From positions 1 to 48,686 of the forward strand of contig DATHUY010000137.1 in the NCBI GenBank assembly GCA_035461765.1: 48,686 nucleotides of DNA. The letters run 5' to 3'. This document shows positions 1-48,686 of the stretch, piece after piece. The DNA is from Longimicrobiales bacterium. Lineage in GTDB: Bacteria; Gemmatimonadota; Gemmatimonadetes; Longimicrobiales; RSA9. The position numbers and the translations under genes were made by a program. The number at the start of each line of letters is the position of its first letter. Position 1 is the stretch's first letter. The notes under the pieces are model-generated. The model saw only the letters and a program-made list of their open reading frames with translations. It made no database searches and was not told the DNA's origin.

Positions 1-1829
1 ATCTGCGCGATGCGGCGGGTGAACTCGTCCGCACGGGCGGCCAGGTTCTCGGCCAGGTAGTAGACCACCTGCGCGCGGGCGTGCGCCGTCGCCTTCGCCC
101 AGCCCCGCGCCTTGTGAGCGGCCTCCACGGCGTTGCGGACGTCCTTGCGGTTGCCCAGCCCCACCTCGCCCAGCAGCCGGTCGCCGGCGCCGTGCACGGA
201 GAGCGCGTAGCCGCTGTCGGGCCGCGCCTGCTTGCCGCCGATGTACAGCTTGGCCGTGCGGTCGATGGGGGGGAGCACGGGGCCGCCGCCGCGCTGCTTC
301 TCCGCCTTCGGCGGCTTCGCCTTCTTCTCCTCCTTCCTGGCCGCGCCGTTCTTCGCCTCCGCCTGCCAGCGCGGCTTCACGTACTCCCACAGCCCCTCGC
401 GCCCGCCCTCGCGCCCGAACCCGCTCTCGCGGTAGCCGCCGAACCCGGAGGCGGCGTCGAAGAGGTTCGTTGAGTTCACCCACACCGTGCCGGCCAGCAC
501 CTTGGGAGCGACGTCCAGCGCCAGGTTGATGTTCTCCGTCCACACGCTGGCGGCCAGGCCGTAGGGCGTGTTGTTGGCCAGCTCCACGGCCTCCGCCGGC
601 GTGCGGAAGGTCATCAGCACGACGACGGGTCCGAAGATCTCCACCTGCGCCACGGTGGACGACGGGGCCACGTCCGTGAAGAGGGTGGGGGGAAAGAAGC
701 AGCCCTCCTGCGGGCAGCTCCACGACGGCTGCCAGAGCGTGGCGCCCTCGTCGCGCCCCTGCTGCACGAGCTGGGCGATCTTCTCCAGCTGCACGGGGGC
801 CACGATGGCGCCGATGTCCACGCCCTTGTCCAGGGGATCGCCCACCCGCAGCGTCTCCATCCGCTCCCGCAGCCGCGCCACCAGGCGGTCGGCGATCCCC
901 TCCTGGGCCAGGATGCGGCTGCCGGCGCAGCACACCTGCCCCTGGTTGAACCAGATGGCGTCCACCACACCTTCGACAACACTGTCGAGATCGGCGTCGT
1001 CGAACACGATGAACGGCGACTTGCCGCCGAGCTCCAGGGACAGCTTCCGCCCCGTCCCTGCCGTCGCCGTACGGATGAGGCGGCCGACCTCCGTGGATCC
1101 GGTGAATGCGATCTTGTCCACGTCCGGGTGGCTCACCAGCGCTTCACCAGTGCGGCCATCGCCGGTGATGATGTTCACCGCGCCTTTCGGCAGGCCCACC
1201 GCGGCACACAGCTCGGCGAAGCGGAGTGCGGTGAGCGACGTGAACTCCGCCGGCTTGAGCACCACGGTGTTCCCCATGGCGAGGGCCGGCGCAATCTTCC
1301 ACGCCATCATGAGCAGCGGGAAGTTCCACGGAATGATCTGCCCCACGACACCCACCGGCTCGTAACCCGGCAGCTCCGTCTCCATGAGCTGCGCCCAGCC
1401 GGCGTGGTGGTAGAAGTGCCTGGCCACGAGAGGAATGTCGATGTCCCGCGATTCGCGGATCGGCTTCCCGTTGTCCATGGACTCGAGGACGGCGAACTCG
1501 CGTGAGTGCTTCTGGATCTGGCGCGCAATCGCGTACAGGTAGCGCGCGCGGGCGTGCGCCCCGATTTCTCTCCACGGCTCCAGGGCATTGCGTGCGGCGG
1601 TGACGGCCGCATCCACGTCCGGGGCGGATGCCTGTGCGATGTCCGCGAGACGCTGCGCGCTGGCAGGGTTGATCGACTCGAAGTACGCGCCCTCGGCAGG
1701 CTCGTGCCACGCGCCGTCGATGAACAGCCCGAAGCGACGGTCGTAGCGGTCCAGCCATTCGTTGGCGGGCGCGGCGCTCTCGGGCGCGGGGCCGTACTCC
1801 AGCGTTTCGAATATCTCGGCGACCTTCAA
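1..1829 (-). CDS. Two-domain aldehyde dehydrogenase (ALDH16-like), 3' end cut by window edge
   Basis: NAD(P)-dependent oxidation of an aldehyde to a carboxylate, probably the acetaldehyde released by the DeoC encoded just upstream. The frame is open from a TTG at 1829 to base 1 (609 codons). TTG is chosen because GGAG sits 6 bases before it and deoC stops 9 bases upstream. The first domain (about residues 1-485) is a complete ALDH, with the cofactor-site motif PWNFP, the general-base motif LELGGKSP and catalytic Cys300 in GQVCCAGSR. A lysine/glutamate-rich linker (about 487-518) follows, and then a second ALDH-type domain starts (LYIGGKQARPDSG) and runs off the window. Two ALDH units in one chain is the ALDH16 layout, in which the second unit is usually not catalytic. 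Whether that is so here cannot be seen. Family and truncation are certain; the substrate is inferred from context. Confidence 0.9.
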   Translation of the reverse strand, partial: MKVAEIFETLEYGPAPESAAPANEWLDRYDRRFGLFIDGAWHEPAEGAYFESINPASAQRLADIAQASAPDVDAAVTAARNALEPWREIGAHARARYLYAIARQIQKHSREFAVLESMDNGKPIRESRDIDIPLVARHFYHHAGWAQLMETELPGYEPVGVVGQIIPWNFPLLMMAWKIAPALAMGNTVVLKPAEFTSLTALRFAELCAAVGLPKGAVNIITGDGRTGEALVSHPDVDKIAFTGSTEVGRLIRTATAGTGRKLSLELGGKSPFIVFDDADLDSVVEGVVDAIWFNQGQVCCAGSRILAQEGIADRLVARLRERMETLRVGDPLDKGVDIGAIVAPVQLEKIAQLVQQGRDEGATLWQPSWSCPQEGCFFPPTLFTDVAPSSTVAQVEIFGPVVVLMTFRTPAEAVELANNTPYGLAASVWTENINLALDVAPKVLAGTVWVNSTNLFDAASGFGGYRESGFGREGGREGLWEYVKPRWQAEAKNGAARKEEKKAKPPKAEKQRGGGPVLPPIDRTAKLYIGGKQARPDSGYALSVHGAGDRLLGEVGLGNRKDVRNAVEAAHKARGWAKATAHARAQVVYYLAENLAARADEFTRRIAQ

Positions 1830-1838
1830 CGCGGTCTC

Positions 1839-2837
1839 CTACGCGATGGGATGACGGTGTCCGGCGGAATAGCGGCCGGTGACGTAGTGCTCGAGCTGCC
1901 GCTCGATGTCCGCGAGCAGTGAGCTCGCACCGAAACGGAACAGCTCTGGCGCGAGCCACCGGGTGCCCAGCTCCTCCTTCATGAGCAGCATCCACTCGAG
2001 CGACTGCTTCGCGGTACGGATTCCGCCCGCAGGCTTGAAGCCGACGATGTGACCGGTGCGCTCGTGGTAGTCGCGGATGGCGCGGGCCATGACGAGCCCC
2101 GTCGGCAACACGGCGTTGATGGACTCCTTGCCGGTGGACGTCTTGATGAAGTCGGCGCCCGCCATCATCGCGACCATCGATGCGCGCGCGATGTTGCGCA
2201 GCGTGCTGAGCTCGCCAGTGCCCAGGATGACCTTGATGTGCGCATCGCCGCACGCCTCACGGAACGCACGCACCTCATTGTACAACGCCTCCCATTCGCC
2301 ATTCAGGACGTGGGCACGCGTGATCACCACATCGATTTCGCGCGCACCGGCAGCCACCGACGCCCGCACCTCTTCCAGACGCTGCGGGAAGGGAGACAGT
2401 CCGGCCGGGAATCCGGTGGATACCGCGGCCACCGGGATGCCGCTGCCGCGCAGCGCCTCGACGGCTGTCGGTACGAGCTGGTGGTAGACGCAGACGGCGG
2501 CAGTCGTAATGCCGAGATCTGCGGCGTCCAGCGCTTCGAGGATGTCCTGACGTACCGGGCGCATGGCCTTCGCGCACAGCCGGCGCACGTAGCCGGGCGT
2601 ATCATCGCCCGCCAGCGTCGTCAGGTCCATCAGCGTGACGGCACGCAGCAGCCATGCAGCCTGCCATTCCTTCTTCACGGTGCGGCGCGTGCCGATCGTC
2701 GCCGTGCGACGTTCCACGGCGCTGCGGTTCACTCGCATATCGGCGATCCAGTCGAGCTCCAGGGGAAAGCCGGGATTTCGCTGGATTAGGCCGTGCTCGA
2801 GGCGGACGGGTCGCGTCATGGTTCCAGGTCGGGTCAT
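1839..2837 (-). CDS. deoC: Deoxyribose-phosphate aldolase
   Basis: Class I aldolase that splits 2-deoxyribose 5-phosphate into glyceraldehyde 3-phosphate and acetaldehyde in deoxynucleoside salvage (cytoplasm). The 332-residue product is the long type, with about 60 extra N-terminal residues compared with the E. coli enzyme. Schiff-base Lys232 lies in FIKTSTGKE, the second active-site Lys268 in GFKPAGGIRT, and the catalytic Asp169 in EIDVVI. The ATG at 2837 is chosen over the in-frame ATG at 2819 because a -10-like TATTCT ends 6 bases before it, as expected for a leaderless start. There is no Shine-Dalgarno at either ATG, so the start is uncertain by 6 residues. The aldehyde dehydrogenase follows after 9 bases, which makes a two-step salvage operon. 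Confidence 0.93.
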   Translation of the reverse strand: MTRPGTMTRPVRLEHGLIQRNPGFPLELDWIADMRVNRSAVERRTATIGTRRTVKKEWQAAWLLRAVTLMDLTTLAGDDTPGYVRRLCAKAMRPVRQDILEALDAADLGITTAAVCVYHQLVPTAVEALRGSGIPVAAVSTGFPAGLSPFPQRLEEVRASVAAGAREIDVVITRAHVLNGEWEALYNEVRAFREACGDAHIKVILGTGELSTLRNIARASMVAMMAGADFIKTSTGKESINAVLPTGLVMARAIRDYHERTGHIVGFKPAGGIRTAKQSLEWMLLMKEELGTRWLAPELFRFGASSLLADIERQLEHYVTGRYSAGHRHPIA

Positions 2838-2843
2838 GGGAAA

Positions 2844-2849
2844 AGAATA
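2844..2849 (-). promoter_or_regulatory. -10 box for a leaderless deoC transcript
   Basis: TATTCT on the minus strand, 6 bases before the ATG at 2837. Transcription would begin at or next to the start codon. No convincing -35 box is seen 16-18 bases upstream, so this rests on the -10 and its spacing only. Confidence 0.4.
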
Positions 2850-2941
2850 GCTTTCCGGCTCCACACTGGCGAGGCCGGGCGGTGCCGCAATCCCGCGGCC
2901 GGGTTGTGACTGGAGCGGCTGCCGCTGTACCTTCGGCCGCC

Positions 2942-3685
2942 ATGAACAAACCTGACTACATCGTCTCCGATATTCACCTGGGCGCCGTGCCGGACGCCAC
3001 GGAACGCCAGTTCGTGACGTTCCTGGAGCGTGTCGGGTCCGATGCCGGTACGCTGCTGATTGCCGGGGACCTGTTCGACTTCTGGTTCGAGTATGGCGAG
3101 GTGATACCCGGCCGGCATTTCCGGACACTGGCTGCGCTCGCCCACCTGGTCGACGCGGGGATGCCGGTGACCATGGCGGGTGGCAACCACGATGCCTGGG
3201 GCGGCCGTTTCCTGACGGAGCATGTCGGTATCACGTATTACACGGAGCCATTCCACACTCAGCTCGGCGGCCGGCGTGCCCTGGTGGCGCATGGCGATGG
3301 GCTGGGCCGCGGCGATTTCAAGTACCGGGCGCTCAAGGCGGTCATTCGCAGCCCTGTGGCGATCGGTGCATTCCGCGCGCTGCACCCCGAGCTCGGGCTG
3401 CGCCTGGCGCGGTCCGTGTCCACGACGCACGCGAAATCGGACGAAGATCTATCGGCGGAAGGGCGTGCGGGGTTCCTGGCGTCGTGGGCGACGGACCAGC
3501 TGAGTGCGGACCCGGACCTGGCGTGGGTGGTGTGCGGCCATTCGCACCTCCCGGTGCTGCACGAGCATGCACCCGGCCGCTGGTATCTGAATGCGGGCGA
3601 CTGGATCTCCCACTACACATACATCGTCGTGGACGAGACGGGCGCTGAGCTGCGCACGTGGGAGACGGCTAAGGGCGTGGTCTGA
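2942..3685 (+). CDS. lpxH: UDP-2,3-diacylglucosamine diphosphatase (LpxH-type calcineurin-like phosphoesterase)
   Basis: Hydrolyses UDP-2,3-diacylglucosamine to lipid X and UMP, the fourth step of lipid A synthesis, at the inner face of the cytoplasmic membrane. The 247-residue product matches the family length (about 240). All metallophosphoesterase motifs are present in order: SDIHLG, GDLFDFWFE, GGNHD, AHGDGLG and GHSHLP. The ATG at 2942 is used because the first motif follows within 10 residues; longer in-frame starts would run through the deoC promoter region. TACCTT lies 8 bases before the ATG and no Shine-Dalgarno is seen, so this too may be leaderless. It is divergent from deoC and its stop is one base from the end of the convergent murI. 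Other Ser/Thr-phosphatase-like uses of the fold are possible, but DLFDFWFE is typical of LpxH. Confidence 0.85.
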   Translation: MNKPDYIVSDIHLGAVPDATERQFVTFLERVGSDAGTLLIAGDLFDFWFEYGEVIPGRHFRTLAALAHLVDAGMPVTMAGGNHDAWGGRFLTEHVGITYYTEPFHTQLGGRRALVAHGDGLGRGDFKYRALKAVIRSPVAIGAFRALHPELGLRLARSVSTTHAKSDEDLSAEGRAGFLASWATDQLSADPDLAWVVCGHSHLPVLHEHAPGRWYLNAGDWISHYTYIVVDETGAELRTWETAKGVV

Positions 3686-3686
3686 C

Positions 3687-4508
3687 TCAGGCGGCGTGAC
3701 CCAGTCCCTCGACGTCGACCTGTTCGACGACACTGATGACGTTGCCAATGAACGTCCGGCCGACATCGCGGAAACGGAGCGGCGCGTCACTGGCGGCGAA
3801 GGTGTGGGCCGGCGGCTGCGGGTCCGTCCGGTGCAGGTCGAAACGGTCGAGCACCTCGGCGACCTCGCGGGCCGTCTCGGCGGCGGAATCGACAAGCTGA
3901 ACGTCGGGTCCCATGACCTCGGCGATGAGCGAACGCAGCATCGGATAGTGCGTGCAGCCCAGGATCAGCACGTCCACATCCATCTCGTGCAGCGGCTTCA
4001 GGTATTCCTCCGCGACCAGACGGGCTGCGCTGTGCGAATACCAGCCTTCCTCGACGATCGGAACGAACAGCGGACACGGCTGGGCGTAGACACGTGCATC
4101 CGGAAGCAGGCGTCGTACGGCGAGGTCGTAGGCTCCTGAGCCGATCGTCCCGGCCGTCCCGATGACTCCGACGCGCGCCGATCTGGTCGCGCTCGCCGCG
4201 GCGCGTGCACCGGGCTCGATAACGCCCGTCACCGGAACCGGCAGCAGATCGGACAGTCGCTGCGCCGCGTGGGCCGTCGCCGTGTTGCACGCGATCACGA
4301 TCATCTTCACGTCGCGCGAGAGCAGGAACGACGCGGACTCCTCCGAGTAGCGCAGGACCGTCGCCGGCGACTTCGGGCCGTACGGCACCCGCGCCGTGTC
4401 GCCGAAGTACACGATCCGCTCATTGGGCAGCCGTTGCAGCAGCTCGCGCACGACGGTGAGGCCGCCGATACCGGAGTCGAAAACGCCGATGGGACGGTCG
4501 TCCGCCAT
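3687..4508 (-). CDS. murI: Glutamate racemase
   Basis: Interconverts L- and D-glutamate to supply D-Glu for peptidoglycan precursors; cytoplasmic, cofactor-independent. The 273-residue product has the N-terminal GVFDSGIGGL motif and both catalytic cysteines, Cys74 in ACNTA and Cys185 in GCTHYP, which deprotonate opposite faces of the substrate. The start codon overlaps the stop of the upstream gene by one base (TGATG), so the two are probably translationally coupled. It is the last gene of the rlpA-lipid kinase-DUF5683-murI run. The family call is secure. Confidence 0.96.
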   Translation of the reverse strand: MADDRPIGVFDSGIGGLTVVRELLQRLPNERIVYFGDTARVPYGPKSPATVLRYSEESASFLLSRDVKMIVIACNTATAHAAQRLSDLLPVPVTGVIEPGARAAASATRSARVGVIGTAGTIGSGAYDLAVRRLLPDARVYAQPCPLFVPIVEEGWYSHSAARLVAEEYLKPLHEMDVDVLILGCTHYPMLRSLIAEVMGPDVQLVDSAAETAREVAEVLDRFDLHRTDPQPPAHTFAASDAPLRFRDVGRTFIGNVISVVEQVDVEGLGHAA

Positions 4509-5128
4509 CAGTGCCTCCTCCCCAGCGGGATCTGCACGCCCAGATCCATGCGTCCACCCGGCGCCGGCTCCGCGATGACTTCGGCCGGGAAGTCCTTGAG
4601 GTGCGCGGTCACATAGGCATCTACGGCAGCGGCGAACGTGAAGAACAATGTGTACGTGATCCAGTCCTGGCGCTGCTGCCGCCGTGCGCGCGCGAGACTG
4701 CGTGCGTTCTGGAGCCCCGGATATCCGAGCAGGGCGGTTTCGTAGGCTTCAGGATCCTCCAGCTCCTCCGCGAGCGCCGAGTCCGCCGCCATCGCAGCCT
4801 CCAGTGAGTCGGTGGCCAGCGAAGTCAGGCGCTCTTCACGATCCTCCACTTCGTCCAGCCGGCGCAGCGTTTTCACAAGCATGAACCAGCTGGTGGACTG
4901 GAGCGTGAAATACACGGCCCCACGCGTGTACTCGCCAGTATACACGTGGCCCCACCCGGGGACGACCATCGCACGGACGAAGGCAGCACGCGGGCTGGGC
5001 AGCTCGTCCGGAATCGTATCCGCCACGGGCATCGTGTCCGGCTCGAGCACCGGATTCTGCGCGAGAGCCGGCGTGGCGGACAGCGCGATCGCCAGGCATG
5101 CGGCACAGAATGTCAGGCGACGCAGCAT
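4508..5128 (-). CDS. DUF5683-like small membrane protein
   Basis: Function unknown. The 206-residue product begins with a signal peptide (hydrophobic stretch, then ALAQ near residue 24). A PGWGHVYTGEYTRGAVYF segment follows, the hallmark of DUF5683-type and related small membrane proteins, continuing into the first hydrophobic stretch. An acidic, probably helical middle (about residues 90-145) comes next, and a second hydrophobic segment (WITYTLFFTFAAAVDAYV) near the C-terminus. It starts one base after the lipid kinase stop and overlaps murI by one base, so it belongs to an envelope operon. The DUF assignment is by motif and remains to be confirmed by a profile search. Confidence 0.7.
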   Translation of the reverse strand: MLRRLTFCAACLAIALSATPALAQNPVLEPDTMPVADTIPDELPSPRAAFVRAMVVPGWGHVYTGEYTRGAVYFTLQSTSWFMLVKTLRRLDEVEDREERLTSLATDSLEAAMAADSALAEELEDPEAYETALLGYPGLQNARSLARARRQQRQDWITYTLFFTFAAAVDAYVTAHLKDFPAEVIAEPAPGGRMDLGVQIPLGRRH

Positions 5129-5129
5129 C

Positions 5130-6050
5130 TCAGCTCTTTCGTCCCGATGATGAAGGGGGGCGGCAGATCACGTTCAGGCGGCGCTCGGCGAGGCCGACCT
5201 CGATGTCGCCGCCGGCCTCACGCAACTCTCCGTCCAGCTGGAACGGGAGCGGGCGGCCGTCGTCCACGGACAGCGTGACGCGCGTCCCGCGATGCATCGA
5301 TACCCCGGGCTGCCCGGCATGTGTGCCGCGGAGCACGCGGGCTACCACGCGGACAATGCGATGGAGTGGCAGCTCGCGCACGACACAAGCGTCGAGCACA
5401 CCGTCGTCGGGGCGCGCGCTCGGGCAGACCAGGAAAGCGCCGCCGATCGACGGGCCGTTACAGACCGCCAGGATCATGATGCGCCCCGTGCTCTCCACAC
5501 CGTCGACGACGATCCGAATCGGAAGCGGCCGGTAGTGGGCGAGGGCGCGCATGAGTGCGGTCAGATAGATCAGCATTCCCGGCATCCAGCCGGAACGTCG
5601 CATCTGTCGCACGACTTCGACGTCGATCCCGGTGCCCATGGCGTTCATGAAGTGCTCCAGTCCGCCGTCCCAACGCGCGACACCGACATCGACCGGAGAC
5701 TCACAGCCACCTGCCAGCGTCTCGAAGGCCTGCGCTCGCGTGGCGCTGCCCGGCACCATCTTCACGAAGTCGTTGCCGGTCCCGATGGGGATCAGGCCCA
5801 GTGCCGGCGGCGCCCCGGCCGCGGCCATGAGGCCGTTGGCTACCTCGTGCACGGTCCCATCTCCGCCGGCGGCCACGACCCGGCGGATGCCCGCATCGGC
5901 GGCCGCACGCGCGAGCTCCACGGCGTGGCCCGGACCCTCCGTCTCAACGACGTCGAAGTCCAGGCTCCGGCTCTCCAGCTCCCGCTCGATGACCGTGCGG
6001 AGCCGTCGCCCGGCGCCATGCCGGGCAGCGGGATTCAGGATGATACGCAT
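5130..6050 (-). CDS. YegS/BmrU-family lipid kinase (diacylglycerol kinase catalytic domain)
   Basis: Predicted to phosphorylate a lipid hydroxyl (diacylglycerol, a sphingoid base or similar) using ATP, at the membrane. The 306-residue product has the short DAGK_cat arrangement: an N-terminal ILNPAA strand-turn, the nucleotide-binding AAGGDGTVHEV motif near residue 80 and LIPIGTGNDF near residue 105. The C-terminal all-beta half ends in QLDGE and a basic tail. The length matches YegS-type kinases. It lies between rlpA (39 bases upstream) and the DUF5683 gene (one base downstream). The fold is clear; the lipid substrate cannot be read from sequence. Confidence 0.9.
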   Translation of the reverse strand: MRIILNPAARHGAGRRLRTVIERELESRSLDFDVVETEGPGHAVELARAAADAGIRRVVAAGGDGTVHEVANGLMAAAGAPPALGLIPIGTGNDFVKMVPGSATRAQAFETLAGGCESPVDVGVARWDGGLEHFMNAMGTGIDVEVVRQMRRSGWMPGMLIYLTALMRALAHYRPLPIRIVVDGVESTGRIMILAVCNGPSIGGAFLVCPSARPDDGVLDACVVRELPLHRIVRVVARVLRGTHAGQPGVSMHRGTRVTLSVDDGRPLPFQLDGELREAGGDIEVGLAERRLNVICRPPSSSGRKS

Positions 6051-6089
6051 GCAGGAGAGTAGTGGCGGGTGTGTTGATTGTCGATGGCG

Positions 6090-6608
6090 TCAGCGGGTGC
6101 CCGATCCCCACTCGAGGACTTCGACACGAACGGGAATCCGTCCGGCCCTGATGAAGTCCAGCTCGCGCGCTGCGCTCTGCGAGACATCGATGATCGTGCG
6201 CTGCGCCCGCTCCGAAGTGCCGTGCGGCCCGCGGTCGATGATGCGAACGATCACGGATCGGTCGTTGACCAGGTTCGTCACACGAACCACGGTTCCGAAC
6301 GGATAGGAACGGTGCGCGGCATACGGCTCCGAGTTCCGGAACACCACGCCGCTGGCGGCGCGGCGACCATCGAACCTGCTCGCATAATACGTCGCCTCGC
6401 CTTCCGCTTCCTCGAGCGGCACCATCCCGGCCGACGGCCGTTCCGGCGGAGGCGTCATCCGGCCCTGCGCATCGATCACCACGGGAGTGAGCGTCACACC
6501 GGCCGGGCGGGACGGAGGGACCTCGGGTGCGGGCGCGATCGCTGCGCCCGCGCATGATGCGGCGACGCCCGCGGCGACGACCACCTTCAGTATGATCCGA
6601 TGTCGCAT
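6090..6608 (-). CDS. rlpA: RlpA-like double-psi beta-barrel lipoprotein
   Basis: RlpA proteins bind denuded glycan strands and in some bacteria cleave them as septal lytic transglycosylases. The 172-residue product has an N-terminal hydrophobic segment ending in VAASC, a plausible lipobox with Cys19. A low-complexity spacer follows, then the DPBB domain from about residue 68. Recognisable blocks are GEATYYASRFDGRRAASG, PFGTVVRVTN, VIVRIIDRGP and IDVSQSAARELDFI. No SPOR domain follows, so peptidoglycan targeting would rely on the barrel alone. It is the first gene of the operon leading to murI and has a plausible promoter upstream. Catalytic activity has not been shown for all family members. 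Confidence 0.85.
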   Translation of the reverse strand: MRHRIILKVVVAAGVAASCAGAAIAPAPEVPPSRPAGVTLTPVVIDAQGRMTPPPERPSAGMVPLEEAEGEATYYASRFDGRRAASGVVFRNSEPYAAHRSYPFGTVVRVTNLVNDRSVIVRIIDRGPHGTSERAQRTIIDVSQSAARELDFIRAGRIPVRVEVLEWGSGTR

Positions 6609-6651
6609 CTTTTCCAGCGGTTGTTGTCCAGGTGAGGTCGACCCGGCCCTG

Positions 6652-6679
6652 AAGATAGCGCGTTGCCGCGAGAGGTGAA
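6652..6679 (-). promoter_or_regulatory. Candidate promoter for the rlpA-murI operon
   Basis: Minus strand TTCACC, 16 bases, TATCTT. The predicted start site is about 35 bases before the rlpA ATG. The match to sigma-70 consensus is moderate. Confidence 0.4.
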
Positions 6680-6817
6680 CCCCGGTGCCGAGGGGCGCAC
6701 CAGACAGGGAACGCGGTTTAAGCAGCCGATAAGCGACCGCCGGTATCCTCTATCACGCGCAGGCCGGTCGGTCCCGCGCGAGGACAGCGCCGCGGCGCGT
6801 GCAACTCAGGAGATACC

Positions 6818-7696
6818 ATGCAGAACTTCAGGATATATGCAGGAGTAGCGGTGCTCGCCGCATCGGTGGGGGGCTGCGCAACGACGGGCGCGACGTACCG
6901 CAGCGGCGTCGGCGACAGCTTCCATGAGCACGCGCCCTACTATGCCGGCGCGCGCAGTGGAGACAGCGCCGTCGCCCATCTGCCGGTGCAGTATCAGCGG
7001 GGCGCCGCGCATGCGGCGATGTTCGATCCGTCGGCTGCCGCCGGCAGCCCGGTTGCCGCACTGCTGGAGGAGATGACTGCGTATCTCGACTCGCTGTCGG
7101 CCACGCCTCTCCGCCTGGACCCGGCCGCAGCCGGAACGCCTCCCGACGTGCATTTCGGCTGTGAGGCGGATATGGCCGGCGACTGCACGAACGGTCCGGC
7201 AGCGCCCTTCGAGTGGGGGAAGCCGCGCATGCGGCTGGCCGTCGGGCGCCCCTCCGCGGACTGGACGGTCGCGGTCACGGGCGCACTGCGCGAGACGACC
7301 GCCGCCCGCGTTCTGGTCATCACGCTGGAGGTCGGGCAGTACTGGCCGCAGCAGACGAACTGGCGGGGATCCAAGGCCGTCGAGCTGGGTAGCGGCTTCA
7401 CGACGGATCTGCCGTGGCTCTCATCGCTGGAGACCCCCGTCACCGTACTGCAGCTCACGGGTGCCCTGATGTCGCGTGACGGACGGGCCGTACGGATCGG
7501 TGCGGAGGGGATGCTCGCGCGCCGCACCGGCATCCTGGCGGCCGGTTTCGGTGCCCAGGCGCTGATCACCGACGAGGATGTCGAGCAGCTGCGGTCGAGC
7601 CGCCGCGATGATCTCCCCGGCCGTCCGCTGGTGTGGCAGGTCGCGCTGAGGAACCTCGTGGAGCAGCTGACCGGCCGGCCGGTGCAGGCCAACTGA
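6818..7696 (+). CDS. Lipoprotein of unknown function
   Basis: I do not recognise the family. The 292-residue product starts with a short hydrophobic signal ending in SVGGC, a clear lipobox with lipidated Cys20, so it should be anchored in a membrane. The mature part contains a small pair of cysteines (FGCEADMAGDCTNG, near residues 113-123) that could form a disulfide. The rest looks like mixed alpha/beta sequence without repeats. The ATG at 6818 has a good Shine-Dalgarno (CAGGAGA, 5 bases upstream). It is a monocistron between the rlpA operon (divergent) and selC (opposite strand), with a long hairpin just after its stop. Confidence 0.75.
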   Translation: MQNFRIYAGVAVLAASVGGCATTGATYRSGVGDSFHEHAPYYAGARSGDSAVAHLPVQYQRGAAHAAMFDPSAAAGSPVAALLEEMTAYLDSLSATPLRLDPAAAGTPPDVHFGCEADMAGDCTNGPAAPFEWGKPRMRLAVGRPSADWTVAVTGALRETTAARVLVITLEVGQYWPQQTNWRGSKAVELGSGFTTDLPWLSSLETPVTVLQLTGALMSRDGRAVRIGAEGMLARRTGILAAGFGAQALITDEDVEQLRSSRRDDLPGRPLVWQVALRNLVEQLTGRPVQAN

Positions 7697-7703
7697 TCGC
7701 GCC

Positions 7704-7759
7704 ATTGCAGTACGGAGGTGCAGCCAGGTGAGCAGCGGCGCACCTCCGTACGCGCAATG
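7704..7759. terminator. Long intergenic hairpin between the lipoprotein gene and selC
   Basis: Arms 7710-7721 and 7740-7751 pair perfectly over 12 bases (GTACGGAGGTGC and its complement) around an 18-base loop. After a small internal loop the stem continues with 6 more pairs (7703-7708 with 7754-7759). There is no T-run on either side. It lies 7 bases after the lipoprotein stop and touches the encoded CCA of selC, so it could end both transcripts or guide processing of the tRNA 3' end. Confidence 0.5.
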
Positions 7760-7856
7760 TGGCGGGAACGTGTAGGAATCGAACCTACCAGAGCGGGTTT
7801 TAGCCACTCGAGCCAGTTTTGAAGACTGGTGGGACCACCAGGCCCCCTCCGCTCCC
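7760..7856 (-). tRNA. selC: tRNA-Sec (anticodon TCA)
   Basis: This tRNA delivers selenocysteine to UGA codons that carry a SECIS element; it is charged with serine and converted by SelA. At 97 bases it is longer than any canonical tRNA. The diagnostic features are all visible. The D stem has 6 pairs (GGGGCC/GGTCCC) closed by a four-base loop. The anticodon stem CCAGT/ACTGG encloses loop CTTCAAA with anticodon TCA. The extra arm is long, with a 6-pair stem (GAGTGG). The T arm is GTAGG-TTCGATT-CCTAC. The acceptor starts GGGAGCGG and ends ACGTTCCC; seven pairs form and the eighth is a G-A mismatch, unlike the 8-pair acceptor of E. coli selC. Discriminator G and an encoded CCA follow. There is no sel gene in the window. 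Confidence 0.95.
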
Positions 7857-7880
7857 TTGTTTCACGCGCAGAGGCGGATC

Positions 7881-7895
7881 GGCCGCGAAGCGGCC
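7881..7895 (-). terminator. Short GC hairpin after ettA
   Basis: GGCCGC-GAA-GCGGCC, 5 bases past the ettA stop and 24 bases before the 5' end of selC. There is no T-run. It may end the ettA message or mark a processing point if ettA and selC share a transcript. Confidence 0.35.
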
Positions 7896-7900
7896 ACGAC

Positions 7901-9586
7901 TCAGCCGTGGATCAGCTTGCGATACCTGATCCGGTGCGGCTGGTCCGCCTCCGCACCGAGGCGGCGATGACGGTCCGCCTCGTACTCCTGGTAATTACCC
8001 TCGAACCAGACCACGCGGCTGTCGCCCTCGAACGCGAGCATGTGCGTCGCTATGCGGTCGAGGAACCAGCGATCGTGCGAGATTACGACAGCGCAGCCCG
8101 CGAAGTTGAGCAGGGCCTCCTCGAGCGCACGCAATGTGTCGACGTCGAGATCGTTCGTGGGTTCGTCCAGCAGAATGAGGTTGCCGCCGCGCCGCAGCAG
8201 CTTGGCCAGGTGCACGCGGTTGCGCTCGCCTCCCGAGAGCACGCCGACCTTCTTCTGCTGGTCTCCGCCCTTGAAGCCGAACCAGCCGCAGTACGCGCGT
8301 GAGCTGACCGTGGTCCCGCGGCCGAGCTCGATCTCATCCTGCTTGTCGGAGATCTCCTCCCATACGCTCTTCCCGGGATCGAGCGCGTCACGCGATTGAT
8401 CGACGTACGCCATCTCCACCGTGGCGCCGACCTTCAGCGAGCCCGAATCCGCGGTTTCCTGACCGGTGATCATGCGGAACAGCGTGGTCTTGCCCGCTCC
8501 GTTCGGCCCGATTACACCCACGATGCCGCCGCGCGGCAGCCGGAACGACAGGTCGTCGAACAGCACCACATCACCGTACCCCTTGGACACCGCGTCGGCA
8601 ACGACCACTTCATCGCCGAGGCGCTGCGCCGCGGGGATCACGATCTCGGCGTGCGTCAGCTTCTCGCGCTGGTCCTCGTTCAGCAGGTCCTCGTACGCGC
8701 TGATGCGCGCCTTGCCCTTTGACTGGCGCGCGCGCGGTGCCATCCGGATCCACTCCAGCTCCCGGGCCAGCGAGCGCTGGCGCGCGGACTCCTGCTTCTC
8801 TTCCTGGGCGAGCCGCGTCTGCTTCTGCTCCAGCCAGGACGAGTAGTTCCCCTCCCACGGCACACCCGCGCCGCGGTCCAGCTCGAGGATCCATTTGGCC
8901 ACGTTGTCGAGGAAATAGCGGTCGTGTGTGATCGCCACGACGGTTCCCGGAAAGTCGGCCAGGTAGCGCTCGAGCCACGCTACGGACTCCGCGTCCAGGT
9001 GGTTGGTCGGCTCGTCCAGCAGCAGCATATCCGGCTCCGCGAGCAGCACCTTGCACAGCGCCACCCGCCGGCGCTCACCACCGCTCAGCCTGCTGACATC
9101 GGCTTCGGCCGGCGGGAGCCGCAGGGCGTCCATTGCAATCTCGATCTTGCGGTCGAGGTCCCACGCATTGCTGGCATCGATGCGATCCTGGAGCTTCGCC
9201 TGCTCGTCGATGAGCGCCTGCATCTCGTCGTCCGACATCGGCTCCGCGAACTTCATGTTCACTTCGTCGAAGCGCTTCAGCAGGTCGCGCACGGGCTTGA
9301 CCGCCTCCTCCACATTGCCGCGAACGTTGAGCGCGGGATCCAGTTCCGGCTCCTGCGGGAGATAGCCGACGCGCGTGCCTTTCGCGGCCCACGCCTCACC
9401 CTGGAAGTCGTTGTCCACGCCCGCCATGATGCGCAGCAGCGAGCTCTTGCCCGACCCGTTGGGACCCACGACACCGATCTTGGCGCCCGGATAGAACGAC
9501 AGCCAGATCCCCTTGAGGATCTCACGGTTTGGGGGAACCACCTTACGGAGGCCCTTCATTACGTATATGAACTGCGGTGTGCTCAT
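7901..9586 (-). CDS. ettA: Energy-dependent translational throttle ABC-F ATPase EttA
   Basis: ABC-F protein that binds the ribosomal E site and gates entry into elongation according to the ATP/ADP ratio; cytoplasmic. The 561-residue product (family about 555) has two ABC cassettes without membrane segments. The first has Walker [10 protein letters not shown], signature [11 protein letters not shown] and Walker [10 protein letters not shown]; an arm insert lies within it (about residues 95-145). A charged linker (about 250-320) precedes the second cassette with [20 protein letters not shown] and LDEPTNDLD. The ATG at 9586 is preceded by GGATGAGG; the longer open frame upstream (to 9718) lacks homology. 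It is divergent from the FakA-FakB gene and lies just upstream of selC on the same strand. Confidence 0.93.
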
Positions 9587-9758
9587 GACCTCATCCGATA
9601 TGCGGTAAATCGCAGGCATACGCTCGCGCGAACCGGGCGGTATCGCAACCCCTCCCGCAGTCCTGTCCGAACGGTTCAGACCGTGCGGCCACGACACGTC
9701 CTGCGCAGGTATCGGCATCTTCAGACGACTCCGTCTACCGCATGGCGGCAGTGCTCCG

Positions 9759-9764
9759 TATTAT
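9759..9764 (+). promoter_or_regulatory. -10 box for a leaderless FakA-FakB transcript
   Basis: TATTAT ends 8 bases before the ATG at 9773, with no Shine-Dalgarno between. The predicted transcript starts within two or three bases of the ATG. The -35 region is weak. Confidence 0.4.
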
Positions 9765-9772
9765 GGCGCATC

Positions 9773-11587
9773 ATGTCCATATCCTACCTCGACGGCTCGA
9801 GACTGCGCCGCGCTCTGGTTGCGGGGTGCGAGTTCGTGCAGTCACGTCGCGCGGAGCTGAATCGTATCAATGTCTTCCCCGTGCCGGACGGCGATACGGG
9901 TACGAACCTGGCCCTGACCGCGGCAGGAGTCGCTGAGGAACTGCGTGCCCTCGAGGAGACGCGGCTGGACATCGTGAGCCGCCAGGCGGCAGATGCGGCC
10001 ATTCTCGGAGCACGCGGCAACTGCGGGATGATCCTGTCCCACTTCCTGCTCGGCTTCTCCGATGCCGTGCGGGATCGCGAACGGGTGAATGCGCCCGAGT
10101 TCGCGGCGGCGTTGACGGCCGCCGCCGGGCATGTGTACCAGTCGCTCGAACGGCCGGTCGAGGGCACCATCATCACCGTGATGCGCGAGGTCGCTGAAGA
10201 GGCAACCAGGGTTACCACACGGGACTTCGGCGACCTGCTCGAGATGCTGCTCGTGCGGGCGCGCGACGCATGCCGGCGGACACCGGATCTGCTGCCCGCA
10301 CTGCGGCAGGCGGGCGTGGTGGACGCCGGTGCACTCGGCTTCGTGCACCTGATGGAGGGCATCGGCGCCTACGTCAACGGCGACCCCTTCCTCGCCCTCG
10401 AACATACCCCCGTGTTCGACGACGTGGCGCCTGCCGTGGCACGCGCCGAGTACCCGCAATCCAGCGAGATCTACCGGTTCTGCACCGAGGCGCTCATACG
10501 CGGATCCGATCTGCCGGAAAGCGACGTGGTTCGCACCGCGCTGCGTGATCGCGGCGATTCGATGATCGTGATCCGCGGTGCCGGCGTCCTGAAGATCCAC
10601 ATCCACACCGATGAGCCGGAAGGCGTGTTCGCGTATCTGCGCTCGATCGGCACGCTCGTGACGCACAAGGCGGAGGACATGGCGGCGCAACACGCGGCCG
10701 TTGAGCGGTCAGCGGCCAACCATGTTCAGCTCGCGCGCCGTCCCATCAGCATCGTGACCGACAGTTCGTGCGACCTGCCCGAGGAGATATTGCGGGCGCA
10801 CGGCATCCATCTCGTTCCGCTGATGGTGGTGTTCGAGAACGAGGCGTTGCGCGACCGCATCGACATCGATGCACCGACGTTCGTACAGCGTCTCATCGAT
10901 GGTGAGCATCCGACCACGTCGCAGCCGCCGCCGAGGGCATTCATGGACGCGTTCCGTTCGGCAGGCGAGGACGGGGAAACAGTGCTCGCCATCATCCTGA
11001 GCTCGGCACTGTCGGGAACGTTCGGCTCGGCCGAGGCGGCCGCGAAGCGGATGGATGGAAAGCCGGTCGTGCTGGTCGACTCACTCGGCGCGTCTCTCAC
11101 GCTCGGCCTGCTCGTGCTCAAGGCGGCCGAGCTGGGGGAGCTGGGTCAGGCGGCTCATGTCATCGCGGATGAGCTGCACCGGATCCGCGCACAGTCGGGC
11201 ATCCTCTTCACCGTCGATGTCTTCGACAACCTGCTGGCCTCCGGACGGGTCGGGCGCGGGCAGGTCATGATCGCGGGACTCCTCGACATCCGGCCGATCC
11301 TCGCGCTCGGCGCGGATGGCAAGGTCCATCCACTCGCGAAGGTCCGCGGCCGCGCCCATGTAGCGGAGCGCATGCTGGGCACGCTGCGTGAGCGGATCCC
11401 GGCCGACGCACGCGCTCTGAGGTTTGGTGTCGTGCATGTAGGCTGTGAAGAGAAAGCGGAGGCTTTCGCGGCGGACCTGCGCCGGACGTTCGGCGAGCAT
11501 GAGATCATCATCACGCCCGCCAGTCCGGTCCTCGCGACTCACCTCGGTCCGGGTGCGTGGGGCGTGGCGTATCAGCTCGAGGACTGA
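9773..11587 (+). CDS. DAK2-DegV fusion, predicted fatty acid kinase (FakA-FakB in one chain)
   Basis: In Gram-positive bacteria FakA (DAK2 kinase) phosphorylates a fatty acid held by FakB (DegV family), giving acyl-phosphate for phospholipid synthesis. Here both lie in one 604-residue protein. Residues 1-210 are the DAK2 domain with the Mg-ATP motif NVFPVPDGDTGTN and the GARGNCGMILSH loop. About 210-310 is a FakA-like middle domain (IYRFCTEALI, VLKIHIHTDEPE). From about residue 322 a complete DegV domain follows: IVTDSSCDLP, the carboxylate-binding TTSQPPP, IILSSALSGTFGSA and LLASGRVGRGQ. There is no membrane segment. The 3' end overlaps the convergent ridA by 16 bases. The fusion is seen directly; the fatty-acid substrate is inferred from the family. 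Confidence 0.88.
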   Translation: MSISYLDGSRLRRALVAGCEFVQSRRAELNRINVFPVPDGDTGTNLALTAAGVAEELRALEETRLDIVSRQAADAAILGARGNCGMILSHFLLGFSDAVRDRERVNAPEFAAALTAAAGHVYQSLERPVEGTIITVMREVAEEATRVTTRDFGDLLEMLLVRARDACRRTPDLLPALRQAGVVDAGALGFVHLMEGIGAYVNGDPFLALEHTPVFDDVAPAVARAEYPQSSEIYRFCTEALIRGSDLPESDVVRTALRDRGDSMIVIRGAGVLKIHIHTDEPEGVFAYLRSIGTLVTHKAEDMAAQHAAVERSAANHVQLARRPISIVTDSSCDLPEEILRAHGIHLVPLMVVFENEALRDRIDIDAPTFVQRLIDGEHPTTSQPPPRAFMDAFRSAGEDGETVLAIILSSALSGTFGSAEAAAKRMDGKPVVLVDSLGASLTLGLLVLKAAELGELGQAAHVIADELHRIRAQSGILFTVDVFDNLLASGRVGRGQVMIAGLLDIRPILALGADGKVHPLAKVRGRAHVAERMLGTLRERIPADARALRFGVVHVGCEEKAEAFAADLRRTFGEHEIIITPASPVLATHLGPGAWGVAYQLED

Positions 11588-11973
11588 GCCACGACCGCAA
11601 CCGCGTCGATCTCGACGCGCACGTCCTTCGGCAGCCTGGTCACCTGTACTGTCGACCTTGCCGGACGATGGTCGCCAAAATGACGGCCGTACACTTCGTT
11701 CATCGCGCCGAAGTCGTCCATGTCCTTCAGGAATACGGTCGTCTTGACCACACTCCCGAGCGAGGCTCCTGCCGACTCGAGGATGGCGGCCAGATTCTCC
11801 ATGACCCGCTCGGTCTGGGCTGCCACATCATCTCCGCCCACCAGCTGCATGGTCGCCGGGTCCAGCGGAATCTGACCCGCGGTATACACGAAGCCATTCG
11901 CCACGATGCCCTGGCTGTACGGGCCGATGGCGGCCGGTGCGTGGTCCGTCTGAACGGTGTTCAATCTCGGCAT
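11572..11973 (-). CDS. ridA: RidA-family enamine/imine deaminase
   Basis: RidA hydrolyses reactive 2-aminoacrylate-type enamines or imines released by PLP enzymes, which protects other PLP enzymes; a cytoplasmic homotrimer. The 133-residue product has the family motifs GPYSQGIVANGFVYTAGQIP near residues 17-36 and the substrate-carboxylate arginine in RPARSTVQVTRLP (about Arg105). The C-terminal EIDAVAV strand follows. It starts 3 bases after the hldA stop, so the two are probably cotranscribed. Family members vary in substrate; the conserved arginine favours true deaminase activity. Confidence 0.92.
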   Translation of the reverse strand: MPRLNTVQTDHAPAAIGPYSQGIVANGFVYTAGQIPLDPATMQLVGGDDVAAQTERVMENLAAILESAGASLGSVVKTTVFLKDMDDFGAMNEVYGRHFGDHRPARSTVQVTRLPKDVRVEIDAVAVVAQSSS

Positions 11974-11976
11974 GGA

Positions 11977-12987
11977 TCAGCTCCGGACATCAATGTGTGA
12001 GACCTCCGCCGGCTGGGCGATGAAGCTCAGCAGCTCATCTGCTGAGACTGTCGCGACACCGGCCTTGCCTACCTCTATTCCCGCCGCGTGGTTGGCCAGG
12101 ATTGCAGCTTCAATGATCGTGGCGCGGCCGGCGAGTGCCAGCGCGAGCACCGCGGTAACCGTATCGCCCGCCCCGGACACATCATAGACGGAACGGGCGA
12201 CGGTCGGGATGCGCACGTGATCGCCGTCTGCGGTCAGCAGCGCCATCCCGTCCTCGCCCAGCGTGACGAGCAGATGATCGCAGCCGATCTGGCGCCGCAC
12301 CGACTCCAGCCACTCCGGCCGGTCAGCATGAACGGGGTCGCGCAGGGCAGCCGCCAGCTCCGGCTGGTTGGGCTTGAACACGGTCGCGCCCGTGTAGTCG
12401 AAGAAATGTCTGGACTTGGGATCGACGACGACCGGGCATTCGGCCTCGCGTGCCGCGGCCAGCACGCCCTGAATCACGTCCCGCGTCAGCAGCCCCTTGT
12501 TGTAATCCTCGAGCACTACCGCGTCGGCGCCACTAAGGAGATCGCGAACCCTCGCGACCACGTTGTCGCAGTCATCCCCGCCGAGATCCGCCTCGAGCTC
12601 GTGGTCATATCGCGCGACCTGCTGGTGCCGCGCCAGAATGCGCGTCTTCACGGTGGTCGGACGATCGAGCTGGACCAGCCCCTCCGTGCCGACGCCGCAT
12701 GCACTCAGCTCCGAGCGCAGGTCCTCCCCTGCCCGGTCACGGCCAATGCAACCGATCAGGTCGCACGCCGCTCCCAGCGCCACGATGTTGGCCGCCACGT
12801 TGGCCGCGCCGCCCAGCGCACGCCACTCCTCCTCAACCCGCACCACGGGTACCGGCGCCTCCGGCGAGATCCGGGAGGCGGACCCGCGCAGATATACGTC
12901 GAGCATGATATCGCCCACGACGAGGATCCGTACGTCGCGGGCGGAATCGAGGATCTGCTTCGTTCTTTCCAGGGACAGGCGGTGCAT
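11977..12987 (-). CDS. hldA: D-glycero-beta-D-manno-heptose-7-phosphate kinase (HldA / HldE N-domain type)
   Basis: PfkB-family kinase that phosphorylates C1 of heptose 7-phosphate on the way to ADP-heptose for LPS inner core. The 336-residue product has the heptose-kinase start VGDIMLDVYLRGSASRISPEAPVP (as a split run), the GGAANVAANIVALGA substrate-binding loop, DPKSRHFFDYTGATVFKPNQ and the catalytic DVSGAGDTV near the C-terminus. It ends after the kinase domain, so it is the stand-alone HldA form; the cytidylyltransferase part of bifunctional HldE is absent. No Shine-Dalgarno supports the ATG at 12987, but conserved sequence begins about 20 residues later. It is divergent from mla genes, and both serve the outer membrane. 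Confidence 0.88.
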   Translation of the reverse strand: MHRLSLERTKQILDSARDVRILVVGDIMLDVYLRGSASRISPEAPVPVVRVEEEWRALGGAANVAANIVALGAACDLIGCIGRDRAGEDLRSELSACGVGTEGLVQLDRPTTVKTRILARHQQVARYDHELEADLGGDDCDNVVARVRDLLSGADAVVLEDYNKGLLTRDVIQGVLAAAREAECPVVVDPKSRHFFDYTGATVFKPNQPELAAALRDPVHADRPEWLESVRRQIGCDHLLVTLGEDGMALLTADGDHVRIPTVARSVYDVSGAGDTVTAVLALALAGRATIIEAAILANHAAGIEVGKAGVATVSADELLSFIAQPAEVSHIDVRS

Positions 12988-13102
12988 TCGATATGCGGCA
13001 CGGAATTTGACCAGTCGAGGCCACACCAGCCGAACTGGATCGCACATACTACCGCGCGGGATGCGGCCTGTAAAGCCGCTCGCGCTCTCACTCTGGAGCT
13101 TA

Positions 13103-13921
13103 ATGGCCGGTTTCGCCGCCGCTGTCGAAACGAAATTCCGCGACACGACGACCGGCGTGCTCGACTACTTCGTGCTGGGCGGGCGCGCGACGCGGTTCAT
13201 GTTCTCGCGCCCGTTCTACTGGCGCGATACGCTCGTGCAGATGGATCGCATTGGCGTAGGCTCGATTCCGATCGTGCTCCTGACTGGTTTGTTCACCGGG
13301 ATGGTGCTGGCGCTCCAGAGCTCCGTGGAACTGACGAAATTCGGCGCCGACATCTATATCGGTAATCTGGTCGGCGCATCGATGGTGCGTGAGCTGGGGC
13401 CGGTGCTGTGCGCGCTCATGGTAGCCGGGCGCGCGGCGTCCGGTATCGCCGCGGAGCTGGGGTCGATGCGCGTGACCGAGCAGATCGATGCCCTTCAGAC
13501 GTTCGGCACGGACCCGATCCGCAAGCTCGTCACCCCGCGGATCCTGGCCGGGCTCCTGATGCTGCCGGTCCTCACGGTCCTGGCCGACATGGTGGGAATC
13601 ATGGGCGGCATGATCATCTCCATCTTCCGGATCGGGATCACGGCGGACGCCTATCTCCAGGGGGTGCTCAACACGCTTGCCCAGTCGGGCTTCATCTTCG
13701 GCTTCTTTCCGAAAGACTTCGCGAGCGGACTCCTGAAGCCTCTGGTGTTCGGCGGCATCATCACCCTGACCTCGTGCTATTACGGTCTGAACACGCGTGG
13801 CGGCACGGAGGGCGTGGGCATTGCCGCGACACGCTCTGTCGTGACCTGCTCCGTTCTGATCCTGGCGGTGGACTATTTCCTGACGCAGCTCACACTCATT
13901 GTCTTCCAGATCGGATCATGA
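13103..13921 (+). CDS. mlaE: MlaE-family lipid transport permease
   Basis: Integral membrane subunit of an MCE/Mla-type ABC transporter that moves phospholipids between inner and outer membranes. The 272-residue product has the MlaE layout: an N-terminal amphipathic region (FYWRDTLVQMDRIG) and several hydrophobic helices. The conserved stretch RELGPVLCALMVAGRAASGIAAELGSM is present (split in the family as the coupling-helix and EQ-loop region), with TEQIDAL following. GGAG lies 4 bases before the ATG at 13103. Its stop overlaps the mlaF start as ATGA, so the two are translationally coupled. The family is certain; direction of transport is not known from sequence. Confidence 0.93.
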   Translation: MAGFAAAVETKFRDTTTGVLDYFVLGGRATRFMFSRPFYWRDTLVQMDRIGVGSIPIVLLTGLFTGMVLALQSSVELTKFGADIYIGNLVGASMVRELGPVLCALMVAGRAASGIAAELGSMRVTEQIDALQTFGTDPIRKLVTPRILAGLLMLPVLTVLADMVGIMGGMIISIFRIGITADAYLQGVLNTLAQSGFIFGFFPKDFASGLLKPLVFGGIITLTSCYYGLNTRGGTEGVGIAATRSVVTCSVLILAVDYFLTQLTLIVFQIGS

Positions 13922-14724
13922 AAGCAGCTGAAGATCATCTGCGCACGATCCGCGAGGAGCTGGACGAAGACCACGCGCTTGCGCCCCCCGCTACCGGCAA
14001 ACCGGTTATCCAGCTCAAAGACGTGTCACTCACGTTCGATCAGCCGATTCTGCAGGGCGTCACGCTGGAGGCGCGCGAGGGTGAAACTCTGATGATTGCC
14101 GGCGAGTCCGGCTCCGGAAAGTCGACGATCCTGAAACTGATCCTCCGGCTGCTCGTGCCCGACTCGGGTGAGATCATCGTGCTCGGCGAGCGGGTGGCCG
14201 ACCTGACGTTCCCTGAAGCGCTCGATCTGCGACGCCGCATCGGGATGGTGTTCCAGAACGCAGCGCTCTTCGACTCGCTGAGCGTATTCGACAACGTGGC
14301 CTACCCGCTCCGTGAAAACACGGATTACGACGATACGGAGATCGAGCGCATTGTCCGCGAGCGGCTGGACTTCGTGGACCTCGATCCGAACGTTGTGATG
14401 ATGCAGGTCCCCAGTCAGTTGTCGGGCGGCATGCGCAAGCGTGTCGGCATCGCGCGCGCGATCGCAACCGATCCGAAGATCATTCTGTATGACGAGCCGA
14501 CGGCCGGCCTGGACCCCCTGACTGTCGGCCGCATCAACGACCTGATCCGCAAGCTTCAGCGGGAGCTCAACGTGACATCCGTTCTGGTGACGCACGACAT
14601 CCGTGCGGGCTTTCGTGTGGCGACGCGCGTCAACCTGCTGCGTGACGGACGCATTGTATTCGAAGGGTCGCCGGAGCAGATGGTGGCCGCAAACGATCCG
14701 TACATCAAGTCCTTCCTGAGCTGA
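13918..14724 (+). CDS. mlaF: MlaF-family ABC transporter ATPase
   Basis: Cytoplasmic ATPase that powers the MlaE permease. The 268-residue product has Walker A GESGSGKST, a Q-loop in MVFQNAALFDSL, the signature QLSGGMRKRVGIARA, Walker B IILYDEPTAGLDP and switch VTHD. Phe/Leu-rich sequence after the Q-loop (FDSLSVFDNVAYPL) is the usual MlaF variant. A roughly 30-residue N-terminal extension (MKAAEDHLRTIREELDEDHA) is longer than in E. coli. Start and mlaE stop share ATGA. mlaD follows after 2 bases. Confidence 0.94.
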   Translation: MKAAEDHLRTIREELDEDHALAPPATGKPVIQLKDVSLTFDQPILQGVTLEAREGETLMIAGESGSGKSTILKLILRLLVPDSGEIIVLGERVADLTFPEALDLRRRIGMVFQNAALFDSLSVFDNVAYPLRENTDYDDTEIERIVRERLDFVDLDPNVVMMQVPSQLSGGMRKRVGIARAIATDPKIILYDEPTAGLDPLTVGRINDLIRKLQRELNVTSVLVTHDIRAGFRVATRVNLLRDGRIVFEGSPEQMVAANDPYIKSFLS

Positions 14725-14726
14725 CG

Positions 14727-15740
14727 ATGGCAACCGCAACCGAACGCAGCCGGTTCGACTGGAGGCAGGGTCGCGTGGCCGCCCTCATCATCGTGAGCCT
14801 GCTCCTGCTCGCGTACGGCGTCTACCGCGTCGGCAAGGTCTTCGATATTTTCGCGAGCCGCTACGAGCTCTCGACCCTCGTGCCGTCCGCGCTCGGCCTG
14901 CGCCCCGGCGCTCCCGTGACGCTCGCCGGCCAGCGCATCGGCCAGGTCAAGGCCATCGAGTTCATACCCGTCAACCGCAAGGTCGGCGACGACAACCTGC
15001 GCATTGTCATCGCCGTGGCCGACGGCGTGCAGGACCAGATCCGGGCGGACTCGCGCGCTTTCCTGCGCACGCAGGGATTGCTTGGCGACAAGTTCGTCGA
15101 CATCGAACCTGGCTCTTCCGGCGCACGCATTCTCCAGCCGGGCGACACGCTCCCGGCCGGAGAGTCGATCGACATTGACCAGTTCATCACGCTCGCCGCC
15201 GGCGCGCTCGATCAGGCGACTGGGATCGTGATGAATCTGCAGGAGCTGACCGGCGGCCTGTCGCGTGGCGAGGGCACCATGGGACAGCTGCTGCGCGATG
15301 ACCAGCTGTACGCCAATCTCAACTCCGCGACGGTGGAAATGCGCAACATGCTGGCGCAGATCAATCGTGCGGACGGCACGTTCGGCCGGCTGGTGCGTGA
15401 TCCGGCGTTGTATCAGCAGATCCACAGCGCGATCACCCGCGTGGACTCGCTCGGCGCCATGATCCTGCACGGCGATGGCAGCATGGCCCAGCTCCTGCGC
15501 AGCGACACGCTCTACAGAAGCATGCTCGGGACACTGACGACCGCGGACAGCGCCGTTACGGACCTGTCTTCGTTCATCAACCGCTTCACGACCGGCGACG
15601 GTACGATACAGCGCATGATGTCGGACCCGGAGCTCTACGACCAGTTCCTCCGCGCCGTCACCGATGTGCAGGCACTCATCAACGAGATCCGCCTGAATCC
15701 GGCGAAGTTCAAGCCGAACATCACGGTGGACGTCTTCTGA
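14727..15740 (+). CDS. mlaD: MCE-domain lipid-binding protein MlaD
   Basis: Periplasmic ring-forming subunit anchored in the inner membrane; the MCE ring forms the lipid channel of the Mla system. The 337-residue product has a cytoplasmic start, one membrane helix (about residues 18-38: VAALIIVSLLLLAYGVY) and an MCE domain (about 43-125, with GLRPGAPVTLAGQRIGQV and LLGDKFVDIEPG). A long C-terminal part follows, built from variations of a G-x-G-T/S-x-x-Q/R-L/M-x-x-D-x-x-L-Y unit (four to five copies between about 180 and 310), probably helical. Neither mlaC nor mlaB follows, so the system resembles the three-gene MCE operons. The gene ends 15 bases before the convergent blaR1-like gene. Confidence 0.92.
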   Translation: MATATERSRFDWRQGRVAALIIVSLLLLAYGVYRVGKVFDIFASRYELSTLVPSALGLRPGAPVTLAGQRIGQVKAIEFIPVNRKVGDDNLRIVIAVADGVQDQIRADSRAFLRTQGLLGDKFVDIEPGSSGARILQPGDTLPAGESIDIDQFITLAAGALDQATGIVMNLQELTGGLSRGEGTMGQLLRDDQLYANLNSATVEMRNMLAQINRADGTFGRLVRDPALYQQIHSAITRVDSLGAMILHGDGSMAQLLRSDTLYRSMLGTLTTADSAVTDLSSFINRFTTGDGTIQRMMSDPELYDQFLRAVTDVQALINEIRLNPAKFKPNITVDVF

Positions 15741-15755
15741 TCCTGCATGGGCGGT

Positions 15756-17291
15756 CTACCGGCCGCCTGCCTTCGTTGTGATCCTGATCACGCCGTTCGT
15801 GGCACGCGCGTCTTCATACATGTGGCGCGCGGCCTCTCCCTTGAGCACCTCAATCCGCTCGATGCTTTCCGGCGCGAGGCTGTTCAGCGAAAACGATAAG
15901 TCAGCAATGACACCGTCGATGACGATCAGCGGCCGGTCCGCACCCTCGTCCGGCTCGAACCTGATGATGCTGCCGCGTACCACCACCGGCTCGCGCTTAC
16001 CGATGATGTTCATCTCGGTGACCTCCCCGGCTGCTGTCCTGTCCGCGTGACGTAGCGCCGTTGCGTCAGACGCCGCGTGCGTCCTGATCTCCACCACGCC
16101 ATGCCGGGCTCGCTCGCCCCAGGCAGTCACCGCAGCCGGCGCCTTGATCACTTCGATGGAGTGAATCTCGCCGGGTGCGATCTTCCGGGCGGCTTCGGAC
16201 GTGGCGATGATGCCATCGACAATGAACAGCGGCCTTTCTTCCGTCGTGAGCGGCACGAGCAGACCCGCCCGCTCCGCCTGCACCTGCGCCGTCGTCGCGT
16301 CCATCTCATCAATGGCAGCGGCCGTCGGCAGGTCGGCCGCGCACGCTGTGCCCAGCAGCGCCAGCGCTGCCAGTGCTGCGACCGCCCCGTGGCGGTGGTG
16401 TGGTGCCCGGTTCTTCCCGGTCATGGCTATCAGCCTCCGTTCGAGGTGGGTGCGCGTGTCGGCCAGTGCCGGCGCGCCGAAGGGACGGGCGCTCATGCGC
16501 CCTGCAATTTCCAGCAGCACTTCTCCGTAGGGGCGCGCGCTCACTCCCCGACCCAGTACGCGCGCATCGCAGTCGAGCTCCACGGCCAGGCGCATGCGCC
16601 GCAGCATCCACCACAGGGCAATGTTCCACGGCATCATGCAGACGAGCGTGCACCCGAGCGCCAGCGTGAGGTGATCGCCCGCGCGACGATGTTCATCCTC
16701 GTGCTGTACAACCAGCCGCTGCCGCTCCGGCGACTGACCGAGCAGCCAGCGGGGAATGACGATGGCCGGATGTATCAATCCGATAAGGGCGGGGCCGGCA
16801 TCGACCGAAACCAGTACCTGAACGTCCCCGACGCGGTGACTCCGCCAATGCCTGCGCGCACGCCTCAGCCGGAGGAGGGTGAGGCTGAACGCTGCGAAGA
16901 GTGCCAGTGTCGAAGACGCCCACAGGAAGGGCAGGCTCCTGCCGCCGGCCCCGGCCACCGCGTCGTACATACGTTGTGCAGCCCCTGCCCCTCCCCGCCT
17001 CACGGCTTCCAGCGCCGTAAGCAGCGGCGCGGTCACGCTCGACGTCATCTCTCCGGTCCTGCTCGCCTCCACGTCCAGCGCCGTCACCAGCTGCTGCACC
17101 GGCTCCGGTCCGTCCGGCATACGCACACGCATCAGACCCACCACCGACAGCAGCACCGCCGCCGTCATGCCTGCGATCCACACCCACCGGACGGGCCGTC
17201 TAAGCATCCGGCAGGCGTGTTGGCCCGCCAACGCCGCCATCCCGATCAGCCCGCTCACCACCGCGGAGTACAGCATCCAGGCAGCGGTCAT
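15756..17291 (-). CDS. BlaR1/MecR1-type M56 metallopeptidase fused to two TonB-plug-like repeats
   Basis: M56 peptidases of the BlaR1 type are membrane zinc proteases that, on sensing a signal, lead to cleavage of a BlaI repressor. The 511-residue product has membrane helices near residues 7-24, 37-54, 121-140 and 210-230. The zinc motif HEDEH is at 197-201, with the likely third ligand Glu238 in VELDCDAR, and a last hydrophobic segment at about 302-318. The part after it, which in BlaR1 is a penicillin-binding sensor, holds instead two similar units (about 353-404 and 453-507). Each reads roughly PL-hhVDG, then I-sIEVhK, then a G-V-hxI end: the core of TonB plug domains. Start and blaI stop overlap as ATGA. 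The protease assignment is strong; the sensed ligand is unknown. Confidence 0.85.
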   Translation of the reverse strand: MTAAWMLYSAVVSGLIGMAALAGQHACRMLRRPVRWVWIAGMTAAVLLSVVGLMRVRMPDGPEPVQQLVTALDVEASRTGEMTSSVTAPLLTALEAVRRGGAGAAQRMYDAVAGAGGRSLPFLWASSTLALFAAFSLTLLRLRRARRHWRSHRVGDVQVLVSVDAGPALIGLIHPAIVIPRWLLGQSPERQRLVVQHEDEHRRAGDHLTLALGCTLVCMMPWNIALWWMLRRMRLAVELDCDARVLGRGVSARPYGEVLLEIAGRMSARPFGAPALADTRTHLERRLIAMTGKNRAPHHRHGAVAALAALALLGTACAADLPTAAAIDEMDATTAQVQAERAGLLVPLTTEERPLFIVDGIIATSEAARKIAPGEIHSIEVIKAPAAVTAWGERARHGVVEIRTHAASDATALRHADRTAAGEVTEMNIIGKREPVVVRGSIIRFEPDEGADRPLIVIDGVIADLSFSLNSLAPESIERIEVLKGEAARHMYEDARATNGVIRITTKAGGR

Positions 17292-17689
17292 TCGTCCTCC
17301 TTCAGCCGGTCCTGGAGCAGCCGCTTCATCCGCTCCAGCTCCGCGCGCGACAGCCCGCGGTCCGATACCAGCTGCGCGACCAGCATCTCGGCCGAGCCGT
17401 GAAACATCATCTCCCTGATCCGCGCGAGCGCGCTCCCTCCCGCCTCCTCCGGGGCGATCAGCGGGTGATACCGGTACGCCCGGCCCTCCGCCTCGTGTCG
17501 CACGAAGCCCTTCCCCTCGAGCGTCTGCAGCACCGACAGAACGGTCGTGTACGCCAGCGTCTCGCCCAGCGCGTCGCGGACTTCGGTGACCGTACCCGAT
17601 CCCGCCCGCCACAGGATACTCATCACGTCCAGCTCACGGTCGGTAAACAGAAATTCGCTCACGGCTTCGCAGGTGCGGGTGGATGACAC
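17288..17689 (-). CDS. blaI: BlaI/MecI/CopY-family winged-helix repressor
   Basis: Dimeric DNA-binding repressor that is inactivated by proteolysis triggered by the M56 partner. The 133-residue product has the usual N-terminal winged helix: LFTDRELDVMSILWRAGSGT, then VTEVRDAL, then the recognition part AYTTVLSVLQTLEGKGFV. A wing (EGRAYRYHPL) and a C-terminal dimerisation helix region (to residue 133) follow. It is the first gene of the pair and overlaps the M56 gene by 4 bases. A promoter and dyad lie 24-53 bases upstream. Auto-repression plus control of the divergent serine hydrolase would match bla/mec loci. Confidence 0.93.
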   Translation of the reverse strand: MSSTRTCEAVSEFLFTDRELDVMSILWRAGSGTVTEVRDALGETLAYTTVLSVLQTLEGKGFVRHEAEGRAYRYHPLIAPEEAGGSALARIREMMFHGSAEMLVAQLVSDRGLSRAELERMKRLLQDRLKEDE

Positions 17690-17712
17690 GAATGGGGATC
17701 TTGTCTACGGCC

Positions 17713-17741
17713 AATATAGTACTAGGGTTCCAGTACATCAA
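17713..17741 (-). promoter_or_regulatory. blaI promoter with dyad operator in its spacer
   Basis: Minus strand TTGATG (17741-17736), 17 bases, TATATT (17718-17713), a near-consensus sigma-70 promoter about 24 bases before the blaI ATG. An inverted repeat GTACT-N8-AGTAC occupies 17719-17736, almost exactly the spacer. A repressor bound there would block this promoter; the same site lies 126 bases before the divergent hydrolase gene. Promoter and dyad are seen directly; binding by BlaI is inferred. Confidence 0.6.
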
Positions 17742-17861
17742 GGCCGCTGTGGCTGCCCGGGGCATCCAGCCGGATAAGACGGGCTGCCGTTACGTCATTC
17801 CTGCTCTATTATCGCTGAGGGCGCGCACGAATACGGCGTGGGATTACGAGGGCGTGAAGCG

Positions 17862-19124
17862 ATGATATCGAGGCACCGGGCAGGGTTGATCGTTCCGCTG
17901 ATGGTCGCGCAGGTCTCGTGCGTTACCACGCCCGAAGGCGAGGTGGCCGATAGCAACGGCCTGTCGCCCGCGGGTGCCGCGTCGATCACATCGCTCCTTG
18001 ATGGATACGTGGAGGACGGAAAACTGGCCGGTGTCGTAGCGGTCGTGGCGCAGCACGGCCAGGTGGTGTACGCGCAATCGGCTGGCTGGATGGACCTGGA
18101 GCAGCAGATACCCATGCAGGAGGACGCGATCTTCAGGATCTACTCGATGACCAAGCCTGTGGTCGCGGCCGGGGTTCTGAAACTGGTCGAGCAGCGGATG
18201 ATCGCCCTCGAGGATCCGGTCGCGAAGTACATCCCGGCGTTTTCAGGCGTCAGGGTACATGTCGGAGGGAGCGCGGACGCGCCCGTTCTACAGGATCCCG
18301 ACAGCGTCATGAGGATACGACACCTGCTGACGCACACCGCGGGTCTTGGCTACGGACTGCACGAGACGCCCGTCGACACTCTTTACCGGCGCGCTGCACT
18401 GTTCGACCCCGTCCGAACGGTGGAGGAGTTCGCCGACAGCATCGCGCGGCTGCCGCTGTACTTCACACCCGGCACGCGGTTCAACTACAGTGCCGCGATC
18501 GATGTGGCGGGACGGGTGATCGAGGTAGCATCCGGGCTGCCGCTCGACCGCTTCCTGTATGAGGAGATCTTCCTGCCGCTCCGCATGGGGGACACATCCT
18601 TCCGGATCCGCGCCGACATGCGCGGACGCGTCGCGGTGCTCTACGCACTGGGCGAGGATGGCCGGCTGGGAGAGGTGACGGACGGACTGCTGGCGATGTA
18701 TGAGCCCGACGCACGCTTCTTCTGGGGCGGTGGTGGACTGTTGTCGACGACGCGCGACTATCTGCGGTTCGCCCAGATGCTCCTGAACGGTGGACATCTG
18801 GATGGAGTGCGCATCCTTGCCGATTCGAGTGTCGCCCTGATGATGCGCAATCATCTGCCGCCGACGCTCACGCCGCTGACGGGACCACCGCTCATGGATG
18901 GAGGTTATGGGTATGGTCTCGGCGGAGCCGTCCTCGTGGACACGGCGCGTGCCCAGCTGCCTGGCCCGTCCGGGATCTATCGCTGGTCGGGCTATGTCGG
19001 GACCTATTTCTGGATCGATCCCGTGAACGAGGTGATCGCAATGGTATGGACCCAGCTCACGCCGGGCAGGATGTGGCCGCTCGAGGAGGAGTTCCAGCGC
19101 GTCGTGTACGGTGCGTTGCGGTGA
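17862..19124 (+). CDS. Serine beta-lactamase-fold hydrolase (class C / EstB-like)
   Basis: Secreted or lipid-anchored penicillin-binding-protein-like hydrolase; members are beta-lactamases, DD-peptidases or esterases. The 420-residue product starts with a hydrophobic signal ending near VAQVSC, a poor lipobox. The nucleophile motif SxxK is SMTK (about residue 96) in FRIYSMTKPV. The second motif is the tyrosine in TRFNYSAA. The third-motif region reads YRWSGYVGTYFWIDP, with W-S-G where H/K-x-G is usual, which is typical of esterase-like relatives. The ATG at 17862 has GAGGG upstream. It is divergent from blaI-blaR1, the classical arrangement for a regulated beta-lactamase. Family is sure; true beta-lactamase activity is uncertain. 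Confidence 0.85.
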   Translation: MISRHRAGLIVPLMVAQVSCVTTPEGEVADSNGLSPAGAASITSLLDGYVEDGKLAGVVAVVAQHGQVVYAQSAGWMDLEQQIPMQEDAIFRIYSMTKPVVAAGVLKLVEQRMIALEDPVAKYIPAFSGVRVHVGGSADAPVLQDPDSVMRIRHLLTHTAGLGYGLHETPVDTLYRRAALFDPVRTVEEFADSIARLPLYFTPGTRFNYSAAIDVAGRVIEVASGLPLDRFLYEEIFLPLRMGDTSFRIRADMRGRVAVLYALGEDGRLGEVTDGLLAMYEPDARFFWGGGGLLSTTRDYLRFAQMLLNGGHLDGVRILADSSVALMMRNHLPPTLTPLTGPPLMDGGYGYGLGGAVLVDTARAQLPGPSGIYRWSGYVGTYFWIDPVNEVIAMVWTQLTPGRMWPLEEEFQRVVYGALR

Positions 19125-19129
19125 GCGAA

Positions 19130-19148
19130 TGTAGGGCAGTCCCCTACA
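19130..19148 (+). terminator. Hairpin after the serine hydrolase gene
   Basis: TGTAGGG-CAGTC-CCCTACA, a 7-pair perfect stem 5 bases after the stop codon. No T-run follows, so termination is plausible but not certain. Confidence 0.4.
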
Positions 19149-19242
19149 CGACTGTATCCGTCTGCCTCTCATCAGGTGGCGCTGGACCCGCAATGATAAG
19201 GGGATGCCGGGAGCCGGCAGCCCTCACCCTGCGGAGGCCTCC

Positions 19243-21276
19243 ATGATCCATCGTTCGTTCTTCCCCGGCCTGCTGGCTGCCGGACTTCTGCTTGCGCTCC
19301 CCGGCGCGCCGCTCAGTGCGCAGTCAGGTCAGGCGCCGGAGCGCGCTGTTCGCCGTGACCTGCCGCTGACGAATTCCATACGCAAAGCGCTGGAAGCAGG
19401 CACCCGCGACTCGACGGGGAGGCCAGGTTCGAATTACTGGCAGATGCGAGCGGACTACTCGATCCGGACGCGCCTCGACCCGGCGACATCGACGGTGACG
19501 GGCAGCGAGCGCATCGTGATTCACAACACCAGTCCCGACTCGCTTCCGTTCATCGTGCTGCGGCTGGACCAGAACATCTTCAACGCGAATGTAGCGCGGG
19601 CCGAACGGGTGCCTGAGATCACCGGCGGCATGACCATCACGAGGATGACACTGGATGGCGCGGAGGTCGCAGCCGGCGCGGCGGCCGGCGGACGCGGTGC
19701 AGGCCGACGTGCCGAGCCCCCGACCGTCCCGACCGCCACCGGTCTGGATCAGACGGTCGCTCGCATCATGCTACCCACGCCCGTGGCGCCGGGAGCGCGG
19801 GCGACACTCGATATCGACTGGAGCTTCCGTGTGCCCAGGGTCGAGGGCGGCCGCGGACTGCGCATGGGCGCATGGCCCGACTCTCTGTTCCAGGTCGCGC
19901 AGTGGTATCCGCGTGTGGCGAAATACGACGATCTGCGAGGCTGGGACACGGAGCCGTATCTGGGGCCATCGGAGTTCTACAACAATTTCGGCAGCTTCGA
20001 CGTGTGGATCGACGTTCCCGCCGGCTGGATCGTGGGAGCCACGGGCGTATTGCAGAATCCGGATGAGGTCCTGACGCCGGAAGCGCGCGCGAGGCTGGCG
20101 CGGGTCCTCGAGTCGGACGAGACGATTACGATCGTCGGTGCCGATGAGCGTGGGCCGGGGAATGCCACCGCAGCGGGCACACGGCTGGTATGGCACTTCG
20201 CGGCAGACACGGTGAACGACTTCGCATGGGCAGCATCCGACCACTACATCTGGGATGCAACCCGGGCCACGATCGAGGGACTCGGTCCGATCCCGATCCA
20301 CATGCTCTATACGCCGGGTCGGGCGCAGTCATGGGAGCGCGCGCCCGGTATCCTGCGGCACGCGCTGGAGTTCTATTCCGAGCTGTGGATGCCGTATGCA
20401 TTTCCGCAGCTCACCATGGCGGACGGACCGGAAACCGGCATGGAGTATCCGATGTTCATCATGTCCGGCGTCGGCGCGGCGGACCATGAGGTCGGTCATG
20501 AATGGTGGCCGATGATGGTGGGTACCAACGAGACGTGGTACGGCTTCATGGACGAAGGATTCAACCAGTACATGAACCTCCTCTCCAATGCGCATCGTGC
20601 CGGTCGCGTTCCGTCGCTCGATGGCATGGGCCAGCGGTACGGCTCCATCAGCGGCAACGAGAACGAGGCTCCGCTGATGTGGAACGCGAACTACGGCGGG
20701 AGCATGTATTCGTTCCAGGCGTACTCGAAGGCGCCACTCATGCTCTCGATGCTGGGCGGAATCGTCGGTGACTCGGCGGTGTGGACGGCGATGAGCGACT
20801 ATGCCCACACGTGGCGCTTCAGGCATCCGTCGCCGTGGGACTATGCGTTCTTCATGAACGATGCGCTGGACCGCGACCTGTCCTGGTTCTGGAACTCATG
20901 GCTGTTCACGACGGACGCTGTCGACGGCTCGATCGCAGACGTCCGCACCACGGCCTCCGGCACGACCGTGGTCGTGCGTCAGGATGGCCAGATGCCATCG
21001 CCTGTCGTGTTGCGCGTGGATTTCGCGCCGGACGGTCCGGCGATCCGCATGATGCCGAACAGCACCCGGCTCGGGGAGACGAGCGCGATCGTGACGTGGC
21101 CTGCGGACGTCTGGTTCCCCGGGAGCCGGACGTTCACGGCGAATCTCGATTTCGGCGGCCGACTCATTGAGAGTGTCACGCTCGATCCGTTCGGTCGATT
21201 CCCGGATCGCGATGTCACCGACAACGTGTGGCCGCGGGCCGCGGCTGCGTCGACGGACGCGGCGGGAGTGAGGTAG
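19243..21276 (+). CDS. Secreted M1-family (gluzincin) metallopeptidase
   Basis: Zinc aminopeptidase-like enzyme, exported. The 677-residue product has a signal peptide (LLAAGLLLALPGAPLSAQ, cleavage about residue 27), then an M1-type N-terminal beta domain (about 65-340). The catalytic domain holds the substrate-exopeptidase loop TGMEYP (residues 398-403, in place of GAMEN), zinc motif HEVGHEWW (His415, Glu416, His419) and Glu438 in MDEGFNQY. A beta-rich C-terminal domain ends the protein. GGAGG lies 5 bases before the ATG at 19243; a small hairpin TGCCGG-GAG-CCGGCA sits 24 bases upstream of the start. The gene ends 6 bases before a large inverted-repeat element. The GxMEY variant is common in environmental M1-like proteins. 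Substrate unknown. Confidence 0.9.
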   Translation: MIHRSFFPGLLAAGLLLALPGAPLSAQSGQAPERAVRRDLPLTNSIRKALEAGTRDSTGRPGSNYWQMRADYSIRTRLDPATSTVTGSERIVIHNTSPDSLPFIVLRLDQNIFNANVARAERVPEITGGMTITRMTLDGAEVAAGAAAGGRGAGRRAEPPTVPTATGLDQTVARIMLPTPVAPGARATLDIDWSFRVPRVEGGRGLRMGAWPDSLFQVAQWYPRVAKYDDLRGWDTEPYLGPSEFYNNFGSFDVWIDVPAGWIVGATGVLQNPDEVLTPEARARLARVLESDETITIVGADERGPGNATAAGTRLVWHFAADTVNDFAWAASDHYIWDATRATIEGLGPIPIHMLYTPGRAQSWERAPGILRHALEFYSELWMPYAFPQLTMADGPETGMEYPMFIMSGVGAADHEVGHEWWPMMVGTNETWYGFMDEGFNQYMNLLSNAHRAGRVPSLDGMGQRYGSISGNENEAPLMWNANYGGSMYSFQAYSKAPLMLSMLGGIVGDSAVWTAMSDYAHTWRFRHPSPWDYAFFMNDALDRDLSWFWNSWLFTTDAVDGSIADVRTTASGTTVVVRQDGQMPSPVVLRVDFAPDGPAIRMMPNSTRLGETSAIVTWPADVWFPGSRTFTANLDFGGRLIESVTLDPFGRFPDRDVTDNVWPRAAAASTDAAGVR

Positions 21277-21282
21277 CGGGAG

Positions 21283-21471
21283 TCGGACGCGGAACCCATT
21301 CTGCAGATTGGCCGCGGGCGCCATGGCCGGGTCCCACCGGGACGGCGCCAGCGACCGGATGATCGGGCACCGTACCGCGCCGGCCGGCGGCGCCAGACGA
21401 AGAAGACCGTCCGGCCAGGAGGCGCCGGACGGTCTGGTTGGGTCAATCTGCAGAATGGGTTCCGCGTCCGA
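21283..21471. repeat. 189-bp element bounded by perfect 28-bp inverted repeats
   Basis: Bases 21283-21310 are the exact reverse complement of 21444-21471; both begin or end at the TCGGACGCGG end and contain CTGCAG. The 133-bp interior is GC-rich and holds a second perfect 12-bp hairpin. The element fills almost the whole gap between two convergent stop codons (21276 and 21475). There is no coding capacity and no clear target duplication. It could be a miniature transposable element, a REP-like repeat, or a very long bidirectional terminator. I saw no second copy in this window. Confidence 0.85.
21404..21435. terminator. Perfect 12-bp hairpin inside the inverted-repeat element
   Basis: AGACCGTCCGGC, 8-base loop, GCCGGACGGTCT, followed by GGTTGGGT. 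It would fold in transcripts of either strand and lies between convergent genes, so it is a good bidirectional terminator candidate despite the lack of a clean T-run. Confidence 0.5.
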
Positions 21472-21474
21472 ATG

Positions 21475-21861
21475 CTACCGGGCGCGCGCCGCGACGTCCC
21501 TGATCGCCTGCACCACCGCGGCATAATCGAGCGGTTTCGTGAACACCATGTCATGCGTGGCGGTCGCGTCCTCGACTTCCGTCCGCATGGCATGGGCCGT
21601 CACAGCAACGAACGGGATGTGTCGGATGGCCGGGTCCGAATGGATGGCCACACAGAGCGGTTCTCCACTCTCGAGGGGCAGCGGATGCTCGCCCACGATC
21701 ACGGCAGGGCGGAGCTGCCGGGCAGCCTTCAGGCCGGCAGCGGCCTCGGCGGCCTGTTCCACCTGATATCCGGCGTGCTCGAGGAACGCGGACAGGATGC
21801 GTCTCGCGTCGAGGTCCGGATCAACGACGAGCACCAGCTGAGTGTTCACTGAGCTATTCAT
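21475..21861 (-). CDS. Single-domain receiver protein with Asp-to-Glu phosphoacceptor
   Basis: Receiver (CheY-like) fold with no output domain, 128 residues. The N-terminal acidic site is VVDPD (Asp14, Asp16). The phosphoacceptor strand reads AVIVGEHPLPLESG: in normal receivers this is LLD-x-x-MP-x-x-DG, so Glu58 stands where the phosphorylated Asp should be. The signalling Thr (VAVTAHA) and the Lys (FTKPLD) are kept. Glu can mimic the phosphorylated state, so the protein may be permanently on or respond to something else. The ATG at 21861 is chosen because the receiver fold begins at once; the open frame continues upstream to 21975 without receiver-like sequence. No histidine kinase is adjacent. 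Confidence 0.8.
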   Translation of the reverse strand: MNSSVNTQLVLVVDPDLDARRILSAFLEHAGYQVEQAAEAAAGLKAARQLRPAVIVGEHPLPLESGEPLCVAIHSDPAIRHIPFVAVTAHAMRTEVEDATATHDMVFTKPLDYAAVVQAIRDVAARAR

Positions 21862-22033
21862 GCTGGACGGAAGCGTTCGGAATGGGTGCGCAGCGGCTGC
21901 AGCGTCATTGACGTCAAGTGTAACGACCTCTACGCCGAAATCATGTAGGGAAATTCCTGATTCGGGACGGATCACCGATCAGCCACATTTTGGAACGCGG
22001 CCGCCGACAGTCGCGTGCTCCGGAGCTCGACCG

Positions 22034-22039
22034 TATGAT
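22034..22039 (+). promoter_or_regulatory. -10 box for a leaderless ChaN-like transcript
   Basis: TATGAT ends 6 bases before the ATG at 22046, placing the expected transcript start at the ATG itself. There is no Shine-Dalgarno, and the -35 region is weak. Confidence 0.45.
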
Positions 22040-22045
22040 TAACTC

Positions 22046-23068
22046 ATGAATGTTCAAATGACGATCCTGACCGTGGCTGTGCTGCTCCTGCCCTCCACGA
22101 CGCAGGCACAGGTCGCAACACCGGCGGACACGGTTTATGCGCCGGGTGAGTACCGTGTCTATACGGGCTCCGGCGCGCGGGCCACCATCGACGACATCGT
22201 GCGGGCGATGGCATCGCAGCAGGTCGTGTTCATAGGTGAGACGCACGACGATCCAACGGGTCACATGCTCGAGCTCGAGTTGCTGCGACGCGCGACTGCG
22301 GCCTACGGTGACGCCGCTGCGGCGAAGCGGCCTGTGGCGCTCTCGCTCGAGTTCTTCGAGCGCGACGCACAGCTCCCGCTGGACGAATACCTCGCAGGTC
22401 TGATTCCGGAATCGACCTTCCGCACGGATGCCCGGCCGTGGCCTCGATACCAGAGCGACTACCGTCCCCTGGTGGAGTTCTCCCGGGAGCACGGGCTGCA
22501 CGTGATCGCGGCGAATGCGCCGCGCCGGTACGTGAGCATGGTCGCGCGCAACGGCCGCGAGGCGCTGAGCGGTGTCGGGGAGGAGGCCTTGCAGTTCCTG
22601 CCGCCTCTGCCCTTCCCCCCGGCCTCGGCGGCATACCGGGACCAGTGGATCTCGACCATCTCGGCCGTCATGGAGCTGGAGGGAATGAAGTGCGGCGTAC
22701 CTGTCGAGCACGCCGCCGCGCCGGCCGGATCGCATCAGAACATGGGCAATCAGCTGGACAGCCAGGTACTGTGGGATGCGGCCATGGCGCATTCCATTTC
22801 CCGGTATCTCGCCAGCGAACCGTCCGCCCTCGTACTGCACATGGTCGGCGGCTTTCACGTGGAGCGCGGTACGGGCACGCCGGAGCAGCTGGCGCATTAC
22901 ATGCCTGGCGCACGCTCGATGGTCGTGATGCTGCGCCCCGTCGACGACGTGGCGACGTTCGAGCCTGCGCCGCAGGGCGAATGGGGCGACTTCGTCATTC
23001 AGACCGACAGAGCGCGCACGCTCGAGGCCATCGAGTGCCGCCAGTTCCACGCTGAACGCGCGAAGTAG
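22046..23068 (+). CDS. ChaN-like haem-binding / PF04187 protein
   Basis: Members of this family include Campylobacter ChaN, an iron-regulated lipoprotein that binds haem; others look like metal-dependent hydrolases of the EreA/ChaN clan. The 340-residue product has a signal peptide (VAVLLLPSTTQAQ, cleavage about residue 22) but no lipobox Cys, so it is probably periplasmic. The family motif FIGETHDDPTGHMLELELL lies near residues 62-80. The mid part has LSLEFFERDAQLPLDEYLAG, and a late HMVGGFHVERG supplies two more histidines (about residues 271-277). It is divergent from the receiver gene and convergent with the permease gene 14 bases downstream. Confidence 0.85.
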   Translation: MNVQMTILTVAVLLLPSTTQAQVATPADTVYAPGEYRVYTGSGARATIDDIVRAMASQQVVFIGETHDDPTGHMLELELLRRATAAYGDAAAAKRPVALSLEFFERDAQLPLDEYLAGLIPESTFRTDARPWPRYQSDYRPLVEFSREHGLHVIAANAPRRYVSMVARNGREALSGVGEEALQFLPPLPFPPASAAYRDQWISTISAVMELEGMKCGVPVEHAAAPAGSHQNMGNQLDSQVLWDAAMAHSISRYLASEPSALVLHMVGGFHVERGTGTPEQLAHYMPGARSMVVMLRPVDDVATFEPAPQGEWGDFVIQTDRARTLEAIECRQFHAERAK

Positions 23069-23082
23069 AGATCGTTCGGCTT

Positions 23083-25740
23083 CTATTCCTGTCGCAGCGT
23101 TTCAATCGGATCGACGCGCGTCGCGGTTCGCGCAGGGATCGCGCTGGCGACCGCGGCCAGCAACGTGAAACTCACCATGGCCGCGGCGTACGTCGGCGGG
23201 TCGACGGGCGTCACCCCGTAGATGCGGCTCGCGAGGACGCGGGAGAGCGCGTATCCGCCGAGCACGCCGAGCGACACGCCGATGGCGACCAGCGTGAACG
23301 ATTGCCGTGCCACCATTCGGACAACCGTCGCTGCCTGCGCGCCGAGCGCCATTCGGATGCCGATCTCGCGACGGCGTCGCGCGACTCCGTAAGCTACAAC
23401 ACCATAGAGGCCGATCGCCGCGAGCGCGACAGCAAGTGCCGCGAACAGACCGAGCAGTCGCGCCAGCAGCCGCTCCTCGGCAATCGCGCGGCGAAACCCC
23501 GCGCCGAGCGACTCGGCGTGAAACAACGGGATGCCGGGATCGATGCGTTCCAGCGCGTCAGCGATTACTCGTTCGGTCTGCGCTGGTGGCAGTCTCGACC
23601 GGACGAGAACGTACCCGAGCGACATCCCCGCTGCACCGAGCGGCTGATACACGGCGGGCACGACATCGTCGCGCGCGTTCAGCCTTACATCTTCCGCGAC
23701 GCCGATGACGGGCTGCTGCGTCGTGCCGGTGAAGCCATGTACGTCGACGAGGCGGCCGACAGCTTCGCCATCGCCGAACAACGCCCGTGCGGTCGCGGCA
23801 CCGAGCACGACACCCCGGCCCGCCGCCGGAAGATCGTACTGCTCGGCCGTTGTGAAGGCGCGGCCCGCGACGATCCTGGTACCGAGTGTCGTGAAGTACT
23901 CCGCCGATACATCGAAGCTCGCAGCCACGACGGGCGCGTCGTCGCTGCCCGGTACGGAGAGCCGGGCAAGCATCCGATCGCCGGGTACCGGCAGGAACGA
24001 TGCGATGGTTGCAGACGTGATGCCCGGGAGCGCGGCCACATCTTCGAGTAGACGGCGGCGCAGCACACGCGCCGACTCGCTGTCGTGACCCTGTGGCGAG
24101 GGATCGTAGCCGTAGGCGAGCACGGCCTCCGGGTCGAGGCCGCGCTCGACCCCGCGAAGGTTCTGCACCGTACGTACGAGCAGCAGCGCTCCGACGAGCA
24201 GTGCCAGCGACGCGGCGACCTGCAGGACCGTCAGCGCACCACGCAGCCTGGCGCCATCCCCGCTTGCGGAGCGGCCGGTCGCGCTCATTGCATCCGTCAG
24301 CTTCATGCGCAGCGCCCCGAGTGCGGGCGCGAGCGTGAACAGAACGCCCGTAAACACCGCGCCGGAAAACGCGAACGTGATCACGCGCCAGTCGAGCGCA
24401 ATGCTGTCGATCGCCGGCAGCCCGGGGAGACCCTGTCCCTGGAACGCGACGCTCAGCGCCACAGCCACGACCACGCCGGCGGCGCCGCCCAGCAGCGACA
24501 GCAGCAGACCTTCCGCCATGTGCTGCTGCGCAAGCCGGGTACCCGACGCTCCGAGTGCGCGCCGCACTGCGGTCTCGCCGCGCCGGCTGACGCCGCGGAA
24601 CAGCAGCAGGTTGGCAACGTTCGCACACGCGATCAGAAGCAGCACTGCAACGATGCCGAACAACAGCCGGATCGTGCGCGTCGTCTCCGGCCGCACGCCC
24701 ACGGGCACGCCGATACCCGGATACACCGTCGGCAGGTTCTCGACGTAGTCCGCATTCACGTCAGGATACCGCTCGACGAGCGCTGCCATGATCGCGCGCA
24801 GCTGCTGCTCAGCATGCGCGGGCGTCGCGCGCGGAGCGAGCCGGCCGACCAGTTCGGTGAAAATGGACGCGCGACGGTCGGATGCATCGACAGGACGGTG
24901 CCACATGCGGCCGTACGCCGCAGGTGGCAGCCAGACGTCCGTCGCACTCGTCCGCTCCGTTCCGTGGAACCCGGCCGGCGCGACACCCACGATCGTATAG
25001 GACGCCGCGTTCAGGTGCAGCCTGTCACCTACCACGCCTTCCGCGCCGCCGAGACGCGACGACCGGAACCGCTCGCTGATCACGACGACGTCGCCGGCAG
25101 CGCCCGGAGCCCGCTCGGCAGCCGTGAACCACCGCCCTTCCCTCGGCTCCAGGCCGAGCACCTCGAAGTAGTCGCCCTCGACGATCGCGGCGTCGACTTC
25201 GAACGGCGCACCTTCCGAGGCGCGCGCCTGCATTGTCCGGGGTGTGTAGCCGGCCAGACCCGACAGCGCAGGCGCGCCCGCACGCAAATCTTCGATGTTG
25301 GCGTGCGAGATTCCCGTGATGAGGCCGCGCTCCGGCGAGAGCTGCACGACGACGAGTTCGTCCGGTGCACGTACGCCCGGCACGGGCCGGATCAGCAGCA
25401 CGTTCGCCAGCGAGAACACCGCCGTCGTGGCGCCAATGCCGATCGCCAGCGTAAGCACCGCGACCAGCGTGAAGCCCGGATTCCTCGCCAGACCTCGCGC
25501 GGCGAAACGAACATCGCGCCACGCGTTCTCGATCCAGGCAGCGCCCCGCGCATCCCGCGTTTCCTCGACCACGCGGTCGTAGCCACCGAAGGCGACGCGC
25601 GCCAGACGCCGCGCTTCGGCGGGCGCGACGCCGTCACGCTCGAGTCGCTTGCACTCCATGGCAATGTGAAATTCCAGCTCTTCATCGAGCTCGCTGTCAG
25701 AGGGCGCACGCGTCAACAGCTGCTTCAGGCGCATGATCAT
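23083..25740 (-). CDS. ADOP-family orphan duplicated FtsX/MacB-type permease (with N-terminal helical domain)
   Basis: Membrane protein with two MacB-like periplasmic core plus FtsX permease units in one 885-residue chain, the acidobacterial duplicated orphan permease type; these have no dedicated ATPase nearby. Residues 12-55 form a small helical module (SELDEELEFHIAMECKRLER, RRLARVAFGG) seen in the PadR-linked subtype. The first helix follows (NPGFTLVAVLTLAIGIGATT), then a core domain, three helices around 410-540, a second core domain and three C-terminal helices ending in PARTATRVDPIETLRQE. The start overlaps the padR stop as ATGA, so padR and the permease form one unit. Export substrate unknown. 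Confidence 0.9.
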   Translation of the reverse strand: MIMRLKQLLTRAPSDSELDEELEFHIAMECKRLERDGVAPAEARRLARVAFGGYDRVVEETRDARGAAWIENAWRDVRFAARGLARNPGFTLVAVLTLAIGIGATTAVFSLANVLLIRPVPGVRAPDELVVVQLSPERGLITGISHANIEDLRAGAPALSGLAGYTPRTMQARASEGAPFEVDAAIVEGDYFEVLGLEPREGRWFTAAERAPGAAGDVVVISERFRSSRLGGAEGVVGDRLHLNAASYTIVGVAPAGFHGTERTSATDVWLPPAAYGRMWHRPVDASDRRASIFTELVGRLAPRATPAHAEQQLRAIMAALVERYPDVNADYVENLPTVYPGIGVPVGVRPETTRTIRLLFGIVAVLLLIACANVANLLLFRGVSRRGETAVRRALGASGTRLAQQHMAEGLLLSLLGGAAGVVVAVALSVAFQGQGLPGLPAIDSIALDWRVITFAFSGAVFTGVLFTLAPALGALRMKLTDAMSATGRSASGDGARLRGALTVLQVAASLALLVGALLLVRTVQNLRGVERGLDPEAVLAYGYDPSPQGHDSESARVLRRRLLEDVAALPGITSATIASFLPVPGDRMLARLSVPGSDDAPVVAASFDVSAEYFTTLGTRIVAGRAFTTAEQYDLPAAGRGVVLGAATARALFGDGEAVGRLVDVHGFTGTTQQPVIGVAEDVRLNARDDVVPAVYQPLGAAGMSLGYVLVRSRLPPAQTERVIADALERIDPGIPLFHAESLGAGFRRAIAEERLLARLLGLFAALAVALAAIGLYGVVAYGVARRRREIGIRMALGAQAATVVRMVARQSFTLVAIGVSLGVLGGYALSRVLASRIYGVTPVDPPTYAAAMVSFTLLAAVASAIPARTATRVDPIETLRQE

Positions 25741-26087
25741 GTGCGGCCACCTTCCGGCTGAGCGCGCAGGATCCAGTTCACCGCGCCCGAAGAGCGCTCC
25801 CACTCGCGCTGCTCGCTCTGCAGCTGCTTTCGCCCTTTCGCAGTCAGCCGATAGTACCGCGCGCGCCGCCCGTTCTCCGTCAGCCGCCACTCCGACTCCA
25901 GCCAGCCCTTCGTCACCATCCGCTGCAGCGCCGGATAGATGGAGCCCTGATTCACCTGGAACACGTCTCGCGAAATCTGCTGGATGCGCTGTCCAATGCC
26001 CCAGCCGTGCGTCGGCTCGAGCGAGAGCGTCTTCAGCACGAGCAGTTCCAACGTCCCCTGAAGAAGCTCCCCACGTCGCCTTTCCAT
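25737..26087 (-). CDS. PadR-family transcriptional regulator
   Basis: Winged-helix regulator, 116 residues, of the short PadR-s1 type. It opens with MERRRGELLQGTLELLVLKTL, continues with the helix-turn-helix (THGWGIGQRIQQIS) and the recognition part (VNQGSIYPALQRMVTKGWL), then the wing (TENGRRARYYRLTAKGRKQL) and a C-terminal helix for dimerisation. AGGAGGG lies 5 bases before the ATG at 26087. It overlaps the permease gene by 4 bases, a pairing repeated many times in Acidobacteriota and Gemmatimonadota genomes. It probably represses its own operon through the dyad in its promoter. The effector is unknown. Confidence 0.93.
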   Translation of the reverse strand: MERRRGELLQGTLELLVLKTLSLEPTHGWGIGQRIQQISRDVFQVNQGSIYPALQRMVTKGWLESEWRLTENGRRARYYRLTAKGRKQLQSEQREWERSSGAVNWILRAQPEGGRT

Positions 26088-26111
26088 CAGCCCTCCTCTT
26101 GAGCGTCTAGA

Positions 26112-26143
26112 AGAAGTCTGGGGGAGCTTCTCTTGATTGTCAA
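26112..26143 (-). promoter_or_regulatory. padR-permease promoter with dyad
   Basis: Minus strand consensus -35 TTGACA (26143-26138), 17 bases, weak -10 CAGACT (26120-26115). An inverted repeat AGAAG-N10-CTTCT (26131-26112) covers the second half of the spacer and the -10, a natural site for PadR auto-repression. Confidence 0.55.
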
Positions 26144-26235
26144 CAGGGGAGAGCGGGCGGATACGGAGCGCGCAGTGGTGCCGTCTCAGGTCGAGCGGCA
26201 CCCTGTTACGGCGCGGCCAGCGCAGGTCGAGTACG

Positions 26236-26247
26236 CGTGTCGACACG
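26236..26247. promoter_or_regulatory. 12-bp perfect palindrome upstream of the cytochrome gene
   Basis: CGTGTCGACACG, 71 bases before the cytochrome ATG. It could be an operator; no promoter boxes that frame it were recognised. Confidence 0.3.
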
Positions 26248-26317
26248 GCCCGGTTGGTGCAGCGAGTTCCGGGAGTGGTCGTCGTCGTCCCGTGCGCCGA
26301 TAAGGAGGAGTCCCCGC

Positions 26318-27322
26318 ATGCAAGACATCCGGTCTCCCCGCGCCCTCCTGGTCGCCGTACTGACCAGCGTCTTCGTCATCGTCGGGTGCGGCAGCAGCGA
26401 CGCACCCTCTGGTGATCTGGAACCGCAGGTGGGTAACTCCGCCACCGCGACCGAGTCGGCCGATGTGCCGCTGGTGCCCGCAGAGGCCGGTTTCGACCAG
26501 GTGAATGCTGTGGTGAAGGACCCCGCACGAGATCCGCTGCCGGAGGATTCACTTCTGGCTGCGCAGATCCGGCTCGGGTTTCAGATCTTCGAGAACACGC
26601 CGCAACACGCCCCGCAGTTTGTGGGGAACGACCTTTCCTGCGGCAACTGCCACCTGAACGCCGGGCAGCGATTCCGTGCCCTGCCCCTCACTGGTATCAC
26701 GGCTACCTTTCCGGAGCCACGCCGTAGGGAGGGTCGGCTCTTCAGCATCGAGGACAGAATCCGCGGCTGTTTCCTCCGCAGCATGAATGGCGAAGCCCCG
26801 CCGTACGACAGTCCTGAGCTGCTTGCCATCTCCGCCTACATCTCCTGGCTTTCCGAGGGACAGCCGATCGGAACGTCGCCGGAGTGGCGCGGGCAGAACG
26901 TGATTGCACAGGCCGATCTGGTCTCCATTGATCAACTCGACCCTGCACACGGCCGGGAACTCTACGGTCGGCACTGCATAGCGTGCCACGGACCTGATGG
27001 TCAGGGAGTGGACTTCCAGATCGTGAAGCCCGGCCCGCTCTGGGGTCCCCGCTCCTGGAACGACGGCGCCGGCGCCGCACGGGTCTACACCCTGGCCGGA
27101 TACATCCGCTACGCCATGCCGCTCACCCAGCCTGGCGTTCTCAGCGACGAGGAAGCGCAGCACGTAGCGGCCTACATCAACGCGCAAGAGCGGCCAGTAT
27201 ACCTCGCCAAGGCAGACGACTATCCGGGGGGTGCGCCAATCGACGCAGTTTATTACCCGCGGTACCCGGAGAATCCTCTGCGTGCCAGGCTGCAGATGCC
27301 GGGCGGCACGAATAGCCGGTAA
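26318..27322 (+). CDS. tsdA: TsdA-like dihaem cytochrome c (thiosulfate dehydrogenase / tetrathionate reductase)
   Basis: TsdA couples thiosulfate and tetrathionate at a Cys-ligated haem in the periplasm. The 334-residue product is a lipoprotein (FVIVGC, Cys24). The N-terminal domain has haem site CGNCH (Cys108, Cys111, His112) followed by the family run FPEPRRREG, IEDRIRGCFLRSMNG and AYISWLS; Cys151 in it corresponds to the axial Cys of TsdA haem 1. The second haem site is CIACH (Cys220, Cys223, His224), with Met267 in RYAMP as the likely axial ligand. AAGGAGGAG lies 7 bases before the ATG. No tsdB or other sulfur gene is near, so it may feed electrons to a general carrier. The name rests on motif order; the direction of reaction is unknown. 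Confidence 0.82.
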   Translation: MQDIRSPRALLVAVLTSVFVIVGCGSSDAPSGDLEPQVGNSATATESADVPLVPAEAGFDQVNAVVKDPARDPLPEDSLLAAQIRLGFQIFENTPQHAPQFVGNDLSCGNCHLNAGQRFRALPLTGITATFPEPRRREGRLFSIEDRIRGCFLRSMNGEAPPYDSPELLAISAYISWLSEGQPIGTSPEWRGQNVIAQADLVSIDQLDPAHGRELYGRHCIACHGPDGQGVDFQIVKPGPLWGPRSWNDGAGAARVYTLAGYIRYAMPLTQPGVLSDEEAQHVAAYINAQERPVYLAKADDYPGGAPIDAVYYPRYPENPLRARLQMPGGTNSR

Positions 27323-27353
27323 GCGCTGCTCGGCCTCTTACGGCCGCCAGCGC
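27323..27353. terminator. Bidirectional hairpin between tsdA and the convergent gene
   Basis: GCGCTG (27323-27328) pairs with CAGCGC (27348-27353); inside, GGCC pairs with GGCC around loop TCTTAC. It begins at the tsdA stop and overlaps the stop of the convergent gene. No T-run. Confidence 0.45.
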
Positions 27354-27916
27354 AGCCGGCCGAGCGGCAGTGCGCAAGCCAGCTGTGCGTGGGCAAGCGC
27401 CACCGCTCTCCGCATGGGTCCTTCGCCCGGGTGCAGCAAACCCGCGCGATGGGCCCGCAGCGCAACGGGTGCCCACAGTGCCGCCCAGACCGGCCACGAG
27501 GTCGTTCGACCCGTGATCCCGCCCGGAACGTCCGCATGGAGCATGGTATGGGACTTGGGTCCGAGATCGGAGTGGACGAACGTGTAGCCGGTGGAGATCG
27601 CGCCGAACATCTCGACGCACGCTTCGCGGGCCGGCAGGCCGACATCGTCCCACGACAGGAAGCGGTCGTGCTCGTACTCCTCGCCGGGAGGACGCACCAG
27701 GATGCGCGCGGCCCCGATCAGAATTTCGTTGCACCATGCACCGATGTGCACTGCACCGCTCTCGTAGTCGAAGGGATCGACCATGGGGATCACGTGTCGC
27801 CACTTGCCGACCCCGCGGTAGATCGCGGTGCGCAACTCGAGTAGCTGCTGTATCGCGGCTTCATCGGCGGCGATGCGGATAGCGACCGGGCTACACATCC
27901 TGCTGAATACGTGCAT
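27338..27916 (-). CDS. Possible GNAT-like acyltransferase, family uncertain
   Basis: I cannot place this 192-residue protein firmly. The N-terminal half (IRIAADEAAIQQLLELRTAIY, then DPFDYESGAVHIGAWCNEILIGAARIL) reads like the first strands of GNAT or N-acyl-amino-acid-synthase folds. After about residue 105 the usual acetyl-CoA loop pattern does not appear. The sequence becomes rich in Ala, His and Arg (GEGPMRRAVALAHAQLACAL), and no other frame restores a GNAT pattern. It may be a divergent member or a gene with a decayed C-terminal half. The open frame extends to a GTG at 28048; the ATG at 27916 is preferred because the extension is basic and featureless. It is divergent from the sigma fragment gene. 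Confidence 0.45.
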   Translation of the reverse strand: MHVFSRMCSPVAIRIAADEAAIQQLLELRTAIYRGVGKWRHVIPMVDPFDYESGAVHIGAWCNEILIGAARILVRPPGEEYEHDRFLSWDDVGLPAREACVEMFGAISTGYTFVHSDLGPKSHTMLHADVPGGITGRTTSWPVWAALWAPVALRAHRAGLLHPGEGPMRRAVALAHAQLACALPLGRLRWRP

Positions 27917-28061
27917 TCCCGGACCGGCGTGCGGACCGTCCACACGATTGGGCTTTGCATCCACGGGGCCTCCCCGCGCTGCCTGCGCACGGCGCAGAGT
28001 GCGCCGGCTTCGTATGGAGGCGCACGGAAAAGCGCCGCGAATGATCACGGGGTTACGAGTC

Positions 28062-28091
28062 TTGCAGGCGCGCGGCTCCTGAGGCTATCGT
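28062..28091 (+). promoter_or_regulatory. Promoter for the sigma region-4 gene
   Basis: TTGCAG (28062-28067), 18 bases, TATCGT (28086-28091). The transcript would start near 28098, upstream of the ATG at 28126 but downstream of the GTG at 28090, so the ATG is the usable start. Confidence 0.5.
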
Positions 28092-28125
28092 GGCAGGTGG
28101 TCCGACCTCCACTCCGAAGGTTCCC

Positions 28126-28374
28126 ATGTCCATCTCGCCGATCGAGGGCCGGCAGACGCGGGCGGACGAGGTGCTCGCACTCGATGAGGCACTGAACCGG
28201 CTCGCGGAGCTGGACCCACGACAGGCCCGCATGGTGGAGTGCCGGTTTTTCGGCGGCCTCACGGATTCCGAGATCGCCAAGGCGCTCGGCGTGTCCGTTC
28301 CCACCGTCCAGCGCGACTGGCGCGCGGCGCGCGCATGGCTCGCCGGTCCCCTGAGTGATGAGGTGGAGACATGA
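28126..28374 (+). CDS. Sigma-70 region-4-only protein (ECF-derived)
   Basis: The 82-residue product matches the C-terminal half of ECF sigma factors of the kinase-associated kind found in Acidobacteriota and related phyla: DEALNRLAELDPRQARMVEC, RFFGGLTDSEIAKALGVS, VPTVQRDWRAARAWL. This is region 4, which contacts the -35 box. Region 2, needed for -10 recognition and core binding, is missing, and no remnant of it precedes the gene. Yet the gene keeps its own promoter, a GAAGG ribosome site and an ATGA overlap with the next gene, so it looks like an expressed unit rather than debris. It could act as a DNA-binding regulator or as half of a split sigma factor. A truncated pseudogene is the alternative. 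Confidence 0.65.
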   Translation: MSISPIEGRQTRADEVLALDEALNRLAELDPRQARMVECRFFGGLTDSEIAKALGVSVPTVQRDWRAARAWLAGPLSDEVET

Positions 28375-28565
28375 ACATGGAGCCGAACCCGGCACGTTGG
28401 CATCGGGTCCAGGAGATCTTCCACGTCGCTATCGCTGTTCCTGCACAGGAGCGATCGAACTACATCGCCCAGGTCTGTGATGGCGACCCGGACCTCAGGG
28501 CCGAGGTCGAGCAGCTGCTCCGGCGCGAGGAGCAGGCCGTGGGTGAAGCGGGCTCCCGGCAGTGA
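28371..28565 (+). CDS. 64-residue protein matching the N-terminal segment of Ser/Thr kinases, kinase domain absent
   Basis: The sequence RWHRVQEIFHVAIAVPAQER, then CDGDPDLRAEVEQLLRREEQ, matches the short helical segment that precedes the kinase domain in the large serine/threonine kinases paired with ECF sigma factors in these phyla. Here a TGA ends the protein at residue 64, and no kinase motifs (glycine loop, HRD, DFG) occur in any downstream frame. Its start overlaps the sigma fragment stop by 4 bases and its stop lies 11 bases before the next gene's ATG. It may bind the region-4 protein as a minimal regulator, or be the residue of a deleted kinase. It has no membrane segment. Confidence 0.6.
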   Translation: MNMEPNPARWHRVQEIFHVAIAVPAQERSNYIAQVCDGDPDLRAEVEQLLRREEQAVGEAGSRQ

Positions 28566-28576
28566 GGGAGGGCACA

Positions 28577-31063
28577 ATGAAACGCCTCAGTCTTTCGGCC
28601 TTCCACGCCGCCTGCCTGCTAGCCGTGTCCGGCACCGCAGCCTCCGCGCAGTCACTCGTCGTTGAAGTAACTGGAGCCGAATCGGGAAACGCTCTCGCGG
28701 GCGCGTTCGTCTCACTGCTCGATGAAAACGGCCGGGTGATGCGCAGCGCCCTGACGAACGAGGCGGGGCGCTCACTGTTCCTGACTCCCGGTGGCGGCAG
28801 GTACCAGCTCACCGTCGAGCTGGTCGGCAGGCAGACGCATTCGACAGGAATCCTCTCCGTCGCTGCTGAAGAGACCCGCAGGCTTGCCGTATCCCTGGTG
28901 TTCCAGCCGATCGCGCTCGCGGAGATTCGCGTCGATCCCGATCAGCGCTGCCGGCTCCGTCCGGCGGACGCGATGGCGATCTCGCAGGTATGGGAGTCGG
29001 CGCGTCAGGCGCTCGCCGTGCAGGCCTGGACCGAAGGGGCCGGAGTCTATCGTCTCGATATCTCGACCTATGATCGAGATCTCGACGCCACCGGCAGAAA
29101 GGTGGAGCGGGAAACCCGTCGGGGCAGGTCACGTGTTACCCGGGCTCCGTTCGCGAGTCTGCCGCCCGAGGAGCTCGTCTCGGGCGGCTTCATCCGGACG
29201 CTGGAGGACGGCGGGCACGAGTACTACGGGGCAGATGCCGCGCTGCTCCTGTCGGACGTGTTTCTGGACACGCACTGCTTCCGGCTGGAGCGCTCACGCG
29301 ACGTGCCGGGCGCGATCGGGCTGGCCTTCGAGCCGGTGCGCACGCACGATCTGCCCGACATCGCAGGGACACTCTGGGTCGATGAGGCAACGGCTCACCT
29401 CCGTTTCCTCGAGTACAGCTACACCCGGTCTCCGTACGAGGAGGCGCGCGGTCTGGCGGGAGGACGCGTGGATTTCGTGGCCCTCCCGGGCGGCGCGTGG
29501 ATCATCGAGCGCTGGTGGATCCGCGCTCCGATCCTGGTCCGGCAGGCGAATCTCGCGCGCGCCGGCGATTCCGGAATTCGAGTCGCGGGGATCCGCGAGA
29601 CTGGTGGCGAGGTCATCGGCATCTCCGACTCACGGCAGACGATCGCACGTACCGCCCGTGGGTCGGTCCGCGGAGTGGTATGGGACAGCACGCGGGCGAC
29701 ACCGCTCGCTGACGCAACCGTCCTGCTCGCCGGTACGGAGTACAGCGCACAGACCGACAGCGCCGGCAGGTTCGTGATCGACGGTCTACCGAACGGCGTC
29801 TTCACGGCACAGTTCTCCCATGGGCGCCTCGACTCGCTGCATATCGGCTCTCCGGAAGCGGAAGTGGAAGTCACAGCCGCACGCTCTGCAGACGTGCAGC
29901 TGGCCATACCCTCCGAAGCGGCCATCCTGCTCGCCGCCTGCTTTGCAGAGAAGCAGGACGCGCCCGGCTCGGTTGTTTCTGGCGTGGTAACCGACAGAAA
30001 GCGCGGCGGCGCGATACCCGGTGCGACGGTCCGCGTGCAGTGGCAGGAGGTCGAGACTGCCGGCACGCGCATGCAGGCGCGCAACGAGTGGCTGGACGTT
30101 ACGACGGACGAGGACGGACTCTACGTCGCCTGCGGCGTGCCCGTCGATGAGCTCGTGCATGTTCACGCATCGTTACTCACCTATGGCAGCGATTCGGTGG
30201 CGGTGGGTTTCGACGCTCCCGCTCATCGGAAGATCGACCTGCAGATCGACCTGCCGGCGGCCGTCGCGGCCCGGAGCGGAATTGCCGCCACGGAAAGGGC
30301 AACGGGCGCACAGGGCATCCAGGGCGTACTGCTGGAACGCGAATCCGGTGCTGTCGTCCGCGACGCCGAGGTCACGATCCGGAGTCTCTCGGGTGAGTTG
30401 GTAGCGACCGGGCTGTCGGACGATGGAGGCCACTTCCGCCTGCCGACTCCTACACCCGGTCGCTATCTCGTCACCGTCAGCTCACTGGGATATCGAAGTC
30501 TGGACGGCGAGCCCATCGACGTTTCGGCGGGCAAGCTGACGATTCTCGAGATCCGAATGGTGCCGCAGGCGCTGGCGCTCGAGCCGCTCGTCGTCACCGC
30601 CGAGCCGCGTGCGTACCACCTGGAGGTTGAGGGGTTCTACAGGCGGATGGAGGGAGGGCTTGGAAGATTCATTACTCCCGAAGTGTTCGAAGAGCGACGG
30701 CCGCGCCGCTCGAGCGATCTGCTGTTCGGTTTACCAGGTGTCAACGTCGCAGATCCCACCACGGGGTCGGGCGGGCGGGCGGTCTACTTCCGGAGCGGTG
30801 TACGTGCCAGTTCATTCTCCGGCGGCACATTGACGGCGGCGGATGTCTGCTGGCCGATGATCTACATCAATCGACAGCTCGTCTCCACGGGCGGACTGGG
30901 CGGCGCAGGCGCGGAGCCGACGGCCTTGGATGATCTGGTCGCTACTGCCGACGTCTGGGCGCTCGAAGTGTACCGATCTCCGGCTGAAATCCCAGCGGAG
31001 TTCAACGGTCCGAACGCCGGCTGCGGTGTCATCGTGCTCTGGACCCGCAGGAGCGGTTCCTGA
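28577..31063 (+). CDS. Secreted carboxypeptidase-regulatory-repeat protein ending in a TonB plug-like domain
   Basis: The 828-residue product has a signal peptide (AACLLAVSGTAASAQ) and at least four carboxypeptidase-regulatory-like beta domains. They start near residues 26, 365 (GSVRGVVWDSTRATPLADATV), 470 (SVVSGVVTDRKRGGAIPGATV) and 580 (IQGVLLERESGAVVRDAEV). A domain with WVDEATAHLRFLEY lies between the first and second. The C-terminus (about 680-828) reads like a TonB plug: RSSDLLFGLPGVNV, a cysteine pair, VWALEVYRSPAEIPAEF, CGVIVLWTRR. No beta-barrel follows, so it is not a transporter. GGAGGG precedes the ATG at 28577. It is the third gene of the sigma-4/kinase-stub unit. A role at the cell surface is inferred. 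Confidence 0.8.
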   Translation: MKRLSLSAFHAACLLAVSGTAASAQSLVVEVTGAESGNALAGAFVSLLDENGRVMRSALTNEAGRSLFLTPGGGRYQLTVELVGRQTHSTGILSVAAEETRRLAVSLVFQPIALAEIRVDPDQRCRLRPADAMAISQVWESARQALAVQAWTEGAGVYRLDISTYDRDLDATGRKVERETRRGRSRVTRAPFASLPPEELVSGGFIRTLEDGGHEYYGADAALLLSDVFLDTHCFRLERSRDVPGAIGLAFEPVRTHDLPDIAGTLWVDEATAHLRFLEYSYTRSPYEEARGLAGGRVDFVALPGGAWIIERWWIRAPILVRQANLARAGDSGIRVAGIRETGGEVIGISDSRQTIARTARGSVRGVVWDSTRATPLADATVLLAGTEYSAQTDSAGRFVIDGLPNGVFTAQFSHGRLDSLHIGSPEAEVEVTAARSADVQLAIPSEAAILLAACFAEKQDAPGSVVSGVVTDRKRGGAIPGATVRVQWQEVETAGTRMQARNEWLDVTTDEDGLYVACGVPVDELVHVHASLLTYGSDSVAVGFDAPAHRKIDLQIDLPAAVAARSGIAATERATGAQGIQGVLLERESGAVVRDAEVTIRSLSGELVATGLSDDGGHFRLPTPTPGRYLVTVSSLGYRSLDGEPIDVSAGKLTILEIRMVPQALALEPLVVTAEPRAYHLEVEGFYRRMEGGLGRFITPEVFEERRPRRSSDLLFGLPGVNVADPTTGSGGRAVYFRSGVRASSFSGGTLTAADVCWPMIYINRQLVSTGGLGGAGAEPTALDDLVATADVWALEVYRSPAEIPAEFNGPNAGCGVIVLWTRRSGS

Positions 31064-31186
31064 TCAGCGGGTGTCCGTTCACCCCAGGGTGGTGTCGCCC
31101 CGGTTCCAGCCGCTTCAATATTAGCTCGAAACCCGCACCGTCGATCCGGGCGGTGCGGCAGTGCCCGTTCATCCAGGGATACCGAC

Positions 31187-31759
31187 ATGACCAGAATACC
31201 CGCGCGTTTCATTTGCACCGCCACAATGATAGCCATGCTCCCTGCACTCCCCGCCTCCCTCCGCGCCCAGGCAGCCCCTGCGCCGGCCGCGGCCGCCGCG
31301 GACGACGCGATGCGCACGGAGCTGCTCATGCACTTCGACATGTCCATGCGCAAGTTCATCGCGCTGGCAGAGGCGATGCCGGCGGACAAGTTCACGTGGT
31401 CGCCGGGCGAGGGCGTGATGGAAGTGGGTCACGTGTTCATGCACGTGGCGCGTTACAACTATGCGTATCCGAGTCAGAACATGGGCGTCGCCGCGCCGGC
31501 GGGGATCGACCTCGGCAGCATGGAAGCGGTGCGTGCGAAGGAGCAGGTGGTACGTGCGCTCGAACAGTCACAGACGTACGTGCGCGATGCTGTGTCGTCC
31601 ATGACGAGCGCGGATCTCGCGCAGATGACACAGCTCTACGGCCGTGACGTTCAGCGGTACGCCGTGCTCGTCCAGCTGGTCGCGCACATGAACGAGCATC
31701 TCGGCCAGTCTATCGCGTACGCCCGCATGAACGGAATCGTCCCGCCCTGGTCGAGGTGA
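31187..31759 (+). CDS. Secreted DinB-like four-helix protein
   Basis: DinB-superfamily proteins are four-helix bundles with a three-histidine metal site; some are thiol transferases. The 190-residue product has a signal peptide (MIAMLPALPASLRAQ), which is unusual for the fold outside Acidobacteriota and Gemmatimonadota. The likely metal histidines are in LLMHFDMSM, HVFMHVARYN and LVAHMNEHLGQ, and the closing NEHLGQSIAYAR block is typical of the group. The family run FTWSPGEGVMEVGHVFMH is clear. It is a single gene, convergent with the M14 carboxypeptidase 81 bases away. Substrate unknown. Confidence 0.85.
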   Translation: MTRIPARFICTATMIAMLPALPASLRAQAAPAPAAAAADDAMRTELLMHFDMSMRKFIALAEAMPADKFTWSPGEGVMEVGHVFMHVARYNYAYPSQNMGVAAPAGIDLGSMEAVRAKEQVVRALEQSQTYVRDAVSSMTSADLAQMTQLYGRDVQRYAVLVQLVAHMNEHLGQSIAYARMNGIVPPWSR

Positions 31760-31820
31760 CGAGGGTGATTCGGCGCATGGACGCCCACGGCATCAGCGCC
31801 GCCCGGTCGAACTGACGAGC

Positions 31821-31837
31821 GCGGCCTCGCCGGCCGC
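31821..31837. terminator. Hairpin between convergent dinB-like and M14 genes
   Basis: GCGGCC-TCGCC-GGCCGC just before the M14 stop codon (31841). Short, GC-rich, no T-run. Confidence 0.35.
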
Positions 31838-31840
31838 TGC

Positions 31841-34147
31841 TCAGGGCGTGAGTGCCGCCCACAGCAGCGGCCATGTAGCGATGGTCTGGCCGCGGTAGTT
31901 CGGCTGGAAGCCGAAGAGCACCACCGAACCCTGACCCACCGGAGCACTGACGAGCGCTGGTTTGCCCGCAATGTGCTCCGGACCCAGGATCCAGCCCGAT
32001 ACCTTCGGATCCTCAGCCGCGTAGCGGGCAATGATCCGGATGTCGCGGCCTGTCACATCGAACGCGCGCGAATCGCCCCAGTACCACGCGTGTACTTCAT
32101 CACCTACACCGCCCGCAAGCGGGTCCTCGCTAGCGACATCGAGGCGCAGGATCGATCCCGGTACGTAGAAGTCCTGCGGTTCAAGATCCTCGACGCTGCT
32201 CGTCACCGGCAGGTCGAACAGCTCCGCGGCGAACTCGGTCGCTTCCTCAATCGCGACAAGGCGACCGCCGGCACGCACGAACTCACTTAGCGCCGCGACG
32301 CCCGCGTCGGCCAGTCCGCCGGTATACTGCTCCGGCAGGGACCCGGAGTCGTGGCCCTCGCGAATGGACTCGGCGTTCTGCGACTGGAGCACGATCACGT
32401 CGTAGTCGCGACGCAGATCGCCCTGCCGCGCGCGCGCATCCTTCAGCGTGTCGTAGCGCAGGCCATGCATGTCGAACACCCAGCGTGTCCAGCCCGCTTC
32501 CATCGACTCCTGCGCGGACTTGTAGAGCGCGATCCGCGGAGGATTCCCGTCGGCGAGCGCGGGCGGCAGCTGGAACTGCCATTCGACCTGTGCGATCGGT
32601 GCGGACAACGCTGGCGCGCCGGCGCTCCACTGCTCGACCGCATGTGCCTCGACATCCATCAGGAGCGGCAGCGTGTGCGCCGTTACATCGTACGGCCGCC
32701 GCGGCGGACCGCCCGGGTACTCGCGGAGGTCGGGATACTCCTGCACCTCCAGCATCGTCTGCGCGAAGGAGGCGTACGGCTGCTTCATCGGGATGACGTA
32801 CGCGCCCGCGGCGAACTGTCGTCCTGCGGCCGCGAACGGCGCAGTGGCACGATGCACTTCCACGTCCGCCATCGTGAGAATGCGGAGCACGTGCGAGAGC
32901 CCGATCTCATTCGCCTGATCCGCCGGGATCACCCATGCTTCCGGCCAGCTCTCCCAGCCTTCCACGGCGCGGCGATTGATCCTGTAGAAATTCTCGACCC
33001 AGAACGGTCGGTTGCGTGCGGCGTTCACGAGCAGCGCGAGCGCTCCGCTCTCCATGTAGTCAACGATGTCGCCCAGGCCCCACGCGCCGCCTTCCCACGG
33101 CAGCGGATAATTCCAGCTCGCGGTTGCCGCATCGTAGGCGCGGCCGCCGCGCACGCGCTCGGCCGGGATCGTCACCGGCGTCGCCAGCTCTGCCGATGCC
33201 GTCTCGCTCAGGATGCGCACGCCCCCGTGGTAGTGTTGGTACGCACGCGCCGGCGTGAACGCATCATAGATCGCATTGATCACCGCACCAGGCTTCCCTT
33301 CCGCAGTCAAACGGGCCGCCATGAACGAGCCGAGCTGATTCAAAGCCGAAACGATCGCGGGGTCGACGTTGCGTTCCACGGGATCGATGTAGGGCGGAAA
33401 GAAGATGCGCGCGCCGTTACCGCCCATCTGGTGAATGTCGTGCACGATGTGCGGCCGCCAGACGTTGTGCGCATGCTCGATCGTGAGCTGCGTCTCCTTC
33501 TGTGTAAAGGCGTACCAGTCGCGGTTGTTGTCATGTCCCACGTAGAACTGATACAGCCACGGCGGTGCCCTGCCCTCGAACTGCGTGCCGACGTTCTGCA
33601 TGTAGAACTCGCTCACCCAGTCTGTCCCGTCGGGGTTCAGCGACGGGATGTCGAGCAGGATCACGTTGTCGAGGATCTCCAGGATCTCGGCATCGTTCGA
33701 CGATGCCAGCCGGTGCAGCAGCCGCGCCGCCGTCTGCGCGCTACCCACCTCGGTGGAATGGATGGCATGCGTGATGAGCGCGACCGTGCGTGCATCCGTC
33801 AGGAGTCGCTCGAGCTCGGAGTCGTCAGCGATCGTGCGCGGGTCCGCCAGCTTCTGCTGCATCACGAGCAGCTCCCCGAGACGCGCATGGTTCTCAGGAC
33901 TCGTCACCGTCAGCATCACGAACGGCCGGCCCATTGTCGTGGTACCGAGCGTGTCGAGCGTCACGCGCGGGCTCGAGCGCGCTAGCTTCTCATAATAGGC
34001 GACCAGCTGATCCCAGTCGGCGATCCGGCGGTCCGTGCCGGGCTCGAAACCGAAGTGCGACGCAGGCGTGGGCACCTGCTGCGCGGCCGCAGGTGCGACG
34101 GCCATCGCGATGCAGAGAAGCGCGGCAGCGGCGAGACCTCGGGTCAT
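31841..34147 (-). CDS. Secreted M14-family zinc carboxypeptidase
   Basis: Exported metallocarboxypeptidase-like enzyme of the large environmental M14 type. The 768-residue product has a signal peptide (AAAALLCIAMAVAPAAAQQ). The peptidase domain (about residues 40-370) has TTTMGRPFVMLTVTS and the zinc motif HAIHSTEVGS (His130, Glu133). DIPSLNPDGTDWVSEFY follows, with HIVHDIHQMGGNGARIF supplying the third histidine. The C-terminal 350 residues resemble a glutamine-amidotransferase-like fold (DYDVIVLQSQNAES, AGGRLVAIEEATEF, GSVVLFGFQPNYRGQT), common at the end of this subfamily. GGAGG lies 6 bases before the ATG at 34147. Substrates unknown. Confidence 0.9.
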   Translation of the reverse strand: MTRGLAAAALLCIAMAVAPAAAQQVPTPASHFGFEPGTDRRIADWDQLVAYYEKLARSSPRVTLDTLGTTTMGRPFVMLTVTSPENHARLGELLVMQQKLADPRTIADDSELERLLTDARTVALITHAIHSTEVGSAQTAARLLHRLASSNDAEILEILDNVILLDIPSLNPDGTDWVSEFYMQNVGTQFEGRAPPWLYQFYVGHDNNRDWYAFTQKETQLTIEHAHNVWRPHIVHDIHQMGGNGARIFFPPYIDPVERNVDPAIVSALNQLGSFMAARLTAEGKPGAVINAIYDAFTPARAYQHYHGGVRILSETASAELATPVTIPAERVRGGRAYDAATASWNYPLPWEGGAWGLGDIVDYMESGALALLVNAARNRPFWVENFYRINRRAVEGWESWPEAWVIPADQANEIGLSHVLRILTMADVEVHRATAPFAAAGRQFAAGAYVIPMKQPYASFAQTMLEVQEYPDLREYPGGPPRRPYDVTAHTLPLLMDVEAHAVEQWSAGAPALSAPIAQVEWQFQLPPALADGNPPRIALYKSAQESMEAGWTRWVFDMHGLRYDTLKDARARQGDLRRDYDVIVLQSQNAESIREGHDSGSLPEQYTGGLADAGVAALSEFVRAGGRLVAIEEATEFAAELFDLPVTSSVEDLEPQDFYVPGSILRLDVASEDPLAGGVGDEVHAWYWGDSRAFDVTGRDIRIIARYAAEDPKVSGWILGPEHIAGKPALVSAPVGQGSVVLFGFQPNYRGQTIATWPLLWAALTP

Positions 34148-34286
34148 GAAAGCCTCCGGGATGTTTGAGGTGATGCGCGATCCTAGCCGGACGGCGGCCG
34201 ACCGACAAGAGCTGCTCGCCCACCTTTCCGAGGCGCCGAGCGCGATCGCCCCGCGCCTGGCTGACAGTGCGCTGACAAGGCCGGAC

Positions 34287-34316
34287 TTGCACCGTGCCTG
34301 ACGGCGGGACCATAAT
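34287..34316 (+). promoter_or_regulatory. Promoter for the TolB-like/TPR gene
   Basis: TTGCAC (34287-34292), 18 bases, CATAAT (34311-34316). The predicted start is near 34323, only about 10 bases before the ATG at 34334, so the leader is very short. Confidence 0.5.
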
Positions 34317-34333
34317 AGGATCACGACTCTGCC

Positions 34334-36058
34334 ATGGCGGAAGGCTCAACCGCGCCGCCCGACACGTTTCCCCGCAGGTGCATGGACGCACCACGTCGCT
34401 GGCCCTTCTCTCTCATCTCGGAACTTCAACGGCGTCAGGTCATCCGTGTCGCCGTCGTATACCTGCTTGCGACCTGGATCATGTCGCAGGTGGCGGAAAC
34501 GATGTTCCCGAATCTCGGCCTGCCGGCCTGGAGCGTTACTCTGGTGATGGCGTTGCTGTTGATCGGCTTTCCAGTTGCGGTGGCGCTCGCGTGGGCATTC
34601 GACATCACTCCACATGGGGTGGAGCGTACACACGATCGACCGGCCGAGGTGCGCGACTCGGCAGAGCCCCGGCCGATCCGGACGATCGTTGCGCTACCGT
34701 TCGCGAATCTCAGCAGCAATGGGGATACGCAGTACATCAGCGATGGAATGACGGAGGAGCTGATGGGGGCGCTGGCGCGCATTCCGGGCCTGCGTGTGGC
34801 GGCGCGCACATCGTCTTTCGCGTTCAGCAACCGCGGTATCGACATCAGGGAGATCGGGCGACAGCTGGGGGTGGACGCCGCGGTAGAGGGGAGCGTGCGC
34901 ATTGTCGACACGCGTGTTCGAATCGCGGTGCAACTCACCGACGTGCAGGACGGCTATCAGATCTGGTCCCAGACGTTCGATCGTCCACTCGGCGACATCC
35001 TCGCGCTTCAGGAGGACATCGCGCGCAGCATTGTCGCAGTGCTGCGTCCCGGCAGCGTCATCGCCGCGGGCGCGCTCGTGCGTCCGAATACGGCGAACGC
35101 TGAGGCGTGGAGTCTGTATCTTCAGGGTCGCTTCTTCTGGAACCGGAGGACCCCGGCCGGGCTACGCACAGCGATCGAACGTTTGCGGGCGGCGACTGCG
35201 TCCGACCCGCAGTTCGCTCTCGCCCACGCAGGCCTCGCGGACTGCTATTCCATCATGCTCGATCACGGCGCGGCCGATCCGAACCAGACGCTCCCGCTTG
35301 CGCTGGCCGCGGCTCGCAAGGCCGTGACGCTCGATGACGGACTGGCCGAGGCGCATGCCTCGCTCGGGCTTGCCGCGCAGGTCGCGCTTGACTGGACTAC
35401 GGCCGAGGCGGCATTTCTTCGCGCTGTCGAGCTTGACGCGTCGTGCATCGTCGCGCATCAGCGGTATGCGCTGCTGCTCGCATGGCGCGGCCGCGACGAA
35501 GAAGCCCTCCGCTCAGCGCTGCGCGCCCGCGAGCAGGATCCGCTCTCACTGATCGTGAACACCACCATTGGCTGGGTTCACTACTACGGCCGCCGTCCGG
35601 AGCGCGCCACCGCAGAGTATCGTTCGGTGCTGACGCTGGAGCCGTCCTTCGCGTCCGCCCGCCTCGCCCTGGGTCTGGCACTTCTCCAGCTGGACCGGCC
35701 GGACGAAGCCGTACACGAACTCGAGACGGCCGCGGAGCTGTCGGAGCGCAGCAGTGGTACGCTCGCCCCGCTCGCCATCGCATTGCGCGCTGCGGGGAAG
35801 CGTGGAGGGGCCGAGAACATCCTCGCCGAGCTGGTGGCAAGGCGCGTGCACACCTACGTATCGCCCTGGTTCATGGCGGTCGCGGCGCTCGCCGGCGCGG
35901 AGCCCGCAGCAGCCCGTGACTGGCTTCGCCGCGCGGCGGCAGAGCGGTCTCCCCAGCTCGCATATGCGAACGTCGAGCCGCTGCTGGACGAAATCCGGGG
36001 CGATGCAGCGTTGCGCGACATCCTCGCGACCGTCTCAGGCGTGGATCGCCTGGCGTGA
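34334..36058 (+). CDS. Membrane-anchored TolB-like N-domain / TPR protein
   Basis: Function unknown; the type is abundant in Gemmatimonadota, Acidobacteriota and Proteobacteria, often fused to cyclase or DNA-binding domains. The 574-residue product starts with a cytoplasmic segment SLISELQRRQVIRVAVVYLL leading into two membrane helices (about residues 36-55 and 67-88). The conserved AWAFDITPHGVERT closes that part. A TolB-like (FlgO-like) domain follows: ALPFANLSSNGDTQYISDGM, TEELMGALARIPGLRVAARTS, IGRQLGVDAAVEGSVR (about 113-240). At least six TPR units fill about 260-560. The ATG at 34334 lacks a Shine-Dalgarno; an in-frame ATG at 34382 (MDAPRRWPF) is an alternative. It probably acts as a protein-interaction scaffold. 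Confidence 0.88.
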   Translation: MAEGSTAPPDTFPRRCMDAPRRWPFSLISELQRRQVIRVAVVYLLATWIMSQVAETMFPNLGLPAWSVTLVMALLLIGFPVAVALAWAFDITPHGVERTHDRPAEVRDSAEPRPIRTIVALPFANLSSNGDTQYISDGMTEELMGALARIPGLRVAARTSSFAFSNRGIDIREIGRQLGVDAAVEGSVRIVDTRVRIAVQLTDVQDGYQIWSQTFDRPLGDILALQEDIARSIVAVLRPGSVIAAGALVRPNTANAEAWSLYLQGRFFWNRRTPAGLRTAIERLRAATASDPQFALAHAGLADCYSIMLDHGAADPNQTLPLALAAARKAVTLDDGLAEAHASLGLAAQVALDWTTAEAAFLRAVELDASCIVAHQRYALLLAWRGRDEEALRSALRAREQDPLSLIVNTTIGWVHYYGRRPERATAEYRSVLTLEPSFASARLALGLALLQLDRPDEAVHELETAAELSERSSGTLAPLAIALRAAGKRGGAENILAELVARRVHTYVSPWFMAVAALAGAEPAAARDWLRRAAAERSPQLAYANVEPLLDEIRGDAALRDILATVSGVDRLA

Positions 36059-36146
36059 ATCCAGGCGGTCGCAGCGAGGCCGCCCTGGGCGCGTTCGAAG
36101 TTCGATCGACGGTGGCGTGACGCATCACCAGCAGCACGGAGCGGAT

Positions 36147-37304
36147 ATGTACTCGGCCGAGGTCGTGCCGTATCGGCAGAATGCACTGTTCGGCGCCATC
36201 GCGCCCGAGCTCCTCGAAACGCTGCGTCTCGAACCGGCGGTCCGGAACTTCGCTGCCGGCGAGATCATCTTCGAGGAGGGTTCGAAGGGCGGAGAGTGCT
36301 ATCTCGTCGAGAAAGGACTCGTTCGGATCTCCAAGACCACGTCGGGTGGCAATCACGAGACGCTCGGCTTCATAGGACCGGGCAGGTTCTTCGGCGAGCT
36401 GGCCCTCTACACCGATGCGCCTCGCTCGGGCCGCGCGACGGCGACCACTGCCACACGCACATGCGTCATCGCGCGGCCTGAATTCGAGCGAATTCAGCGG
36501 ATCGTCCCGCTCGAGCTCACACAGGCCATTGCGCAGGCAGGTATCGAGCATCTGCGCCAGGTCAACGGGAATCTCGCCGACTACCTCGGCGACTCCGACA
36601 AGTTTCGAGAGATTGGTGCGGCGATCGGCATGATAGCCCACGACACGCGCAGTCCGCTCGCCACCATCCGTAACGCCGCCGAACTGCTCGAAGAGTTGCT
36701 TCTGGAGGAGCATACCGACCGGGAGCAACTGCTCCGCTTCGTCCGCATGATCGACCGCACGTCCGCCCATGCGCTCGAGAGCCTGGACGCACTGCTGGCC
36801 GAGATCCGTGGCGAAGCTCCCCGGGTCGAGGAGAAGGTGGCGGTCGCAGAGCTCATCGATGACGTCTGCAACGAGCTACAGGGTGTGCTGCGTGCGCGAC
36901 CCGTCACATTCGATACCCGTGTCGAGTACGATGGCGAGCTCGTATGCGAGCGGCGCGAGCTGGTGCGCTCGCTCGTCAACCTGCTGCGCAACGCCGTCGA
37001 GGCGCTGCCCTCTGATGGCGGCACCGTCAGGCTCCACGTGGGGCGGGAGGGCGACTGTGTGGCATTCTCCATAGCCGACACCGGGTGCGGCATTCCGATC
37101 GAGCAGCAGGGTCGCATCTTCGAACGTCGCTTCACACGCGGGAAGACGGGCGGCACCGGGCTCGGGCTGAGCCAGGTCCGTTCTGCCGTGGAACGCCATG
37201 GCGGGACCATCGACGTCGACAGCCGTGTGGGTGTGGGCACGACATTCAGCGTGCGGATTCCGCTCGAGCCTCGAGTGACTCCGCCGAGCACAGCCCGCGA
37301 ATAA
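36147..37304 (+). CDS. Sensor histidine kinase with N-terminal cyclic-nucleotide-binding domain
   Basis: Soluble two-component sensor; no membrane helix. The 385-residue product opens with a cNMP-binding domain (about residues 10-125) whose phosphate cassette FFGELALYTDAPRSGRATA keeps the Glu and Arg-Ser pair that contact cyclic nucleotide in CRP. The HisKA part has AHDTRSPLATIRNAAELL with phospho-acceptor His165. The ATPase domain shows N box LVNLLRNAVEAL, G1 DTGCGIP, F box ERRFTRGK and G2 GGTGLGL. GGAG lies 7 bases before the ATG at 36147. No response regulator is adjacent; an adenylate cyclase lies two genes away on the other strand, which makes cAMP a reasonable ligand. Confidence 0.9.
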   Translation: MYSAEVVPYRQNALFGAIAPELLETLRLEPAVRNFAAGEIIFEEGSKGGECYLVEKGLVRISKTTSGGNHETLGFIGPGRFFGELALYTDAPRSGRATATTATRTCVIARPEFERIQRIVPLELTQAIAQAGIEHLRQVNGNLADYLGDSDKFREIGAAIGMIAHDTRSPLATIRNAAELLEELLLEEHTDREQLLRFVRMIDRTSAHALESLDALLAEIRGEAPRVEEKVAVAELIDDVCNELQGVLRARPVTFDTRVEYDGELVCERRELVRSLVNLLRNAVEALPSDGGTVRLHVGREGDCVAFSIADTGCGIPIEQQGRIFERRFTRGKTGGTGLGLSQVRSAVERHGGTIDVDSRVGVGTTFSVRIPLEPRVTPPSTARE

Positions 37305-37452
37305 CCAGCGGTTGCCCATAACGGCAGCCGCGGCCCGCGCATCTCGCTCACTGCAAGAGCGCGCATGCACTACGCCGGAACGGTGTTGCCCCCGGGTCGG
37401 CCCGGCACTACCTGTAGACGGACCTTTCCTGTCCCCTGACTGGAGCGGAGTC

Positions 37453-38784
37453 ATGTCCCTGCGACGCAGCGTAGTTCTCTCGTTCGTCCTTTCTCTCGGG
37501 GCCACGCCCGCCCTGAACGCACAGTCGATGGAGAGGGCGCTGCGTGAACTGTTCATCTTCGGCGATGGCACGAGCCCGCTTTTCCTGTCCGGCTCCGCGG
37601 GTCTGCCGAGCACCGCCGTCCATGGCGACCACTACATCCCTGACGCGTCGGAGGCCAACGGCGCGCTCCTCGTGTTCCTCAACAACTCCATCGCGGCGAA
37701 CGTGGCCAACTTCCCTCTGAGCGCCACCGTGAGCAGCGTGACGTTCACATTCGTCGAGGGCGTGCCGACGCCGACGTCGAGCAGCTTCGGGCCGGTCTTT
37801 GCCGAGCGGGCGCAGACCCTGGGTCGGGGCCGCTTCGATGTTGGCGTCAACTTCTCGATGCTCAGTTTCAACAAGCTGCGGGGCGTCCCGCTCGACCGGC
37901 TGCAGCTCAACTTCGTGCACGAGAACGTCGACTTCCCCAACTGCGATGTCATCTTCACGGGCGATTGCAGCCTTGCGGGCGTGCCCTACTTCGAGAACGA
38001 TGTCCTCGAGCTGGAGCTCGACATCGGACTGAACGCGCAGATCTACGCATTTTCCGCAGCCGTTGGTATTACCGACTGGCTTGATGTCAGCGTCGCGATC
38101 CCGGTAATTCATTTCGAGCTGGATGGGACCTCGACAGCCACGGCCCTGGTGTTCGACACGAGTGTCGTTCATTTCTTCGGCGGCTCGCAGGAAGCGCCGG
38201 TCCTGGAGACCCGTGCGCGCTCGAGCCACGCCACCACCGGGATAGGAGATGTCGCGCTGCGTACCAAGCTGCGGATCCTTCATGGAGAGCGGTTGTCGGC
38301 GGCTCTGCTGGCGGACGTCAGGGCGCCGACCGGCCGGCAGGAGGATTTCCTGGGCACGGGCGAGATCAGCGCACGCGGGTTGTTCATCGCCTCGTCACGT
38401 CACGGCGACTTCGCTCCCCACGTAAACGTCGGCTACGCCTATCGCGCCGCGGAATTGAGTCAGGACGCGGTCGAGCTGGCGGCGGGTTTCGAGCAGCGAA
38501 TGGGCAGCTGGGCCACCCTGGCGGTCGACCTGCTGGGCAGGTTCGGGGTCGAAGAGTCGCCGGTGGTCTTCCCGGAGCCGTATCAGCTCGAGGCGCCGTT
38601 CCGCCGCGAGGTGCTACGGACCAACATCCCGGACCGTCGGGACGATATCCTCGATGGATCGATCGGATTCAAGTTCAGCACGGCGGGCGGGTTGGTGCTC
38701 ATCGCCAATGTGCTGGTTCCGCTGAATGACGGTGGTCTGCGGTCCCAGGCGATTCCGACCCTCGGACTTCAGTACACGCACTGA
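37453..38784 (+). CDS. Predicted outer-membrane beta-barrel protein
   Basis: The 443-residue product has a signal peptide (VVLSFVLSLGATPALNAQ) and then alternating beta-strand sequence to the end. It has the features of barrel families related to the phenol-degradation MetA-type domain: GRGRFDVGVNFSMLSFNKLRG, then VGITDWLDVSVAIPVIHFEL, IGDVALRTKLRIL and ALLADVRAPTGRQEDFLGTG, closing on an aromatic/His end (TLGLQYTH). A cysteine pair (CDVIFTGDC) sits in one loop. GGAG is next to the ATG at 37453. It is convergent with the cyclase gene, 7 bases apart, and follows the cNMP kinase. Transport role unknown. Confidence 0.72.
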   Translation: MSLRRSVVLSFVLSLGATPALNAQSMERALRELFIFGDGTSPLFLSGSAGLPSTAVHGDHYIPDASEANGALLVFLNNSIAANVANFPLSATVSSVTFTFVEGVPTPTSSSFGPVFAERAQTLGRGRFDVGVNFSMLSFNKLRGVPLDRLQLNFVHENVDFPNCDVIFTGDCSLAGVPYFENDVLELELDIGLNAQIYAFSAAVGITDWLDVSVAIPVIHFELDGTSTATALVFDTSVVHFFGGSQEAPVLETRARSSHATTGIGDVALRTKLRILHGERLSAALLADVRAPTGRQEDFLGTGEISARGLFIASSRHGDFAPHVNVGYAYRAAELSQDAVELAAGFEQRMGSWATLAVDLLGRFGVEESPVVFPEPYQLEAPFRREVLRTNIPDRRDDILDGSIGFKFSTAGGLVLIANVLVPLNDGGLRSQAIPTLGLQYTH

Positions 38785-38791
38785 CGCGGCG

Positions 38792-41362
38792 CTACCGGGC
38801 AATCACCCAGCCGTCACCCTGCCGGGCCAGGTCGAACACCTGATTGGTGCTCGATCGGGCCTGCTGCTGCTCGCGCTCGTTGTAGAACGTGTACGTGGTC
38901 TGCACGCGGACCTGGATCCGCCCGTTCATGCTGTCCACACCCTGAACGTGGTAGCTCACGGAGAGGTCGCGCACGGCACCGAAGAGCACACGGAAGGATT
39001 CGCTCTCCTGTGCCGTCAGCGTGGTCCAGACCGTGCGAATTGCCCGCAGATCCTCCTGTTCGATGGCGGCCTTCAGTCGGGCAAGAACGCCCTCCGCGAT
39101 CGCACTCGGGGATGGACCGGTGGGCTGGGGCTCCGCCTGTGAGGCCGGCGGCGCCGGCGGGGGCGTCGAGACGCGCGGGCTGTCCACCGTGGCCCTCTGC
39201 CGCGCGGGCGTGACTGTATCGACGCCCAGGGGCTGGATCGAGGCGGGCGCCGGTTCGCGCTCGGCCGGGCGATCAGGCGTGGCGCGCGGCGGCGTGGCCT
39301 GCCTCGGCGGTAACCGCTCCCCGACCGCCTCCTGCCTGCCGGCGTCCTCCCCGGCCTCCGCCGGTGAGGTCTCGGGACGCAGGGCCGCGGCCCAATCGTA
39401 ACCAGCGAGCAGCGGACTGCTCGGCTCGGCGGCGCGCAGCCCCGCGATCCATCGGCTGAGGCTGGCCGTGTCACGACGCGCGTAGGCGTCTTCCATCAGG
39501 TGGACATACGCGGGGGCGAACGTCGAATCCAGCGCAATGGCCCTGCCCATCGCGTCCCGGAACTCGACACGGTCGGGACGGGTGCGGTACAACAGGTGAT
39601 AGTAGGCATCGCCGAGCAGGAACCAGCCGTCCACGTCGTCGGGATACAGCGCGACCATCTCCTGGAGCGTGCTGATGGCCGCCTGGGAACCGCCCGCGAG
39701 CTGGGCATACCCCTCTATTACGAGCCTGCTGCGTCGCGGGAGGTTACCGGCGTAGCGGGAAGCACGCTCGATATACTCGCTCTGACGCGGGAAGTGGCGG
39801 GCAGCGTTCCAGTCGTTGGCGAGCGCCAGTCGATAGAACGCGAGCGCAAAAGCCGAATCGGCCTCGATCGCTCGTTCGTACTCCGCCATGGCCCGGTTCC
39901 ACTCCGAGCGCCGCAGATGTCGCTCGCCTCGCAGGTAGAATTTCAGGGCATCGACCGACCCGGTCGTGATCCGGCGGAAATCGAGCGCCGCGCTCTCCCG
40001 GGTTCCGATCTCCGTCTGGCTCGCGATCTGGCGCGCCAGCGACTCGACGATCGCCGGCAGGCTGTCCGCTGCACCGCGCGCCGTCACCGGTGTCAGCTGC
40101 TCGCGAGTGCGAACGTCGTAGACATCGGCTGTGAGCAGGATCTCCCCGGGTGATGCCACCACGCTGCCCGTCGCGGCGTACTTCGCACTGAGCGCCGCAC
40201 CGACCCGGATGGCCGCCTCCGCGTCATGGATCCGCTCCCCCGCCGACCGACTCAGCACGGCGCGAGGATCAATCACCCGCACGCCCGCGATCTCGTCGAG
40301 GGCGACCGAGAGCAGGTCCAGGATTCCCTCGCCCCACAGCTCCGGGTCCGCACCCTCTGCGACGAACGGAAGAATTGCGACCGCCGGCTCCGGGTCGGCA
40401 TAGGCTACGGCCGGCCTGGGGAACGGTAGCCGGCCCCCCGCCTGCACGTAGATCGCGGCGAGGCCGAACAACACGGCGAAGGCAACCACGCCGCCAAGGA
40501 TTGCGCGCGTCCAGGTGAGCGCCGGGATCCGGCGATTTTCGATCGACTCCACGAGTCCGGACCAGTTGAGCTGCCACGCCGACGGCTGCCCCACCCGGCG
40601 CTCCCAGCCCGGCCGGGATTGAGCCCAGGACGTGGACAGCACGACGAGGAGCCCGATGACCAGCAGCAGAATGGCGCCCGGAATGACCCAGGACGGCAAC
40701 TGAAAGCCGTCGGTGATCACGGACGTCGCCACGAAGATGACCGCGGATGCGGAGAGGTAGATCAGGCCGGTTGAGAGCAGTCTCGAGATCCGGGCGGGAG
40801 CCCGTGCCGGCGCAGTGTAGTTGGAGACCCCGCCATGGTCGTCGCGCGCGACCTCCACGGCGAAAACCCAGATAGAGCCGGGGATACCCTTGAGCCGACG
40901 CTCCCCGACGGACTCGCAGTGGAAACCTGGTCGCTGCCGAATCTGGCGCCAGACGTCCTGGCTCACATAGACCTGGCCCGGGTCGGCCTCGCGGTGGAGT
41001 CGCGACGCTACGTTGACGCCATCACCGAAGAGGTCGCCGTCCGGCCCGCTGACCACGTCTCCGACGTGCACGCCGATGCGGAGCTGGCCGGTAAGGCCGG
41101 CGTCCTCCGCGTTGGCAGGGAACGAAGCCTGTAGGGCCAGGGCTGTTCGAACCGCCTGATCGGTGCTGGTGAATTCGGCGAAGGCCGCATCGCCAATGAA
41201 CTGGACCAGGCGGCCACCGCCCTGCTCGATCTCCCCGCGCGCGGTCTCGTGGAATATTCCGACCAGCCGTACCGCGGCGTTCTCATCCCGAGCGGCAAGG
41301 CCTGAATAGCCCACGATATCCGCAAACATGACGGCTGCGAGACGGTGGACGATGGCATCCAT
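38792..41362 (-). CDS. Class III adenylate/guanylate cyclase fused to TolB-like and TPR modules
   Basis: Predicted to make cAMP from ATP. The 856-residue product starts with a complete cyclase domain (residues 6-165). It has metal Asp15 in MFADIVGYS, Asp58 in FIGDAAFAEF, the turn GVHVGDVVSG, the ribose/transition-state run GDGVNVASRL and LKGIPGSIWVF with the purine-selecting lysine. Two membrane helices (about 195-245) and a third (about 283-308) follow. A TolB-like domain (VAILPFVAEGADPELWGEGI, about 325-450) comes next, then TPR-like repeats, a Pro-rich linker and an end domain. All catalytic residues are present, so it should be active. It has its own promoter with a palindrome upstream. 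Confidence 0.9.
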   Translation of the reverse strand: MDAIVHRLAAVMFADIVGYSGLAARDENAAVRLVGIFHETARGEIEQGGGRLVQFIGDAAFAEFTSTDQAVRTALALQASFPANAEDAGLTGQLRIGVHVGDVVSGPDGDLFGDGVNVASRLHREADPGQVYVSQDVWRQIRQRPGFHCESVGERRLKGIPGSIWVFAVEVARDDHGGVSNYTAPARAPARISRLLSTGLIYLSASAVIFVATSVITDGFQLPSWVIPGAILLLVIGLLVVLSTSWAQSRPGWERRVGQPSAWQLNWSGLVESIENRRIPALTWTRAILGGVVAFAVLFGLAAIYVQAGGRLPFPRPAVAYADPEPAVAILPFVAEGADPELWGEGILDLLSVALDEIAGVRVIDPRAVLSRSAGERIHDAEAAIRVGAALSAKYAATGSVVASPGEILLTADVYDVRTREQLTPVTARGAADSLPAIVESLARQIASQTEIGTRESAALDFRRITTGSVDALKFYLRGERHLRRSEWNRAMAEYERAIEADSAFALAFYRLALANDWNAARHFPRQSEYIERASRYAGNLPRRSRLVIEGYAQLAGGSQAAISTLQEMVALYPDDVDGWFLLGDAYYHLLYRTRPDRVEFRDAMGRAIALDSTFAPAYVHLMEDAYARRDTASLSRWIAGLRAAEPSSPLLAGYDWAAALRPETSPAEAGEDAGRQEAVGERLPPRQATPPRATPDRPAEREPAPASIQPLGVDTVTPARQRATVDSPRVSTPPPAPPASQAEPQPTGPSPSAIAEGVLARLKAAIEQEDLRAIRTVWTTLTAQESESFRVLFGAVRDLSVSYHVQGVDSMNGRIQVRVQTTYTFYNEREQQQARSSTNQVFDLARQGDGWVIAR

Positions 41363-41438
41363 GGGTACCAGCCGGTGGGATGGCAGGGCTTAGCCCGGCG
41401 ACGAAGGTCCGCTCCGTGACTTTTCCCGAGCCTCGTCC

Positions 41439-41468
41439 AACATAAGGCGATGCGTCGAGTCCGTGCAA
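41439..41468 (-). promoter_or_regulatory. Promoter for the adenylate cyclase gene
   Basis: Minus strand TTGCAC (41468-41463), 18 bases, TATGTT (41444-41439). The predicted leader is about 70 bases. The -35 is the same TTGCAC as upstream of the TolB-like/TPR gene at 34287. Confidence 0.5.
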
Positions 41469-41499
41469 TGGCTTCCTCAGGCACGAAAGTTGTCTGGGA

Positions 41500-41514
41500 G
41501 TCACACCGTGTGAC
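41500..41514. promoter_or_regulatory. 15-bp perfect palindrome upstream of the cyclase promoter
   Basis: GTCACAC-C-GTGTGAC, centred about 40 bases upstream of the -35 box, where an activator would bind. It contains TCACA and TGTGA halves, but in the reverse order and spacing of a CRP site, so a CRP label is not justified. Confidence 0.5.
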
Positions 41515-41534
41515 GCGACGTGAGCGGCATCGCA

Positions 41535-43712
41535 CTACCTCGCCAGCGGGTCCGGCCGGAGCTGGAACCGGATCGCCTTGCTTGTGACCCCCTTCCCGCC
41601 CTCCATGTGGAAGGGGGTGCGGGTGCTGATCGCGGCCCAGAGACCGCGCCCCTTCCAGCCGGCGTCCGGATCGTCAATACGGCCGTCGAGCCACTTGGTG
41701 TAGAAACCCATCGGATAGGGGACACGAAGAACGACCCACTCCCCGTCCTTGAGGACGAGGAGTCCCTCGGACTGGTTCCCGGTGTTGATCGGGACGTTCT
41801 CACCGAGGCCGAGCGTGTTGAACTGATCCACCCAGGTGAAGTAGCTCCCCTCCCCACTCCCGGGTCCGGTAACGTTGCCGAGCTGCGGGAGGGGCTCGGC
41901 GTAGAAGGTCCACCCCTCCGGACAGTGCTGGCCGGTGGCGGTGGGGCCGTTCAGGGGACCGCGGCACTTGCGGCGGTCGAAGCTGGCCATGTGCCCGCTC
42001 GCCATGGCGACCCAGTACACGCCGTTCCGGTCCACGTCACCGCCGCGGGGGGAGAAGCCATGGTTCGCGACGGCCGGGTTGTTCCACGGTACTTCGAACA
42101 CCTCCGTGAGCGCGGTTTCCGGAGGATTCGCGCCCGGGCTCAGCCGGATGAGCGCGCCGGGGAACCCGAATGTCGTTCCCCACACCGAACCGTCCGGCGC
42201 CGGCGACAGCGCGTACACCCCGCCGCCATACTGCCCCGGCTGCAGGCGCTTGTCCCTGGTGGGATCCACGGGCGCGTTCGGCTCCACGTACTCGTCGCGG
42301 CGGCCGTTCCCGTTGATGTCCAGGATCAATGCGGTCCAACCCTGCGCACTCTCCTCATCGCCAGTCTGGTCCCAGAGCCTGGTGTTCAGCCACCCCACCA
42401 CCGGCCCGCCGCCGCTCGTCCAGAGTGTATTGTTGGCGTCCTCTGCAAACATCAGGTGGTGCGTGCCGAAGCAGGTGGAGACGTGCTTCATCTCCTTCGT
42501 CACGGGGTCGTAAACCGCCAGGTGGCGGCCCGAGGCGTCGAGCGGGAAGAGCCGGGCCGATGGATGGCTCGACCCCTCCCTGCAGAAGGCCGGGTTGGGC
42601 GGCGGCCGAACCCTGGAGGTGATCCACACGCGCCCATTCTCGTCGAGCATCGGGTTGTGTGCGTTCGCCCGGCTGGTCCAGATCGCCTCATTTCCCCAGT
42701 ACGGCGAGGGCACGGCGACCTGCTGCGGCGCAACCGGCCCGGCGCTGGAGTCGCGGAGCGTGACAGGGACGCGGGTCGCGGTATGAGTGTTCGGGTCAAG
42801 CACCGGCATGTAGTCGGCGCTCGCCTCGAGCACAGCGTAGACCGGGCCGTTGGCATTGACGGTGGGATTGCGCCGGTCGGTCGAGACCAGGTCGTGCAGG
42901 TACGCCTTCGGGTCCGCCCAGTCCCAGAGCGTGATGACGACGTTCCGCTCGATCCCCTGCGGGCGGGGCGGCGCGGGAGGGACCGCGCCCCCCGCGATCC
43001 GGTCTGTCCAGTCCGCGAACATCCGCAGCGTGCGTGCTCCCATCTGATTCACCATGGGAGCCATCGCCCCTCCGGCCTGACCGACCTTCAGCCGGTGCTC
43101 CCACGCCTTCACCGACGACTCGAAGCTGCCGAGCGCGGGGTGCAGCTCGCGCGTCCCCTTGCTCCCCATCTGGTGGCAGCCCATGCAGGAGCCGTTCTTC
43201 ACTATTCGGAGGTACTCCGCCTGAGTCTTGAATACCGGGTGGATCCCGTTACCCTCGGGGCCAGTTCCCGGGAACTCGCTCTCGGCCGGCACCTGGAGCA
43301 GCGAGTACCAGTACCCGGCCGGGTAGTACTCCGCCGCGGCGCGCGCATTCGGCGCTGCGGTCGCCTGCAGGTCCAGCATCGTCCCGGGTTCCGTCCGCTG
43401 CTTCGGCGAGTCGACCAGCCCGTATCCGCGCACCCAGATGTCGTAGCTCGCCTGCGGGAGGTCGGGGAGGAGGTAGCGCCCCTGGTCGTCGGTCACCACG
43501 ATCCTGGCAAACTTCGTCGGAAGGTCGGAGGTCTCGGCGATCACCCACACCCCCGCTTCGGGGCCGCTCGCCCCCGTCACCGTCCCCGCGATGTCGTCGC
43601 GATCGATAGTCGCAACGCCGGGGGCGAACTGCACGGGGGTCGTGCAGGCCGCCCATATCAGCGCAGGGGCAGCCACCATGGCAGCCGTGCACACCGACTT
43701 CATCATCTTCAT
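41535..43712 (-). CDS. Monohaem lipoprotein with carboxypeptidase-regulatory domain and propeller-like part
   Basis: No established function that I recognise. The 725-residue product is a lipoprotein (signal ending WAAC, Cys23). A carboxypeptidase-regulatory-like beta domain follows (IAGTVTGASGPEAGVWV to YDIWVRGYGL, about 38-105). One c-type haem site, CMGCH, lies near residue 175 after a TQAEYLRIVKNG lead. The rest looks like a streptogramin-lyase-type beta-propeller: repeats such as IWTSRANAHNPMLDENGRVWITSRV, NTLWTSGGG, DGSVWGTTFGFPGALIRLSPG and DVDRNGVYWVAM. AGGAG lies 7-8 bases before the ATG at 43712. It is downstream of two permease genes but separated by 278 bases. It could be a periplasmic haem-dependent oxidoreductase. 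Confidence 0.72.
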   Translation of the reverse strand: MKMMKSVCTAAMVAAPALIWAACTTPVQFAPGVATIDRDDIAGTVTGASGPEAGVWVIAETSDLPTKFARIVVTDDQGRYLLPDLPQASYDIWVRGYGLVDSPKQRTEPGTMLDLQATAAPNARAAAEYYPAGYWYSLLQVPAESEFPGTGPEGNGIHPVFKTQAEYLRIVKNGSCMGCHQMGSKGTRELHPALGSFESSVKAWEHRLKVGQAGGAMAPMVNQMGARTLRMFADWTDRIAGGAVPPAPPRPQGIERNVVITLWDWADPKAYLHDLVSTDRRNPTVNANGPVYAVLEASADYMPVLDPNTHTATRVPVTLRDSSAGPVAPQQVAVPSPYWGNEAIWTSRANAHNPMLDENGRVWITSRVRPPPNPAFCREGSSHPSARLFPLDASGRHLAVYDPVTKEMKHVSTCFGTHHLMFAEDANNTLWTSGGGPVVGWLNTRLWDQTGDEESAQGWTALILDINGNGRRDEYVEPNAPVDPTRDKRLQPGQYGGGVYALSPAPDGSVWGTTFGFPGALIRLSPGANPPETALTEVFEVPWNNPAVANHGFSPRGGDVDRNGVYWVAMASGHMASFDRRKCRGPLNGPTATGQHCPEGWTFYAEPLPQLGNVTGPGSGEGSYFTWVDQFNTLGLGENVPINTGNQSEGLLVLKDGEWVVLRVPYPMGFYTKWLDGRIDDPDAGWKGRGLWAAISTRTPFHMEGGKGVTSKAIRFQLRPDPLAR

Positions 43713-43990
43713 CTGCCAGCTCCTGATGACGTTCGCCTGGCGCAGGATGAGTCGACGGAGACGAGGATCGTGCCACGCGACTGGTCCCGCTAACTCGTTG
43801 GATATCACCCACTTGACGTTCCGTACTCGAGTCGACGAGCGGCCGGTCATGGGAAGGCGTTTCCCGCATTCGAAACAGATGCTGCCGCCCACCACGTGGT
43901 AGCGGCCGAACCGACGCGAAGTGGTGCGCCGGATCCAGTCCGACCTGCGAGATCAAGGTCGGGAGGATCCACCGGGAGTGTGGGTCGACG

Positions 43991-46504
43991 TCAGTCCGCC
44001 CTCAGTGCTTCGGTCGGCTGCAGTCGGAGCACGCGAAGGGTCGGTACGACGCAGGCGAGCATGCACACGCCGAGCATGAGGATCGCGTAGCCGATGAGCA
44101 GCGCAACACCGGCGGGCGTCAGACCCCCGGTCTCGGTCCCGCTGAACTGGGTCGTGTTCTGAATGCCGACCGACGCCAGGGCGATCAGGCCGCTTCCCGC
44201 GATTACACCCATGGCGACCTGAATCAGCGGGCGCCTGAAGATGGCCGTAATCACCCGCCGCGCGGTCGCACCCAGTGCCACGCGCACCCCGATCTCGCGC
44301 GTACGGCGGGCGACGATGTACGACAGCACTGCGTAGATCCCTGACAGCGAGAGCAGAAGGGTGACCGCCGTAAGACCGATGATGATCTTCATCCACAGGC
44401 CGAGGAACCAGAGCAGTGGAGTCACCACTTGGTCGAGACGCGTCATCTGCTCGACCCGGATCGCCGGGTCGACTGCCGTCGCCAGCTGGCGAACGCGTGG
44501 TGCGAGCGCCAGTGGGTCCCCGCGGCCATGCACGATCAGGTTGAGGGCGCCCTGGCTTCCCGGAACGGCGGGCAGGTACACGCCCGCCGGCCGCTGCGAC
44601 TGTGCGGCGCTCCCCATGCCGAGCTCCTTCACCAGACCGACGATCTCGTACCATGGCTGCTGGACCGCGCTCGTGTCGGACGTCTGCGACGAGCGGAAGC
44701 GCACGCGATGACCGACCGGATTCCGCCCGCCCATCACGAGGTCCACGAATCCCTGATCGACGATCACCACGTGAGCGTCCGGAGAGAGGTCCGCGCCACT
44801 GAACGCGCGGCCCCATATGATTGGCGCCTGCAGCACGGCGAAGTACGACGGATCGATCACTGCCGTTGTCACCACGGAGGATGGGTTTTCCGGGAGGGCC
44901 TCCACTTCGAGGCGCCGATGGACATGACCGTCCAGGGGCAACGCGTCGACGAATGTCACGCCGGCAACATCCGGCTCTGCTTCCAGCCGTCGGCGGAGCG
45001 CCTCCAGCGAGGTGCTGACCCGCGCGTTCTCTGCGGCGATCGTCTCGGGTGTCGGCGTTTCCTCCGGACTGTCGATGCCGAGGCTCACGCCGAGGTACTC
45101 CTGCATGGGAAAACCGACATCGTACGACATGATACGGTTGCTCTCGCCGCGCACGATCATCGCGACCGACGGCAACATGACGGTGAGCGCGACCTGCGTG
45201 ACGATGACCGCCGTCCATACGCCGCCGAAGCTCACGCCACCACCGCCGGCGGTTCCCGCGCGAAGCCGCGCCCCCAGCCCGCGTGTGATCTTCCGCGCCG
45301 GCATCACCCCTGCCACCACCGCCCCGATGACCGCGAGCGCGATCGCGTATCCGATCGTCCTCGGCGACAGATTGAAGTCGTACCAGAAGGGCAGCAGCCC
45401 CATGTTCATCTCAAGATATGGCTCGCCCCAGCGCGTCAGCGCCAGCTGCGCCGCACCCAGCCCAACCACCGTGGCGACGCCGGCGAGCACCAGTGCCTCA
45501 GCGAAGAGTTGTATCATGATGCGTCGACGGCTCGCGCCCAGCGCGCTGCGAACTAGAATCTCCGACTCCCGCGAAGCCGCACGCGCGAACAGGAGCAGTG
45601 CCACCGTGCTGCACACCACCACGACGAGCGCGAGGACGAAGAAGTAGGCCAGCGCCATCACCACGTTCATGCCGGCGTTCTGTACCGACGTCTGCGCGTA
45701 CGGGATCACGTGCGGCTGGAGCTGGGCGTGCGTAGTCGGATGTTCCGCGGCGAGCCGCTCGCCGATCGCCGTCAGCTCCGCCTGCGCGTTCTCGAACGTC
45801 ATGTCGGGAGCGAGTCGGCCGAAGACCGTGATGGCGGCGCCGCTCCGCGGCTCAACGCCAGCGACATCCGTGCGCAGCGGCAGCCAGAGCTCGTGCGCTA
45901 CGGGAAACGCATACCCTTCCGGCATCACACCGACTACCGTCGCGAAGCTGTTTCCGATCTGCACGTCGCGTCCGACGATCAGTGGGTCGTGATTGAATCG
46001 CCGCGTCCACATCTCGTGGCCGAGCAGCACCACGGGCGCCGCGCCCGCGCGTTCATCCGATTCGTCGAGTACACGGCCGAGCAGCGCACGCTCAGGAGCA
46101 ATGCGGAACGCGGACGCCGTGACCTCCGCCGCCACCGCGGGCTGCGCGCTGCCGTCCGCGCCTACCAGGTTGGCGCTCGCGTCGCGATAGGCACCGAGGT
46201 CCGTGATCGACCGCGCGGAGCGCCAGAGCTGGTAGTCGTACAGCACCCGATCCTCGTCCTCGAGCTCCTTCGAATCCCAGTTCTGGATCTTCACGATGCG
46301 ATCGCCGTCCGGGAGCGGCAGTTTCGTGCTCGTCACGAGGCCGAACATCTGGAAGGTGACGGCTCCGAACCAGATGCCGAACGCCATCGCCAGGCCACCG
46401 ACGAGGGTGAGCCCGGGGTATTTCACGAGCATGCGGAAGCCCAGCTTCAGGTCGAGTGACAGTCCGCTGAACCCGCTGGCGCGGGCGGCCTGGAACCACG
46501 TCAT
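43991..46504 (-). CDS. ADOP-family orphan duplicated FtsX/MacB-type permease
   Basis: The 837-residue product has the same two-unit plan as the permease at 23083 but lacks its N-terminal helical module, starting instead MTWFQAARASGF. The first helix is YPGLTLVGGLAMAFGIWFGA and the first periplasmic core ends near residue 280. Helices follow (ALAYFFVLALVVVVCSTVALLLFA, with ESEILVRSALGASRRRI after it), then a second core and the C-terminal helices with RRTREIGVRVALGATARRV and LRLQPTEALRAD. GGAG lies 8 bases before the ATG at 46504; a longer open frame to 46558 would read through an intergenic hairpin. No ATPase gene is near. It is clearly paralogous to the next gene. Substrate unknown. Confidence 0.9.
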   Translation of the reverse strand: MTWFQAARASGFSGLSLDLKLGFRMLVKYPGLTLVGGLAMAFGIWFGAVTFQMFGLVTSTKLPLPDGDRIVKIQNWDSKELEDEDRVLYDYQLWRSARSITDLGAYRDASANLVGADGSAQPAVAAEVTASAFRIAPERALLGRVLDESDERAGAAPVVLLGHEMWTRRFNHDPLIVGRDVQIGNSFATVVGVMPEGYAFPVAHELWLPLRTDVAGVEPRSGAAITVFGRLAPDMTFENAQAELTAIGERLAAEHPTTHAQLQPHVIPYAQTSVQNAGMNVVMALAYFFVLALVVVVCSTVALLLFARAASRESEILVRSALGASRRRIMIQLFAEALVLAGVATVVGLGAAQLALTRWGEPYLEMNMGLLPFWYDFNLSPRTIGYAIALAVIGAVVAGVMPARKITRGLGARLRAGTAGGGGVSFGGVWTAVIVTQVALTVMLPSVAMIVRGESNRIMSYDVGFPMQEYLGVSLGIDSPEETPTPETIAAENARVSTSLEALRRRLEAEPDVAGVTFVDALPLDGHVHRRLEVEALPENPSSVVTTAVIDPSYFAVLQAPIIWGRAFSGADLSPDAHVVIVDQGFVDLVMGGRNPVGHRVRFRSSQTSDTSAVQQPWYEIVGLVKELGMGSAAQSQRPAGVYLPAVPGSQGALNLIVHGRGDPLALAPRVRQLATAVDPAIRVEQMTRLDQVVTPLLWFLGLWMKIIIGLTAVTLLLSLSGIYAVLSYIVARRTREIGVRVALGATARRVITAIFRRPLIQVAMGVIAGSGLIALASVGIQNTTQFSGTETGGLTPAGVALLIGYAILMLGVCMLACVVPTLRVLRLQPTEALRAD

Positions 46505-46525
46505 GACATGCTCCGGGAATGAGAA

Positions 46526-46547
46526 CGCGCGGCGCTGACGCCGCGCG
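46526..46547. terminator. Perfect 9-bp hairpin between the two tandem permease genes
   Basis: CGCGCGGCG-CTGA-CGCCGCGCG, 47 bases downstream of the stop of the distal permease gene and 21 bases before the next start. No T-run; it may attenuate or stabilise the shared transcript. Confidence 0.45.
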
Positions 46548-46594
46548 CTGTTGATCAAACCGTCTCTCGATCGATCCGGCCGTCTCGATCAGAG

Positions 46595-48686
46595 CTACTG
46601 CGCCCCACTCAGCGCCTCCGTTGGCTGCACCCTCAGCGCGCGTCTTGCGGGAACGAAGCATGCCGCAATGCCGACGATCACCATGATGAGCGACGCGGCA
46701 AGCATCGGCAGCGCCGTCGGCACCACACTGGCCTCCTCCACGATCACCGACATCAGTGCGATCACGAGCAGGTTGCCGACGACGACGCCCGCACCGATCT
46801 GCAGCGCCGCCCGCTTGAAGAGTGCGGCCAGGAGCGCGCGCGGGCTCGCACCGACCGCGAGCCGGATACCGATCTCGCGTGTGCGGCGTGCGACCGCCAC
46901 GGACATGAGCGCGAACAGTGCGGCCGCGGAGAGCAGGAGCACGAGCAGCACGGGGATCACGATGCTCGCAGTCATGAGGACACCGTCGAACGCGTCGAGC
47001 CGGATCGCTTCCTCGAGCGTCATGATGTCATAGAGGCGGAGGTCCGGCGCGACCTGGGCCGAAGTCGCGCGCAGCTTCTGCTCGAACCCGGCCGCGTCGC
47101 CCCGCACGCGCACGATGACGTTCGGCGACGCCGGCAGCGACGCGACGGAAGCCGGCGTGTACATCAGGTCCGATTCACCGCCTGCCGTCGGATTGAGCCC
47201 GAGGTCCCGCACAACGCCCACCACCTCGAGCCACGGGCCAGGCTCCTGTTCCAGATTCGGGGATACGAGGCGCAGGCGCACGCCGAGCGGATTGCCGCCG
47301 ATGCTCCTCGCGAGCGACTCGTTGATGATAATGACGGCGTGCGTCGAGCCGATGTCGCCACTGTGAAACGAGCGGCCCGCTGTCACGGGTGCCCGGAACG
47401 CCTCGAAGAAGCCGGCATCGACCGCGGACATGAGAACCTCATCGTTCTCCAGGTTCGTGTCGACGATGACAGCCGGCTCCGTCCCGCGCTGGACCTCGAC
47501 CTGTGCGGGTGGCCAGTTCTGGGCGGGCAGCGCGTCCGCAAACGTCACCGCGACGACTTCCGGGTCGGCCTCGAGCCGGCGCTCGAGCTCGCCGACCAGC
47601 GCCATCATGCGTGCCGGCAGATCCGGATTCTCACCGCCCACCTCGTCGGCATCGAGATCGGGGCGGAACGTGAGATACGGCGTGGCGTCGAACGCGGCGC
47701 GCAGGCGCGACTGCGCCAGCTGCTCACCCGTCAACGCGATCGCGATCGGCAACCCGAGCACCGACAGCGCCACCTGGAAGATGATCAGCCCGGACCATAC
47801 GCGCCCGATCTGCATCTGCGTGCCGCCGCCGCCGATGCTGCGCAGTGCCGTCTGCACGCGCGGTCCCGTCGCCCGGATCGCCGGCAGCAGGCCAACGATC
47901 GCGGCAACGCCGACAGCGATCAGCCCCGTGTAGAGCACGGTAGGCAGGCTGAGGCTGATGTCCCACCAGAATGGCCAGTCCACGTCCGACGCGAAGTTCG
48001 CCCGCGCGTACTGCATGAAGCCCATCGCGAGCGCGACGCCGGCTGCAGCGGCAACGAGACTCAGCACGAGCGACTCGACGAACAGCTGACCCATAACGCG
48101 CAGGCGGGAAGCGCCGAGCGCATTGCGCACCACGATCTCCGACTCGCGCAGCGCCGTACGCGCGAACATCAGCGTGGCCACGTTCGTGCCCGCAATGAGC
48201 ATTACCACCCAGATGAACAGATTGCCAATGACCAGCGAGCCGAGTGACCCTGCCGCGTTATCCGGGGGCGCCGCGTACGCGAGTACACGCGGCCGCAGCT
48301 GCTCGTGCGTCGCGGGATTTGCGCTCGCCATGCGCACGCCGACCGACGCCAGCTCCGCCTGCGCCGCCTCCAGCGACACGCCATCGCGCAGCCGTCCGAA
48401 CATGCGGATCGGCGGACCGTCGAGCGGCAGCGTCTCGGTCAGCCGCAGCGGCGTCCAGATCTGGTGGTTGACTGGAAACTCAAACTTCTCCGGCATAACG
48501 CCCACCACCGTCATGGGCACCCGGCTGAGCTGCACGGTGAGGCCGATGATCGAGGGGTCCGCGTTGAAGCGGCTGCGCCAGAGTTCATAGCCGATCACCG
48601 CCACGTTCTCCGCGCCGGGCGCAGCGTCCGCTTCCACGAGCGGCCGCCCGAGCAGTGGCGGCACGCGCGTGAGCGGGAATGCAACC
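46595..48686 (-). CDS. ADOP-family orphan duplicated FtsX/MacB-type permease, 5' end cut by window edge
   Basis: Open frame from the window end to a stop at 46595 (about 696 codons visible). The visible part begins inside the first periplasmic core (VAFPLTRVPPLLGRPLVEAD). It contains the middle helices (GNLFIWVVMLIAGTNVATLMFA, ESEIVVRNALGASRLRVM), the second core domain and the C-terminal helices (VARRTREIGIRLAVGASPRA, ARRALRVQPTEALSGAQ). Its cores and helix borders line up with those of the next permease, so the two are tandem paralogues, 90 bases apart. The first helix and N-terminus are outside the window, so a PadR-type N-terminal module cannot be judged. Confidence 0.9.
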   Translation of the reverse strand, partial: VAFPLTRVPPLLGRPLVEADAAPGAENVAVIGYELWRSRFNADPSIIGLTVQLSRVPMTVVGVMPEKFEFPVNHQIWTPLRLTETLPLDGPPIRMFGRLRDGVSLEAAQAELASVGVRMASANPATHEQLRPRVLAYAAPPDNAAGSLGSLVIGNLFIWVVMLIAGTNVATLMFARTALRESEIVVRNALGASRLRVMGQLFVESLVLSLVAAAAGVALAMGFMQYARANFASDVDWPFWWDISLSLPTVLYTGLIAVGVAAIVGLLPAIRATGPRVQTALRSIGGGGTQMQIGRVWSGLIIFQVALSVLGLPIAIALTGEQLAQSRLRAAFDATPYLTFRPDLDADEVGGENPDLPARMMALVGELERRLEADPEVVAVTFADALPAQNWPPAQVEVQRGTEPAVIVDTNLENDEVLMSAVDAGFFEAFRAPVTAGRSFHSGDIGSTHAVIIINESLARSIGGNPLGVRLRLVSPNLEQEPGPWLEVVGVVRDLGLNPTAGGESDLMYTPASVASLPASPNVIVRVRGDAAGFEQKLRATSAQVAPDLRLYDIMTLEEAIRLDAFDGVLMTASIVIPVLLVLLLSAAALFALMSVAVARRTREIGIRLAVGASPRALLAALFKRAALQIGAGVVVGNLLVIALMSVIVEEASVVPTALPMLAASLIMVIVGIAACFVPARRALRVQPTEALSGAQ

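Follow-up and report, generated by a model that had tools for sequence, protein, structure and literature searches.

A BlaI/M56 pair and its putative promoter

The window analysed, i.e. the whole stretch of DNA, is the 48,686-nt contig DATHUY010000137.1, part of a 4.68-Mb draft genome of a Longimicrobiales-type member of the Gemmatimonadota. The core of the locus consists of blaI and a gene for an M56 protease, both on the minus strand, and of a divergent gene for an SxxK serine hydrolase on the plus strand. The original prediction had named these three, together with the HEDEH motif of the peptidase, and all of them lie where it had put them; Pfam searches confirmed the three proteins.

blaI (17288..17689, minus strand) encodes a BlaI/MecI-type repressor, recognised as a winged-helix Penicillinase_R protein (Pfam, E=2.5e-27, 95.9 bits for a cut-off of 22.6). 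It starts at GTG 17689 or, more likely, at GTG 17662, which the alignment with paralogues favours. The protease gene (15756..17291, minus strand) codes for a BlaR1-type membrane protein of 511 aa that ends in two half-plug units. Its canonical start is ATG 17291, with AAGGAGGACGA just upstream; the ORF listed as 15756-17612 was discarded, its start being placed too far upstream. The protein matched Peptidase_M56 (Pfam, E=2.8e-19), and the zinc-site motif HEDEH is found at residues 197-201 (16689..16703, minus strand). In an alignment of 55 sequences of relatives, H197, E198, H201 and E238 were invariant. An AlphaFold model based on this alignment reached a pLDDT of 82, and a Foldseek search with the whole protein retrieved BlaR1 of S. 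aureus (8exp, E=4e-4). With the NCBIfam model blaR1_generic, the score was 30.7 bits for a cut-off of 400. The set of M56 proteins used below comprises 101 distinct proteins, 69 of which carry plug units by profile search and 31 have other tails.

BlaI adjoins the M56 gene in relatives (19 neighbourhoods, same genus included). No other conserved partner gene was found, and the flanking genes, both upstream and downstream, differ between clades. Neighbours shared within one family were rejected as partners, as general synteny explains them.

A promoter-like site directed at blaI, TTGATG-17-TATATT (17713..17741, minus strand), was found once for 0.1 expected. Its 17-bp spacer holds an 18-bp palindrome, GTACTAGGGTTCCAGTAC (17719..17736, no strand), which is the probable BlaI operator. 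The position of the palindrome inside the blaI promoter therefore supports autoregulation of the operon, and we infer that blaI and the M56 gene are controlled in this way. The palindrome has no other exact match in the genome, and with 1-2 mismatches allowed it had fewer matches than its reversed control, so that no regulon could be read from it. A single operator common to all relatives was also rejected: a TACT/AGTA-type palindrome was present upstream of 7 of 32 BlaI genes only (0.6% background), and was absent upstream of those of the Longimicrobiales clade f2.

The plug tail and the divergent hydrolase

The outer part of the sensor had been described as two plug-like repeats, to be checked by structure prediction and a profile search. 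Pfam Plug (PF07715) matched the tail over two stretches (E=6.6e-11, 43 bits for a cut-off of 23.9), and the predicted fold was that of a plug rather than an unrelated one: AlphaFold gave two beta-beta-alpha-beta-alpha-beta units (pLDDT 80 and pTM 0.70 for the mature tail modelled alone), and Foldseek matched them to the plugs of SusC, RagA, Cir, PirA and FepA, with at most 46% identity over 54 residues (44-46% over ~55 residues for SusC/RagA). Sequence and fold thus agree with the description, except that the units are half plugs and not the whole domain, as they cover about positions 46-97 of the 107 of Pfam Plug. Unit 1 spans residues 355-404 (16080..16229, minus strand; AlphaFold and Foldseek), and unit 2 residues 455-506 (15774..15929, minus strand; Pfam Plug, AlphaFold and Foldseek). 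Each unit resembles the plug of SusC/RagA TonB-dependent receptors in fold and sequence, but here a half plug stands in tandem, the barrel is absent, and the units are borne by a protease and, as proposed below, by a lipoprotein.

A penicillin-binding sensor was looked for in the tail: there was no Pfam transpeptidase or beta-lactamase match, no SxxK and no KTG, and the plug fold takes the place of that domain, as predicted. Because the tail has a plug fold devoid of SxxK and KTG while the BlaI/M56 relay is complete, with all its zinc-site motifs, the signal of the sensor is likely to be something other than beta-lactams. The relay by which BlaR1 and BlaI respond to beta-lactams is described in PMC7593790. 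By its predicted components the locus works like this relay, yet it is not a beta-lactam sensor by its defining domain. As in BlaR1/BlaI and MecR1/MecI of staphylococci and Bacillus licheniformis, a BlaI-type repressor lies by a four-helix M56 protease with an extracytoplasmic C-terminal module, and a probable operator in the promoter. Unlike BlaR1 and MecR1, the protease has a plug tail instead of the penicillin-binding sensor, an invariant lipobox Cys at the fourth transmembrane helix (TM4) and a putative internal start in its gene (see below), and the locus has no conserved beta-lactamase partner.

The hydrolase gene (17862..19124, plus strand) encodes an AcmB/EstB-like SxxK enzyme of the Pfam Beta-lactamase family (E=1.2e-67), whose best NCBIfam model was AcmB, with a score under the cut-off. 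Its motifs are SMTK and YSA, with WSG where KTG is expected. All cut-offs of the class C beta-lactamase models were missed (27.8 bits versus 415). A homologue beside the blaI-M56 pair was found in none of 19 neighbourhoods of relatives, same genus included, and in a wider set of relatives homologues were only kilobases off, in few clades. By these comparisons, the hydrolase is a neighbour and not a conserved partner of the pair. The layout had been called exactly that of bla/mec, but the likeness is superficial, because the hydrolase has no KTG, misses every class C cut-off and adjoins the pair in no relative.

A beta-lactam-inducible divergon of the bla type, driving the neighbouring hydrolase, would account for the divergent orientation of the SxxK enzyme relative to the BlaI and M56 pair and for the operator-like palindrome in between. 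It is strongly disfavoured, and we consider it extremely improbable: to the motifs and neighbourhoods of the enzyme are added a sensor with no penicillin-binding domain and a palindrome placed within the promoter of blaI, some 125 bp away from where the hydrolase gene starts, a position that does not speak for control of this enzyme. Of the earlier proposal that the proteolytic relay is kept and another signal sensed, both parts agree with our results; what is not supported is the hydrolase as regulated target, since bla-type control of this gene is rejected on its motifs and on the neighbourhoods in relatives.

A proposed internal start in the protease gene

The original prediction had overlooked that the tail follows a signal of the lipoprotein type, in which the Cys is invariant, and that a codon-conserved Shine-Dalgarno sequence and ATG precede this signal. 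Ahead of the fourth helix, the motif LERRLxxM is encoded here by CTC GAA CGG AGG CTG ATA GCC ATG, which places GGAGG 9 nt ahead of an ATG in frame. The Shine-Dalgarno sequence, CGGAGG (16434..16439, minus strand), is formed by the codons of Arg285-Arg286, and the ATG, Met290 (16422..16424, minus strand), lies 27 residues before the lipobox Cys. The codon pattern of relatives is CGGAG[GA]-N9-ATG. A 9-nt spacing is on the long side; among relatives it is 9 or 6 nt.

The codon of Arg286 is AGG or AGA in 52/52 non-redundant plug-M56 genes. When all M56 genes with the motif were counted, the second Arg was AGG or AGA in 82/89, compared to 13.4% of the Arg codons elsewhere in those genes, and in our own genome these two codons make up 6.4% of Arg codons. 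Among 466 columns tested for codon conservation, the Arg286 column had a z-score of 59.7, E284, L287 and R285 had 19-23, and the best unrelated column had 12.4, values that overstate significance and independence because the genes are related. This kinship bias does not affect a comparison with nearby Arg codons within the same genes: at other conserved Arg positions, AGG or AGA was used in 5/49 (R35), 6/40 (R147), 2/51 (R232), 1/49 (R234) and 5/52 (R244) genes. In the M56 genes of Rhodanobacteraceae, AGG was found in 13 of 30 (z=9), a mixed picture that is not exceptional there. M56-plug genes were also sought on plasmids, to reach Bacteroidota, and only ordinary TonB receptors and ordinary M56 genes were found.

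A Shine-Dalgarno core 4-11 nt before the internal ATG was present in 65 of the 69 plug genes, versus 58/721 (8%) for other internal ATGs; for canonical M56 starts the figure is 42/52. The four plug genes that lack the full core have CAGAGA, and in one gene, L013, a regular motif is missing. Genes with Ile in place of Met290 have an ATG one codon upstream, and the distance from Met to Cys is 27 residues in 60/68 genes. In the aligned genes there is thus a conserved in-frame start with a Shine-Dalgarno sequence constrained at synonymous sites, and we infer from it that the start at Met290 is used for translation.

Several relatives have the tail by itself as an ORF of its own, located inside the M56 cluster or downstream of it (L088, L092, L093, L094, L095, L096, L108 and L076, in addition to the truncated-M56 forms L049, L068 and L087). 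These stand-alone tails begin at the equivalent of Met290, mostly 27 residues before the Cys, and have a basic start, the same helix, AC[DE]xxxPT and a half plug; those scanned scored with Pfam Plug. Seven of them, compared pairwise, gave a dN/dS of about 0.2-0.5, and they are therefore under purifying selection. As predicted proteins, they show that in a tail with a gene of its own the fourth helix takes the role of an N-terminal signal.

According to the model of the original prediction, the gene would have a single product, a BlaR1-like receptor sensing by its plug tail, and the invariant Cys and codon bias would have other causes, e.g. ribosome pausing at the Shine-Dalgarno-like codon pair during insertion of TM4. 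The domain order and fold are BlaR1-like, and pausing could by itself produce the codon bias. We nevertheless judge this reading unlikely, as pausing requires neither an ATG at fixed spacing nor its one-codon shift upon loss of Met290, and leaves unexplained the stand-alone genes that start at that very Met.

The fourth membrane helix, or lipoprotein-type signal (16341..16403, minus strand), ends with Ala316-Cys317, the sole invariant residues outside the protease domain in the alignment of 55 sequences. Ala-Cys is found here in 69/69 M56 proteins with a plug tail, with Ala always at lipobox position -1, and in all of them the context of the Cys, where the helix ends, is that of a lipoprotein-type signal, versus 19/31 of the other-tailed M56. 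At position -3, Val, Ala or Gly are commoner than Leu in the plug-tailed proteins. The product of the internal start would have a basic N-terminal region, a hydrophobic core and the lipobox Cys, and MTGKNRAPHHRHGAVAALAALALLGTA-C fits a PROSITE-type pattern. The genome encodes Lgt and three LspA, and Cys317 is probably lipidated in the internal product. The residue after the Cys is Asp or Glu in 64/69 plug-tailed M56, compared to 4/29 ordinary lipoproteins of our own genome; in the M56 protein of the window it is Ala. In E. coli, an acidic residue after the lipoprotein Cys favours retention in the inner membrane.

These features of the lipobox would also suit a polyprotein, from which signal peptidase II frees the tail by cutting the full-length protein at the lipobox inside it, so that internal initiation would not be required. 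The lipobox is rightly placed and in the right topology in 69/69, and a paralogue of the same genome with a TonB_C tail, L003/L054, has the Cys but neither Shine-Dalgarno sequence nor ATG. The synonymous-codon conservation upstream of the helix is left unexplained, and we regard this scheme as quite improbable. Release by signal peptidase II and internal initiation could coexist. As TM4 would serve both as an anchor and as a potential signal peptide, the receptor itself could be cleaved.

We favour, with a probability of roughly 0.7, a reading of the locus as a regulatory unit of two genes, in which blaI is paired with an M56 gene that has two products: the plug-tailed sensor-protease and, from the internal start, a free plug lipoprotein. 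The proposed nested gene (15756..16424, minus strand) would encode a prolipoprotein of 222 aa with a signal peptide, the lipobox Cys and two half-plug units, as suggested by the codon bias and by the stand-alone homologues with the same start. More generally, it is quite probable that BlaI/BlaR1-type M56 genes across Gemmatimonadota hold a second gene, nested in the same frame and equipped with a ribosome-binding site. Receptor and lipid-anchored partner would then share one reading frame, and the final membrane-spanning helix of the former would double as signal peptide of the latter, a free plug lipoprotein.

Proposed role and known systems

In the mechanism that we propose, the full-length product would be a BlaR1-type membrane protease with a periplasmic tail of two half-plug units behind the fourth helix. 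Initiation at Met290, from its own Shine-Dalgarno sequence, would yield a prolipoprotein in which the fourth helix becomes the N-terminal signal peptide, and lipidation of Cys317 would leave the plug units as a free membrane-anchored protein. Perception of an envelope signal by the tail would lead the M56 protease to cleave BlaI, and the operon would regulate itself through BlaI. Most likely, the free lipoprotein would partner the receptor, whose tail is identical to it, through contact between plugs at the membrane, and may thereby set or relay the signal, which would be some event in the envelope and not a beta-lactam. Alternatively, the lipoprotein might be a decoy setting a threshold, might contact SusC-type receptors, or might report on lipoprotein traffic, as NlpE does for Cpx.

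Should translation indeed begin at the internal start, current annotation would miss half of the products of a whole class of bacterial sensor-proteases. The case would show that a transmembrane helix can double as signal peptide of a lipoprotein and that selection can be seen at synonymous sites, and it would explain the stand-alone plug lipoproteins of relatives. BlaI/M56 systems devoid of beta-lactam sensors would gain a testable model, in which two ribosome-binding sites determine how much of the receptor is made relative to a lipid-anchored version of its sensor, and AGG or AGA before a Met before TM4 would be a cheap signature to find more nested genes. In our literature search, where subscription papers were mostly out of reach, no paper was found on M56-plug proteins or on internal starts in them, nor was the combination of an internal start and a helix doubling as a signal peptide.

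Related systems are known. PetR/PetP of Synechocystis is also a BlaI/BlaR1-family pair with a role other than beta-lactam sensing; it is a copper switch with photosynthesis targets, unlike the present locus, and the parts of the report available to us mention no plug tail or nested lipoprotein (PMC7896320). NlpE, which monitors lipoprotein trafficking for Cpx (PMC6538781), is likewise a lipoprotein informing an inner-membrane sensor, a possible functional analogy only, as that sensor is a histidine kinase and the genes are separate. Cas11 is produced from inside cas8 or cas10 genes via an internal in-frame start (PMC11899642 and work cited there). There too, one gene gives two products through an internal Met with an upstream Shine-Dalgarno sequence, as suggested here by the codon pattern, but Cas11 is a CRISPR subunit and not a membrane sensor, whereas the internal product here would gain a signal peptide and a lipid anchor. 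In Caulobacter, 75 internal in-frame starts have been reported (PMC4117421).

Other tails on the same M56 type

A second blaI-M56 pair, paralogous to that of the window, is present in the same genome on contig C164 (L054:7750-9477; L numbers denote stretches carrying an M56 locus), and there two TonB C-terminal domains replace the plugs. This M56 protein has a Cys at TM4, but its gene contains neither an internal Shine-Dalgarno sequence nor an internal ATG. The M56 proteins of L069, L079 and L127 combine a TonB_C domain with a plug unit, so both partners of TonB coupling are present in one chain. Further tails on M56 proteins of the same type (L033, L106, L119, L070/L084/L091) were PDZ-like, ankyrin-like, a coiled coil and an unnamed family. 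L106 has neither the internal start nor the Cys; both are found in the three other non-plug groups (L033, L119, L070/L084/L091).

In the Rhodanobacteraceae-type M56 proteins (L131, L149-L177), a conserved FAA-QVTPP, resembling a signal peptidase I site, lies at the end of TM4, and in a subgroup GAGG-N9-ATG precedes it.

Tandem arrays and neighbouring genes

In L047, L048, L049 and L087, 2-5 plug-tailed M56 genes or fragments follow a single blaI in tandem, an arrangement that looks like several receptors sharing one repressor. An MlaD-type gene adjoins blaI-M56 in the window (14727-15740) and likewise in the same-family genomes L035 and L043.

Taxonomic labels and a tRNA-Sec gene

MAGs titled Gammaproteobacteria (L088, L095, L096, L108) resemble the BD2-11 Gemmatimonadota bin L076 in both synteny and M56 type, and their titles may be wrong. 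Finally, a tRNA-Sec gene detected by ARAGORN in the window (7760-7856, minus strand) suggests that this organism synthesises selenoproteins.

Follow-up and report, generated by a model that had tools for sequence, protein, structure and literature searches.

An intergenic inverted-arm doublet of a Longimicrobiales genome, very probably mobile DNA of the REPIN/TIRtron kind, and its resident RAYT-type transposase

An intergenic element in the window, the whole 48.7-kb stretch of DNA analysed here, is very probably non-autonomous mobile DNA of the REPIN/TIRtron kind, consisting of a spacer, kept in length and free in sequence, between two inverted arms, and moved by a resident transposase, RAYT1. 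The approximately 40 gene-free copies of this element were almost certainly spread by RAYT1, a single-copy resident gene framed by the same repeats. A sequence-only reading of the window had offered three possibilities. Two of them, a non-autonomous transposable element and a REP-like unit with a RAYT, prove to be one and the same, and they agree with the many copies, the cognate arms that frame a RAYT-type transposase, the empty sites and the lack of target duplication. An extreme bidirectional terminator, the last possibility, gained no direct support, with no T-run after the hairpin, and a role at mRNA 3′ ends is possible.

The perfect 28-bp arms and the inner hairpin described from the sequence alone are present as claimed (Table 1). 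The arms are exact reverse complements at 21283–21310 and 21444–21471, or over 31 nt if one mismatch is allowed, and they form the sole perfect inverted repeat of at least 14 bp with a loop of up to 300 in the window. Their identity had been called far beyond chance, in keeping with a longest repeat of 11–16 bp in 20 first-order Markov randomisations of the window. The element also fills the gap between two convergent stops, as had been noted, leaving 6 bases to that of the M1-peptidase-like gene and 3 bases to that of the response-regulator gene. Recent origin, which the perfect arms had been taken to suggest, does not hold: the two best relatives of this copy agree with it at 58 of 58 and 57 of 58 positions in the arms but over only 78% of the spacer, so the perfect arms reflect maintenance rather than youth. 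The inner hairpin is retained in one copy (contig C24) and mutated in another (C48). Rfam returned no family for the element at E up to 5, and the genes that flank it have no match in the other genome of the genus.

Table 1. Features of the window and of related loci. Window positions have no prefix; C, contig; L, locus stretch.
Feature	Location	Strand	Remark
Whole REPIN-like doublet, long size class	21283..21471	.	
Left arm	21283..21311	+	conserved part from 21284, start CGGACGCGGAACCC
Right arm	21443..21471	-	left-arm sequence; exact over 28 bases (21444-21471)
CATG	21322..21325	.	arm position 39-42; fixed-distance motif, most arms, both repeat families
Inner 12-bp hairpin	21404..21435 (21404-21415/21424-21435)		right half of spacer
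Left-arm outer flank, GAGT	21280..21283	+	candidate cleavage/target tetranucleotide
Flanking M1-peptidase-like gene, 690 aa	19204..21276	+	stop 21274-21276
Flanking response-regulator receiver domain gene	21475..21975	-	stop 21475-21477
RAYT2 locus	L096:1432-2513		arm CGGACCTGGCTTCACTTT...
Family-2 loci, same genome	C115, C83, C56, C18, C12, C148, C62		
Outer-edge tandem repeats	L094 ~2910-2940, L065 ~4340-4395, L060 ~3675-3760, L056 ~5755-5790		
Framed ylxP/DUF503	C41:3488-3969		
Framed RidA-like protein and 208-aa protein without Pfam match	C39:71674-73143		
Framed heavy-metal P-type ATPase	C90:7792-10556		
Framed Amidohydro_3 protein (amidohydrolase)	C101:34886-37055		
Framed RAYT1	C107:99500-100588		

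Further copies, which the sequence-only reading had proposed to look for, are numerous. A DNA search of the same genome (4.68 Mb, 171 contigs) with the element gave 116 matches. Another 36 + 36 matches came from a 17-base arm pattern allowing two mismatches at most, compared with 0 for the reversed-pattern control. Using an arm sequence model derived from a 36-nt region of 46 arms, at E up to 0.001, we detected at least 104 arms, a count from 150 scored out of 7,560 first-look candidates that may be a lower bound. Eighty-two of these arms pair as 41 inward doublets, 23 of 132–138 bp and 18 of 189–203 bp with none between; among the 22 unpaired arms, at least three have a decayed partner that can be seen by eye (C4, C122 and C149). 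Most doublet statistics below refer to 34 of the 41 doublets, from 44 fetched stretches plus the window with up to two pattern mismatches per arm; the other seven lie outside the fetched stretches or below the pattern threshold. One region of approximately 24 kb (C56:22959-46457) holds five such doublets and one of a second family described below, far above the average density, and the flanks of the five show no mutual similarity.

Conservation is concentrated in the arms, which follow a skeleton of approximately 42 nt, CGGACNNGG...GG-N9-CATG, with the outer 28–29 nt paired. CGGAC is present in 46 of 46 aligned arms; CATG stands at arm position 39–42 in 44 of 68 family-1 arms, and other offsets are rare. 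Arms are 93% alike among copies of the short class (18 aligned) and 89% among those of the long class (14 copies), compared with 45% and 46% for the respective spacers, which are nearly saturated with change, their length kept and their sequence free. The nearest copy of each doublet is only 61–89% alike, making current activity doubtful.

The two arms of a doublet change together. Over 34 doublets, arm partners differ at 39 positions in total, and random re-pairing of arms produced 107.7 ± 7.8 differences, with 0 of 10,000 re-pairings as low as 39. In the short-class alignment, the inter-arm helix of 29 pairs is 97.9% paired and its covariation score was reached by 0 of 500 shuffles, which is support and not proof, because related sequences may exceed shuffles without any structure. 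The predicted fold has z-scores of −9.9 as single-stranded DNA and −10.5 as RNA. It had been argued that a single copy with co-varying arms would speak for an RNA structure and against mobility; the arms do co-vary, but the copies are many. A hairpin within a single arm of this genome showed 70.7% pairing, not above shuffles and with no covariation support, and was therefore set aside as the recognised unit. Arms in the other genome of the genus (G001) often read TTTGCAAA in place of the TCTGCAGA found here, which would fit a within-arm hairpin, and they also read CGGACCTGG beside CGGACGCGG; the arm core has shifted lineage-wide.

Comparison with G001 revealed sites with and without the element. 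Both flanks of 8 of the 34 doublet loci were present in approximately 0.44 Mb of G001 sequence. Three of these sites carry a doublet (L066, L073 and L081) and five do not (L055, L061, L062, L071 and L086). The cleanest empty site, L071, has 22 nt in place of 162; empty sites are mostly ragged, and the evidence from L061 and L062 is weak, since one flank has its match only at a distance. The search for target duplications came out negative: whatever the offset tested, no more than 3 of 34 doublets had matches of four bases or longer. The four outer flank bases of 68 arms prefer C-[C/A]-G-[T/C], with T or C in the last place in 63. Just outside some arms, the outer edge of the arm recurs in short tandem repeats of GTCGGACGG-like or CCGGCTGGT-like units (Table 1), suggestive of repeated duplication of the border.

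Placement of the 34 doublets, based on a crude codon-score gene caller, is mostly intergenic: 30 lie between predicted genes (14 unidirectional, 9 convergent and 7 divergent), two touch an ORF and two are at contig ends. In seven of the nine convergent copies, no more than 11 nt separates the element from either stop, so the position of the window element hugging two stops is a habit of the family. REPs are likewise described as hugging stops in the account of PMC3733652. One short-class copy between two convergent genes (L062:2906-3036) contains a strong inner hairpin, accompanied by an A-run and a T-run (AAAATGCCTCACCGC...GGCGGTGAGGCATTTT), possibly a true terminator inside the spacer.

A matching transposase, the other object of the proposed search, is encoded by this genome and framed by cognate arms. 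RAYT1 is a 316-aa ORF within a family-1 arm pair that spans 1,089 bp. It matches Y1_Tnp above the Pfam cut-off and the NCBIfam REP-associated tyrosine transposase (REP_Tyr_transpos) at 65 bits, below the curated cut-off of 80, and carries the motifs HIH at 58–60 and YVHLNP at 117–122. C-terminal similarity to HTH_23/28 is weak; at E 0.0012, HTH_23 falls short of the Pfam cut-off. The only solved relative is 4er8, the TnpA-REP of E. coli; the structure prediction for RAYT1, with a mean pLDDT of 54, is the basis of no reading here.

One further transposase of the genome, RAYT2, is 49% identical to RAYT1, has YVHLNA and thus lacks the NP, and is framed by perfect 22-bp arms with a different core. 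We read eight distinct family-2 loci, namely the RAYT2 locus and seven inward doublets; at least seven is the doublet count, with four further matching places outside it. Both families have the start CGGACNNGG and CATG at 39–42 in common (10 of 16 arms in family 2), and they differ in the core. Judging from these sequences, an arm may combine a recognition skeleton with a specificity core, and RAYT2 would serve the second doublet family.

Both genes are vertical, single-copy genes, as they occupy the same loci in the two genomes of the genus. In G001, RAYT1 (73% identical) has the two neighbours that it has here, presumably the genes of an aldehyde dehydrogenase and of a signal peptidase; likewise, the G001 relative of RAYT2 has the same neighbours as RAYT2, presumably rplI and rsfS. 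The arms that frame RAYT1 in G001 have diverged from each other: a seeded inverted-repeat search of that locus found none, the arm model found the right one and a regular expression the left one. Among 61 genomes of relatives, RAYT1 occurs in three, the genome analysed here, G001 and, as a weak match with a stop, G051. Family-1 arms occur in 2 of 31 genomes, with at least 104 here and 29 in G001, and the arm model found none in the 29 other relatives; the co-occurrence of arms and RAYT1 thus covers two genomes of one genus, G001 being its only other genome. At 1e-10, RAYT relatives were found in 20 of 395 genomes of the phylum, 26–35% identical outside the genus. Of 22 homologue loci in other families of the phylum, 15 are framed by inverted repeats that exceed in length those of all 30 shuffles, and 10 of these 15 repeats carry GGGGTCAG or a near form, which fits the TIRYT motif GGGGWSAS as given in PMC3733652.

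We infer a cycle of recognition, cutting and re-insertion through a single-stranded intermediate. The arms would pair into a long hairpin when the element is single-stranded, as may happen on the lagging-strand template. RAYT1, as a Y1 tyrosine HUH enzyme, would recognise the arms and cut at their outer edge, and the cut strand would re-insert elsewhere without target duplication, mostly in intergenic gaps.

Conserved and co-varying arms around a free spacer, a very stable RNA fold (z −10.5) and the convergent copies within 11 nt of both stops (7 of 9) could also mark an RNA element selected by the host, such as a bidirectional terminator, an mRNA 3′-end stabiliser or an RNase III site, with mobility secondary or past. 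We consider this unlikely: there is no T-run, the 34 copies include 7 between divergent and 14 between unidirectional genes, five of the eight sites that could be read in the sister species have no doublet, and the 29 other relatives have no arms.

The size, the long terminal inverted repeats and the absence of genes would also fit a MITE that descends from an ordinary insertion sequence with a DDE transposase and terminal inverted repeats. Such an origin is highly improbable given that there is no target duplication, that the arms of one copy co-vary, and that the one of five long-range arm pairs to hold a transposase holds one of the Y1/HUH type. No more credible is the idea that the arms are binding sites for a protein unrelated to the transposase, for example a nucleoid or replication protein. 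CGGAC...GG...CATG at fixed positions in two families and the intergenic placement are what it would predict, but each family matches the arms that frame its own transposase, and simple sites would not be expected to come as paired arms around saturated spacers of fixed length. Mobility by way of RAYT1 remains the reading that we favour.

The unpaired arms hold a further regularity. Among the 22, five neighbouring pairs are no more than 3 kb apart and every one faces inward, where random placement predicts 0.29 pairs and 0.07 inward pairs and gave at least four inward pairs in 0 of 20,000 trials; these figures are overstated because such a model ignores insertion preferences. Orientation plus proximity is nevertheless hard to dismiss. 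One pair frames RAYT1 and the others frame resident genes (Table 1), and their arms match each other less well than do those of doublets. In G001, the genes of the ATPase and the amidohydrolase occupy the corresponding places but have no arms. ylxP lies between infB and rbfA, framed in G001 and without arms in G007, G008 and G010, the three family genomes outside the genus that were read, on one strand, out of ten. These three genes are therefore not cargo, since relatives carry them in place without framing, and a cargo-carrying composite element was set aside for them; no syntenic match turned up for the RidA pair.

Why single arms should frame whole genes is a question that these pairs raise. 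We tentatively suggest, as a possibility with less than even chances, that the machinery framing its own transposase also frames resident genes with single arms of approximately 42 nt; if so, the TIRtron layout would be one case of a general outcome. Two half-doublets might insert at different points in one single-stranded stretch, or selection might favour long-range pairing around a transcript.

The system combines traits of several known ones. TIRtrons/TIRYTs, as far as the account of Di Nocera et al. 2013 (PMC3733652) describes them, resemble it in a RAYT-like gene framed by long TIRs and in TIR copies that occur elsewhere as dimers; here, the gene is that of a Y1 HUH transposase and its TIRs are long, repeated in the genome and non-GTAG. 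A C-terminal HTH and a long protein (312–316 aa) are shared with TIRtrons/TIRYTs and with TnpAY1 subclass 2.1 in the description of PMC6006769, and placement in that subclass (RAYT group 1) would follow from domain layout alone. Its transposases are reported there without flanking REP-like sequences, and a link to TIRYTs is given as likely but unconfirmed. GGGGWSAS, which PMC3733652 gives as common in many but not all TIRYT TIRs, is absent here, where CGGACNNGG and CATG appear instead. A further difference is that this genome has two transposases, each with its own doublet family, for which PMC3733652 provides a parallel in S. maltophilia.

The Pseudomonas REPINs and RAYTs, in the outline of Bertels and Rainey 2011 (PMC3116915), likewise form inverted extragenic doublets with ends conserved above a freer spacer, a hairpin fold and a cognate transposase. 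Compared with that description, the element here has no GTAG foot, longer pairing arms (28–29 nt), an unsupported single-arm hairpin and two spacer lengths; in place of a GT[AG]G foot, all 46 aligned arms have CGGAC, and pairing within an arm fails to show a self-palindromic REP. The element is REPIN-like in its working, but we do not file it as a strict REP/REPIN, because the GTAG foot is absent and covariation lends no support to a single-arm hairpin. CGTC-tagged REPs also occur as inverted intergenic dimers, and the arm read outward ends in CGTCCG; those repeats have 8–9 bp stems and no associated transposase in the account of PMC3733652, whereas here the arms frame a transposase gene.

Among the literature matches listed, none relevant joined Gemmatimonadota with RAYT or REP repeats, and doublet families of the TIRYT/TIRtron kind now extend to this phylum. 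One genus holds two such genes, each with its own set of hairpin doublets, alike in skeleton and distinct in core. With two transposases and their own doublet populations in one genome, arm recognition and its specificity are therefore directly testable.
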